A stretch of 44,824 nt of DNA from the NCBI GenBank assembly GCA_018609755.1, contig JAHENZ010000169.1, forward strand, positions 1 through 44,824. Direction: 5' to 3'. A model generated the notes under the pieces. That model ran no database searches and had not been told where the DNA came from. It saw nothing but the letters and a program-made list of their open reading frames with translations. Shown here one piece after another: positions 1-44,824 of the stretch. Every line of letters begins with the position of its first letter. Within the stretch, counting starts at the first letter, position 1. Source of the DNA: Salinivenus sp. (lineage in GTDB: Bacteria > Bacteroidota > Rhodothermia > Rhodothermales > Salinibacteraceae). Both the position numbers and the translations under genes were made by a program.

Positions 1-32
1 AGCAGATTCCGCGCAGGAGATACAGACGGAAA

Positions 33-136
33 TACCGATCCGTGAGAACGTACCTAAACGACTTTTTTCAGCCTGTTGAGAACCGTGCGCAGCTAAAATC
101 GAAACCAAACTTCAGAAACTTATTCACGGATCGGTG
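33..136. repeat. Miniature inverted-repeat element, family 1, copy A
   Basis: Ends are inverted repeats: CCGATCCGTGA after a TA at 33-34 and TCACGGATCGG ending at 134. The dinucleotide after the right end is TG, so one copy of the expected TA duplication looks mutated. No protein is encoded. The left interior (GTACCTAAA) matches copy B at 12767. The body is 100 bp, against 98 bp in copies B and C. TA duplication and this size suit a non-autonomous element mobilised by an IS630/Tc1-mariner type transposase; that assignment is inference. Confidence 0.8.
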
Positions 137-182
137 GCGTCCCGATCTCTGCGAGTTCTCGCGTTTCAGTTGTGCAAGCCCA

Positions 183-312
183 CTAGTGGTCAGTCAAGCC
201 GAAGGCGTCGGGTGCCGAATTGAATACGCCCGCTTGAATGATGCTTCAACGACCTGAATACCGTTCGTTGATCGGGGCTCTACTCGAAATGGAAAACTTG
301 ACGCACCACTAG
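183..312. repeat. 130-bp miniature inverted-repeat element, family 2, copy 1
   Basis: Starts CTAGTGGTCAGTCAA and ends TTGACGCACCACTAG; the two ends are inverted repeats with 13 of 15 positions alike. Its length is exactly that of copies at 5648-5777 and 24011-24140, and the left 30 bp are clearly related to them, but the interior has diverged most in this copy. CTAG lies at both ends of all three copies and is either the outer part of the inverted repeat or a 4-bp target duplication of the kind used by IS5-group elements. No coding capacity. Confidence 0.85.
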
Positions 313-352
313 ATCTAGTGGATCGTTCCAGATGAATTTACGGGTTGAAGTC

Positions 353-521
353 GCGATCTCAAAATTCCCAAATTTCGGCACGTCATTTCGAGCATGGCAA
401 TCTGAGATTGCCTACGTCGAGAAATCTTCCAGACGAAGCCGCCGACTTCGGGGAGGCTTCTCGACTTGGCCATCTAGATGGCCTTGCTCGAAGCGACCTG
501 CTTGAGGAATTTTGAGATCGC
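353..521. repeat. Inverted-repeat element of about 169 bp, third type
   Basis: A perfect 16-bp inverted repeat, GCGATCTCAAAATTCC at 353-368 and its complement at 506-521, brackets about 137 bp. Inside it, a GTCATTTCGAGC-like motif near 382 and GCTCGAAGCGAC near 486 form a second, nested inverted pair, and further short palindromes (TGAGATTGCC region, TGGCCATCTAGATGGCC) follow. It encodes nothing and I see no second copy in the window. It resembles dispersed foldback repeats of Bacteroidota genomes; the class is inference. Confidence 0.55.
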
Positions 522-596
522 TTGAGACGTAAAAATGACGTGTAACAGTCCACTAGGCCCCTATGACGCGAGAATTACGCAGGCTCGCCTGCGTCC

Positions 597-640
597 AACA
601 AAAACCGCCCGCCTTGGGGGCAATCCCAAGACGGGCGGTT
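597..640 (-). terminator. Rho-independent terminator of the 666-1064 lipoprotein gene
   Basis: Read on the minus strand, a GC-rich hairpin (AACCGCCCG then TTGGG paired with CCCAA then CGGGCGGTT, with a 2-nt internal mismatch and 6-nt loop) is followed by a TTTTTGTTGG tail. It begins 26 bp beyond the stop codon of the lipoprotein gene. Confidence 0.85.
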
Positions 641-665
641 CGTCCTCCTTCATGGAGACGAGAGG

Positions 666-1064
666 TTACGAGACCGGCTTGTACTTTAGAAGAAGGCCGC
701 GAAGCTCCTTTACTTCCTGGGCCGAGGCCGTGGTCGACGACGACCAATTGTCCCCGTTCTCGGATCCGGTCGTGTGCTCCGTCTCACCCGTTACGCGGAT
801 TGAGACCGGCGCCATGAGGATGCCGTCTGCGCCCCGCTCGCGAGCCTTTTCGATTAGCTTGCGCTGCATCTTTTCGGAGCGCATGAAGAGGTGGTTGTCG
901 CCTTCCACCCGCATCTCGCCCATCACGGTATAGGGGCGGGTCACGTCAGCCTCGTCGAAGAAGAGGTCGACCTGTGTCGTGGCAGGATAGGTGGAGCCGA
1001 CGTAGTCGGTGGTCATGCAGCCGGTGAGGGCCAAAACCAGCAGGATGAAGGAAAGGCGTGTCAT
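666..1064 (-). CDS. Small putative outer-membrane lipoprotein, function unknown
   Basis: A 132-residue protein with a classical lipoprotein signal: Met-Thr-Arg, a hydrophobic stretch to about residue 13 and a lipobox LTGC with the lipidated Cys at residue 16. The mature part has no motif I can assign; residues 60-95 (MRSEKMQRKLIEKARERGADGILM region) look like a helix followed by a strand, as in small proteins that track surface-exposed or heavy-metal-binding YbjQ-like folds, but this is only a weak resemblance. It stands alone, is followed by a good terminator and has no operon partner. The signal and terminator make the gene convincing; the role is unknown. Confidence 0.8.
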   Translation of the reverse strand: MTRLSFILLVLALTGCMTTDYVGSTYPATTQVDLFFDEADVTRPYTVMGEMRVEGDNHLFMRSEKMQRKLIEKARERGADGILMAPVSIRVTGETEHTTGSENGDNWSSSTTASAQEVKELRGLLLKYKPVS

Positions 1065-1401
1065 AAGAGGCTCCGCACAGCGGCGAGAGACGAAAAAAAG
1101 TGAGGACGCAAGAAACGAATACCCTGAGGGCCTGTGCTCAGCAACTGGCGCGAGCGGGATGCGCTAAATGCCTCGTCCTGGGAAATGGACAGTCCAGTCG
1201 TAGCGTCAGGCGTAGATTTGGAAGCACACTCCAGATTTTCACTCACGACGGTACGGGTTCCATCTGACGGGAACGGTCTATCCGACACGGAAAACGGGAC
1301 GGATCATGAGCACCGAGCCGTTTGATTGACGGGAATGGCGACCGTACATTTCCCCGCCGGGAAGGCCTACTGGTTCAAGACAAACGCTGACGTTCCGACT
1401 C
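1065..1401. other. Intergenic region between divergent genes
   Basis: About 337 bp between the minus-strand lipoprotein gene and the plus-strand amidotransferase. It must hold both promoters. I find no strong hairpin, repeat, RNA gene or convincing small reading frame in it. Confidence 0.5.
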
Positions 1402-2280
1402 ATGTGCAGATTGTACGGGTTGCAGGCCACGCATCCGAGCCGCGCGGCCTGCGAGCTTCTCGACGCCCAAAATGCGCTCATCCAGCAAAGCGAGACGGAC
1501 GCTCGCGGCCTCTCCAACCCGCATGGGTGGGGCATGGGGCACGTGGCCAACGGCACGACCGCTTGCATTCGGCAGGTTGAGCCGGCGTCGGAAAGTGCCG
1601 AGTATCGAAAGAAGGCACTCCTTACGGCGGGCACCACCGTTCTCGCCCACGTCCGCCGGGCTACAGTGGGAGAACCAGAGCACGAAAATACGCATCCGTT
1701 TCGGCGCGGCTCGTCCCTTCTCGTTCACAACGGCCACGTGCCCGCCTTCGATCGGGTGCGGCCCCGCCTCCTCGATCGGCTGGACGAGGACCGGCGCCGA
1801 TCCATCCGGGGCAGCACGGACAGCGAGCACATCCTCGTGTTGCTCCTGCAACTTCGGGAGGAGCAGCCGGACGGGCCCCTCCACGTCATCACGCGTCGGG
1901 CAGTGCATTTGATACAAAACTGGGTACGGAAGGAGGCCCCTACCGCAACGGTCGAGGCGGTCGACGCCGACACGAGCACGCTCGGCCACGACAATCTCGA
2001 AGGTTGTCTGGGGCTCAACCTGCTATGGACGGACGGCGAGACCCTGAGTGGGGCCCGACTCAATCGGACGCTCTGGTCGCTCGAGCGCGACCACGTCCAC
2101 ATGTGCTCCCTCTACGACGAGGACGACGTCGACCTGCTCGACGACAAGCCGTATCACTCGACCACCCTCGCGTCCGAGCGCCTCACGGATGAGGACTGGA
2201 TCGAGGTGCCCAACGGTTCCGTCTTTCGCGTCGGCACGGACGGCATCCTTCACCTTGAGGGTTTGGATGCCGCCGGTTGA
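1402..2280 (+). CDS. Class II glutamine amidotransferase (YafJ/EgtC-like), paralogue 1
   Basis: A 292-residue protein starting Met-Cys-Arg-Leu-Tyr-Gly; Cys2, exposed by removal of Met, is the expected N-terminal nucleophile of Ntn-type glutaminases. NPHGWGMGH (about 39-47), HVRRATVG (about 83-90), NTHPF and the HNGHV stretch are the motifs of the GATase type 2 fold as in YafJ and EgtC. The family splits glutamine or gamma-glutamyl amides; the substrate here is not evident. It is a close paralogue of the protein at 15951-16829: same length, long identical stretches, and related sequence just past the stop codon. It sits alone, with no ergothioneine genes beside it, so I do not call it egtC. 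Confidence 0.85.
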   Translation: MCRLYGLQATHPSRAACELLDAQNALIQQSETDARGLSNPHGWGMGHVANGTTACIRQVEPASESAEYRKKALLTAGTTVLAHVRRATVGEPEHENTHPFRRGSSLLVHNGHVPAFDRVRPRLLDRLDEDRRRSIRGSTDSEHILVLLLQLREEQPDGPLHVITRRAVHLIQNWVRKEAPTATVEAVDADTSTLGHDNLEGCLGLNLLWTDGETLSGARLNRTLWSLERDHVHMCSLYDEDDVDLLDDKPYHSTTLASERLTDEDWIEVPNGSVFRVGTDGILHLEGLDAAG

Positions 2281-2496
2281 GCTGTGCGGCGGTTTAGCTT
2301 TAATCTGATGTCCGTTCCTGAGCAGTTCTTTCATCGCGCCATCCTCTTTGTGAGTGTGTTTTGCCGGGAGGTCTCGGCAACGACTTCACGCAACGCAGTA
2401 CACACGGCCCGAGAACGTCTCGCTCCTGTCCTGCCGGTCCGAATTCCCCTTGACGCAGGGAACCCGACCCCCCCTCGGGAATAAAGGGTTTCTGTC

Positions 2497-2516
2497 TATA
2501 CTTACTAATTGGTAAG
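2497..2516. promoter_or_regulatory. Putative TetR operator in front of the regulator gene
   Basis: CTTACTAATTGGTAAG at 2501-2516 is an imperfect palindrome (14 of 16 symmetric) that ends 6 bp before the TetR start codon and overlaps its AAGGAG ribosome-binding site. It shares CTTAC/GTAAG half-sites with the stronger palindrome at 3174-3199, so autoregulation by the TetR protein is likely. Confidence 0.7.
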
Positions 2517-2522
2517 GAGCCG

Positions 2523-3119
2523 ATGCCCGTGTCCCCGGATCCAGCGACGACCGACCGCCCCGACACTGCCGAGCGGATTCTCGACTGTGCCCAGGAACGA
2601 CTGCAACGGCGAGGCTACAACGCTGTCAGCTACGGGGATCTGGCTGAAGAGCTCGATCTGACGACTGCCGCCATTCACTACCACTTTCCGTCGAAGGGCG
2701 ACCTCGTGCAAACGCTGGTCCGGCGCTATCGTCGCACGAGTGCCCAAACGCGGAACCGTCTCCGCGAGAAGAACGACACCCTTCGCGAGCGACTCACGCA
2801 GTACGTCGATCTCTTCTCCGGAATCATGGACGGGGGCGGCCTTTGTCTCTGCGGCGTCCTAGCGGCCGACGAGGACACGCTTCCGGACGAGGTGCGCCGG
2901 GAGGTTCGCGGGTTCTTTGACGACCAGGAAGAGTGGCTCACCGAGATCATTGCGGCCGATACGACAGGGGGAGGCAACCTACAGGGATGCGACTCGGCCC
3001 GGGCGGTCGCCCGGCTGTTTCTGGCTGCGGTCGAGGGCGCCATGCTCACGACGCCGAACCGAGACCCGGCGACGTACACCGAAACGCTCCACACCCTCGT
3101 CGACTCGATTGTAACGTAA
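2523..3119 (+). CDS. TetR/AcrR family transcriptional repressor
   Basis: A 198-residue regulator. Residues about 15-62 form the TetR helix-turn-helix domain, with the typical AAIHYHFPSKGDLV recognition-helix segment near 49-62. The C-terminal ligand domain has an LCLCGVLAADEDTLP stretch seen in one TetR subfamily; the paired Cys there could sense redox state or thiol-reactive compounds, which is inference. An AAGGAG box is 3-4 bp before ATG. Matching CTTAC/GTAAG palindromes lie before this gene and between it and the AhpD-like gene downstream, so it probably represses itself and that neighbour. No efflux pump is adjacent. Confidence 0.9.
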   Translation: MPVSPDPATTDRPDTAERILDCAQERLQRRGYNAVSYGDLAEELDLTTAAIHYHFPSKGDLVQTLVRRYRRTSAQTRNRLREKNDTLRERLTQYVDLFSGIMDGGGLCLCGVLAADEDTLPDEVRREVRGFFDDQEEWLTEIIAADTTGGGNLQGCDSARAVARLFLAAVEGAMLTTPNRDPATYTETLHTLVDSIVT

Positions 3120-3173
3120 GCCCTCCTTTTTCCACCGATGGAGAGGAAAAGGGAACTTCCGTTCTATTCCTGA

Positions 3174-3199
3174 ATACTTACCTACTAGTAAGTAAGTAT
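3174..3199. promoter_or_regulatory. Near-perfect 26-bp palindromic operator before the AhpD-like gene
   Basis: ATACTTACCTACT followed by AGTAAGTAAGTAT forms a 26-bp palindrome with a single mismatched pair. It lies 86 bp before the AhpD-like start codon and shares half-sites with the site at 2501-2516 in front of the TetR gene. It is the best operator candidate in the window. Confidence 0.75.
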
Positions 3200-3284
3200 C
3201 TGGTCGGCTCCGGTTTCGATCGGAGGGCTCATACGAGCTAAGACCTTCCCGACATTCGTTCACTCAACAATTCAGCCTCTCAAT

Positions 3285-3812
3285 ATGGCTACCTCCACTG
3301 CCCAACAGACCGACCACGCCGAACAGGTCCACGACAAAGCGAAGCAGGCGCTCGGCTTCGTGCCGAACCTCATCACGGAAATGACGAAGGAAAACCCGGC
3401 CGTCGGGGACGCCTACCTGACCGCCACGGGCATCGTTGAAGAGGGCGGCGTGCTCTCTTCCGCGGAGCAGCAGGCCGTCATCCTGGCCATTTCCAGCTAC
3501 AACGATTGCCACTACTGCACGAAGGCCCACGCCGTAGCCGGCAAGCAGGCCGGCCTCGACGCCGAGACTGTCGACACAATCAACGAAGGCGGCCTTCCGA
3601 ACGACGACCGGCTGAAAAGCCTCGTGCGGGCAACCCGTCGCATCCTGGGGAAGCGCGGTTGGCTCTCCGACGGGGACGAGGCGGAATTCGCCGACCTCGG
3701 CCTGGAGCGTCCCGAGTTCTACGAGATCGTTGCACTCGTGGGCATCAAGACGATGAGTAATTACGTGAACCACATTGCTGAGACGGAGGTCGACGAGCCC
3801 TTTCAGCAATAG
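3285..3812 (+). CDS. AhpD-like carboxymuconolactone decarboxylase-family alkylhydroperoxidase
   Basis: A 175-residue protein with the AhpD-like core: an NDCHYCTKAH motif with Cys75, Cys78 and His82 giving the CxxCxxxH redox site. Family members reduce peroxides or protect thiols using this Cys pair, normally as trimers or hexamers in the cytosol. Related peroxidase-like proteins are often under redox or electrophile-sensing TetR regulators, and the palindrome at 3174-3199 links this gene to the upstream TetR gene. It is transcribed alone and closed by a strong terminator at 3849-3890. Confidence 0.9.
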   Translation: MATSTAQQTDHAEQVHDKAKQALGFVPNLITEMTKENPAVGDAYLTATGIVEEGGVLSSAEQQAVILAISSYNDCHYCTKAHAVAGKQAGLDAETVDTINEGGLPNDDRLKSLVRATRRILGKRGWLSDGDEAEFADLGLERPEFYEIVALVGIKTMSNYVNHIAETEVDEPFQQ

Positions 3813-3848
3813 GCTGTGCGTTCCGTTCCGCGCGACTGGTTGTCGTGC

Positions 3849-3890
3849 AGCGCCGATTCCACGGAGGTCGTGGAGTCGGCGCTTTTTTTT
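3849..3890 (+). terminator. Strong rho-independent terminator after the AhpD-like gene
   Basis: AGCGCCGATTCCACG pairs with CGTGGAGTCGGCGCT around a short loop, with one mismatch, and is followed by eight or more T residues. It starts 36 bp after the stop codon. Confidence 0.9.
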
Positions 3891-3953
3891 GGCTCGTCGT
3901 GTCTCGAAACGGTACGCGAGCGAAGGCGAGTACTCAAGAGAGGTCTCGTGGCC

Positions 3954-5381
3954 TTACCCGGCAAGTAGTCCTGCCCCGATGAAGGCGGCGGCTGCCAGTC
4001 CGGCCTGCACAAGCGCGTAGGGCATCTGTGTGTTGACGTGGTCGACGTGGTCGCAGGCCGCGGCCATCGAGGAGATGATGGACGTGTCGGAGAGGGGAGA
4101 GGCGTGATCACCGAAGATGCCGCCCGAGAGCACGGCCCCCAGCAGCAGCGAGGGCGGAAGCTGGAGGCCCTGGGCCAGCGGCATGGCCACTGGAATGAGG
4201 ATGGCGAAGGCCGTCCACGACGAGCCGAGCGTGAAGGCCACGAAGCCCGTCACGACGTAGACGAGAACGGGCATCCACCACGCGGGGCCGCCCCCCTCCA
4301 CCAGTCCCACCACGTACGTCCCCATCTCCAGTGCCTGCGACACCTGCCCCAGCGCAAACGCGAGCACAAGCAGGAGCGTCACCGGCACGAGGCCCGACGC
4401 GCCCGTCAGTACCCAGTCCATAGCGTCGTTGAGCGAGAGCGGAGCGTCGCCCCCGGGAGGCGGCACCGTGTACAGGAGGAGCGCCGTCCCCACCGCCGTC
4501 CCGACGGCCCACAGCACGGCCGTCGACCCGCTGCCGTCCATTAGGGAGCCGCCGCCGGTGACGACGAGTCCCACGAAGATCATCGCGACCATAACGACTA
4601 CTGGCAGCAGCAGGTTGCGGGCGCGGGGCACTACGTCCTCAGACGGATCGATGCGGGCCACATCCTCGTCGACCATCGGCTGGGCCTCGGGGCGCAGAAC
4701 CTGCCCGGTCGACTCGGCCCGTTCCTCCGCCCGCCGCATCGCCCCGAACCTCCACCCCGTGAGGGCCAACAGCAGCGAAAACCCGATTGCAAAGAGGGCA
4801 AAAAAGTTGAAGAGCACCGCCTGGGCCAGTACCGACACGGCGGACACGTCGAGGTCCTGGGCCGCGAGCAGGCCCAGCACGAAGGCTCCCCATCCGTTCA
4901 GCGGAATCGACATGCAGACCGGTGCGCAGGTCGCGTCGCAGTAGTAGGCCAGTTTTTCGCGAGGGAGGTTGAGACGATCAAAGAGCGGTCGGCTAACGGC
5001 CCCGACGGTGAGGGAGGAAATGTTCGACTCCACGAAGAGAACGACCCCGACGCTCCAGGCCAGCAGCTCGGCGCCGCGCTGGCTCTCGCCCCATCCTTGC
5101 CGCCGCGCCCACTCGATGAAGCCCTGTACACCCCCGGACGCCTGGACGAGGGCGATCAGGCTTCCCACCAGCAGGCAGAAGAGGAGGATGCGGACGTTGC
5201 TCTCGGTGGCGAAGACGGCCACCACCTGGTCGGCCAGCTCCCGAAGCCCGAGTACCGGATTTCCTCCTACGAGAATCGTGGTGCCCAGCCAGAGGCCCGC
5301 GAAGAGCGACAGGTAGATCTGGCGGGTCCACAGGGCCAGTGCAATCGCCACGACGGGCGGCAGTAGCACAATCCAGTCCAT
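3954..5381 (-). CDS. NhaC-type Na+/H+ antiporter
   Basis: A 475-residue, highly hydrophobic inner-membrane protein with about 10-12 helices. The start (MDWIVLLPPVVAIALALWTRQIY region) and the GDHASPLSDTSIISS signature near 425 followed by CDHVDHVNTQMPYAL are characteristic of the NhaC branch of the ion-transporter superfamily. Members exchange Na+ for H+, though some exchange amino acids or malate/lactate, so the substrate is not certain. Na+ extrusion would suit a halophile. It is monocistronic, convergent with the AhpD-like gene, with ATG directly after a short leader. Confidence 0.85.
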   Translation of the reverse strand: MDWIVLLPPVVAIALALWTRQIYLSLFAGLWLGTTILVGGNPVLGLRELADQVVAVFATESNVRILLFCLLVGSLIALVQASGGVQGFIEWARRQGWGESQRGAELLAWSVGVVLFVESNISSLTVGAVSRPLFDRLNLPREKLAYYCDATCAPVCMSIPLNGWGAFVLGLLAAQDLDVSAVSVLAQAVLFNFFALFAIGFSLLLALTGWRFGAMRRAEERAESTGQVLRPEAQPMVDEDVARIDPSEDVVPRARNLLLPVVVMVAMIFVGLVVTGGGSLMDGSGSTAVLWAVGTAVGTALLLYTVPPPGGDAPLSLNDAMDWVLTGASGLVPVTLLLVLAFALGQVSQALEMGTYVVGLVEGGGPAWWMPVLVYVVTGFVAFTLGSSWTAFAILIPVAMPLAQGLQLPPSLLLGAVLSGGIFGDHASPLSDTSIISSMAAACDHVDHVNTQMPYALVQAGLAAAAFIGAGLLAG

Positions 5382-5647
5382 TCGAGAGACGTGCCTTCAA
5401 TCCAAGAGTAGCAGTCCCGATGCGTATCACCAGACGCGCGCTCCGTTCCTGGCATTCTACCTCACTGGGCAGCGGCGTGCCTCGGTGTGTGGTGGACGTT
5501 CAGCATTGATGCGTTACCCGCACGGCCTCACCCAAATGACAGTCCTATCGCATCCGGCGGACAATCTCATAATCCCACACAGATGTCCTAGAGCGACGAT
5601 GTAGTCAGAAATTAGGCTCAGGGGAACCTCATAAACACATTCTAAGC
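5382..5647. other. Intergenic region left of the 130-bp element
   Basis: About 266 bp between the antiporter gene and the 130-bp repeat. It should hold the antiporter promoter. I see no hairpin with a T-tract, no RNA gene and no plausible small gene. Confidence 0.4.
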
Positions 5648-5777
5648 CTAGTGCTCAGTCAAGCTGAGGGTGTCGAGTGTCGAATCGTACTCTGTGTCTG
5701 GAGGTTGTTGGTTGCTACGAAGTTACGATTCGATGTCCAACGCCCAACCCGACACGGGGAACGTGACGCAGCACTAG
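5648..5777. repeat. 130-bp miniature inverted-repeat element, family 2, copy 2
   Basis: Begins CTAGTGCTCAGTCAAG and ends CGTGACGCAGCACTAG. It matches the copy at 24011-24140 along most of its length. Its right-hand CTAG contains the TAG stop codon (5774-5776) of the minus-strand P-type ATPase gene. If CTAG is the duplicated target, the insertion hit the stop codon itself yet left the protein unchanged. Confidence 0.9.
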
Positions 5778-8485
5778 TCCCGAGTGTGGTGAGGACGGTC
5801 CGCCGTTTGTGCAGAGAACGCTCTCTCCAAGGAGAGGTAGACCTGTCCCAGAAGGAGGGGCACGATGCTCGAGATCCCAATCAGCAGCCATCCATTCAGT
5901 CCCGGCGGCACGACCGAGAGAATGGTGGCCAGCGGGGGCCAGTACACCGCCAGCAGGAGGAGGGCCAGACAGAGGCCGAGGGCACCCCACACGTAGGGCG
6001 TGCGGGTGATTTCGTTGTCGAACCACCCGCTGTCGGGGCTTCGCATGTTGAAGACGTGGAGCAGCCGGCTGATGGAGAGCGTGAGGAACGAGACCGTGAC
6101 AGCGCGGTCCGTCGTCATTCCCAGTGAGCCCAGCGCCACGGCGAACGCTCCGAGGATGGTGAGAGCAATGACCACTCCATACCCCCCGATGAGACCCCAG
6201 TGATAGGGCGTAATCACCGACTCGGTCGGGGCGCGGGGCGGTCGATCCATCGTCTCCTCTGTGCCACGTCCGACGCCGAGGGCCAGGGCGGGAAACACGT
6301 CGTTGAGCACGTTGAGGTAGAGGATCTGCAGTGGAAGGAGGGGCAGCGGAAAGCCGAACGTGGCGGCGGCGCCCACGGCCAGGATCTCCCCGACGTTGCC
6401 CGAAAGCAGGTAGACGACGAACTTCCGGATGTTGTCGAAGATGATGCGTCCCTGCCGGATGGCCGCTACGATCGAGGAGAACGCATCGTCCTGCAGCACC
6501 ATGTCGGCGGCCTCTCGGGCCACGTCGGTGCCCCGCTTGCCCATCGCCACACCGATGTCGGCGCTGCGCAGAGCTGGGGCGTCGTTCACCCCGTCGCCGG
6601 TCATGGCCACGACCTGTCCTGAGGCCTGGTACAGGTCCACGAGGTCGAGTTTCTGCTTCGGCGTCACCCGCGAAAAGACGGCCGTGTGGCGCAGCTGCTC
6701 GCGGGCGTCCGCGTCCAGGTCGTGAATCGAGGCGAGATCTTCTCCTCTCTCCACCGTGTGCTCGTTCATCTGGATCCCGACGGCCTCGGCAATGGCGCGA
6801 GCCGTCTCCGGGTGGTCCCCCGTGACCATCGCCACCCGAATGCCGGCCTGTTGGCAGCGCTCGATGACCGGTCGCACGTCCGTCCGCGGCGGGTCGAGTA
6901 GGCCCACGAGGCCGATCAGCCCGAGATCGTCGTACGGGTTCGCGTCCGTGTCGGGCACCATTTTTCGGGCCAGCGCAAGCACCCGCAGGCCGTCCTTGGC
7001 CAGGGTTTCACTGCGTTCGATCCACTGCCGTCGAGTCTCGTCGTCGAAGGGGACGGTCCCTTCCGGACCGAGGACGTGGGAGCACACGTCTATAACGGCT
7101 TCGGGGGCGCCTTTTACGGTCACCAGCACGTCGTCGGCCCCGTCGTGGTAGGTGGCCATCATGTTCGTGTCCCGGGTAAACTCGACCGTCCGCAGGAGCG
7201 GATACGTCTCCAGGAGTGACGCGCGGGAGGACCCCGCGTCCGCCCCTAGCTTCAGAAGCGCCAGCTCCAGTGGATCGCCCGTGCTCTGCGTCGGGTCGTT
7301 CGGGTCCCGCTCGGCGCCGTTGCAGAGCGTGCCTACCTCGATGGCCTGCCGGAGGCGCTCGTCGTCCGTCTCGGGGAGCGGATCGAGATCGACTGTACGG
7401 TCGGCCATCACCAGCCGGTGCGCCGTCATTCGGTTTTCGGTGAGGGTCCCCGTCTTGTCGGTGCAGATGAGGGTAGTGGCCCCCAGCGTCTCGACGGCCG
7501 ACAGGCGCCGAACGTAGGCGTTGCGACGCAGCATGATCCACATGCCGTGGGCCAGCGCGACGGTGGCCACGATGGGGAGGCCCTCCGGAATGGCGGCCAC
7601 GGCCAGGGCAATGCCCGTTTCCACCATCAGCAGGAGGGGGCGGCCCGCCAGCAGTCCGGCACCGGCCACGGCCGCGGCAATCCCGATGGTGAGCCAGACG
7701 AGGCGCCGTCCCAGCTGGTCGAGTTTCTGTTCCAGCGGCGTGTCGCCTCCCTCGGCGGTTTCCACCATCTCGGAAATGGCCCCGAGCTCCGTGTCCATTC
7801 CCGTCGCCACCACAACGCCCTGGGCTGTACCCTCCGTTACGGCCGTGCCCTTGTACGTCATGCACGACCGCTCGGCAAGGGGCGTCTCCGGCGCCACGGG
7901 CTCGGAAGTCTTGGCTACGGGCACCGACTCGCCCGTGAGAGCCGATTCGTCGACCTGCAACCGGTCGACGTCGAGGAGGCGCAGGTCGGCGGGGACCAGG
8001 TCCCCTCCTTCTAGGTGAACGACGTCACCCGGGACCAGCTCCTCGGCCGCAATGACATCGGAGGCTCCGTCGCGCTGCACACGGGCGGTGACCTGCCCGA
8101 GTTGCTGCAGGGCCTCCATCGAGCGGACGGCCCGCCACTCGGTGAAAAACCCGATGGCGGTATTGATCGCGAGGACCGCGGCAATAGCGAGGGCTTCGAT
8201 GGTCTGTCCGAAAAGAAACGACACTCCCATCGCCACGACCAGCAGCAGAACGACCAGGCTTTTGAACTGCTCCCACAGAATGATCGCAACGCTCCGGTGT
8301 TCGATGTCCCGCAGACGATTCGGGCCGATCTCTTCCAGCCGCCGCGCGGCCTCGTCCGCATTGAGGCCCGCTGCCGACGCCCCAACCGAGTCGAGCACCT
8401 GTTCCGATTCTGAACTCCATGGGAGTTCCTCGGATGTCGACACGTTTTTGGGGGGCGCGGGAGTAGAGGGGGCCGGATCACTCAT
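5774..8485 (-). CDS. PacL/PMR1-like cation-transporting P-type ATPase
   Basis: P-type ATPase of about 903 residues, using the ATG at 8485 where similarity to the family begins; an in-frame ATG at 8608 would add 41 residues of low-complexity sequence. Cation-ATPase N-domain (about 25-95), LTGES actuator motif, DKTGTLTENRM with phosphorylated Asp343, TGDHPETARAIA and GDGVNDAPALRSADIGVAMG are all present. IPEGLP in membrane helix 4 and NVLNDVFP in helix 6 are typical of type IIA Ca2+ or Mn2+ pumps, so it probably exports Ca2+/Mn2+ from the cytosol; the ion is inference. The stop codon lies in the terminal CTAG of the 130-bp repeat. Confidence 0.9.
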   Translation of the reverse strand: MSDPAPSTPAPPKNVSTSEELPWSSESEQVLDSVGASAAGLNADEAARRLEEIGPNRLRDIEHRSVAIILWEQFKSLVVLLLVVAMGVSFLFGQTIEALAIAAVLAINTAIGFFTEWRAVRSMEALQQLGQVTARVQRDGASDVIAAEELVPGDVVHLEGGDLVPADLRLLDVDRLQVDESALTGESVPVAKTSEPVAPETPLAERSCMTYKGTAVTEGTAQGVVVATGMDTELGAISEMVETAEGGDTPLEQKLDQLGRRLVWLTIGIAAAVAGAGLLAGRPLLLMVETGIALAVAAIPEGLPIVATVALAHGMWIMLRRNAYVRRLSAVETLGATTLICTDKTGTLTENRMTAHRLVMADRTVDLDPLPETDDERLRQAIEVGTLCNGAERDPNDPTQSTGDPLELALLKLGADAGSSRASLLETYPLLRTVEFTRDTNMMATYHDGADDVLVTVKGAPEAVIDVCSHVLGPEGTVPFDDETRRQWIERSETLAKDGLRVLALARKMVPDTDANPYDDLGLIGLVGLLDPPRTDVRPVIERCQQAGIRVAMVTGDHPETARAIAEAVGIQMNEHTVERGEDLASIHDLDADAREQLRHTAVFSRVTPKQKLDLVDLYQASGQVVAMTGDGVNDAPALRSADIGVAMGKRGTDVAREAADMVLQDDAFSSIVAAIRQGRIIFDNIRKFVVYLLSGNVGEILAVGAAATFGFPLPLLPLQILYLNVLNDVFPALALGVGRGTEETMDRPPRAPTESVITPYHWGLIGGYGVVIALTILGAFAVALGSLGMTTDRAVTVSFLTLSISRLLHVFNMRSPDSGWFDNEITRTPYVWGALGLCLALLLLAVYWPPLATILSVVPPGLNGWLLIGISSIVPLLLGQVYLSLERAFSAQTADRPHHTRD

Positions 8486-8692
8486 GACGAGAAAGGGCGA
8501 GGGAAAACTGCATGAGGCAACCCAGGGGTCGTACGGAGCGCTCCGATCGCGTACGTCCGGAGCGAGGACCGTCGAGGCGGAAACTGCCCCGAGCGGTCTT
8601 CGATCCACAGTGGTGGGGTCACAGCCGTTCCCTTTGTTCTTTGAATACGAAGCGCCTCAGGTCGTTGGAGCTGACAGCCATCGCCCTGCGGG

Positions 8693-8958
<266 letters not shown>

Positions 8959-9166
8959 AGTGTCAGTCCTGTTTGTTCGTATGATATGAGTGATATGAGA
9001 AGGGAAATGTGGGGAAATGAGCGACAGTCCTCCCACCTTCTATCATACAAGGAACGACACAGAGGACGGGGGTTTGGCAGGGATTGCCCCACCTCGGCGT
9101 GCCGTTTTTTTGGGCGAGCAGGTAGTCTCGCCGGGGCGCGTCAGGTGATTGGCAAGAAGCGGCAGG

Positions 9167-10096
9167 TCAGTCGTTCGGCAGCGGCACGAATCGGGCATTT
9201 TCGGGCGGTTTCAGCTTCGATTCGTCGAACGGGCGCCGGTACGAGATGCTGTCGGCATTCGCCTCATTTCGGAGCGTGTCCCCAATGCCGCTCTCCTCCG
9301 AGTATGAGTAGCCTTCGAAGCGGGTGGGCACGGTGAGGCCGTGGACCGTCGTGTAGTTCTGGTAGTCGAAGAACGTCTGCGGGAGGTCCGCACCGGGAGG
9401 CACGTCCTGGCCGTAGCTCACGGTGTAGCGGATGGCGTCGACCTGCCCCGAGTTCTTGTCGAGGTAGAGCGTGTAGGTATCCCCGGGGGCGTCCCCGGTG
9501 CCGCGGTCAAACGTGATTTCGACCATGTCGTGCGGCTCGCCGTCGATCGTGTCGTCGGGCAGGGTCGCGTAGTTGACGCCCGGGTCTGCGAAGACGAAGG
9601 GGATCTGCTGGAAGTAGAAGCCGGTGAGTGCCCAGAAGCGGGGATTGGGTTGCTCCAGCGTGTCGGGCGCAATCCAGGCTCGCTCGCCGGTCCACGCGAA
9701 GCGCGCGTCCACCGGCTGCGCATTGTCGTACGAGCCCACCGTCAGCAGGTCGTGGTAGGCCCGGCGTGTCTGGTTGTCGACCACCATGAAGGACTTGAAG
9801 CGAAGATCGATTTCCGTGTTGGCGTACTCCCAGGTGTAGGAACTGGTGGGGGCTCGGTACCAGGCCGCCAGTCCGCCGTGGGCCTCGATGGCTCGAAGGA
9901 CGCGCTTGCCGCCCTCGTTCTGGGCGAGACGGTTTCGGGCGGCCTCTACGCGGCGCTGGACCTCCTGCTTGGGAACGACGATAGCGTCCGCCGATCCGGA
10001 GGAGTCGCCATTTCCGCCGCAGCCCACCAGGGACAAGGCGAGGCCGAGGAGGAGAGCACTGAAGGAGCAAGATCGAAGCGAGCGAGCAGAGGTCAC
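9167..10096 (-). CDS. Putative lipoprotein, DUF6503-like, LolA/LolB-like fold suspected
   Basis: About 309 residues from a GTG at 10096 (an ATG at 10174 is in frame but would overlap the upstream epimerase gene and put the signal peptide far inside). Residues 1-25 are a signal with lipobox LVGC, Cys26 lipidated. The mature part (AIEAHGGLAAWYRAPT..., YHDLLTVGSYDN, FYFQQIPFVFADPGVNY, YTLYLDKNSGQVDAIRYTVSY) reads as a beta-rich domain as in Bacteroidota proteins of the DUF6503 type; no enzymatic motif is seen. It starts 25 bp after the NAD(P)HX epimerase stop, so the two are probably co-transcribed. No clear ribosome-binding site supports either start. Confidence 0.7.
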   Translation of the reverse strand: MTSARSLRSCSFSALLLGLALSLVGCGGNGDSSGSADAIVVPKQEVQRRVEAARNRLAQNEGGKRVLRAIEAHGGLAAWYRAPTSSYTWEYANTEIDLRFKSFMVVDNQTRRAYHDLLTVGSYDNAQPVDARFAWTGERAWIAPDTLEQPNPRFWALTGFYFQQIPFVFADPGVNYATLPDDTIDGEPHDMVEITFDRGTGDAPGDTYTLYLDKNSGQVDAIRYTVSYGQDVPPGADLPQTFFDYQNYTTVHGLTVPTRFEGYSYSEESGIGDTLRNEANADSISYRRPFDESKLKPPENARFVPLPND

Positions 10097-10121
10097 GGGG
10101 GCAGGGGATTGAAGGGAGAGG

Positions 10122-10859
10122 CTATCGAAGCTGGATGATGTCGTGCTGTGCAAACAAGCCGCCGATGTTTCCACTCACGTCGAGGTCGGCATACACGGAG
10201 GGAGGAATACCGATGTCGCCCAGATAGAGATCGCCGACGGCCGATCGTGCAGCGGGCGCATCGAGTCCACACTTGGGAAGGGCGAGGGTGAGGGTGGCCT
10301 CCGCGTGTACGGTCGTGTCGCTGGGCACGCCGGTCGTTGCGTTGAGGCCGGAGGGCACGTCGAGGCTCAGGACGGGGGCGCCGTGCCAGATCACCTGATG
10401 GATGCGGTCGGCCATCTCGTCGTCAGGTTCGCCGTCGAGGCCGTAGCCGATGATCGCGTCCAGGAGGAGGTCGGCGTCCGGCAGCGCGTCGTCCGGATCC
10501 ATATGGGCAATGGGGACCTCCATTCGTTGCAGGAGCGCCAACTGGTGGGCGGGGATGCCGGAGTACTCGTTCGGTGGAGCGGTTGTCGCGACCGTTACAG
10601 AGGCGCCCCATCCGTGCAGTCGCCGCGCCGCCGCGAGCCCGCCGCCTCCGTTTCCCCCGGTTCCGCACACCGCGAGGATCGAGTGCCCCAGTGCAGTGCC
10701 CTCCAGGAATCGCTCGCGGGCGAGGTGGGCGAGATGCCGGCCCGCATTCTCCATCATCTGGAGCAGATGGACCCGGTACTCTTCCGTTGCGAGGCGGTCG
10801 ACGGTCCGCATCTGTTCGGCCGTGATGCAGGGAATGGGGGGGCTACCGGACGCCGTCAT
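10122..10859 (-). CDS. nnrE: NAD(P)H-hydrate epimerase (YjeF N-terminal domain protein)
   Basis: A 245-residue stand-alone YjeF-N protein. ITAEQMRTVDRLATEEY at the start, LLQMMENAGRHLAHL, and the glycine loop GTGGNGGGGLAAARRL (about 66-81; the family usually shows GNNGGDG) are recognisable, followed by DAIIGYGLDGEP and DVPSGLNATTG. The enzyme interconverts the R and S forms of hydrated NAD(P)H so that the dehydratase can repair them. The dehydratase domain found fused in many bacteria is missing here, so it must be encoded elsewhere. The Gly for Asp change in the glycine loop is worth noting, since the loop contacts the substrate phosphate. Confidence 0.85.
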   Translation of the reverse strand: MTASGSPPIPCITAEQMRTVDRLATEEYRVHLLQMMENAGRHLAHLARERFLEGTALGHSILAVCGTGGNGGGGLAAARRLHGWGASVTVATTAPPNEYSGIPAHQLALLQRMEVPIAHMDPDDALPDADLLLDAIIGYGLDGEPDDEMADRIHQVIWHGAPVLSLDVPSGLNATTGVPSDTTVHAEATLTLALPKCGLDAPAARSAVGDLYLGDIGIPPSVYADLDVSGNIGGLFAQHDIIQLR

Positions 10860-10969
10860 GAAGCAGAAGCCGTTCCCAGAGTGAAATCGAAAGTGCTTTG
10901 CCTTATCACCCGGCTGCAGCTCAGGCGTTTCCTCTCCTTTGGAGGCGTCAGACGGTTCTGGCGACGACG

Positions 10970-12382
10970 TTACGCTTCGATGCCCGCAAAGAGGTTGTTC
11001 AGCGACTCGGCAAGGGTGGGGTGCGCGTACGGGGCTTCCTTCAACTGCGTCACCGGCAGGTCTCCCATCATAGCCGTCTGCAGAATCGACATCACTTCGC
11101 CGCCTTCAATGCCCAGAATGGCGGCGCCCAGGAGTTGCTTCGTTTCGGCGTCCACGACGGCTTTCATGAGCCCTCGCGACTCGTTGACCTCCAGGGCCCG
11201 CGCCACGTGTGTCATCGGCATTTGCGCCACCTCCACGTTGAGTCCTTCATCGCGCGCTTGCTCTTCGGTGAGCCCCACCCGCCCGAGCTGCGGGTCGGTA
11301 AAGAGCGTGTACGAGACGATGCGGTCGTCCGTAGTAGCGGGGGATCCCGAATCTGCTGGGCCGGCTTCGTCGAGCATGTTGTCCCGCACGATGCGGTAAT
11401 CATCATAGGAGACGTGCGTGAAGGCGGGGCCGCCCGTCACGTCGCCAATGGCGTACACGTGGTCGACCTCCGTTTCAAGGCGGTTATTGACGGGAATGAA
11501 GCCACGCTCGTTGGTCTCAACGCCTGCGGCCTCCGGATTCAGGTCGTCCGTGTTGGGCCGGCGGCCGGCAGCCACGAGCAACTCATCGCCTTCAATTTGG
11601 GAGGGGGCCTCTGTGCCATCGAGGGAGGCCACGATTGAGTCGCCCTGCTGCTCGACCGCCGTTATGCCCGTCTCATTGAGGATGCGGATGCCGTCCTCCC
11701 GCAGGATTTCCTCAAGTGCCTCCGCCACGTTTTCGTCTTCTCGTCCGAGAATGTGTTCGCCTCGATCGACGATCGTTACCTCCGATCCGAACCGCCGAAA
11801 CATCTGTCCAAACTCCAGTCCGATATAGCCCCCACCCAGGATGAGGAGGTGGTCCGGCACCGAGCTGAGTTCCATGATGGTAGTGGACGTGAGGAAGTCG
11901 ACCTCGTTGAGGCCGTCGATGGGCGGAATGGCTGGGCGCGCCCCGGTGTTGATGACGATGCGGTCTGCTATGAGCGTGCGCGTCCCGCCGCCGTTGAGGT
12001 CGACTTCGACTGTGCTCGCGTCCACGAAGCGGCCCTTGCCCTCGATCAGGTCGAGGCCCTCGGTTTCCTCCACGCTTTTGCGGCTACCGGACCGGAACGA
12101 CTCGACGATGTCGCGCTTGCGCTGGCGCACCGTCTCCAGGTCGATGGAAATGTCGCCGGTCTCGACGCCATAGTCCTCCGCACGGCGGGCGAGGTGGGCG
12201 ACTCGGGCGCTGGCGATCATCGTTTTGGTGGGCGTGCAGCCCCGGTTCACGCAGGTGCCGCCGACGTGCCTGTGCTCGATGAGGGCAGAGGAGAGGCCGT
12301 GATCCGCGGCCGTGCCGGCGAGCGGACCGCCGCCCTGGCCGGCACCGATGACAATCAGATCGTAGGAGATAGATTCTGACAT
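10970..12382 (-). CDS. MerA-like FAD/NAD(P) pyridine nucleotide-disulfide oxidoreductase
   Basis: A 470-residue flavin disulfide reductase: FAD-binding GAGQGGGPLAG near 13-23, redox motif GGTCVNRGCTPTK with Cys44 and Cys49, an NAD(P)-binding GGGYIGLEFGQMFRRFGSEVTIVD region, the DVTGGPAFTHVSYDD FAD motif and a dimerisation domain from about 345 on. It has no HMA domain and no C-terminal Cys-Cys, so it is not a true mercuric reductase, and the dimer domain lacks the His-Pro-Thr signature of lipoamide dehydrogenases. It fits the MerA-like or soluble transhydrogenase-like oxidoreductases of unknown substrate. Single gene; the last residues lie 110 bp from nnrE. Confidence 0.85.
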   Translation of the reverse strand: MSESISYDLIVIGAGQGGGPLAGTAADHGLSSALIEHRHVGGTCVNRGCTPTKTMIASARVAHLARRAEDYGVETGDISIDLETVRQRKRDIVESFRSGSRKSVEETEGLDLIEGKGRFVDASTVEVDLNGGGTRTLIADRIVINTGARPAIPPIDGLNEVDFLTSTTIMELSSVPDHLLILGGGYIGLEFGQMFRRFGSEVTIVDRGEHILGREDENVAEALEEILREDGIRILNETGITAVEQQGDSIVASLDGTEAPSQIEGDELLVAAGRRPNTDDLNPEAAGVETNERGFIPVNNRLETEVDHVYAIGDVTGGPAFTHVSYDDYRIVRDNMLDEAGPADSGSPATTDDRIVSYTLFTDPQLGRVGLTEEQARDEGLNVEVAQMPMTHVARALEVNESRGLMKAVVDAETKQLLGAAILGIEGGEVMSILQTAMMGDLPVTQLKEAPYAHPTLAESLNNLFAGIEA

Positions 12383-12629
12383 GCGGTTGGGAGTTGAGTG
12401 TGAGAGGCCGAGGCGAGAGTGAAGGCTTCGGGTTTCATATGTGTCCGAGCGGCGACATCGTTACGGAGAGAGGGTGGACGAACGGACCGCTGCAAAAAAC
12501 GGAGTTACAGAAGGTGCGATATAACGAATCCAAGGGCGGGGCCACCAAGGGGTGTCCAAGAAGAACGTGACGAACTCGTTATGTCGGATCGCATTCGCTC
12601 CGTTTCATCAATGAACCTGAATCAAGTCC

Positions 12630-13143
12630 ATGAATCAACTTCGCGCTCTGGCTCCATACTCGCATTGGTTTTTGCGCCTCGCTCTCGGAAGCGTCTTCCT
12701 CTATCACGGTCTTACCAAGTTCCCCGCACTCGGGGGGATGGCGGAAATGACGGGAATGCCCGTGTTTACCGATCCGTGCGGAAGTACCTAAATATTTTTC
12801 CGAAAAAGCGGGGGGCCGTACATCATGTGAGCAGAAAGGGTCTTTCTGGACTTTTTCACGGATCGGTATGGTCGGTCTCCTCGCGACGCTTGAAACGCTT
12901 GGGAGCTTGTTCGTTATCGTCGGCGGCTTCGGCTGGGAGTGGATGACCCGGCTGTCCGGACTCTTCATTGCGCCGGTCATGCTGGGCGCCATCTTCATGG
13001 TTCATCTTCAGCACGGATGGAACTCGGTAAACATGGGGACGGGCAACATGGGGAAAGGAATGGAATTTCAGTTTGCCCTATTGATGATTGCCCTCTATTT
13101 CCTCTTCGTGGGCAATGCCCATACCGGGGCCACCCAGGAGTAA
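12630..13143 (+). pseudogene. doxX: doxX-family membrane protein gene split by a miniature element
   Basis: The ATG at 12630 begins a DoxX-type sequence (MNQLRALAPYSHWFLRLALG, VFLYHGLTKFPALGG, MAEMTGMPV) that runs into the repeat at 12767. After the repeat the same protein continues in another frame (VGLLATLETLGSLFVIVGG, MTRLSGLFIAPVMLGAIF, ALLMIALYFLFVG) to the stop at 13143. Deleting 100 bp, that is the element plus one TA, joins the halves in frame as ...GMPVFMVGLL..., giving 137 residues, the usual DoxX size with four membrane helices. The 91-residue right half could start at ATG 12868 but lacks the first helix. DoxX proteins are small membrane subunits linked to oxidoreductase and thiol/oxidative stress functions. 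Confidence 0.92.
12767..12868. repeat. Miniature inverted-repeat element, family 1, copy B (inside doxX)
   Basis: A 98-bp body with ends CCGATCCGTG and CACGGATCGG, flanked on both sides by TA. The disrupted doxX frame proves the insertion boundary and the 2-bp TA duplication. It has no coding capacity. Confidence 0.95.
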
Positions 13144-13174
13144 CGGGCGACAGTACAACTCTCGATTGTCCTCT

Positions 13175-13213
13175 CCGGCTGGAAGCTGTCAGAGGCTCCC
13201 AGTCGGTTTTTTT
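13175..13213 (+). terminator. Rho-independent terminator of the broken doxX gene
   Basis: CCGGCTGGAAGC pairs with GGCTCCCAGTCGG (allowing G-T pairs) across a 7-nt loop and is followed by seven T residues. It begins 32 bp after the doxX stop. Confidence 0.75.
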
Positions 13214-13571
13214 GTGAGACCGATCCCCACGCCAGTGTCTTCTGTTTGCACTCTTCCGTTCCCGAATGATCGTGAACCGCAGCACTTCAGAGCACGGAGT
13301 ACTGGAGGAGGCACAGTCCATCCGTTTTCTCTCAGCCGGGAGGGCAACGGCTCAACCATGAGTGTCGACATGTCGACACTTCGACGAGATGTCGACATTT
13401 TCGTTGACCCAGTCATTCAGATGGATCGACTATATCCTTTTGTCTATCAACGGATTACGTAGGGTAAATCCATTTCCCTAGTTTTCTTGGTACGGTCTTC
13501 TCATTGTTGTAGGCAGCGTTGCGTCCCCGACGCCGTGTTCGAGCGACCGTTCACCAACTCCCACCTACACA
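13214..13571. other. Intergenic leader of the ECF sigma factor gene
   Basis: About 358 bp with no convincing gene. Its notable content is the TGTCGACA palindrome cluster at 13361-13398. The sequence from about 13425 to 13490 is AT-rich relative to its surroundings and is a plausible promoter region for the sigma factor gene. Confidence 0.5.
13361..13398. promoter_or_regulatory. TGTCGACA palindrome cluster upstream of the ECF sigma gene
   Basis: AGTGTCGACATGTCGACACT at 13361-13380 is a perfect 20-bp palindrome made of two TGTCGACA units, and a third unit, ATGTCGACA, follows at 13390-13398. Three copies of one 8-bp palindrome within 38 bp suggest binding of a dimeric regulator in repeated array. 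The regulator is unknown. Confidence 0.5.
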
Positions 13572-14204
13572 ATGTCCTTCTCTGCCCGTGACTCGATCGA
13601 CGAAGCCGGGAGCCTCTCCGACGCAGAACTACAGGCTCTCCGCAATCGCAATCCCGAGGCCGTTAAAAAACACATTTACGGCAACAAGGACTATCTCCGA
13701 AACGTCCTCCGCCGCTACACCGAGGCGGAAGAGACGGCTCGCGACCTCCTTCAGGAGACCTTCTTTCAGGCCCTTCGGAGTCTGCCGGACTTCCGGGGAG
13801 AGTCAAAGATTACGACCTGGCTCTACAGCATCGCCAAAAACGTAGCGTTGGCGCGCTACCGAGAGGACAAGCGGCACAGCCCCCTTGAAGAAGAGACACT
13901 CACCCAAGTGGCCACCCGTACAGCCGACCGTGCGGGGGGCAGAAGCCATGCCTCCTGGGATCCGGTTGAGGAGACGACCCGCAGCGAGGAGACGGCCCTC
14001 GTACACGAGGCCCTGGAGGAGCTTTCAGAGAACTACCGAGAGGTGATCGAACTCCGGGACTTGAATGAATTGTCGACGGAGGAGGTGGCCGATAAACTCG
14101 GACTGACTCGAGTGAACGTACGGGTACGGCTCCACCGTGCCCGAAAGAAGTTGGAAGCGGTGCTCGACGACCGGTTCGATGCGGACTATCAAATGGCGGG
14201 ATAA
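13572..14204 (+). CDS. ECF-type RNA polymerase sigma factor
   Basis: A 210-residue group 4 sigma factor. Region 2 spans about 35-100 (ETARDLLQETFFQALRSLPD, then ESKITTWLYSIAKNVALARYR), the linker is long and acidic (about 105-145), and region 4 spans about 150-200 (YREVIELRDLNELSTEEVAD, then KLGLTRVNVRVRLHRARKKL). No anti-sigma factor with a zinc or membrane domain is encoded next to it; the next gene is a small membrane protein that could serve but shows no zinc-binding motif. The palindrome cluster upstream may control it. The stress it answers is unknown. Confidence 0.92.
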   Translation: MSFSARDSIDEAGSLSDAELQALRNRNPEAVKKHIYGNKDYLRNVLRRYTEAEETARDLLQETFFQALRSLPDFRGESKITTWLYSIAKNVALARYREDKRHSPLEEETLTQVATRTADRAGGRSHASWDPVEETTRSEETALVHEALEELSENYREVIELRDLNELSTEEVADKLGLTRVNVRVRLHRARKKLEAVLDDRFDADYQMAG

Positions 14205-14298
14205 ATCGGACGCTCGGCGTTCTACCGGTTGACGGACGAGAGAAAACCGGCTGCGATTGTAGCCTCTACGTTTTTGCACTTTCCCACTCTGTTCCCCC

Positions 14299-14697
14299 TT
14301 GATGGCCACTCTCCTCGTGGACGTTCTGCTTTCCAGCCTTTGGTCTGCCGTAACGGACTGGTTCTTTGGGCTTGGAGAACAGTACGGCGTGAACCCGCTG
14401 ATCTTCGGCAGTATTTCGGTTGGGGCCATTCCGTTCTTTTGGCTGTCGGTGGCGTGGCTCGTCCGTAACCTGCGCCGGAGACGCTCCCTCTTCCTCCCGG
14501 TCCTTGCGACGTCGCTTTGCGTGTTGTCCGCCTACATCTACCTCTTCATTGCGGGGGAAAATCTGCCGTTCTGGGTCTACGCTCTCGTCGTAGGGCTCAT
14601 TGCGTACAGCGCCTATTCGACCGTCAAGACGGTGCGGAAAAAGACCACCGAGGAGAGAGCTGAGACGGAGGAGTCGGCGGCCCCTGACGCCGAATGA
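14299..14697 (+). CDS. Small integral membrane protein, function unknown
   Basis: A 132-residue protein with about three or four membrane helices (roughly residues 35-55, 65-83 and 88-106, perhaps one near the N-terminus) and a charged, acidic C-terminal tail beginning with KTVRKKTTEERAE. A cluster of Arg (RNLRRRR) between the first two clear helices gives the inside-positive signal. I recognise no family. It lies 94 bp after the ECF sigma gene and 94 bp before the TauE/SafE gene on the same strand, so co-transcription with either is possible. Confidence 0.65.
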   Translation: MMATLLVDVLLSSLWSAVTDWFFGLGEQYGVNPLIFGSISVGAIPFFWLSVAWLVRNLRRRRSLFLPVLATSLCVLSAYIYLFIAGENLPFWVYALVVGLIAYSAYSTVKTVRKKTTEERAETEESAAPDAE

Positions 14698-14791
14698 CGT
14701 GACTCGATGAGAAGAGGGAATCGGCTGCCTCCGTAGCGACTGCGGTGAGGAAACGGTCCAAACCCGGACAGACGACATCTCATTCGACGCC

Positions 14792-15646
14792 ATGAGCCTT
14801 GAATTTTGGTACATGCTTCCCGTCGGCATCATCATCGCGACCATCGCGATGGCCTCCGGCGTGGGCGGAGCCACGTTCTTCTCGCCGCTCTTTATCCTGG
14901 GGCTCGGGCTCTCCCCAGAACTCGCCGTCGGAGCGGGGCTCGTGGTGGAGGTGTTCGGCTTCAGTAGCGGGGTGTACGCCTACGTGCGGCGGAAACTCAT
15001 TGACTATCGGGTGGGGGGCATGCTGCTGTCGGCCACGGTACCCGCCGCCATTGTGGGCGTCGTCATTGCCCACTACGCCAACGCCGACATTTTGAAGCTC
15101 ATTCTCGGTATGGGACTCTTTGCAGTCGCCGTGAGCTTTCTGCGGTCGCCGGACGACGAGACGGAAGACGCCCTCAACGAGTTGGCCCACGAAGATCCCG
15201 ACACGGCGGAGACGTGTCTCGTGACGGCGGACGACGAGGAAATCTGCTATACGGTCTGCAACACCACGGAAGGCCGGCTCATCTCGGGCATCGGCGGCCT
15301 GTTCGTGGGGATGGTGTCGTCCGGCCTCGGCGAGCTCAACGGCTATTTTCTGCTGCAGCGGTGCCGCGTGCCCAGCAGCGTGTCGGTGGCGACCAGCGTG
15401 TTCGTCGTTGCCGTGACGGCCCTCATCGCTTCGGTCGGGCACCTCTATCAGGTGGCGCAGGGCGGCCTCACGGGGCTCACCACAATGGGCAACCTGCTGC
15501 TCTTCACCGTTCCCGGGGTCGTCATTGGAGCCCAGCTCGGTCCGGCGGTGGCTCGTCGCGTGCCCGACCGGGTCATGGAAATTGCCCTCGGCCTCCTGTT
15601 TAGCATCACCGCGGGGCTTCTCCTCTTCGAGGCCGGAATGCATTAG
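14792..15646 (+). CDS. TauE/SafE family sulfite/organosulfonate-type permease
   Basis: A 284-residue inner-membrane protein with about eight helices in two related halves, each opening with a glycine-rich stretch (ASGVGGATFFSPLFILGLGL near 23-42 and SGIGGLFVGMVSSGLGELNG near 167-186), as usual in TauE/SafE transporters. Family members export or import sulfite, sulfonates or thiosulfate. The cytosolic linker near 120-165 is acidic and has three Cys (ETCLVTADDEEICYTVC) that could bind metal or sense redox state; this is not a general family feature I know of. The ATG begins directly at 14792. Confidence 0.85.
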   Translation: MSLEFWYMLPVGIIIATIAMASGVGGATFFSPLFILGLGLSPELAVGAGLVVEVFGFSSGVYAYVRRKLIDYRVGGMLLSATVPAAIVGVVIAHYANADILKLILGMGLFAVAVSFLRSPDDETEDALNELAHEDPDTAETCLVTADDEEICYTVCNTTEGRLISGIGGLFVGMVSSGLGELNGYFLLQRCRVPSSVSVATSVFVVAVTALIASVGHLYQVAQGGLTGLTTMGNLLLFTVPGVVIGAQLGPAVARRVPDRVMEIALGLLFSITAGLLLFEAGMH

Positions 15647-15950
15647 CGTCCGAAGAACGGATACATCTGACGTGTCGACGACGAGGCGTAATAGAACAGC
15701 CGGGGGGAGCAGCGCGATTGTATTTTAGTTCTGATGTCTCGCTTCCGTGTTCAGCAGGTCGGTCGGCCCTTCTCCCACGCGCTCTCTTCCAAAATCGGGC
15801 GATAGAGGCAATGGTGTCCCCTCTCTTTAGATCTGGGCCTCAACATACGGTCGTCCTACCGGGGGAAAGAAGGAGTGTAACGAGCGCCCCGACTGCTACA
15901 CGGAGGCTTGTTCTGAATCGGCTTTTTCCTCAGCGCCCAACCGTCTTCAC
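15647..15950. other. Intergenic region before the second amidotransferase
   Basis: About 304 bp. No hairpin with a T-tract, repeat, RNA gene or credible small reading frame is seen. A short A/T-rich stretch near 15715-15735 may belong to the promoter of the amidotransferase gene. Confidence 0.4.
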
Positions 15951-16829
15951 ATGTGTCGACTGTACGGCGTGCAAGCCACGCATCCCACTCGTGCGGCCTG
16001 CGAATTGCTCGACGCCCAGAATGCCCTCATCCAGCAGAGCCGCGAGGACGCCCGGGGGCTTTCCAATCCGCACGGCTGGGGCATGGGCCACGTCGCCGAC
16101 GGCACCACCTCCTGCTTCCGACAGGTGACGCCGGCCTCCGAAAGTCCGGAGTACCGCGAAGAAGCACTGGAGATGGAGGGCACGACCGTTCTCGCCCACG
16201 TTCGTCGCGCCACGGTGGGAGACCCAAAGCACGTCAACACGCACCCCTTCCGCCACGGTTCGGCGCTCCTCATCCACAATGGGCACGTGCCCGCCTTCGA
16301 CCGGGTGCGGCCCCGGCTCGTCGATCGGCTGGACGAGAGCCGGCGCCAATCCATCCGGGGCACCACCGACAGTGAGCACGTGTTTGCTCTGCTTCGCCAA
16401 CTGCAGACTGAATCGCCGGCAGCCGCGCTCCGCACCGTGACGGGCGAGGCTGTGCGTCTCGTGCAGGAGTGGGTGACGAATGAGGCGCCAAACGCGACCG
16501 CTCAGGCAATCGACGCCGATTTCAGCGAGATGTCCCATGACAAACTAGAAAAGGTCCTCGGCCTCAACCTGCTGTGGACGGACGGGGAGACGCTCGGCGG
16601 GGCTCGCGTCAACCGCGCCCTCTGGGTCCTGCAGCGCACCCGTGTGGAGACCTGCTCCATCTGCGGTCGCGCCCACGCCCATCCGTCGGACGACGACGCC
16701 TACCAGTCGACCACCCTCGCCTCCGAGCGCCTCACGGAGGAGGACTGGACCGAGGTGCCCAACGGATCGGTTTTCCAGGTGGACGCTGCCGGCACGTTTC
16801 ACCGGGAGGCTCTCGACCCCGCCGGCTGA
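15951..16829 (+). CDS. Class II glutamine amidotransferase (YafJ/EgtC-like), paralogue 2
   Basis: A 292-residue paralogue of the protein at 1402-2280, starting Met-Cys-Arg-Leu-Tyr-Gly with Cys2 as the expected nucleophile and keeping NPHGWGMGH, HVRRATVG, NTHPF and HNGHVPAFDRVRPR. The two share identical length and most residues, and about 45 bp after the stop codons are also alike, which argues for a fairly recent duplication. A difference is near residue 236: this copy has TCSICGRAHAH, with a CxxC and two His that could hold a metal, where copy 1 has MCSLYDEDD. No operon partner indicates the substrate. Confidence 0.85.
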   Translation: MCRLYGVQATHPTRAACELLDAQNALIQQSREDARGLSNPHGWGMGHVADGTTSCFRQVTPASESPEYREEALEMEGTTVLAHVRRATVGDPKHVNTHPFRHGSALLIHNGHVPAFDRVRPRLVDRLDESRRQSIRGTTDSEHVFALLRQLQTESPAAALRTVTGEAVRLVQEWVTNEAPNATAQAIDADFSEMSHDKLEKVLGLNLLWTDGETLGGARVNRALWVLQRTRVETCSICGRAHAHPSDDDAYQSTTLASERLTEEDWTEVPNGSVFQVDAAGTFHREALDPAG

Positions 16830-16984
16830 CCCGTGCAGCGGCTCAATCTTGATCTGATGCCCGTATTTTGAGCAGTCGCGGTCGGATGGGGCTCCTTCGC
16901 CTTCCACCGTCTCCTCCCTCCCTTTTGTAAAGGGGTGCCGACGGGACGCCTCGACCTCTCACAACCACATAGATACGACCCGCT

Positions 16985-17743
16985 ATGTCCCTCAACGAAA
17001 AGCAACAGGCCCTCTGCGACGAGAGCCCGCACGACTACAGCGACCTCCGCGCCCTCTTCCTCAACTGTACCCTCAAACCCTCCCCGCAGCGGTCGCACAC
17101 GCGAGAACTGATTGACGTGTCCGCCGCCATCATGGAGGAAAACGACGTAGACGTCGAGATTATCCGCCCTGTCGATCTCGACCTTCCCCCTGGCGTCTAC
17201 GGCGACATGACCGAGCACGGCTTCGACCAAGACGACTGGCCGGAGCTGTATCAGAAGGTGCTCGACGCCAACATTTTGGTCCTCGGCTCTCCCATTTGGC
17301 TCGGCGAAAAGTCGTCCGTCTGCCAGCACGTGATTGAGCGGCTCTACGCCAACTCGGCCGACCTCAACGACAATGGACAGTACGCCTACTACGGACGGGC
17401 GGGGGGCTGTCTCATCACCGGCAACGAGGACGGCATCAAGCACTGCTCGATGGGCATCCTTTACGCGCTGCAGCACCTCGGCTACACCATCCCGCCGCAG
17501 GCCGACGCCGGATGGATCGGCGAGGCCGGCCCGGGCCCCAGCTACGGAGACGAACTCGAGGACGGCTCCCGCGCCGGACTCGACAATGACTTCACGCAGC
17601 GCAATACCACGTTCATGACGTGGAACCTGATGCACACGGCCCTGCGCCTCCACGAGGCCGGCGGCGTGCCCGCCCACGGCAACCAGCGCTCCGAATGGGA
17701 GGCCGGCTGCCGCTTCGATCATCCAAACCCGGAGCACCGGTAG
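16985..17743 (+). CDS. Flavodoxin-like NAD(P)H-dependent FMN oxidoreductase
   Basis: A 252-residue protein of the flavodoxin-like fold. DLRALFLNCTLKPSPQRSHT near 20-39 is the FMN phosphate-binding strand-loop, VLGSPIWLGEKSSVCQHVIERL near 99-120 matches the SPxYxG loop region of iron-sulfur flavoproteins and NADPH-dependent FMN reductases, and GGCLITGNEDGIKHC follows at about 139-153. Such enzymes reduce FMN, quinones or other acceptors. No Fe-S Cys cluster is seen. It begins 155 bp after the amidotransferase stop, on the same strand. The substrate cannot be told from the sequence. Confidence 0.8.
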   Translation: MSLNEKQQALCDESPHDYSDLRALFLNCTLKPSPQRSHTRELIDVSAAIMEENDVDVEIIRPVDLDLPPGVYGDMTEHGFDQDDWPELYQKVLDANILVLGSPIWLGEKSSVCQHVIERLYANSADLNDNGQYAYYGRAGGCLITGNEDGIKHCSMGILYALQHLGYTIPPQADAGWIGEAGPGPSYGDELEDGSRAGLDNDFTQRNTTFMTWNLMHTALRLHEAGGVPAHGNQRSEWEAGCRFDHPNPEHR

Positions 17744-17803
17744 AGGACGGTAGGGAGTACGTCCCCCCATACCTGTTATCCGAGACGGATTCGTGGAAGC
17801 TTG

Positions 17804-17904
17804 TACAGATCCGTGAAGAAGTCCAGGCAGATCGTTTCGGCTCAGGTGATGAATGGGGGCCAATCGTTGGGGAGAACGATCACGTGATTTTGCACGAATC
17901 GGGA
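17804..17904. repeat. Degenerate miniature element, family 1, copy D
   Basis: Starts TACAGATCCGTGAAGAAGTC and ends CACGAATCGG; the left end read in reverse (CTGGACTTCTTCACGGATC) closely matches the right end of copy B (CTGGACTTTTTCACGGATC). The total of 101 bp agrees with 102 bp in copies B and C, but both ends carry changes and the right TA has become GA. It is probably an old copy in the opposite orientation. Confidence 0.6.
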
Positions 17905-18007
17905 GTGGGGCGGAAGCGAGTATTCCTCGCACGCCTGCATGTACTGGCTCCTCTGGGAGGATGAGGCTGGGCAAGCGTGCTCACCAATATGAGTTCTCAT
18001 CTCCGCG

Positions 18008-18376
18008 TTAGGTCTCGCACGTAGGAGGGTTTCCAAAGAAGACCTCCTCGTCGATCCGTTCGACGAAGGTCTGAATCTTCTCCGCCCCCTGGAGGACCGA
18101 GTCGACCTCTCCATTCCGGAAGACGATCAGCGTGGGCACCGTCTCGACGCCCAGCGAGCGCGCGGCCTCCGGATGGTCCCGCACGTTGAACGTGCCCACT
18201 AGCCCCTTTCCCTCGACGCGACAGGCGAGGTCGTCGATAGTTTGGAGCGTCGCCCGGCAGGCCGTGCACCGCGGCTCCCAGAAGTCGACCAGCACCGGGG
18301 CGTCGTCCGACTGGGACTGTACGGTCTCGCGGAGCTCGTCAAAGGTGAACGCATGGGCGTTTTCGACGTCGGGCAT
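18008..18376 (-). CDS. Thioredoxin-fold protein with atypical Cys-Thr-Ala-Cys active site
   Basis: A 122-residue cytosolic thioredoxin-like protein. VLVDFWEPRCTACRATLQTI near 28-47 is the active-site strand and helix with Cys37 and Cys40, and the cis-proline loop reads VETVPTLIVFRNGE. The usual Trp-Cys-Gly-Pro-Cys is replaced: Pro-Arg precedes the first Cys and Thr-Ala lies between the Cys, which should change redox potential and partner choice. An extra C-terminal Cys appears in NPPTCET. It is transcribed alone, ahead of the sigma-54 activator on the same strand but 110 bp downstream of it. Confidence 0.88.
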   Translation of the reverse strand: MPDVENAHAFTFDELRETVQSQSDDAPVLVDFWEPRCTACRATLQTIDDLACRVEGKGLVGTFNVRDHPEAARSLGVETVPTLIVFRNGEVDSVLQGAEKIQTFVERIDEEVFFGNPPTCET

Positions 18377-18486
18377 GGGAGGAGCTCTTTTCTTGAATGA
18401 GAGAAGTACGGTTGATGGGTAGGACGGAGAGGGGAGTCGTTACGGGTCGCTCCGTGGCCCGCGGCCGACCCGCGAGCAGCCCAGGG

Positions 18487-20430
18487 TCATTCGCGATACT
18501 CGCTCGGATTAATCTCCAGCCGGTCCATTCGAGAGAGGAGGGTCGTCCGCTTCACGTCGAGCAGCTGCGCGGCCCCCTCCTCGCCCCCCACCACGCCGTC
18601 GGTAATCTCCAGGGCCTGCTCGATGTGTCGGCGCTGCGCCTCCTCCAGCGTTTCGAACGAGCCCGTGCCGCCCGGTCGAGACGAGTCCGCCACCGAGAGG
18701 TGCTCGGCCCGAATCCAGTCGCCCTGCACCAGAATGACGGCCCGCTCAATGACGTTGGCCAGCTCGCGCACGTTGCCCGGCCAATCGTATCCCTCAAGAA
18801 TGGCCACGGCGTTCGCACTGAGGCCTTCGACCTCCGTGCCGGTCCGGGAGGCGTACATCTCACAGAAGTGCTCCGCCAGTAGCGGAATGTCGTCTTTTCG
18901 GTCTCGAAGCGGGGGCAGATGAATCGGGAAAATATTGAGCCGGTAGTAGAGGTCGTCTCGAAAGCGACCGGCCTCCACATCCGCTTCAAGGTCCCGGTTT
19001 GTGGCCGCGAGAATTCGGGTGTCCACCTCGATGGTCTCGCTGCCGCCCACGCGCTCAAATTCCTGATGTTGAAGCGCCCGGAGGAGCTTGGCCTGCGTGT
19101 CGAGTGGGAGCTCGCCAATCTCGTCGAGGAGAAGCGTGCCGCCGTCCGCCAGCTCGAAGCGCCCCTTCCGCTGCTCGGTGGCCCCGGTGAACGCTCCTTT
19201 CTCGTGCCCAAAGAGCTCGCTCTCGATGAGGTCGCTGGAAAGGGCCGCGCAGTTGACCTTCACGAATACCTGGTCGCTCCGATCGCTGCGGTCGTGGAGG
19301 GCGCGCGCCACGAGCTCCTTTCCCGTGCCCGTCTCGCCGGTGACGAGCACGGTCGTTCCCGTGTCGGCGACCTGCTCGATGGCGTCGAACACCTTCTGCA
19401 TCGGGGCCGAGGTGCCGACAATCTCGTCGAAGTTGTACTCGCTCTTCAACTCCTCCTGGAGATACGTCTTCTCGGACTGGAGCTGGTCGAGCTCTTCCTC
19501 GGCCTGCCTCAGCTCCTCAACGTCGCGGAGGATGAGCAGGTACTGGTCCTCGTCGGGCAGCTGGACGGGGCAGAGCGTGGCCTCGACGGGAAAGGTGTCG
19601 CCACTCTTCCGGCGGGCCCGCAGCCCCTCCGGCGCCGCGAGGTATCGCCCTTCCTCAGCCAACGCTGCCTCGCCGGCGTCCGCGTTCTGGTGACGCTCAA
19701 TGTGGCGGCGGACCAGCGTCTCGAACGGGTCTGTGAGGAACCGGTCGAGGGTTTGGCAGCCGGCCTCCTCCGACGAGCACTGAAAAATCTTCTCGGCGGC
19801 AGCATTAAAGAGGGTGATCTCCAGAGCGGGCGTGACACTGATGATGGCGTCGATGGCCGAGTCGATGAGGCGATTCAGGCGTTCCTGGCTCTCACGAAGG
19901 GCGTGCTCGACGCGCTTGCGTTCTTCGATCTCCTCCTTGAGGGCCGCGTTGGCCTCCTGAAGTTCGATCGTGCGTTCTTCGACTTTCTGCTCCAGTTCGT
20001 CGTGGGCCCGACGGAGGGCGTCTTCGGCCTCCCGACGGGCGCGTCGCTCCTCTGCTTCCCGCAGGGCCCGCCGCACGGCGGGGCCGAGACGCGAGAGCTG
20101 ATCTTTGAGCACGTAGTCGGTGGCGCCCTGCTTGAGCGTCTCGATGGCCCGCTCCTCTCCGATGGCCCCGCTCACGAAGACGACCGGTACGTGCGGCCGC
20201 CGCTCCTGGGCCAACTCAAGGGCCGACATCCCATCGAAACTGGGAAGCGAGTAGTCGGCGAGGATGAGGTCGGGGGGGAATCCGTCGAGGGCCTGTTCAA
20301 ACCCATCTTGGGTCGTCACGCGCCGGGCCTCAAAGGTAAAGCCCTCCCGCTCGAGCTCGCGCTGAATGAGGTCCGCGTCGGTGGCCACATCCTCAAGCAT
20401 CAGTATGTGTAGTGGCTCATTGTCTGGCAT
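18487..20430 (-). CDS. Sigma-54-dependent response regulator with internal PAS domain
   Basis: About 647 residues from ATG at 20430, where the receiver domain starts; an upstream in-frame ATG at 20697 would add 89 unrelated residues. Order: receiver domain with phospho-acceptor Asp59 (about 8-125), a long coiled coil (about 130-190), a PAS domain (about 195-310), a second coiled coil, the AAA+ sigma-54 activation domain with GETGTGKE Walker A and an intact GAFTGA loop from residue 412, then a Fis-type helix-turn-helix ending in [21 protein letters not shown] receiver plus PAS in one NtrC-like protein is a combined two-input design. Targets need a -24/-12 promoter. Confidence 0.92.
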
Positions 20431-20514
20431 AGCCCTGAAACGATTCGAAATTGATGGTGCGTCCGGGCATCGGTTCGGCCTCCGAGATACGGGTTTTGGT
20501 ATGGGAGTGAGGGA

Positions 20515-20569
20515 GTATGTGCGTACGTGCGTCCACTTCAACCACTCCCACACGCCCAGACGCACATAC
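20515..20569. promoter_or_regulatory. Inverted repeat upstream of the sigma-54 activator gene
   Basis: GTATGTGCGT at 20515-20524 and ACGCACATAC at 20560-20569 are perfect inverted 10-mers 35 bp apart, widened by GGAGT and ACTCC on the outside. It lies 85-140 bp before the ATG of the activator and downstream of the single-domain response regulator. It may be a binding site or a hairpin separating the two transcripts; there is no T-tract. Confidence 0.4.
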
Positions 20570-20626
20570 GACTCCGAATGGATCAGAGCACAGCAAGAGG
20601 GTACGGCGGCGCGCCGCGCAAAATTC

Positions 20627-21079
20627 TCACGCCGGTCGTTCATTCGTTTCGAGCCAGTAGCTGCCGACGCGCTGAACGGTCTCCGTAAACCGGCCAAAAT
20701 CGACCGGCTTCACCACGTAGCTGTTCACCCCCAGCTCATAGCACTGCCGCACGTCCTCGTTCTCCTTCGACGAGGTCAGGACAATGACCGGAATGGCCCT
20801 CGTCCGTTTGTCGGATTTGAGTGCTCGAAGCACCTCGTGCCCGCTCACCTTGGGCAGCTTCAGGTCCAACAGAATGAGATCCGGGGCATCGGAGGGGCTT
20901 CGGGAGGCGTAGTCGGCCCGTCCAAAGATGAAATCGAGGGCCTCGGCCCCATCTTCTACGAGCTGCACACGGCTCCCGAGTTCCAGCTCTCGGAGGGCCC
21001 GCAGAGCGAGTTCGGCGTCGGACGGCTGGTCCTCGATCAAGAGGAGGTCGACCGGCTCCGTCGTGGTCGGGCTATTCAT
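20627..21079 (-). CDS. Single-domain response regulator (Rcp1-like)
   Basis: A 150-residue receiver with no output domain: acidic pocket E16/D17, phospho-acceptor Asp72 in LILLDLKLP, Thr in VLTSS and Lys in VVKPVDF. Its ATG at 21079 overlaps the last codons of the upstream histidine kinase by 8 bp (ATGAATAG), which implies translational coupling and a cognate pair. This size and the [16 protein letters not shown] start are typical of Rcp1-like regulators that partner phytochrome-like or PAS/GAF kinases. The signal goes on by protein contact, perhaps to the sigma-54 activator next door; that step is inference. Confidence 0.92.
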
Positions 21080-23303
21080 TGGTGGCAGTCGGTTGCGGAA
21101 GTGTGAAGAACAGGGTGGCGCCGTCGCCCTCGGTTCCCTCTCCCCAGACCTCTCCCCCGTGGCGACGCACGATGCGCTCGACGATCGCGAGGCCCACGCC
21201 CGTCCCTTCGAAATCGTCGTGCAGGCGCTCGAAGACCCCAAAGAGCTTGTCGGCGTACTCCATGTCGAACCCAACGCCGTTGTCGCGGACGAAGTACACG
21301 TGTTCCTCGCCTCGCGCCTCGCCCCCCACTTCGACCCGGGGCGTTTCCTCCTCACGGGTGAATTTGAGGGCATTGGAGAGGAGATTGACCAGCACCTGGC
21401 GAATCATCGACCGGTCCCCGAGAGCATCGGGCAGTGCCTCGATCTGGCAGTCGACCGCCTCTGCGTTGGGGTGCGAGCGGCACAGGTCGTCGTGGACCTC
21501 CTGAACGAGGGCGTTCATGTCGATTCGGACCTGGGTCATCTCGCGGCGGCCCAGGCGGGAGAGGGTGAGCAGGTCGTCGATGAGATCTCCCATCGTCTGG
21601 GCACTCTCGTAGACGACATTCAGGAGGCGCTGCCCCTCGTCGTCGAGGTGGTCGGCGTGCTCCTCCCGCAGAATGCGAGTGTATCCGTCGATGGCCCGGA
21701 GCGGTGTGCGCAGGTCGTGGGAGACCGAGTACGTAAACGACTCCAGCTCGGCGGTGCGCTCCTGCACTCGCTCTTCGAGCCGCTCTCGCTGCGCCTGCAC
21801 TGTTTCCAGAAGCCGAGCCTGGCGGAGCGCCACGGCCAGGTGATCGGCCAACTCCTGTCCGATGCGCCGTTCTGCGTCGCTGAACGCGTGCCGTTCTGTA
21901 GCGCCGAGATTCACTGCCCCGATGAGCTCGTCCTCAACCACCATCGGCACCGTAATCGCTGACCGAATGCCCGCCTCGTGCAGCTGCTCCGTGATGGCCG
22001 TAGAGGGGACCTCGTCGAAATCCGGCATGGCCTCCACGTGCCCCGCCTTCAGCCGGTCGGTAATCGTGTATTCCTCGATTGGGAAGTCCGTCCCCCGTTC
22101 CAGGATTTCTTCTCCCGACTGCTGCGCCGTGAGCACCGTCACCCGATCCTCCTCCCAGTCAAAAAGGGCGACGCTCACCCGCTCGCAGGGGACGAGGTCT
22201 TGAGCGCGCCGGGCGGCGACCGTCGCGATCTCGTGGGGCGACTCGGCCGCGAGGATGGCCCGGTCGACGTCGCGCAGGGCCTCCAGACGCTTGGTCTGCC
22301 GCTTGAGCCGGTCGTTGGCGTCCTGCAGCTCGGCCGTTCGCTCCTCGACGCGCTTCTCGAGCTCGTCGCGGGCCTCGCGCAGGGCTGTTTCCATGCGCTT
22401 GCGCTCGGTAATGTCGATCATCATCACGAGGCGCTCGGTTCCGTCGTCCCGGGACTCGATCGAGCGCATTGTGAGACTCACCCACACCTTCTCGCCGTCG
22501 GCGCGGCAGAGTTGCACCTCCGTATCGCGGAGCGGCCCTCCTTCTTGCAAGTGTTGCTCAAGCTGTTGGGCCGCCGATGCGCCCGTTTCGCCGGGCATCT
22601 GCAGGCAGAGGTGCGGCATTGAACGACCGATGAGTGCGTCCCTCGGTGCCCCGAGCAGCTCGGCCGCACGCTCGTTTATCATCCGGATTTCCCCATCGGG
22701 GGCGGCCGACACGTACGCCACCGGCGCGCTTTCGTAGAGCTCGCGGTAGCGCCGCTCGCTCTTGCGGAGGGCTTTTGCTTTGTCCCGCCGCTGCCGGTTG
22801 AGCTGGATGCGATGGAGGGCCATCGACGCCTGCGCCGCCATCATCTCCAAGGTGGACCCGCCCAGGGACGATGGGGTCGCCTCCCCGACGTACCCGACCA
22901 CGAGAAGCCCGAAGTCCTGGTCAATGGACCCGAGCCGGACGACCGACAGCCGCTGGATTCCTGCCTCGGTGAGGGCCGGGTGCTTCTCCGGGCGCACCTC
23001 GATCCGGCGTCGGGACGGCGTATCCGCTGCCTCGATGTCGACGGAACAGGTCTGAGAAAGTGCTTGCAGTTCCTCACGGATGGCGGGGGGGAGGGACGCC
23101 GTGCCTGTGCTACCCAGCACCATCGGCTCCTCGTCCGACGCCCCCGTCAAGAGTACGGCCTGCAGGTCGGCGACGTCCATCGAACGCAGCGTGCCCGTGA
23201 GCAGGCGGCCGACCTCGTCGGCCGAGTCGAGCATCGCCAGCGCCGACCCAAAGCCGAGGACCGAGGACGGATCCAGGTCCGACGAGTGGTGGGAGGGTTC
23301 CAT
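21072..23303 (-). CDS. Soluble PAS/GAF sensor histidine kinase
   Basis: About 743 residues from ATG at 23303; an in-frame start at 23411 would add a 36-residue tail with no family support. No membrane segment is seen, so it is cytosolic. Order: GAF-like N-terminus (about 20-165), PAS (about 190-310) with a PAC tail, coiled coil, GAF (about 345-495), coiled coil, HisKA with SHDLRTPLRAI and phospho-acceptor His529, then the ATPase domain with NLLSNALKFT and FDMEYADKLFGVFERLH. The kinase core is of the bacteriophytochrome-like class, but no chromophore Cys is evident. It is translationally coupled to the response regulator at 20627-21079. A miniature element lies 127 bp upstream. Confidence 0.92.
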   Translation of the reverse strand: MEPSHHSSDLDPSSVLGFGSALAMLDSADEVGRLLTGTLRSMDVADLQAVLLTGASDEEPMVLGSTGTASLPPAIREELQALSQTCSVDIEAADTPSRRRIEVRPEKHPALTEAGIQRLSVVRLGSIDQDFGLLVVGYVGEATPSSLGGSTLEMMAAQASMALHRIQLNRQRRDKAKALRKSERRYRELYESAPVAYVSAAPDGEIRMINERAAELLGAPRDALIGRSMPHLCLQMPGETGASAAQQLEQHLQEGGPLRDTEVQLCRADGEKVWVSLTMRSIESRDDGTERLVMMIDITERKRMETALREARDELEKRVEERTAELQDANDRLKRQTKRLEALRDVDRAILAAESPHEIATVAARRAQDLVPCERVSVALFDWEEDRVTVLTAQQSGEEILERGTDFPIEEYTITDRLKAGHVEAMPDFDEVPSTAITEQLHEAGIRSAITVPMVVEDELIGAVNLGATERHAFSDAERRIGQELADHLAVALRQARLLETVQAQRERLEERVQERTAELESFTYSVSHDLRTPLRAIDGYTRILREEHADHLDDEGQRLLNVVYESAQTMGDLIDDLLTLSRLGRREMTQVRIDMNALVQEVHDDLCRSHPNAEAVDCQIEALPDALGDRSMIRQVLVNLLSNALKFTREEETPRVEVGGEARGEEHVYFVRDNGVGFDMEYADKLFGVFERLHDDFEGTGVGLAIVERIVRRHGGEVWGEGTEGDGATLFFTLPQPTATNE

Positions 23304-23430
23304 GACGCAAATATTCGTTCCTTTACGGTTGAGGGCACCTGCCTCGACAGCCACTCGTCCTGAACACGTGGGCAATGTGATCCCCGCTGGTTGCCGGTTC
23401 GCCGCTTCCATGCGGCACCGAACGGAGATT

Positions 23431-23532
23431 ACCGATCCGTGAATAAGTTTCCGAAACCCACTGTTGCTTACGGTTGTGCTCGGTCCCCATCTAATGCGGA
23501 TTGGCTTTCCCTTACTTTCTCACGGATCGGTA
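23431..23532. repeat. Miniature inverted-repeat element, family 1, copy C
   Basis: A 98-bp body with ends CCGATCCGTGA and TCACGGATCGG and a TA on each side, the same length as the copy in doxX. It sits upstream of the histidine kinase gene (start at 23303), where it might influence the promoter. Confidence 0.92.
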
Positions 23533-24010
23533 GGAGAGGGCGAGTGAGGTTCGTGAGCAGTCCCCGTGAACTGCAACACGTACACGACTCAGAGGCGAAT
23601 GCTCCTCATAAAAAGAAAACTGCCGCAACTGTACAATCTCCATCTCATCGAGGAGGCTCGCTGACCGAATCCTCTCTCTAATGCAGCGAATCCTCGGCAA
23701 TGACCTCCGTGTAGAGTCGATAGAAACCGTTACACCGTCGATCTAATTTCTGGTCTCCTCTCTGCCGTCTTCACTTTTCAGAGTCGGATTGCACGCACCC
23801 GCCCGGGGAAGACCGTCGGACGCTACCAGTCGGGATCATCTTTAGAAACCCATTCACGGCTCAGTAAAGCCTTCCCACACGGCGAGTGCACGTCGGCACC
23901 GACGGTCAAGAGAGGTGGGGCAAAGCGCCAGTCCCTCTGCGCGGCCCCTTGGCCTTCCCCCGCGTCTTCCTGGCGATGTCCATTATTCGAGGCAGACGAG
24001 CCTCCCTACG

Positions 24011-24140
24011 CTAGTGCTCAGTCAAGTTGAGAATGTCGAGTGTCGAATCGTGCTCTGTCTCCGAAATCTGCTGTCGGCTACGACGTTACGGTTCCATGAC
24101 CAGCGCTCAACCCGACACGGAGAACGTGACGCAGCACTAG
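24011..24140. repeat. 130-bp miniature inverted-repeat element, family 2, copy 3
   Basis: Begins CTAGTGCTCAGTCAAG and ends CGTGACGCAGCACTAG. It is the closest relative of the copy at 5648-5777, with the same length and orientation and matches through most of its interior. It lies just downstream of the mer operon end. Confidence 0.92.
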
Positions 24141-24291
24141 ATCGAGAGTTTAACATACGATCGCCCTGAGCCCTCCTCCCGTTGACGGATCGCGGAAGGG
24201 GTCATGCTCTTTGCGACCAACGTGCGGTTCCGTTGCACCGCTCATTCGATCGGAAAAATCCGAGTTGGAAGCGGACCGGACGCCTCTGACG

Positions 24292-25965
24292 TCAGGTCGC
24301 GCAGCAGCTGAGCGTTTCGACGTCGCGGTCGAAGGAGAGTGCTGCCAGCTTGATGCCTTCACTGAGCGTGAGGTACGGGTGGAGCAGGTCCGTCAGGTCA
24401 TCGGTGGTCAGACCCTGTTGAATCGCAAGCGCGACTTCCATCAAGAGCTCACTCCCTTCGGGCGCCACGATGCGCGCCCCGATGAGCCGACCCGTCGCCT
24501 GCTCGCGGAGCAGCTTGATGAAACCGCGTGTGTCGTATGCAGCCAATGCCCGTGGCACCTGGTCGAGCGGAAGCGTCGCCACGTCTACGTCGAGGCCCTG
24601 CTCGGCGGCCGCCCGCTCGCCGAGGCCGACGCCCGCCACCTGCGGATCGGTGAAGATGACCCACGGAAGCGGCGTAGCGCGCCGGTCGTGGGCGGTGCCT
24701 TCGAGCGCATTTTCGGCGGCGAGCTGTCCCTCCCGGGCCGCGGTATACACGAAGGCCGGGTCGCCAATCACGTCGCCCGCCCCGTAGATGGACGGAGCGG
24801 CAGTTTGGAGCGTGTTGTCGACCGAAAGGAAGCCGCGCCCGTGGGTCTCAATGCCAAGCGCTTCGAGACCGAGGGTGTCGGTGTTGGCCCGCAGGCCCGT
24901 CGCCACGAGCAAGTCGGTCCCTGTGATTGTGTGCGGCGTCCCGTCGATTTCGACCTCCATCTGAACCGTCCCGTTCGCTCGCTGAACGGCCTGCACTTCC
25001 GTGTTCGTGTGCACCGTGAGGCCCTCCCCCCGGAGATACTCGGTCAGCGCCTCGGCCACGTCCTCGTCTTCCCGAGAGAGGATCTGTTCGGAGCGCTGCA
25101 GAATCGTCACTTCGCTTCCGAGCCGGGAGAAGGCCTGCGCGTTTTCGAGGGCAATGTATCCCCCGCCCCACACAATCAGGTGATCGGGCCGTTCGTCGAG
25201 TGTATAGAGCTCCTCGTTCGTGAGGTAGCCCGTTTCCTCCAGCCCGGGAATGTCGGGCACAAAGGTCCGCGCGCCCGTCGCGAGGAGAATCCGACGGCCG
25301 GTCACGGTCTCCCCGTCCACCTCCACCGTTTGCTCACCTGCGAGACGGGCTCGTCCCTCGCGAAGGGTGACGTCCGGGTCGCCGTTGACAATGTCGAGGT
25401 ACTTGTGCTGCTGGAGGTCGTCGACGAGCCTCTGCACCTGATCGGTGACGGCCCCGAAGTCGGTGACTGTGCTCTCGGACGTGATCCCGTCGAACGGGTG
25501 GTTCGAGGCGTCGTGGTGGGCTTCGGCCGCCCGGATGAGCGCCTTTGAGGGCACGCAGCCGACGTTCACGCAGGTGCCCCCGATCGGCAGCCCGCCCGCA
25601 GCGGGGCCGTCATTGATGATGACGGCCCGGTACCCCAGTTCGCTCGCCTTCAGTGCCGCAGCAAAGGCCGCCGATCCGCCGCCGACCACCACGAGATCGT
25701 ATGCAGGATCGGCTCCGTTCTCCGGTGGGGACCCTGGGACCTCCGAACGGGGCGACGGGACGGAGGCCGAGTATCCTGCGTCCGCGACGGCTATGCGCAA
25801 GTCGTCTGGATCGACGTTGTCGGCAGCGGTAACGGAGGCCCGGCCCTCGGTCCAGTCGTCAAGGCGCACCTCCTCGACGCCTTCGACATCGCGAAGTGCC
25901 TGGGCCACGGTCTCGCCGCACCCCGCGCAGGTCATGCCCTCAATTTCAAGATCGAGCTGTTGCAT
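24292..25965 (-). CDS. merA: Mercuric reductase MerA with N-terminal HMA domain
   Basis: A 557-residue cytosolic flavoenzyme that reduces Hg(II) to volatile Hg(0) with NADPH. Residues 1-70 are the NmerA metal-binding domain with GMTCAGC (Cys13, Cys16). The catalytic core follows: FAD-binding GGGSAAFAAALKASELG, redox GGTCVNVGCVPSK with Cys132 and Cys137, NADPH-binding region GGGYIALENAQAFSRLGSEV, and FAD motif GAGDVIGDPAFVYTAA. The C-terminus ends LSCCAT, the vicinal Cys554-Cys555 pair that only true mercuric reductases carry. It lies 18 bp after merTP and closes the operon. No terminator is evident. Confidence 0.97.
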   Translation of the reverse strand: MQQLDLEIEGMTCAGCGETVAQALRDVEGVEEVRLDDWTEGRASVTAADNVDPDDLRIAVADAGYSASVPSPRSEVPGSPPENGADPAYDLVVVGGGSAAFAAALKASELGYRAVIINDGPAAGGLPIGGTCVNVGCVPSKALIRAAEAHHDASNHPFDGITSESTVTDFGAVTDQVQRLVDDLQQHKYLDIVNGDPDVTLREGRARLAGEQTVEVDGETVTGRRILLATGARTFVPDIPGLEETGYLTNEELYTLDERPDHLIVWGGGYIALENAQAFSRLGSEVTILQRSEQILSREDEDVAEALTEYLRGEGLTVHTNTEVQAVQRANGTVQMEVEIDGTPHTITGTDLLVATGLRANTDTLGLEALGIETHGRGFLSVDNTLQTAAPSIYGAGDVIGDPAFVYTAAREGQLAAENALEGTAHDRRATPLPWVIFTDPQVAGVGLGERAAAEQGLDVDVATLPLDQVPRALAAYDTRGFIKLLREQATGRLIGARIVAPEGSELLMEVALAIQQGLTTDDLTDLLHPYLTLSEGIKLAALSFDRDVETLSCCAT

Positions 25966-25983
25966 ACGAGTGGACGTTCCGGA

Positions 25984-26637
25984 TCAGGAAGAGCTTTTGG
26001 GCTGCGACGGAAACCCCGCGTTCTTCGTCGCTGTCGTTAAGTCCTCAACTGAGACCTTCTCGGGGTCGAAGCGAACCACGGCCTCGGGGGGCTTGAAGGT
26101 TGCTTTCGCGCTGTAAACCCCCTGGACCTTTTCAAGCGAGGTACGGACGGTTTTCGGGCACGCCGCGCAGGTCATGCCCTCCACTTTTAGGACGACCTGC
26201 TGAAACGACGCGGGCGGGGTCGATTCTTCCGACGCGTTCTGTGCCCCTGATACCGCCCTCTGTGCCTGCTGCGTTGCACCACTGGGCGAGACGCCGAGCA
26301 GCCACGGGCTCGCGACGAGGGCCAGCACAACCAGGGCGCCCGCTCCGAGCAGGGAGCGACGCGTCGTCGAGGAGAAGGCTGTCTCGCAGTCGCAGTCCGG
26401 CTGCCGGCTGAGGTGCCACTCGTTGTATCCCGCGTACCCCAGTGCCCCCACGGCCAGAGTCACGAAAATCCATCGATACGGGGCAAGCGCCGTGAGGCTC
26501 CCGATCCACGCCCCGCCGACGCCCAGGCTCACGAGGGCGAGCGGAATGGTGCAGCAGGCCGAGGCGGCCACGGCTGCCCCGAGGCCGGCCCCCATGCTCC
26601 AGTTCGTGCCGGCGTTCGAAGACTTCTGCGAGTTCAT
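25984..26637 (-). CDS. merTP: MerT-MerP fusion mercury uptake protein
   Basis: A 217-residue fusion of the inner-membrane mercury importer MerT and the mercury-binding protein MerP. The MerT part has three helices: the first carries the vicinal pair Cys28-Cys29 (ASACCTIPLAL), and the loop between helices two and three has Cys82-Asp-Cys84. A linker (about 116-143) leads to an HMA domain with GMTCAACP, Cys157 and Cys160, on the opposite side. Fused, MerP can hand Hg(II) straight to the channel. It lies between merR and merA on the same strand, 50 bp after merR and 18 bp before merA, consistent with a merR-merTP-merA operon. Confidence 0.95.
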   Translation of the reverse strand: MNSQKSSNAGTNWSMGAGLGAAVAASACCTIPLALVSLGVGGAWIGSLTALAPYRWIFVTLAVGALGYAGYNEWHLSRQPDCDCETAFSSTTRRSLLGAGALVVLALVASPWLLGVSPSGATQQAQRAVSGAQNASEESTPPASFQQVVLKVEGMTCAACPKTVRTSLEKVQGVYSAKATFKPPEAVVRFDPEKVSVEDLTTATKNAGFPSQPKSSS

Positions 26638-26687
26638 GATGCGTATTGGGTTGGGTTCACGTTCAGTGTAATGGACGGCTTCCTCCC

Positions 26688-27116
26688 TCAGAGGCTCACA
26701 TCCTCAAGTGCGGCGTCCTCTTCCATCACGTCAAGAATCGGGCACTCACTCGTGGGGCCTTCTCCTCCGGTACACGCGGCGGCCAGGGTCGACAACGCAC
26801 TGCGGATGCGCTTTAGGTCTTTGATTTTGGCCTCGACCTCGTCGAGTTTCTCCTCGGCTTGCGCTTTTACGTCACGGCACGTCGCATCGTCGTCGACGCG
26901 TATGTCCAGCAGGCCCTTGATCTCCGAGAGCGTAAAGCCAAGCTCCTTCGCCCGCTGAATGAACCGGAGCCGGTCGACGTAACTCTCGTCGTAGAGGCGG
27001 AAGCCTCCGTCCGAGCGGGGCGGGTTGGGGATGAGGTCCTTTCGTTCGTAGTAGCGAAGCGTCTCGGGATTGACGCCGGCCTTCTCGGCCACTTCGCTTC
27101 GGGTCATTCCGTCCAT
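26688..27116 (-). CDS. merR: Mercury-responsive MerR transcriptional regulator
   Basis: A 142-residue regulator with the MerR helix-turn-helix (SEVAEKAGVNPETLRYYERK, then DLIPNPPRSDGGFRLYDESY) and a long dimerisation helix. Cys80, Cys115 and Cys125 stand at spacings of 35 and 10 residues, almost those of the classical Hg(II) sensor (82, 117, 126), so it should bind Hg(II) in a three-Cys site across the dimer. It is the first gene of the merR-merTP-merA unit and reads in the same direction, whereas classical operons have merR divergent. I could not find a standard mer operator (GTAC-N4-GTAC core) in the flanking gaps. Confidence 0.94.
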   Translation of the reverse strand: MDGMTRSEVAEKAGVNPETLRYYERKDLIPNPPRSDGGFRLYDESYVDRLRFIQRAKELGFTLSEIKGLLDIRVDDDATCRDVKAQAEEKLDEVEAKIKDLKRIRSALSTLAAACTGGEGPTSECPILDVMEEDAALEDVSL

Positions 27117-27257
27117 GGAGGGGGCGGGGGAATAGGTGAGTGGAGAAAGAGAGAAGAGGGCTGAAGAGGGTTTGGGGAACCGTTCGCTGGTGAGGGCAAC
27201 GGCAAGAGCCGGATCACCGCCGGCTGTGCACCGGGCAGGATCCAGATCCGCTGCCCC

Positions 27258-27674
27258 TTATGTGCCGAGTAGCGTCATCACGGGAAGGAGGCCGTAGGCG
27301 AAAAAGACCCCGAGTCCGTAGATACTCGCCGAAATCCAGAACGTCACTTTCTGAAAGCGGCTGGCCACGGCGCAGCCCTCCCCGCCAGCAATCGTGCAGG
27401 CGACCGTTCCGTTCGGGCGGAAGGTGAGGAAGGCACTGAGGGCAATCATGAGCCCTGCTCCCAGAAAGATCCACTCTTTGTTCTGGGAGAGAGGCACGAG
27501 CCAGGGCACCGCCGAAATGAGCGAGACCACGGCCGATCCCCCGGCCACGGCGGCCAGGGCCGACGGGAGGGCGCAGCACAGGAGGGTGCCCGTGCTCGTG
27601 AAGAGGGCCAGAAAATTGGCCGCACGTTGCCGCCACGTGTCGGGCGTGTCGATCTGTTGGTCGGCGTGCTTCAT
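27258..27674 (-). CDS. MerT/MerC-like small membrane protein of the mer island
   Basis: A 138-residue protein with about four membrane helices. Near the start of the first helix is a vicinal Cys pair, Cys33-Cys34, in TGTLLCCALPSALAAV; a loop further on has Cys in TVACTIAGGEGCAVA. The placement of the Cys pair in helix one and the position next to merR point to an inner-membrane metal transporter like MerT or MerC, but I cannot match it firmly to either: MerC has CxxC in helix one. It is upstream of merR on the same strand, 141 bp apart. Confidence 0.75.
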   Translation of the reverse strand: MKHADQQIDTPDTWRQRAANFLALFTSTGTLLCCALPSALAAVAGGSAVVSLISAVPWLVPLSQNKEWIFLGAGLMIALSAFLTFRPNGTVACTIAGGEGCAVASRFQKVTFWISASIYGLGVFFAYGLLPVMTLLGT

Positions 27675-27730
27675 TAGGGGGCGTTAGTCAATCGGGTCGC
27701 AGGTCGAAAGGAATCTCTGAAAGACTCGTC

Positions 27731-28117
27731 CTACCCACCGGTGCCTTTGCTTTTCTGTCCCTTCGAAAATACGGCTGTACGGAATTCATAGCCCGCGCTC
27801 GTTACCGCCTCGCGAAGCGTCTTTTCAGAGAGGGTTTTCTCGTCGCTGAGGGTCAGCACGACGTTCTGCTTTTCGAGCAGAACCGTGGCCCGATCGATCC
27901 CCCCGACCTCTTCGAGCACGCTCTTCATTCGTTGCGCGCAGGCCGAGCAGGCCATGCCATGCACTTGAACGACGGCGTCGGCTGTGTCGGGCACCTGAAC
28001 CCCCGGAGCCGACTCCTGAGCCGTGGCCGTCTGCGGAAGGACCGACAGGACCAGTCCGAGGGCAGCAGCGACGAGGAAAATGGAGCGGACGGAGAGCGTG
28101 GAGGTTCGGGAAGGCAT
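27731..28117 (-). CDS. Exported HMA-domain protein (periplasmic MerP-like)
   Basis: About 128 residues from ATG at 28117, chosen because a signal peptide (SVRSIFLVAAALGLVLSVLP, cleavage after TATAQ near 34) begins there. The mature protein is one heavy-metal-associated domain with HGMACSACAQRM (Cys57, Cys60) and the rest of the beta-alpha-beta fold (LEKQNVVLTLSDEKTL, LREAVTSAGYEF). It should bind a soft metal in the periplasm and pass it to a membrane importer, as MerP does to MerT. It lies 56 bp before the small membrane protein gene and 56 bp after the other exported HMA gene. Confidence 0.85.
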   Translation of the reverse strand: MPSRTSTLSVRSIFLVAAALGLVLSVLPQTATAQESAPGVQVPDTADAVVQVHGMACSACAQRMKSVLEEVGGIDRATVLLEKQNVVLTLSDEKTLSEKTLREAVTSAGYEFRTAVFSKGQKSKGTGG

Positions 28118-28173
28118 TGCTACGGCTGGGGGATTGGTTGAAAACTTGTGTGGAATGTCGCGACTCTTGTCTT

Positions 28174-28701
28174 CTACGTGGCCGAGCGCACCCGCTGAAC
28201 GTGCAGCGGCCATAGCGCACCCTCAGTATTTGGGGAGGCGGGAATCTGTCCCGTTACGGTTACCTGTTGGTTGGGCTTGAGGTCTTGAAGCCGCTGCTCG
28301 TTTGATGTCCCCTCCTGTCCCGGCTGGAGTGCGTATTCCTCGCCGGTGGGCGTTTTTAGGATCCACTGTCCCTCTTCTTGCCGGGCCGTGCCCTGCACTT
28401 TGAGCGTGGCCTCTCGGGGGGAAAAGCCGCCGTTTTCAACGGTCTTTCGGACGCCTCTGTAGTTGATGCGATTCGCTTTTGCCAGATCGACGGTGGCCAG
28501 ACCGTCGTTCAGGCTCACCGAGACGTTTTCGACTCCCTCCATCGATCCTAGGCTCTGCTCCATCGCGTGGGCACAGGGGGCGCAGTCCATACCGAACACT
28601 GTCTGCTCGATTTTCTGGAGCTGTGCCTGAGCGGGTTGAAAAAGCCCTCCGCATGCGAGCACGAGGAGAAGAATGGGCAGTCGTGAAATAAGGGAATTCA
28701 T
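28174..28701 (-). CDS. Exported HMA protein with C-terminal OB-like domain
   Basis: About 175 residues from ATG at 28701, where a signal peptide starts (PILLLVLACGGLF, cleavage near AQA at 24-26). Residues 30-95 are an HMA domain with FGMDCAPCAHAM (Cys40, Cys43). The remaining residues (ATLKVQGTARQEEGQWILKT through LKPNQQVTVTGQIP) read as a five-stranded OB-like barrel similar to small bacterial periplasmic OB-fold domains. I know no standard mer protein with this arrangement. It is the first gene after a 399-bp gap with inverted repeats and probably begins the operon that runs to merA. Confidence 0.82.
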   Translation of the reverse strand: MNSLISRLPILLLVLACGGLFQPAQAQLQKIEQTVFGMDCAPCAHAMEQSLGSMEGVENVSVSLNDGLATVDLAKANRINYRGVRKTVENGGFSPREATLKVQGTARQEEGQWILKTPTGEEYALQPGQEGTSNEQRLQDLKPNQQVTVTGQIPASPNTEGALWPLHVQRVRSAT

Positions 28702-29100
28702 TGCGTAATGTCGTAAATGGGTGCGATGCAACAGTGTAAAGTTGAGCAGTCGACGTGAAATCTGGTAAGCTCCATTAACTGGATGACCCGGCGCCTTGAA
28801 GAAAACGGCGTCTCGGACGGAGCGGAGGACGCAACGACTGAAATCATCGGTGTCTAAGCGAGCCCGCGAGTGAGTTTCTATGATTTCAGTGGAGTCCGAA
28901 GCCCCGTCAGTCGTTTTCTTCACAGCCTTGACCTTTTCGTCCATTTTGGGTCAAGCCAAAATGGACACTCCAAAAATGGATGATAGAGCAACATTTTTTG
29001 GTCCCACGGCCAGTCAGACGGATTCAGAGAGCATCTGGCAATAGCTCTGGAATAAACTTTACAGCATTGGGGTGCGGTGCAAGGGAGCGAAGATCGGGCG
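28702..29100. promoter_or_regulatory. Control region upstream of the exported HMA genes
   Basis: About 399 bp without a credible gene. TCCATTTTGG at 28940-28949 and CCAAAATGGA at 28956-28965 are perfect inverted 10-mers, CCAAAAATGG recurs at 28970-28979, and CTTGACC at 28928-28934 is inverted at 28949-28955 (GGTCAAG). Read on the minus strand, the TTGACC box resembles the -35 boxes of MerR-family promoters, but a matching -10 box is not clear. It is the best candidate for metal-dependent control of the genes running to merA. Confidence 0.45.
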
Positions 29101-29961
29101 TCAGAACCAGTACGTAAAGTTGAACATCAGTCGGAGGTGTTCTTCCTGCGCTTGAGGCACATCCTGATACATTGGAATCAGCAGACCGGCGCTGAGCCCC
29201 CACGCTCCGTAGAGCCCCAGGGTGGTGGGGCCGACGAAGAGCTTCTCACCGCCGGAGCCACTCACAGCCGATCCGTCGTGATGCTCCGGCCCAACGCTTT
29301 CCCCGAGTGCTTCGACGAACAGGCGCCAGTCCGGCGTGGAGGCCCGGCGAAAGTAGCCCGGCCGCCAGCCCAGCACCAGGCTCCCGTATCGGAGGTCGCC
29401 GGGCCGGTCGCCGTCGCGAGCCGCGTAGTGCTGATATCCGCTCCCGGCCCAGGCATACACTGAGCGCGAGGCGTATCCGGTCACCGCCGCCAGATGGACG
29501 CCGGGGCCCGAGCGGCGCCCCTGAACATAATCTCGAGTCGGGTACAGGCCGCCGACGAGTAGCGTCGACTCGAATCGCTTCCCGACGCCCAGGTACTGCC
29601 GGTGGAATCGCCAGTAGGTGGAGATTTCCAGAGACGAGAGCCCGCCCATCATCGTCCCGCCGCGGGTGGTGGGAGAGGCCGGGGGCGACCGGAGGGCCAC
29701 CGGCACCGAGGCGTTGAGCTGTAGGTGCTGGGTGAGCCCGTACCAGAGAGACTGTCGCGTCATGAGGCTGCGCTCGCCGGTGCCCACTGACATCAGGGTC
29801 GAATTGTAGTTCCATCCGCCCTGCGGGAGGGTTGGAGTCGCGAGCCCAAAGGCCGGTCCATGCCCGCCCTGTCCCGCAGCAGGGGAGGCGAAGCCAAGCC
29901 AAAGCAATCCGGCCACAACGCAGACGCTTTGAATGTGGGATGTGGAGAGGTGCGGAATCAT
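29101..29961 (-). CDS. Putative outer-membrane beta-barrel protein of the metal island
   Basis: About 286 residues from ATG at 29961; the ATG at 29991, 2 bp past the ATPase stop codon, is an equally possible start and adds 10 residues. A signal peptide ends near AAGQ (about residue 31). The mature protein shows alternating hydrophobic strands, many Gly, Tyr and Trp, and ends in Phe (LMFNFTYWF), as expected for an outer-membrane barrel. It has no Cys-rich metal site. It follows the P1B ATPase gene directly, so it probably takes part in metal passage across the outer membrane; that role is inferred from context only. Confidence 0.75.
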   Translation of the reverse strand: MIPHLSTSHIQSVCVVAGLLWLGFASPAAGQGGHGPAFGLATPTLPQGGWNYNSTLMSVGTGERSLMTRQSLWYGLTQHLQLNASVPVALRSPPASPTTRGGTMMGGLSSLEISTYWRFHRQYLGVGKRFESTLLVGGLYPTRDYVQGRRSGPGVHLAAVTGYASRSVYAWAGSGYQHYAARDGDRPGDLRYGSLVLGWRPGYFRRASTPDWRLFVEALGESVGPEHHDGSAVSGSGGEKLFVGPTTLGLYGAWGLSAGLLIPMYQDVPQAQEEHLRLMFNFTYWF

Positions 29962-29993
29962 CGATGTCTCACGTGATGCAGTTGAGGACATGT

Positions 29994-32453
29994 TTAGGAA
30001 TGGACCGCTTCTTTCGAGAGGGGCTGCCCCACGCTTCGAATCGTGTCGGTAAACAGTTTGCTCCGACCCCAGAGGGAGTTGACGAAGATTGCGGAGACGC
30101 TCGCTGCCATCGCCCCCATTGCCCACACCGGGTGGAGGAGGCCGGTGGCGGCGATCGGAATGCCGATCCCGTTGAAGAGGAAGGCCAGTGCCACGTTCTG
30201 CGTCATCTTGCGGTACCCCCATCGGCTGATCTCGTAGGCGTCGTGGATGGCCGTCAGGCGATCGGTCATGATAATGACGTCGGCCGACTCGATGGCAATG
30301 TCGGTGCCGGCGCTCAGGGCGATGCCTACGTCGGCCTGCATGAGGGCCGGTGCGTCGTTGATGCCGTCGCCGACCATCACGACCCGGGAGCCTTTCTCCT
30401 GCATCGAACGCAGGTGCTCGGCTTTTTCGTCGGGAAGGACCTCGGCACAGACGGTGTCGATTCCGACCTCCTCGGCAATGGCCCGGGCGGTCCGCTCGGT
30501 GTCACCGGTGAGAAGCTGTGTCTGCAGGCCGGCTTCGTGGAGCCGATCAATGGCCTCGCGGGCATCGTCCTTGAGCGGATCCCCGATGGCCAGCAGTCCG
30601 CGAAGCTGTCCCTCCCACGCGACGCCCACGACCGTCATGCCCCGGTCCTGAAACGCCGCAATCTGGTCTCGGTGGGCACCCGGCTCTATCGATTCAGTCT
30701 CGTCGAGGTATCGTAGGCTGCCGACCCGAATGCGGGTGCCGTCGACCCGGGCTTCGACGCCCTTGCCGGTAACCGAAGAGAAGTCCTCGGCCTCCGGCCA
30801 CGACAGGTTCCGCTCAAGGGCTGCCTCTACGATTGCCTCGGCCAGCGGGTGCTCCGAGCGGGCTTCCACCGCAGCGGCGGCCGTAAGCAGGTCGTCGGCA
30901 CTTGTATCGCCGCTCGGCACGTGGTCCCAGACGGTGGGGGTCCCTTCGGTCAGCGTCCCAGTCTTGTCCAGGACCACGTGCCCAACGGCGCGAAGTGCCT
31001 GAAACGACTCGCCAGTGCGCATGAGAATGCCGTCGTCGGCGGCCTCGCCCGCGCCCCGGACGATCGAGAGCGGCGCCGAGATGCCCACGGCGCACGGATA
31101 GCCCATCACCAGCACGCTCAGGCCCGCAAACAGGGCACGCTCCACGTCGGCCGTGCCCGTCAGCCAGAGCGTGCCCAGTCCCCATCCCAGGCCCGCGAGG
31201 AGCGACAGCGCGAGCACGGTGGGCGTGTAGATCCGGAGCACCCGGTCCACGAGGTGGAGAAGACCCGGCTTCAGAGCCTGCGCCTCCTCGATCTGGCGGG
31301 CCACCTGGTTCAGGAAGCTCTTCTCTCCCGTAGCGGTCACCTCGACCAGGAGCGTACCCGTCTGATTCATGGAGCCCCCGATCACCTCGTCACCTTCCGT
31401 TTTGTCCTCGGGCATCGGCTCGCCGGTTACCAGGGACTCGTCAACGCCGCACCGACCCTCGAGCACGACGCCGTCGACCGGCACCTTCTCGCCGGGACGA
31501 ACCCGGACGCGGTCCCCTTCCTCGACCGCGTCGACGGGCACTTCCGTCTCCTCTCCGTCACGGACGACCCGGGCGGTGTCGGGCTGCAGGTCCAGGAGCT
31601 TCTTGACCGACTGCGCACTGCGGGTCTGCACAATGAGGGCCAGCCACTCCGAAAAAAGGTGATAGGTGAGCACCATCACCGACACGGCAAAGAACGCCGC
31701 CGAGGGAAAGCCCGGCAGGGCCGTGCCCAGCCCGATCGTGCCCCCGATCAGTCCCGCAAACGCTCCCATTTCCACGAGAACGTGCTGGTTGAGAATGCCG
31801 CGACGAAGTGCCTGGCCTGCCTTCTTCAGAATCGACAGGGCCAACCCGAAGACCATGGCGAGAGCAAAGCCCCCAACGATCCAGGGCACCGAGGCTTCGA
31901 TCGCGCCGGTGTGCTGTAGGGCAAACAGCCCTCCGCCGAGACCGGCCAGGCCGGCACTGCCTCCGAGGGCGACCGCCGGCCCCGTGCCTCGAAGCACCAG
32001 GTAGCCGAAGGCCACGAAGCTCAGAAAGACGACCGCCGACAACGCAAACGACCACAATGCCCCCGGATTCGCAATCAGAGCCACCGTCGCCAAGCTCAGG
32101 GCTATGGCGGCAAAGAAGCGGCGCCCTTCGTGGGCGAGCTTCGCCTCCTGCTCCTCGAAGGGCTGTGTCTTCCGCGGGTCGGCAATTGAGTAGCCCACGT
32201 CCCGGAGCGTCTGGACGAGGACCTCCGGCCCCACCGTGTCGGGGTCGTACTCGACGAGGGCCTGCTCGTGGGTGAGGCTCACTGCGACTTTGTTGACGCC
32301 CGGTTGGTTTCCGAGAGCCTGCTCAATCGTGCCCGTACATAGGGAGCAATGCATTCCGCCGATGCGCGTGCGGAGACGGCGATGCCCGTCGTGTCCTGTC
32401 GGCTCGTCCTGAAACAGGCGCTCTTTGGTCTCCTCGGCGAGCGTCGTGGGCAT
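29994..32453 (-). CDS. P1B-type heavy-metal ATPase with Tyr-Pro-Cys membrane motif
   Basis: About 819 residues from ATG at 32453; an upstream in-frame start at 32675 would run through the preceding HMA gene. An N-terminal HMA domain has GGMHCSLCTG (Cys36, Cys39). About eight helices, the actuator VTGEP, DKTGTLTEG with Asp496, SEHPLAEAI (the P1B His-Pro), and GDGINDAPALMQADVGIAL follow. In the ion-binding helix the motif is GYPCAVG (Tyr452-Pro453-Cys454), not the Cu-type Cys-Pro-Cys, so the metal is not the obvious Cu(I). In this setting Hg(II), or another soft metal, is a reasonable guess. It pumps metal out of the cytosol. Confidence 0.9.
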   Translation of the reverse strand: MPTTLAEETKERLFQDEPTGHDGHRRLRTRIGGMHCSLCTGTIEQALGNQPGVNKVAVSLTHEQALVEYDPDTVGPEVLVQTLRDVGYSIADPRKTQPFEEQEAKLAHEGRRFFAAIALSLATVALIANPGALWSFALSAVVFLSFVAFGYLVLRGTGPAVALGGSAGLAGLGGGLFALQHTGAIEASVPWIVGGFALAMVFGLALSILKKAGQALRRGILNQHVLVEMGAFAGLIGGTIGLGTALPGFPSAAFFAVSVMVLTYHLFSEWLALIVQTRSAQSVKKLLDLQPDTARVVRDGEETEVPVDAVEEGDRVRVRPGEKVPVDGVVLEGRCGVDESLVTGEPMPEDKTEGDEVIGGSMNQTGTLLVEVTATGEKSFLNQVARQIEEAQALKPGLLHLVDRVLRIYTPTVLALSLLAGLGWGLGTLWLTGTADVERALFAGLSVLVMGYPCAVGISAPLSIVRGAGEAADDGILMRTGESFQALRAVGHVVLDKTGTLTEGTPTVWDHVPSGDTSADDLLTAAAAVEARSEHPLAEAIVEAALERNLSWPEAEDFSSVTGKGVEARVDGTRIRVGSLRYLDETESIEPGAHRDQIAAFQDRGMTVVGVAWEGQLRGLLAIGDPLKDDAREAIDRLHEAGLQTQLLTGDTERTARAIAEEVGIDTVCAEVLPDEKAEHLRSMQEKGSRVVMVGDGINDAPALMQADVGIALSAGTDIAIESADVIIMTDRLTAIHDAYEISRWGYRKMTQNVALAFLFNGIGIPIAATGLLHPVWAMGAMAASVSAIFVNSLWGRSKLFTDTIRSVGQPLSKEAVHS

Positions 32454-32497
32454 GGTAGACTCGGCGTGTGTTTGGGAAGGCGGAGCGGACCGTCCGG

Positions 32498-32752
32498 TCA
32501 CGAGTGCGTGGGAGAGTAGCCGGCCTTCTCGATCGCGCCGAGAATAGCGTCCGGCGACGTCCGGTCCGCGTCGTAGCGAACCGTCGCCGTTTTTTCCTCC
32601 AGGTCGGCGGAGGCGGACCGTACGCCGTCGAGGCGGCCAAGGACCGTCTGCACACGCTTCACGCAGCCGCTGCACGTCATGTCCGGAACGTCAAACGCTG
32701 TTCGCTTTCGTTTCACGGCAGGTTTTGGAGTCGAATCATCATGAATGTGCAC
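32498..32752 (-). CDS. Small cytosolic HMA metallochaperone
   Basis: An 84-residue CopZ-like protein: after a His- and Lys-rich N-terminus (HIHDD, VKRKR) comes one HMA fold with PDMTCSGCVKRVQTVL (Cys27, Cys30) and TATVRYDADRTSPDAILGAI. The GTG start at 32752 has an AGGAGG box only 2 bp upstream, closer than usual, but no other start in frame fits. It lies 44 bp before the P1B ATPase gene on the same strand, as metallochaperone genes often do, and should deliver metal to that pump or to its HMA domain. Confidence 0.85.
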   Translation of the reverse strand: MHIHDDSTPKPAVKRKRTAFDVPDMTCSGCVKRVQTVLGRLDGVRSASADLEEKTATVRYDADRTSPDAILGAIEKAGYSPTHS

Positions 32753-32980
32753 CCCCTCCTATGGGTTGTAGTGTAGTACAGGGTTCCACTGCAGCCGACC
32801 TCTTCATCTTTTATTTATAAAAAAGACAGTTTGTTTTTCCAGGCGGAGGCTCTGCGCCCTTTGGTGTAACGGTTCGGGATCGAATGTGACTGTACTGTGG
32901 GTTTCGCGAACGACCTCGAAGTGGAGGGATACGTTTCGATCACGCATGTACTCATTCATTCCCGACCGAACGTATTCGCC
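32753..32980. promoter_or_regulatory. Divergent promoter region of the metal island and the double AhpD gene
   Basis: 228 bp between divergent genes. A strongly AT-rich block near 32808-32836 (TTTTATTTATAAAAAAG) is unusual for this GC-rich chromosome and is a likely promoter core for one or both genes. GTGTAGTACA at 32771-32780 is a short imperfect dyad near the minus-strand start. No confident operator can be named. Confidence 0.4.
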
Positions 32981-33595
32981 ATGGCCCAGAACGTAGCCGA
33001 CCCCGACAGCTGGATTGCCGAACACCTGTCCGGCCCCCAGCAGAAATTTATCGACTTTGCCGGCAAGGTCTACGAGGAGGGGGCACTCGACCGAAAGACG
33101 AAAGAACTAATCGCCGTCGCGACCGCGTCGGTCGGGCGGTGTCCTCACTGCACCGAAGGGCACATCGAGGGTGCAAAAGACGCCGGGGCCTCCCAGAAGG
33201 AAATTTCCGAAGCGCTCGGCGTGGCCTGGGCACAGGGCAGCGGCACGCAGGTCTTCTGGATGAAGGACGACTTCGCCGACCTTCTGGGCGAGGACTGGCG
33301 TCGAGAATTCATTCCCGAGGCCGACTCAGCCTTCTGGGACTTCAAGTCCGAGCTCTTCGACGGCGGTGTGCTGTCGCGCCAAACGAAGGAGCTGATTGCC
33401 GTGGCCGTGAGCTGTCAGTACCGGTGCCGGCACTGTACGCGATCCCACATCGAGGCGGCGTTAGAGGCAGGCGCCAGCAAGGCCCAGGTCGCCGAGACGC
33501 TCAGCGTGCTCTGGGTGATCGGCGGCGGCACCGATGTCGTGTGGAACAAGGAGGGCTTCGAGGAGCACCTTCACTCGGCACACGGTGACACGTGA
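32981..33595 (+). CDS. Double-domain AhpD/carboxymuconolactone decarboxylase-like protein
   Basis: About 204 residues from ATG at 32981; an earlier in-frame start at 32897 adds 28 residues with no family match. It contains two AhpD-like domains in tandem. Each has the core TKELIAVA followed by the redox motif: RCPHCTEGH (Cys54, Cys57, His61) and RCRHCTRSH (Cys149, Cys152, His156). Each CxxCxxxH site can form a disulfide and may reduce peroxides. Most family members have one such domain and oligomerise; here a fused pair would give a pseudo-dimer. It is divergent from the metal island and shares its promoter region. Confidence 0.87.
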   Translation: MAQNVADPDSWIAEHLSGPQQKFIDFAGKVYEEGALDRKTKELIAVATASVGRCPHCTEGHIEGAKDAGASQKEISEALGVAWAQGSGTQVFWMKDDFADLLGEDWRREFIPEADSAFWDFKSELFDGGVLSRQTKELIAVAVSCQYRCRHCTRSHIEAALEAGASKAQVAETLSVLWVIGGGTDVVWNKEGFEEHLHSAHGDT

Positions 33596-33671
33596 GCCGA
33601 TCGCGCTTACGGAATTGCCTCAGCACGCCGGGTTGCAGGTCCCGTCCGTTCCAAACGAGAAATAGGGACTC

Positions 33672-34103
33672 ATGAGCACAGATTCCCCCTTCTCCGCGGA
33701 AGAGATTGCCGCACGCCTCGAAAACCACTCCTTTGCCCACGTCGACAACGGGTTCACCGTCGATCCCGACACGGGGAATGACGGCGTGGCGGACCTCCGG
33801 AGTGACGACTGGCACGTGCGGACGCTCGCCGTGCGCGATCTCATTCGCCTGGGCAGAGAGACGCCCGCCCCCGTTCTCGGGATGCTGGATCACGACGATA
33901 AGCACGTCCGGCAAATCGCAGCGATGGCGCTGGGAGTGCTCGGCGACGACTCCGCCGCGGAGGCCCTGAGCCGGCGGCTTCGGGACGATCCTGATCCGGT
34001 GGTCCGCTCGCAGGCAGCCATCGCCCTCGGGCAGATTCTCCGGATGATTGAAACGGGAGAGTACGAGTTTGAGGCGCCCCCTCCGCGCCGGGGGCCACAC
34101 TGA
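33672..34103 (+). CDS. HEAT-repeat protein
   Basis: A 143-residue protein built of HEAT-like alpha-helical repeats: DWHVRTLAVRDLIRLGR (about 45-61), DKHVRQIAAMALGVLGD (about 76-92) and DPVVRSQAAIALGQILR (about 108-124) each show the D..VR..A...L pattern of PBS-lyase/HEAT repeats. Such repeats bind other proteins. No catalytic motif is present. It lies 76 bp after the double AhpD gene on the same strand and may be co-transcribed with it. The partner is unknown. Confidence 0.8.
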   Translation: MSTDSPFSAEEIAARLENHSFAHVDNGFTVDPDTGNDGVADLRSDDWHVRTLAVRDLIRLGRETPAPVLGMLDHDDKHVRQIAAMALGVLGDDSAAEALSRRLRDDPDPVVRSQAAIALGQILRMIETGEYEFEAPPPRRGPH

Positions 34104-34158
34104 CCGCATTCTTCTGGTGAAGAGGGGGGCGATACTTCAGGCCCCAGCGAAGCGCGGC

Positions 34159-34905
34159 TTATGGCTCGGGAGAGATCCAGCTGTACACGACCAGAAACAA
34201 CACCGTCCCCAGCACCAGCATCCCGCCCGCGAGGAACAGGCCGTATTGCCGGACGATGGGCAGAACCGTGCTCCAGATCGACGGCGACCGCGCCTCTTCA
34301 AACACCGGATCCTCCGTCGAGGTCGGCGTAGCGCCAGCCTCGGCGACGGGCACCGACAGCGACGCGGTCACCGTCGAGGGCCGGAGGCACGTCCGGTCGT
34401 TGCAGGCCTGCACGCGCAGTCGGCCTGTGAGGCGGTGCTCGCCCGGTTCCGTTCCTTGAGCGGGACGCACCGTAAAGAAAATGGGAGCCCGTCCTTCGTA
34501 CACGTCGATCGCGTCCCCCGCAAAGTCCAGCTCGAACCGCTTAGGCTCCGGATACCGAACGTCGTCGATCGTCACGTCGGAAGAAGTGCCCCAGTCGAGG
34601 GTCGTGCCGATCAGGTAGTCGAACGTCGGCCGGTGGGCGTTGACGTGCCATCCCTCCTCCACCTCAAGCACGAGCGCACCGTCGACGCTCTGCCCGGCGG
34701 GCACGGGCGTGGCCGCCAGTCGCGTCTCTACGGACACGAGGTCCGCGCTCGACGACGGGCGGGTCGAATCTGCTTCAAACTGCTCCTGGAGGTCGCCGCC
34801 CGGGTTCCTCTCAGTCTGAGCCTGGAGGGCCTCCGTCCCCATCCCGAACAGCAAGAGAACCCCCAGGAAGAGAGTAGTCACTGCGCCCCGGTTTCGAATA
34901 CGCAT
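34159..34905 (-). CDS. Stand-alone DsbD alpha-domain protein with membrane anchor
   Basis: A 248-residue exported protein: signal peptide to about residue 30, linker, then a domain (about 58-185) matching the N-terminal domain of DsbD, with GWHVNAHRPTFDYLIGTTL and the Cys pair Cys168/Cys173 in QACNDRTCLRPST. A single helix near 222-243 anchors the C-terminus. In DsbD this domain takes electrons from the membrane domain and reduces periplasmic thiol proteins. Here the DsbD membrane and thioredoxin domains are absent, so electrons must come from a separate CcdA-like protein elsewhere or the domain has another task. Confidence 0.85.
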   Translation of the reverse strand: MRIRNRGAVTTLFLGVLLLFGMGTEALQAQTERNPGGDLQEQFEADSTRPSSSADLVSVETRLAATPVPAGQSVDGALVLEVEEGWHVNAHRPTFDYLIGTTLDWGTSSDVTIDDVRYPEPKRFELDFAGDAIDVYEGRAPIFFTVRPAQGTEPGEHRLTGRLRVQACNDRTCLRPSTVTASLSVPVAEAGATPTSTEDPVFEEARSPSIWSTVLPIVRQYGLFLAGGMLVLGTVLFLVVYSWISPEP

Positions 34906-34934
34906 GGTGGTAACCCCGTTGTTCAGTCAGAGAA

Positions 34935-35177
34935 TTAGTGACAGTGGCCGTGTGCCTCGGACCAGACCTGCCCCGGTGGACACTCCGGCCGGTCCCCCCC
35001 GAACTGGCCGGACACGAGGACTCCGAATACGAGTGCTCCTGCGAGGAGAAAAAGACCGATGGCAATGCCCATGACCGTTTTGTTCTTGTACCACGGCGTG
35101 CGGCCCCGGCAACAGTGCTTCTACTTCTCGCCGCTGCCGCAGGGGCAGGGGTCGTTGCGTCCCGGTTCGTCAGACAT
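34935..35177 (-). pseudogene. SEC-C motif membrane protein gene with in-frame amber codon
   Basis: From ATG at 35177 the minus strand reads MSDEPGRNDPCPCGSGEK, then TAG at 35121-35123, then in the same frame KHCCRGRTPWYKNK, a membrane helix (MGIAIGLFLLAGALVFGVLV), and CPPGQVWSEAHGHCH to a TAA stop at 34935-34937. The SEC-C zinc motif normally reads CPCGSGxKYKxCC; the amber codon is exactly at the Tyr, a TAC or TAT to TAG change. The intact product would be 80 residues. Either the gene is freshly inactivated, or a base was misread, or the downstream 46 residues are made from the internal ATG. It lies 30 bp upstream of the DsbD-alpha gene. Confidence 0.8.
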
Positions 35178-35367
35178 ACGGAGCAAGGAGGGACTGTGCG
35201 AAGAGAACGAGCGTGTGCGGGACGGATTAGGACTCGTCGCCAAGCCGTATGTTTAGGGCCGTAAGGAACGTGGTGAGCCCAGCGCGGCTCCGATGCAGGG
35301 CCTACCCGAGGTACTGAAGGGACTCCTCAGCGAGGGAGCGGGCATTGGCCGGCCGCCAATCCCAGCC

Positions 35368-36387
35368 TCACCACGCACCCAGGTCAGTGCGAAGCGTAAA
35401 CTGATGGAGCCCCCCGAGGGAGGACCACGAATTGTAGGCGTAGTCGACTGTCAGGGCACTGACGGTGATCCCGAAGCCCATTCCGAGCCCGGCCAGGTCG
35501 AACCGATCGGTGAGGGCGAGGTCGCGGCTGCGCCGATGGTTGTAGCCAACCCGCAGGCGCAGCACGTCGCCCGGCTGCAGTTCGGCGCCGAACGTCACGT
35601 GCCCCAGCACGTGATCGACCGTGTCTCCTCCCTCGACTCCCTCCGAGAGGTTGGTGAGGTCGTAGCCCGTCACCGTGAGCAGCAGCGGCAGGTGCGCCAG
35701 CCGCTTCGACACGCCGAGCTGGAGGTCGAGGGGAAGGTCTTCGGAGGAGTCGGCGTAGCGATCGAGCGTGACGCCGAGATTGCGAAGCGTGAGGCCCACG
35801 GCCAATTGCCGGCTCGGCACGCGATACACGCCGCCCAGGTCCGCGGCGAGAGCAGACGCGTCCACGTCGTCGATTTGGGAATAGAGCAGGTGGAGATTGG
35901 CGCCGTACCGGACCCGCGGCCCGAGCGACCGGGCGGCGCCGGTGGTGAGCACCACGTCCCCGGCTCCAAAGTCGCCCGTGGGTTCGCCGAAGCGGTCACG
36001 TCCCTCGAACGTCCCCCAGTGCATGAACCGGAGACCGCCACTCAGGGTGACTCCCACCCCCTGAAGCGTACGGCTGTAAGCCACCGATCCCCCGTTGAGG
36101 TCCGACAGGTGATTCACGTAAGAGAAGGAGGCGTGCCGGCTCGTCGAAGGACCGGGAACGGCGGGGTTGTAGAAGAGCGCGTTCACGTCGCCGTCGGCCA
36201 CCGCTGCGAAGGCGCCGGCGAGGGCGGCCGTGCGGGCCGAGGGCTCCAGCCGCAGCACGGGGAAGCTGGTGAGGTCGGCTCCCGGCTGAGCGGGTGCTGG
36301 GGCCGTGGTACAAAGAAGGACGAGAAGGAAGGCCCCGACGCCTGCGGCAGGCATCGACACGGGGGACATCTGGACGAATCGCATCAT
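35368..36387 (-). CDS. PorV/PorQ family outer-membrane beta-barrel protein
   Basis: A 339-residue exported protein: signal peptide to about residue 34 (FLLVLLCTTAPAPAQ), then FPVLRLEPSARTAALAGAFA and GDVNALFYNPAV, the start typical of PorV/PorQ family (UPF0164) barrels, followed by FSYVNHLSDLNGGSVAYSR and repeated amphipathic strands. Length suits PorQ. In Bacteroidota PorQ and PorV belong to the type IX secretion system, but this window shows no other por genes, so a role in secretion is possible, not shown. Divergent from the MATE gene. Confidence 0.85.
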   Translation of the reverse strand: MMRFVQMSPVSMPAAGVGAFLLVLLCTTAPAPAQPGADLTSFPVLRLEPSARTAALAGAFAAVADGDVNALFYNPAVPGPSTSRHASFSYVNHLSDLNGGSVAYSRTLQGVGVTLSGGLRFMHWGTFEGRDRFGEPTGDFGAGDVVLTTGAARSLGPRVRYGANLHLLYSQIDDVDASALAADLGGVYRVPSRQLAVGLTLRNLGVTLDRYADSSEDLPLDLQLGVSKRLAHLPLLLTVTGYDLTNLSEGVEGGDTVDHVLGHVTFGAELQPGDVLRLRVGYNHRRSRDLALTDRFDLAGLGMGFGITVSALTVDYAYNSWSSLGGLHQFTLRTDLGAW

Positions 36388-36613
36388 GGTGTGCCAATGC
36401 TCGCTGTCGATGGGGGTTCCCCCTGGTGCGTCTGCTCGAACGGCCCGGTGCTGGGACGAAAAGGGAAGAGGCGGCGTTCAGTTTTCACCGCATTCGCAGG
36501 GGGTGGGAGCGAACGCGGGAGAGAGGCTGGGCGTACGGCAGGCTGGTTCTGAAAGCAAAATTCTCTGGTACGCGCTCCTAAGTAAATTTCTCATTCTCCG
36601 CTGCGGTTTCCCT

Positions 36614-38053
36614 GTGGGATCACTGTCCTCGATTCTTCGAGAGCTTCGTGCGACGCTGCGACTGGCGGGGCCGGTCGTGGCCGCGCAGCTTGCTCACATC
36701 TCGATGAGTTTCGTGGATACAGTGATGGTGGGTCGGCTGGGACCGGACGCTCTTGCCGGGGTGGCCCTCGGACACACGGCCTTTTTCTTTTTCGTCATAC
36801 TGGGGATGGGGACGGTGCGGGCCGTGGGCCCGATGGTGTCGCAGGCCGTAGGGGCGCAGGACCCCGACGTGGCCGCACGGAGCGTGCGACAGGGCCTCTG
36901 GCTGGCCCTGGGGCTGAGCGTGCCCACGATGCTCATCCTGAGTGGGATGGAGCCGCTGCTCCGGTGGTCGGGACAGAGCGAGGTCGCAACGGAGGGGGCG
37001 ATGGCGTACCTGCGGGCCGTGCGGTGGGGCGTGTTTCCCTTCCTGGGGTTTGCCGCGCTGCGGAGCTTCGTGGAGGGGCTCTCGCGTCCACTCCCGGTTA
37101 CGATCATCTCGCTCGTCGGGGTGGGGGTGAACATTGCTGCTAACGAGATTCTGATGTTCGGCCACCTGGGCTTTCCGGCCCTCGGGCTGGCGGGCACCGG
37201 CTGGGCCAGCACGATTGTGTTTTCGTGCCTGTTCGGCGCGTTGGCCCTTTTAGTGCACCAAACCTCCCCGTTTGCGGAGCATCGCGTCTTCGCTGCAATT
37301 CGGACGCCCGATCCGACGTACCTGCGGGAGTTGCTCCGGATTGGGGCGCCCATGGGCACGAGCCGCGGCATTGAATCGAGCCTGTTCATGGTGACGACCG
37401 TGCTAATGGGGACGCTCAGCACCACGGCGCTGGCGGCACATCAGGTGGCGATTCAGTGTGCGGCGTTCACGTTTATGGTGCCGCTGGGCATCGGGATGGC
37501 GGCATCGGTGCGGGTAGGGCAGGCCGCCGGGGCCGGGGATGCTCCGGGCGCCCGGCGAGCCGGAGGCGTGGCAATGGGCGTGTCCGTCGCGTTCATGAGC
37601 CTCACCGCCGCCGGATTTCTCCTCTTCCCGCGCCCAATCGTGGGGCTCTACCTGGAGCTTTCGGCTCCGGAGAACGGACCGGTCGTGCGGCAGGCAGTAG
37701 AGCTTCTCGGCATTGCCGCCCTATTTCAGATCGTGGACGGCCTACAGGTGGTGGCACACGGGGCGTTGCAGGGCCTCAAGGACACGCGCGTGCCGATGGG
37801 CATTGCGGTGCTCACGTACTGGGGCGTGGGCCTCACCACCGGGTACCTCTGGGGCGTGCGGGGTGGGGGCGGCCCCGAAGGCCTGTGGTGGGGGCTCGTC
37901 TTGGGGCTCGCCGCGGCGGCCGTTATGATGGTGGGGCGGTTCTACCAGCAGACGGCTCGCGTTCGCGGGCGTCCAGCATCTGATGAGAACGCAACTTCTG
38001 CAAAATGGGCAAAGGCGGAGGAGCGGCCGTCCCCGCTTGCGGAGGGACCGTGA
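36614..38053 (+). CDS. MATE family multidrug/metabolite exporter
   Basis: About 479 residues from GTG at 36614; a frame open from 36305 would overlap the divergent PorQ gene and lacks family similarity before VGSLSSILRELRATLRLAGP. Twelve helices in two related halves. Recognisable: LAGPVVAAQLAHISMSFVDT, VMVGRLGPDALAGVALG, a second-half start LRELLRIGAPMGTSRGIESS, and ALAAHQVAIQCAAFTFMVPLG. MATE proteins export cationic drugs or metabolites by Na+ or H+ exchange; a Na+ drive would suit a halophile but is inference. The tail after about residue 450 is charged and probably cytosolic. Single gene. Confidence 0.9.
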   Translation: MGSLSSILRELRATLRLAGPVVAAQLAHISMSFVDTVMVGRLGPDALAGVALGHTAFFFFVILGMGTVRAVGPMVSQAVGAQDPDVAARSVRQGLWLALGLSVPTMLILSGMEPLLRWSGQSEVATEGAMAYLRAVRWGVFPFLGFAALRSFVEGLSRPLPVTIISLVGVGVNIAANEILMFGHLGFPALGLAGTGWASTIVFSCLFGALALLVHQTSPFAEHRVFAAIRTPDPTYLRELLRIGAPMGTSRGIESSLFMVTTVLMGTLSTTALAAHQVAIQCAAFTFMVPLGIGMAASVRVGQAAGAGDAPGARRAGGVAMGVSVAFMSLTAAGFLLFPRPIVGLYLELSAPENGPVVRQAVELLGIAALFQIVDGLQVVAHGALQGLKDTRVPMGIAVLTYWGVGLTTGYLWGVRGGGGPEGLWWGLVLGLAAAAVMMVGRFYQQTARVRGRPASDENATSAKWAKAEERPSPLAEGP

Positions 38054-38285
38054 GAGAGAAGAGGGGTACGGCAGCTCCCATACGGGAGGCGGCCTTCACA
38101 ACAGGAGAATTGGAGGGACCGCGTCACGTCGTCGAAGGGGGCGTGGGGACAACCAGCGAGGGACGTTCAAATTACGGAAGAACTGGTCCAAATATCTGAT
38201 TTCTGCTGTGGAAGCGCTTGCGGTTCGCGCGGCTCGTCGCTTTCATGGACGTGCTCACGTCTCCGGAATTTGTGCCCCCAATTCC

Positions 38286-39743
38286 ATGGAAGAGAACACA
38301 CCCACCGCGCCCGCCCAGGACGAATCCTCGCTCGGCTTTTTCGGTCAGGTGAATCGCATGTTCGGCAATGCAGCCGAACAGACCAAGCATCCGCTGGGAG
38401 TCCTCTACCAAATCCGCGCGTGCGACAACATCATCCGCCTCGAGTTTCCCATTAAGCGGGACGACGGGTCGATTCAGGTGATCCGCGGGTATCGGGCCGA
38501 GCACAGTCATCACAAGAAGCCCACGAAGGGTGGCATCCGGTACGCGCCGAACGTGAACGTGGACGAGGTGATGGCCCTGTCGGCGCTCATGAGTTACAAG
38601 TGCGCCATCGTAGACGTGCCGTTTGGGGGCGCGAAGGGAGGCGTGTGCATCGATGCGAGAAACTACTCGCAGGATGAGCTGGAGCGCATCACGCGCCGCT
38701 ATACGTTTGAGCTGTCGCGCAAGAACTTTATCGGGCCGGGGACGGACGTGCCGGCGCCCGACTACGGCACCGGCGAGCGGGAGATGTCGTGGATCATGGA
38801 TACGATGCACCAGATCGGGGACGACGACCTGAACTCACTGGCGTGCGTGACGGGGAAGCCTGTGGGGCAGGGGGGCGTACGGGGCCGTACAGAAGCCACG
38901 GGGCGCGGCGTGTTTTACGGCATCCGGGAGGCCTGCAGCTTCGAGAACGACATGGAGGCGCTGGGCCTCGCGCCCGGGGTGGAGGGCAAGAGCGTCGTCG
39001 TGCAGGGGCTGGGAAACGTCGGCTACTACGCCGCCAAAATTCTGGAGGAGGAAGGCGGCGCCGACATCGTGGGGATCGCGGAAATTGAGGGGGCCATCTA
39101 CGATCCTAGCGGGTTGTCTGTCGACGACGTGATGGCTCACCGCGACGAAACCGGCTCCATCCTCAACTTTCCGGGGGCGGAAGACATCGAGACCTCCGCC
39201 AAGGCCCTCGAACTGCCGTGTGACATTCTCATTCCCGCCGCCCTCGAAGGGGTCATCACGACCGACAACGCGCCTCGCATTCAGGCCGACATCATTGCCG
39301 AGGCGGCCAACGGTCCCGTCACGTCTCAAGCCGACGACTTCCTGCAGGAGAAGGGCGTGCTCATGATCCCCGACGTGTACCTCAACGCCGGAGGCGTCAC
39401 GGTGTCCTATTTCGAGTGGCTCCGCAACCTCTCCCACGTGCGTCACGGACGGATGAGTCGCCGCTTTGAGGAGCGAAACGCCGAGCGCATTCTCCGCGCC
39501 GTGGATGAGCTCACGGCCGAGGACTTCGACGAAGATCTGATGGAGACGCTTATCGAGCGCGTAGGATTCGGGGCCAGCGAACGGGACCTCGTCAACTCCG
39601 GTCTCGAAGACACGATGGCCCATGCCTACAAAGAAATTCGGGCCGTCCGGAAAGAGAAAGGCGTCAACACGCGCACGGCGGCATTTATAAGCGCCATCAA
39701 CAAAATTGCGAAGTCGTATCAGCAAATGGGCATCTTCCCGTAG
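38286..39743 (+). CDS. gdhA: Glutamate dehydrogenase (Glu/Leu/Phe/Val family)
   Basis: About 485 residues from ATG at 38286; frames open further upstream are Arg-rich translation of non-coding DNA. HHKKPTKGGIRYAPNVNVDE holds the substrate Lys, KCAIVDVPFGGAKGGVCID the catalytic Lys region, FIGPGTDVPAPDYGTGEREM follows, and VVVQGLGNVGYYAAKIL is the Rossmann dinucleotide loop. NAAGVTVSYFEWLRNL-like sequence (NAGGVTVSYFEWLRNLSHV) near 376 is typical of glutamate dehydrogenases. It catalyses reversible deamination of glutamate to 2-oxoglutarate; coenzyme choice cannot be told safely. The protein is about 60 residues longer than the usual 420, with extra sequence in the coenzyme domain. Single gene. 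Confidence 0.93.
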   Translation: MEENTPTAPAQDESSLGFFGQVNRMFGNAAEQTKHPLGVLYQIRACDNIIRLEFPIKRDDGSIQVIRGYRAEHSHHKKPTKGGIRYAPNVNVDEVMALSALMSYKCAIVDVPFGGAKGGVCIDARNYSQDELERITRRYTFELSRKNFIGPGTDVPAPDYGTGEREMSWIMDTMHQIGDDDLNSLACVTGKPVGQGGVRGRTEATGRGVFYGIREACSFENDMEALGLAPGVEGKSVVVQGLGNVGYYAAKILEEEGGADIVGIAEIEGAIYDPSGLSVDDVMAHRDETGSILNFPGAEDIETSAKALELPCDILIPAALEGVITTDNAPRIQADIIAEAANGPVTSQADDFLQEKGVLMIPDVYLNAGGVTVSYFEWLRNLSHVRHGRMSRRFEERNAERILRAVDELTAEDFDEDLMETLIERVGFGASERDLVNSGLEDTMAHAYKEIRAVRKEKGVNTRTAAFISAINKIAKSYQQMGIFP

Positions 39744-40056
39744 TGGGCAGTCAAATCTGAGGCGTCGGTGTGGAGTAAAAACTGCGCTTCGAATTTTGAC
39801 TCGTCCGGTGGTGAAGTGCTCCTCGACACGATAACCGGTTTGCGCTGTTTGTTTTCGCGAGACGGCATCGGGCACATGGCGGACTGAGACGTGTCTTCTC
39901 GTCCCCGCAGACCGGATGCGCAGAATGAGTCCGTCCCGTCGAACGGGTATTTTTTAGGAAAGGCACACACATTCTGAAACGTCAGCGGGCGTTTGGGTTT
40001 GACTCGCCGGGACGACCGTCTCATTTCCAGTGCCCGAGCAGAGTGTTCACGTCAAC

Positions 40057-41364
40057 ATGACGCTTGTCCAGTCGTCGCGGCTCCGGATTGCCACGTTCTC
40101 GGGGCTTTACCTCGTGCAGGGCATTCCCACTGGGTTCATCACCATCACCCTGGCGGCGTTTCTCGCAGATCAGGGATACTCGGCCGGTGCCGTGGCGCAG
40201 CTCATGGCCATCAACTACGTGCCGTGGGGCCTCAAGGTGCTCTATGCACCGTACCTCGACCGCTACAAGCACTCGGCGATGGGGCGGCAGCGGCCGTGGC
40301 TGCTTCTTGCCCAGAGCGGCATGCTGGTCTCGATCGGCATTCTCTTCGCGGTGCCGGGCGTCGGGATCGGCCTCTGGCCCATCGCGGCGATCATCTTCGT
40401 GTACAATCTGTTCGGGGCGCTGCAGGACGTGGCGACCGACACGCTGGCGGTGGGCCTGCTGGACGACGACGAGTATGGGTTCGTGAGTGGGACGATGTGG
40501 AGCAGCAAGATCGTGGGCATCTCGATCGGCGGGGCGGGCATGGGCACCGTGCTCTCGCAGTATGGATGGCGGCCGGCCATCGGCATTCAGCTGGTCCTCC
40601 TGCTGGCAGCCATGCTTCTGCCCCTCCTCGTTCGGGAGCGGCCGGAGGACCAGTACCTGGCACAGCCCTTTCCGAACGACGGGGACGGGCGGGAGCTCTC
40701 CGACGACGCGACCTTTGAGAGCGTGCGCGACGTCGTCGACCAGATTATCGAGACCTTCCGCCAGCCCGTGGCGGCCATTCTTGCGCTCTTGGCCCTGTTG
40801 GCCGCCGTACCCACTCGCATGATGGTGACCTACGGTCCGGTCTTTACGGTGCAGACGCTGGGGTGGACGGACGTGGGGTACTCTCAGTTTGCGGGCGGTC
40901 CGGCCCTTGTGGCGGGGGCAGCCGGGGCGGTCATCGGCGGCTGGCTAGCGGACCGGGTGGGACGGCGTCGCGTGGTGCTGGCGGCGATTCTCGGCATCAT
41001 GGGAATGTTTCTCTCGTTTGCTATTGCGAAGCCCGTATGGTCGACCACCGGCGTCGTGGTGGCCTTTCTGTTGCTCGGCATGTTCTTCGACATGACGCTC
41101 CGCATGGCCCTGCAGGCCATCTACATGAGCACCACCCGCGAGGCGGTGATGGCCACCCAGTTCACGATCTACATGACGCTGGGCAACATGAGCAACGTCG
41201 TGGGCAGTGCCATAATCACGCCGCTCGACGCACTCGTTTCGCCGCAGTCCATCTTTCTTTGCTCGGCGGGGCTCGGCATCATTCCGCTGCTGCTCCTGTA
41301 CGGGTTGCCCGCTCCGTCGGCGGCAGACGAGCCGACGGAACCTGAACCGGCGTCTGCCCCATAG
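40057..41364 (+). CDS. MFS transporter, AmpG-like
   Basis: About 435 residues from ATG at 40057; an in-frame GTG at 40030 would add nine residues. Twelve helices. FSGLYLVQGIPTGFITITLA and YVPWGLKVLYAPYLDRYKHS, with the conserved DRYxHxxMGRQRPW loop after helix 2, resemble the AmpG/PAT branch of the major facilitator superfamily, and ADRVGRRRVVLA marks the second half. A charged cytosolic loop (about 205-245) separates the halves. AmpG carries muropeptides; other members carry acetyl-CoA or siderophores, so the substrate stays open. It is followed 43 bp later by the CapA-like gene on the same strand, so they may form an operon. Confidence 0.85.
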   Translation: MTLVQSSRLRIATFSGLYLVQGIPTGFITITLAAFLADQGYSAGAVAQLMAINYVPWGLKVLYAPYLDRYKHSAMGRQRPWLLLAQSGMLVSIGILFAVPGVGIGLWPIAAIIFVYNLFGALQDVATDTLAVGLLDDDEYGFVSGTMWSSKIVGISIGGAGMGTVLSQYGWRPAIGIQLVLLLAAMLLPLLVRERPEDQYLAQPFPNDGDGRELSDDATFESVRDVVDQIIETFRQPVAAILALLALLAAVPTRMMVTYGPVFTVQTLGWTDVGYSQFAGGPALVAGAAGAVIGGWLADRVGRRRVVLAAILGIMGMFLSFAIAKPVWSTTGVVVAFLLLGMFFDMTLRMALQAIYMSTTREAVMATQFTIYMTLGNMSNVVGSAIITPLDALVSPQSIFLCSAGLGIIPLLLLYGLPAPSAADEPTEPEPASAP

Positions 41365-41407
41365 AGGGCTGTGCCCATTCACTGTCCCGGTCCGTTTTCC
41401 GTTTGCT

Positions 41408-42352
41408 ATGCGCGTTCCCTACAGTCCCTATTCCATCGGCGAGTTTCTCTCGATGGTCGGTCGGCGCTTCTCCGCGCCGCCGCCTCGGCCCGACTCATTG
41501 GACCGGGTGCTCCAGTTGCACGACGTGCCGCCGCAGCAGACGATCGGGGTTGTGGGCGACGTCTGTCCCCTGTTCGGGCGTGAGGCCCAATTCGGGAGCG
41601 GCGTGCAGTCGTTTCTGTCGGGGTGCGACGTGGTGGTGGGTAACCTGGAGGGCGTCTTCTCGGACCGCCGCTGGAAGCCGTTCTTGATGAAGCATGAGCC
41701 GAGCATCTTTGGGGTTCTGGAACGGCTTGTGCCCCAGGACCGCTGGGTGCTCACGGTGGCCAACAATCACTCGACGGATTTCGGGCCGGAGGCGCTGCGC
41801 CGCACCACGGACATTCTGGATCGACGCGGCATCCGATGGCTGGGCACCGACGAGCGTCCGCGCCTTCCCCTCGCCGATGACGTGACACTCACGACCTGGA
41901 CCTGGTGGCTCAATCGTCCGGGCAAAGGCGTGGCTCGGGAGGATCCCGGGGCTCCTGCCGAGCCCGGCCTGCACGTGGCTCTTCCCCACTGGGGCTACGA
42001 GCACGAGCGGCAGCCCCGCCCCTCGCAGACGCCGCCGGACGGGTACGACCTCGTGGCGGGGCACCACACGCACCTCCCGCAGCCGTTCGAGCAACGAAAC
42101 GATCAATTGGTGGCGTGGTCGCTGGGCAATTTCGTCACGGGAAAACAGCTTCCCGTGCTCGGGGAGGGCGCGATTCTCAAGGTTGGTCTGGCCCGCACGG
42201 GCGAGGGACCGCCGGCCATCGTGCAGGCGGAGTTTCGCGAGATTGATCTGGACCGGAACCGGGAGCGGTGTCGCGTAACGTTCCGCCACTCGGAGCCCCC
42301 ATCCGTGGCGACGGACGCCGACTCGCGCTCGGTATCCCTCGATCGTGGATAG
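41408..42352 (+). CDS. CapA/PgsA-like metallophosphatase-fold protein
   Basis: A 314-residue protein of the CapA family with a calcineurin-like fold. Motifs in order: VVGDVCPLFG (near 42-51), VVGNLEGVFSD, VANNHSTDFG, ALPHWGYEHE, AGHHTHLPQP and WSLGNFVTGK, supplying the Asp, Asn and His metal ligands. No signal peptide is seen, unlike CapA/PgsA proteins of poly-gamma-glutamate capsules, which are anchored outside; no other capsule genes are nearby. So the cytosolic variant may be a phosphoesterase of unknown substrate. It lies 43 bp after the MFS gene and its end overlaps or abuts the nucleotidyltransferase gene. Confidence 0.85.
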   Translation: MRVPYSPYSIGEFLSMVGRRFSAPPPRPDSLDRVLQLHDVPPQQTIGVVGDVCPLFGREAQFGSGVQSFLSGCDVVVGNLEGVFSDRRWKPFLMKHEPSIFGVLERLVPQDRWVLTVANNHSTDFGPEALRRTTDILDRRGIRWLGTDERPRLPLADDVTLTTWTWWLNRPGKGVAREDPGAPAEPGLHVALPHWGYEHERQPRPSQTPPDGYDLVAGHHTHLPQPFEQRNDQLVAWSLGNFVTGKQLPVLGEGAILKVGLARTGEGPPAIVQAEFREIDLDRNRERCRVTFRHSEPPSVATDADSRSVSLDRG

Positions 42353-42383
42353 CCGGTACGGACCCCACGCTGTGAACTCGATC

Positions 42384-43172
42384 ATGGTCGACCCCGAGCG
42401 CCGCGATCAGATTGCCGACCGCCTCGACGGGATCGAGGCGGAGCACGACGTGCAGGTCCTTTACGCCTGCGAGTCGGGGAGTCGGGCGTGGGGCTTTCCG
42501 TCCACCGACAGCGACTACGACGTGCGGGTCGTCTACGTTCACCCACGGGACTGGTACCTGTCGATCGACCTGGAGCAGCGCGACGACACGATCGATCCGC
42601 CGATTCGAGACGAAATTGACGTGCACGGATGGGACCTGCGCAAGGCGCTCGGGCTGTTCCGCTCCGCAAACCCCACGCTGCTGGACTGGCTGCAGTCGCC
42701 CCTCGTGTATCGCGAAGACGCGGCGGTGATGGCCCGCTGGCGCGAGCTGCTGCCGGACTACTACACGCCGCGGACGGCCGGGCACGCCTACCGGGGGATG
42801 GCGCAAAGTGTGGTGGAGCAGAGTCTGGCCGGCGAACCGATTTCGCACAAGGCGTACCTCTACGTCCTCCGCGCCCTCCTGGCCGTGCGGTGGACCGAGC
42901 AGCGCTCCGATCCGGTACCGGTGGAATTCGAACGGCTCGTGGACGCGACGGTCGAGCGGGAAGAGATTCGGGAGGCCATCGAGGCGCTCGTCGATCAGAA
43001 GCAGGCGGGACGCGAGCTGGACGCGGGGCCGCGCCACCCGGTGCTGCACGATTTCGTGGCGGCGGAGTTAGAGCGGCAGGCGGACCTGGAATGGCCCGAC
43101 TCGAACGTTCGGCCCGGCATTGAGCCGCTGAACGACTTCTTTCGCTCTGTGGTCGCCTCCCTTTCGGGATGA
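42384..43172 (+). CDS. RlaP/YcgL-like predicted nucleotidyltransferase
   Basis: About 262 residues from ATG at 42384; an in-frame GTG at 42345 would overlap the CapA-like gene by 8 bp and is the alternative. The polymerase-beta type motif GSRAWGFPSTDSDYDVRVVY near 33-52 has the GS and DxD metal-binding residues, and DVHGWDLRKALGLFRSANPTLLDWLQSP follows, as in the RlaP/DNA-polymerase-beta superfamily (PF10127 type). Such proteins accompany RNA-repair ligases or phage-derived systems, but none is seen here. Substrate unknown. Confidence 0.87.
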   Translation: MVDPERRDQIADRLDGIEAEHDVQVLYACESGSRAWGFPSTDSDYDVRVVYVHPRDWYLSIDLEQRDDTIDPPIRDEIDVHGWDLRKALGLFRSANPTLLDWLQSPLVYREDAAVMARWRELLPDYYTPRTAGHAYRGMAQSVVEQSLAGEPISHKAYLYVLRALLAVRWTEQRSDPVPVEFERLVDATVEREEIREAIEALVDQKQAGRELDAGPRHPVLHDFVAAELERQADLEWPDSNVRPGIEPLNDFFRSVVASLSG

Positions 43173-43318
43173 GACATAAGTGTCCGGGTTTGGCCCTGTA
43201 CCTCGTGTTATGGGGATGAGGACGGATTCGGCTCCTCTCCTGATCAGGCACTTCTGAACGGTCATTTCCCGGGATTGGCCATCGTTCGTATCTCATCCCA
43301 TCGATTGTCGATCTCACT

Positions 43319-44584
43319 ATGTATACGTTAGCACGCACATTTGGACCGCTTTTCCTCTTTGTTTTTCTTTTCATTGCAGTAGGATGCGACGCAGTTTCCA
43401 CCCAGCAGGAGAGTGAGGATCAGAACCTCTCGAATGAGGAGATTGCCAGTCAGGTGGAGGAGGCCTTCGGCTCGCAGGTCACCGAGCTTCAGATTCGAGA
43501 GATCAGCGTCGGTGAAGTGACGCAGGAGCTTGAAGCTGGAGAAACCACACTTCCGTTTGTGACGCCGGAAAACGAGGTTATTGAGATGACTTTCCGCGGG
43601 CGTCCGGCCAATCTCCGTCCCGATAGCGTTGACACCGGCATCTTGCGAGAGACTCCCGATACCCTCGAAACCGTCCCCCTTCCCGAAGAGCAAAGCTACC
43701 TGCTCGGGGAACTGGAAAATACCCACCGGTTGGGGGGCGTCACCATTCTCGACGATGAAGAGACAATGCTGCGCGGCGTGTTGCGTCATTCCGATTATGG
43801 GCTCAGTTACATCCAGTCGGTCAACCACGTCCTTCAGACCGACGAATATCCCAACCTCCACGTGATCTATAATGCCGAGCACACTGGCGACTTCGAGATC
43901 GGAGACGGAGAGGTATACTCCTCGCAGGACGCGGACGGCGAGCAGCAGGGACACGCAAAGCTGAACGTCGACGAGTCGGCCAGCGTGGTCCTAGACGGAG
44001 ATGTCGACTTCTACAATGCGGACCCCAACACCGTGTGGCGGCGGCAGGAGAGTCTCTTGCTTGCCGCGCAGATCGCCGATGGACTCATTGAGCCGATCTC
44101 CAGTGACACCTGGCGGCTGGATTTGAGCATTGCCGGGCAGGAGGTGTGGGTGTCCGGCGGGCCGTCCACGACCAATCACGGCACGCTGATGAACCGACTG
44201 GAGGATCCGAGCTACTATCTGCTTAACTCTCTCTCAGAGAAGCAGATGCACCTGTTTCTGGTAGGGTACGACGTGAACGGCCTTGCCGGGCGGGCCGGAG
44301 GGATCGGATCCCCGAGTGGCGGTTGGGGCGGAGGAAGTGGAGACAACCACCTCTTCAGTGAAGTTCTCTCGAGGAGAAGCCTGCACATCAATCGGCTGGT
44401 CCTGACCCATGAGGTCGGCCACCTGATCGGCGGCCATCACGGCCACTCGATCACGAGCGGATGCTCGGGGTCGATGTGTGGGCGCTCGATCATGAATCAC
44501 ACGATCACGAACGCGCAGGAGTACTTCTACAGCGATGCCAACGACGAGGAGATCAGCGACGTGATCGATGCGGTTCTCCCGTAA
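43319..44584 (+). CDS. Lipoprotein zinc metalloprotease (metzincin-like)
   Basis: A 421-residue lipoprotein: hydrophobic signal (FGPLFLFVFLFIAVGC) with lipidated Cys23, then a long acidic region without recognised domains (about 24-300). The C-terminal domain has HEVGHLIGGHHGHS with His364, Glu365, His368 and His374, the metzincin zinc motif HExxHxxGxxH, followed by SGSMCGRSIMNHT, where SIMN is the Met-turn. So an active zinc protease anchored at the outer or inner membrane is likely. The N-terminal part may be a propeptide or inhibitor. A strong terminator follows at 44652. Acid-rich composition fits a salt-exposed enzyme. Confidence 0.9.
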   Translation: MYTLARTFGPLFLFVFLFIAVGCDAVSTQQESEDQNLSNEEIASQVEEAFGSQVTELQIREISVGEVTQELEAGETTLPFVTPENEVIEMTFRGRPANLRPDSVDTGILRETPDTLETVPLPEEQSYLLGELENTHRLGGVTILDDEETMLRGVLRHSDYGLSYIQSVNHVLQTDEYPNLHVIYNAEHTGDFEIGDGEVYSSQDADGEQQGHAKLNVDESASVVLDGDVDFYNADPNTVWRRQESLLLAAQIADGLIEPISSDTWRLDLSIAGQEVWVSGGPSTTNHGTLMNRLEDPSYYLLNSLSEKQMHLFLVGYDVNGLAGRAGGIGSPSGGWGGGSGDNHLFSEVLSRRSLHINRLVLTHEVGHLIGGHHGHSITSGCSGSMCGRSIMNHTITNAQEYFYSDANDEEISDVIDAVLP

Positions 44585-44651
44585 CGTTTCTGGAGGAGGG
44601 CTTCCAGCCCCGGCCGACGGCCTCGACGTGGCCGAGAGGCGCGGCCGATTT

Positions 44652-44683
44652 GCCCGCCCCGAGCTCTGGGGCGGGCTATTTTT
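44652..44683 (+). terminator. Rho-independent terminator after the metalloprotease gene
   Basis: GCCCGCCCC pairs perfectly with GGGGCGGGC around a 7-nt loop and is followed by TATTTTT. It lies about 70 bp after the stop codon. Confidence 0.9.
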
Positions 44684-44699
44684 GTGTGTGCCATGCATA

Positions 44700-44824
44700 C
44701 TCACAGGCTTTAGGGTGAGAGTCCCGAATGAGCCGAGTCGCAGGAATCATTAGCAGAAGGCAAGGCGCTGTCCGTGAGGGTAGGACTGAAAGAAGCCGGA
44801 TGCAAAAAGGGGTTTTGACGAACA
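44700..44824 (+). mobile_element. Possible 5' part of a group II intron, cut by the window edge
   Basis: GGTGAGAGTCCCGAATGAGC, a GTCGCAGGAATCATTAGCAG segment, AGGCAAGGCGCTGTCCGTGA and CTGAAAGAAGCCGGATGC, ending in GACGAACA at the window end, recall the domain I sequence of bacterial group II introns, in which GTGAGAGTCC, AAGGC and GAAGCCGG/ATGC segments recur before the reverse transcriptase gene. The frame for a reverse transcriptase would lie beyond the window. This is recognition from memory of the family, not an alignment; the exact 5' end is not placed. Confidence 0.5.

Follow-up and report, generated by a model that had tools for sequence, protein, structure and literature searches.

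A mer operon joined to a putative trans-envelope soft-metal module in a Salinivenus genome

Why should a mercuric reductase gene close a row of nine genes that also encodes six HMA domains, a P1B ATPase and a predicted outer-membrane barrel? We addressed this question in a window of 44,824 nucleotides, the whole stretch of DNA analysed here, from Salinivenus sp. (assembly GCA_018609755.1, contig JAHENZ010000169.1). The island occupies positions 24292-32752 (8.5 kb) and all its genes lie on the minus strand, in the order, from 32752 down to 24292, CopZ, P1B ATPase, barrel, HMA1, HMA2, CCmem, MerR, MerTP and MerA. The original prediction placed the six HMA domains in a small chaperone, the ATPase, two exported proteins, MerTP and MerA. 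All six are indeed above the Pfam cut-off of 24.8 bits (PF00403; CopZ 76.4, ATPase 52.6, HMA2 50.6, MerTP 49.5, HMA1 43.7 and MerA 28.8 bits), and the whole genome (5.02 Mb) has 12 HMA matches, half of them here. It also named an outer-membrane barrel-like protein and a second membrane protein with a cysteine pair, and both hold up: the first is predicted to have 12 strands, the second (CCmem) three helices with four invariant cysteines. We revised the starts of the ATPase (32453), the barrel (29991), HMA1 (28701) and HMA2 (28117), and added the MerR gene to the gene list of the island. Longer open reading frames for the ATPase (893 aa) and HMA1 (256 aa) were discarded, as relatives and overlaps argue against them.

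The island is best read as a mer operon that has recruited a trans-envelope module for soft metals, itself largely undescribed. The island is composite, since its merTP-merA pair, which is usual for the class, occurs without the module in a congener, and the other genes recur elsewhere as a module of their own. This second unit consists of CopZ, a YPC ATPase, the 12-strand barrel, the two exported HMA proteins and CCmem. Chance clustering of unrelated HMA genes is ruled out by the linkage of these genes across genomes. Empty-site comparison with congeners gave no clean insertion site because the left flank is conserved and the right flank is rearranged in them. Near the island, positions 34159-34905 encode a membrane-anchored protein with a DsbD N-terminal-type domain (PF11412).

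The two units of the island

The mer unit is easily recognised. MerA (24292-25965) has an N-terminal HMA domain and a C-terminal Cys-Cys, scores 535 bits against TIGR02053 (cut-off 454), and has mercuric reductases as its closest solved relatives, the best being 5x1y, with an alignment that reaches the terminal Cys-Cys. MerTP (25984-26637) carries the MerT and MerP transport domains of mer operons within one protein (PF02411, 67.9 bits, and the HMA domain) and is the only match to PF02411 in the genome. Against the NCBIfam MerTP equivalog it scores 102 bits where the curated cut-off is 180, and is therefore a divergent fusion. Among 240 genomes of the class, 35 have merA above cut-off, and its usual setting is ArsR (or MerR)-MerTP-MerA (26 loci checked). 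The congener has ArsR-MerTP-MerA, with 74% (MerTP) and 73% (MerA) identity to the window, and the other island genes are absent from it.

The regulator (26688-27116) belongs to the MerR family and has Cys80, Cys115 and Cys125, which occupy the positions of Hg/Zn/Cd sensors. Its best solved relative is 4ua1, the Hg-MerR of Bacillus megaterium (111.6 bits, three cysteines aligned). It misses the NCBIfam MerR equivalog (137 vs 151 bits) and narrowly passes one Zn-regulator model (145.7 vs 143). The position of the first cysteine distinguishes sensors of +1 from sensors of +2 ions (PMC9909328, PMC3431237).

The module begins with a CopZ-like cytosolic HMA chaperone (32498-32752), for which an alternative start is possible near 32716, relatives beginning close to the MTCxxC motif. 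The ATPase (29994-32453) is of P1B type with an N-terminal HMA domain. It passes the copper model TIGR01511 (459 bits, cut-off 397) and among solved structures is closest to Cu(I) pumps (3j09, E 3.5e-130, vs ZntA 4umv, E 6.8e-87). Nevertheless, it lacks the CPC metal-site motif of P1B-1 Cu(I) ATPases, in place of which it and six relatives have YPC. This YPC ATPase (E < 1e-150) was found in seven of the 240 genomes of the class and CCmem is close by in all seven (hypergeometric p 8e-10).

Three proteins of the module are predicted to be exported. The barrel (29101-29991) has a signal peptide and 12 predicted strands (AlphaFold2, pLDDT 82). Foldseek matches it to FapF (E 1e-8) and to the COG4313 channel 4rl8 (E 1.6e-7), with TM of about 0.6-0.7; no model of Pfam, PF13557 included, or of NCBIfam matches it. 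HMA1 (28174-28701) has a conserved C-terminal extension and an N-terminus, MNSLISRLPILLLVLACGGLFQPAQA, that reads like a signal peptide; its relatives in module loci are 34-44% identical. HMA2 (27731-28117), the second putative exported HMA protein, also has a signal-peptide-like N-terminus, and related proteins are present in module loci. The barrel and HMA1 genes are separated by a dispersed repeat of about 175 bp with inverted repeats (28793-28967), of which five further contigs of the genome carry partial copies (71-85% identity). This repeat may split or drive the operon. An RNA element in the 400 bases upstream of HMA1 was considered and rejected, as there is no Rfam match and the stretch is the dispersed repeat.

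CCmem (27258-27674) is the membrane protein of the module. All 49 sequences compared share its Cys33, Cys34, Pro37, Cys93 and Cys101, and AlphaFold2 predicts three long helices in a moderate-confidence model (pLDDT 75). In profile-profile comparison it matches MerT with the cysteine pairs aligned (hhalign 95.9%, E 6.5e-9). No Pfam or NCBIfam model matches it, PF02411 included, so it is filed as MerT-like and not as a member of MerT. Its predicted fold finds no useful match among PDB structures, its profile no match among PDB sequences, and the window CCmem as query no match in a plasmid search. As far as sequence profiles can tell, CCmem is a remote relative of MerT. MerT is a known importer, and import through CCmem is plausible given this likeness.

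The module across genomes

A survey of one genome per species gave at least 76 CCmem loci in over a dozen phyla, 75 of which were analysed. Among the matches listed, 71 of the 75 loci have an HMA protein of the same cluster family within 5 kb of CCmem, nearly always on the same strand. Among these matches, 37 of the 75 loci have, close to CCmem, a barrel from the same superfamily as that of the window, and 34, mostly in Pseudomonadota, have a protein of a second family, which only its sequence suggests to be an outer-membrane barrel. With this second family included, CCmem is accompanied by a barrel-like protein in about 71 of the 75 loci among the matches listed. The full triad of CCmem, exported HMA protein and barrel-like protein is found in about 71 of the 75 among the same matches. 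The original prediction depended on these genes being linked in relatives, and they are, both in the triad and in the constant pairing of the YPC ATPase with CCmem. Most module loci lack this ATPase. Within the class, CCmem is present in 15 genomes, plus one weak match with stops, and the module there includes CopZ, the YPC ATPase, in some cases a lipoprotein, CCmem, the barrel, HMA1 and MerR. We found no account of the module in open-licence literature on merTP/merK, on P1B ATPases with YPC and mercury, on mer and the outer membrane, on GDCCVxC proteins and on mer in Rhodothermus. The core triad may merit a name of its own.

Some module loci have additional features. In Balneolota, a DUF7482 lipoprotein is encoded between the ATPase and CCmem in some loci, and a GDCCVxC (seleno)protein gene follows the module in three (L031, L036 and L039), two of which (L031 and L039) also have ArsR-MerTP and a glutathione-reductase-like enzyme after it. 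In Hyphomonas-type loci (L123, L127, L133 and others), CCmem and HMA are preceded by a small exported protein rich in Cys, Met and His and by a barrel-like protein of another kind; L123 has a SCO1-like gene nearby. A broken module of the class (L043; G029:C1, 8700-12300) has a CCmem with an internal stop and a MerR in two frames, and beside it lies a C-terminal remnant of MerA that is 75% identical to the window MerA.

How often does the module meet mercury genes? Calditrichota, Aquificota and Balneolota are among the lineages in which CCmem recurs within or adjoining mer genes. One Calditrichota locus (L078) reads MerR-MerTP-barrel-HMA-CCmem-MerA on one strand, a second (L085) has the same order from MerTP onward, and a third (L077) is like the second but runs to the contig end inside MerA. 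The order is CCmem-barrel-HMA-MerR-MerA-MerTP in L098 and CCmem-barrel-HMA-MerT-MerP-MerA in an Aquificaceae locus that ends at the contig end (L109). In two Balneolota loci (L086 and L080), ArsR-MerTP comes after the module, together with a GDCCVxC protein and a MerA-like reductase. Three independent close linkages of CCmem and MerA have a chance probability of about 2e-5. On a quick CCmem tree with long branches, mer linkage requires at least seven changes, and the window CCmem clusters with mer-linked copies from Ignavibacteriota and Calditrichota (SH-aLRT 92). Co-occurrence of the module with merA is real in several lineages but far from general: MerA is above cut-off in 12 of 50 CCmem genomes and in none of the other 38, merA is missing from the neighbourhood of most module loci, and within the class the two are together only in the window and in the broken remnant.

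Mercury, copper or both

We favour a mercury-resistance locus that joins the merTP-merA unit to a conserved envelope-spanning module, and hold this view with about as much confidence as doubt. It draws on domains, fold predictions, gene linkage, the remote relationship with MerT, the MerR cysteines and operators in relatives. Under this scheme, Hg(II) would be sensed by MerR. A soft metal, either as such or complexed with thiol or chloride, would cross the outer membrane via the barrel, and the exported HMA proteins would pick it up and pass it to CCmem or MerT, with reduction by MerA in the cytoplasm. CopZ and the ATPase might clear the cytoplasm of stray Cu(I)/Ag(I), or of soft metal entering alongside. 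We infer that Hg(II) is the main substrate, CCmem an importer and the barrel a metal pore, as well as the role of the ATPase. The original prediction described an extended relay, from periplasmic capture by two HMA carriers through import by MerTP or CCmem to reduction by MerA, with export by the ATPase in parallel. Its parts are real, linked and recurrent, and CCmem is MerT-like, but the relay and the parallel export are themselves inferred, and merA is usually not adjacent.

Operators in relatives bear on this choice. The module promoters of Balneola and of L113 read TTGACT-CCGTACCAAGGTACAGGGCT-TATATT and TTGACT-TCGTACTATGGTACAGGGCG-TAAACT, both with a 20-bp spacer. Two mer operons of the window's class have TTGACT-CTATACGTAGGTACAGGGCT-TATCCT (L163) and TTGACT-CTATACTCAGGTATAGGGCT-TATCTT (L167), and the site ahead of MerT/MerP in L117 is TTGACT-CCGTACTTGGGTACGGCGTT-TATGCT. 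TTGACT, a GTAC-type dyad and the 20-bp spacer are common to these three mer operators and to the module operators of Balneolota, Fidelibacterota and Spirochaetota. We built a core model from ten MerR-type operators of module and mer loci and scanned both strands of the window. The best match, CTGTACTACACTACAACCC (32756-32787, minus strand), lies just upstream of CopZ and scores 15.5 bits, against a null maximum of 10.6 +/- 2.2 and a largest value of 19.9 in 60 shuffles. Both its -35 and its -10 are weak, and the window has no clear TTGACT operator. As a MerR-type operator this site is suggestive only, and the ATPase half of the island may be under separate control.

It is possible, though doubtful, that the island instead sets a module for handling copper and silver (CopZ, YPC ATPase, barrel, HMA1, HMA2 and CCmem) beside an independent, standard merTP-merA, the two having been made adjacent by chance or by multi-metal selection. 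Much of what speaks against a mercury locus speaks for this alternative: the ATPase has Cu(I) pumps as its closest relatives and exceeds the copper-model cut-off, the module is without merA in most relatives, and merTP-merA occurs without the module. Furthermore, one CCmem region has a copper setting in Vibrio. It lies inside a protein annotated as heavy metal-associated domain-containing on a Vibrio alginolyticus plasmid (L187; NZ_CP119336.1, 6147-6677), in a copper island; copA- and copB-type genes adjoin it, and the island also encodes a multicopper oxidase, a cupredoxin and a GDCCVxC protein. MerRs of the Rhodothermus type, like those of some other module loci, have no cysteine at the first position, which separates +1 from +2 sensors (PMC9909328). 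The lack of a clear TTGACT operator in the window and of a PDB fold match for CCmem also weighs against the mercury reading. Yet several features are at odds with mere neighbours: the window MerR keeps each of the three Hg/Zn-type cysteines and has Hg-MerR as its closest relative, the Calditrichota module sits between MerTP and MerA, the CCmem tree shows repeated changes in mer linkage, and the module operators of Balneola look like those of mer. The module may serve soft metals (Cu(I)/Hg(II)) in general, with the metal set by regulator and partners. Import without reduction would be harmful, hence metal or direction may differ in loci without merA.

An improbable alternative is that the module is a MerA-independent defence that exports soft metal, the ATPase delivering it to the periplasm, the exported HMA proteins catching it, the barrel releasing it outside and CCmem serving in retrieval or export; this would suit a dedicated YPC ATPase found only with the module, a set that includes a barrel and the frequent lack of MerA, but the ATPase is absent from most module loci, CCmem is related to an importer, and no periplasmic adaptor or RND partner was recognised in the set.

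Beyond the mercury reading of this island, we tentatively propose, as a real possibility though one slightly less likely than not, that CCmem, an exported HMA protein and a 12-strand outer-membrane barrel together provide soft metals with an undescribed route across the envelope, one that spans phyla, was recruited several times to mercury detoxification and gives mer a dedicated outer-membrane component. In the standard mer scheme, Hg(II) diffuses into the periplasm and the operon has no outer-membrane protein (PMC3466566). The passage of Hg(II) through the outer membrane would become testable with a barrel that accompanies an exported HMA carrier and a MerT-like protein and lies within the mer operons of several phyla. 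The triad without merA, partly in copper settings, would be a widespread unnamed soft-metal system.

Comparison with known systems

The island shares with mer operons a MerR, a fused MerT/MerP and a MerA with N-terminal HMA domain and C-terminal Cys-Cys. It differs from the narrow-spectrum operon by the addition of the barrel, two exported HMA proteins, a second MerT-like protein, CopZ and the P1B ATPase; an outer-membrane component and a P-type ATPase are both absent from the mer gene list of Boyd and Barkay 2012 (PMC3466566). Its MerTP and MerA are close to those of the ArsR-MerTP-MerA operon of Rhodothermia (74% and 73% identity to the congener), but the window has no ArsR, whose place is taken by MerR and the module.

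Among the module proteins, CCmem resembles the MerT family (PF02411) in its three helices, in the Cys-Cys-x2-Pro of helix 1, in two cysteines between helices 2 and 3 and in the profile-profile match. It differs in having no Pfam match, in its own conserved LFTSxGTLxCCALP signature, and in its partners, a barrel and a separate HMA protein that is exported. The ATPase is similar to CopA, a P1B-1 Cu(I) ATPase, in its HMA domain, DKTGT and the QNxxxxxxxN of its late helices, whereas YPC replaces CPC and Phe-Asn the helix Tyr-Asn. Finally, the barrel is akin to the COG4313/PF13557-type outer-membrane channels of 12 strands, in its predicted strands, in its Foldseek matches to 4rl8 and FapF and through a relative in L113 that matches PF13557; it stands apart from them by the lack of a Pfam match of its own and by an identity of 10-15% to solved structures.
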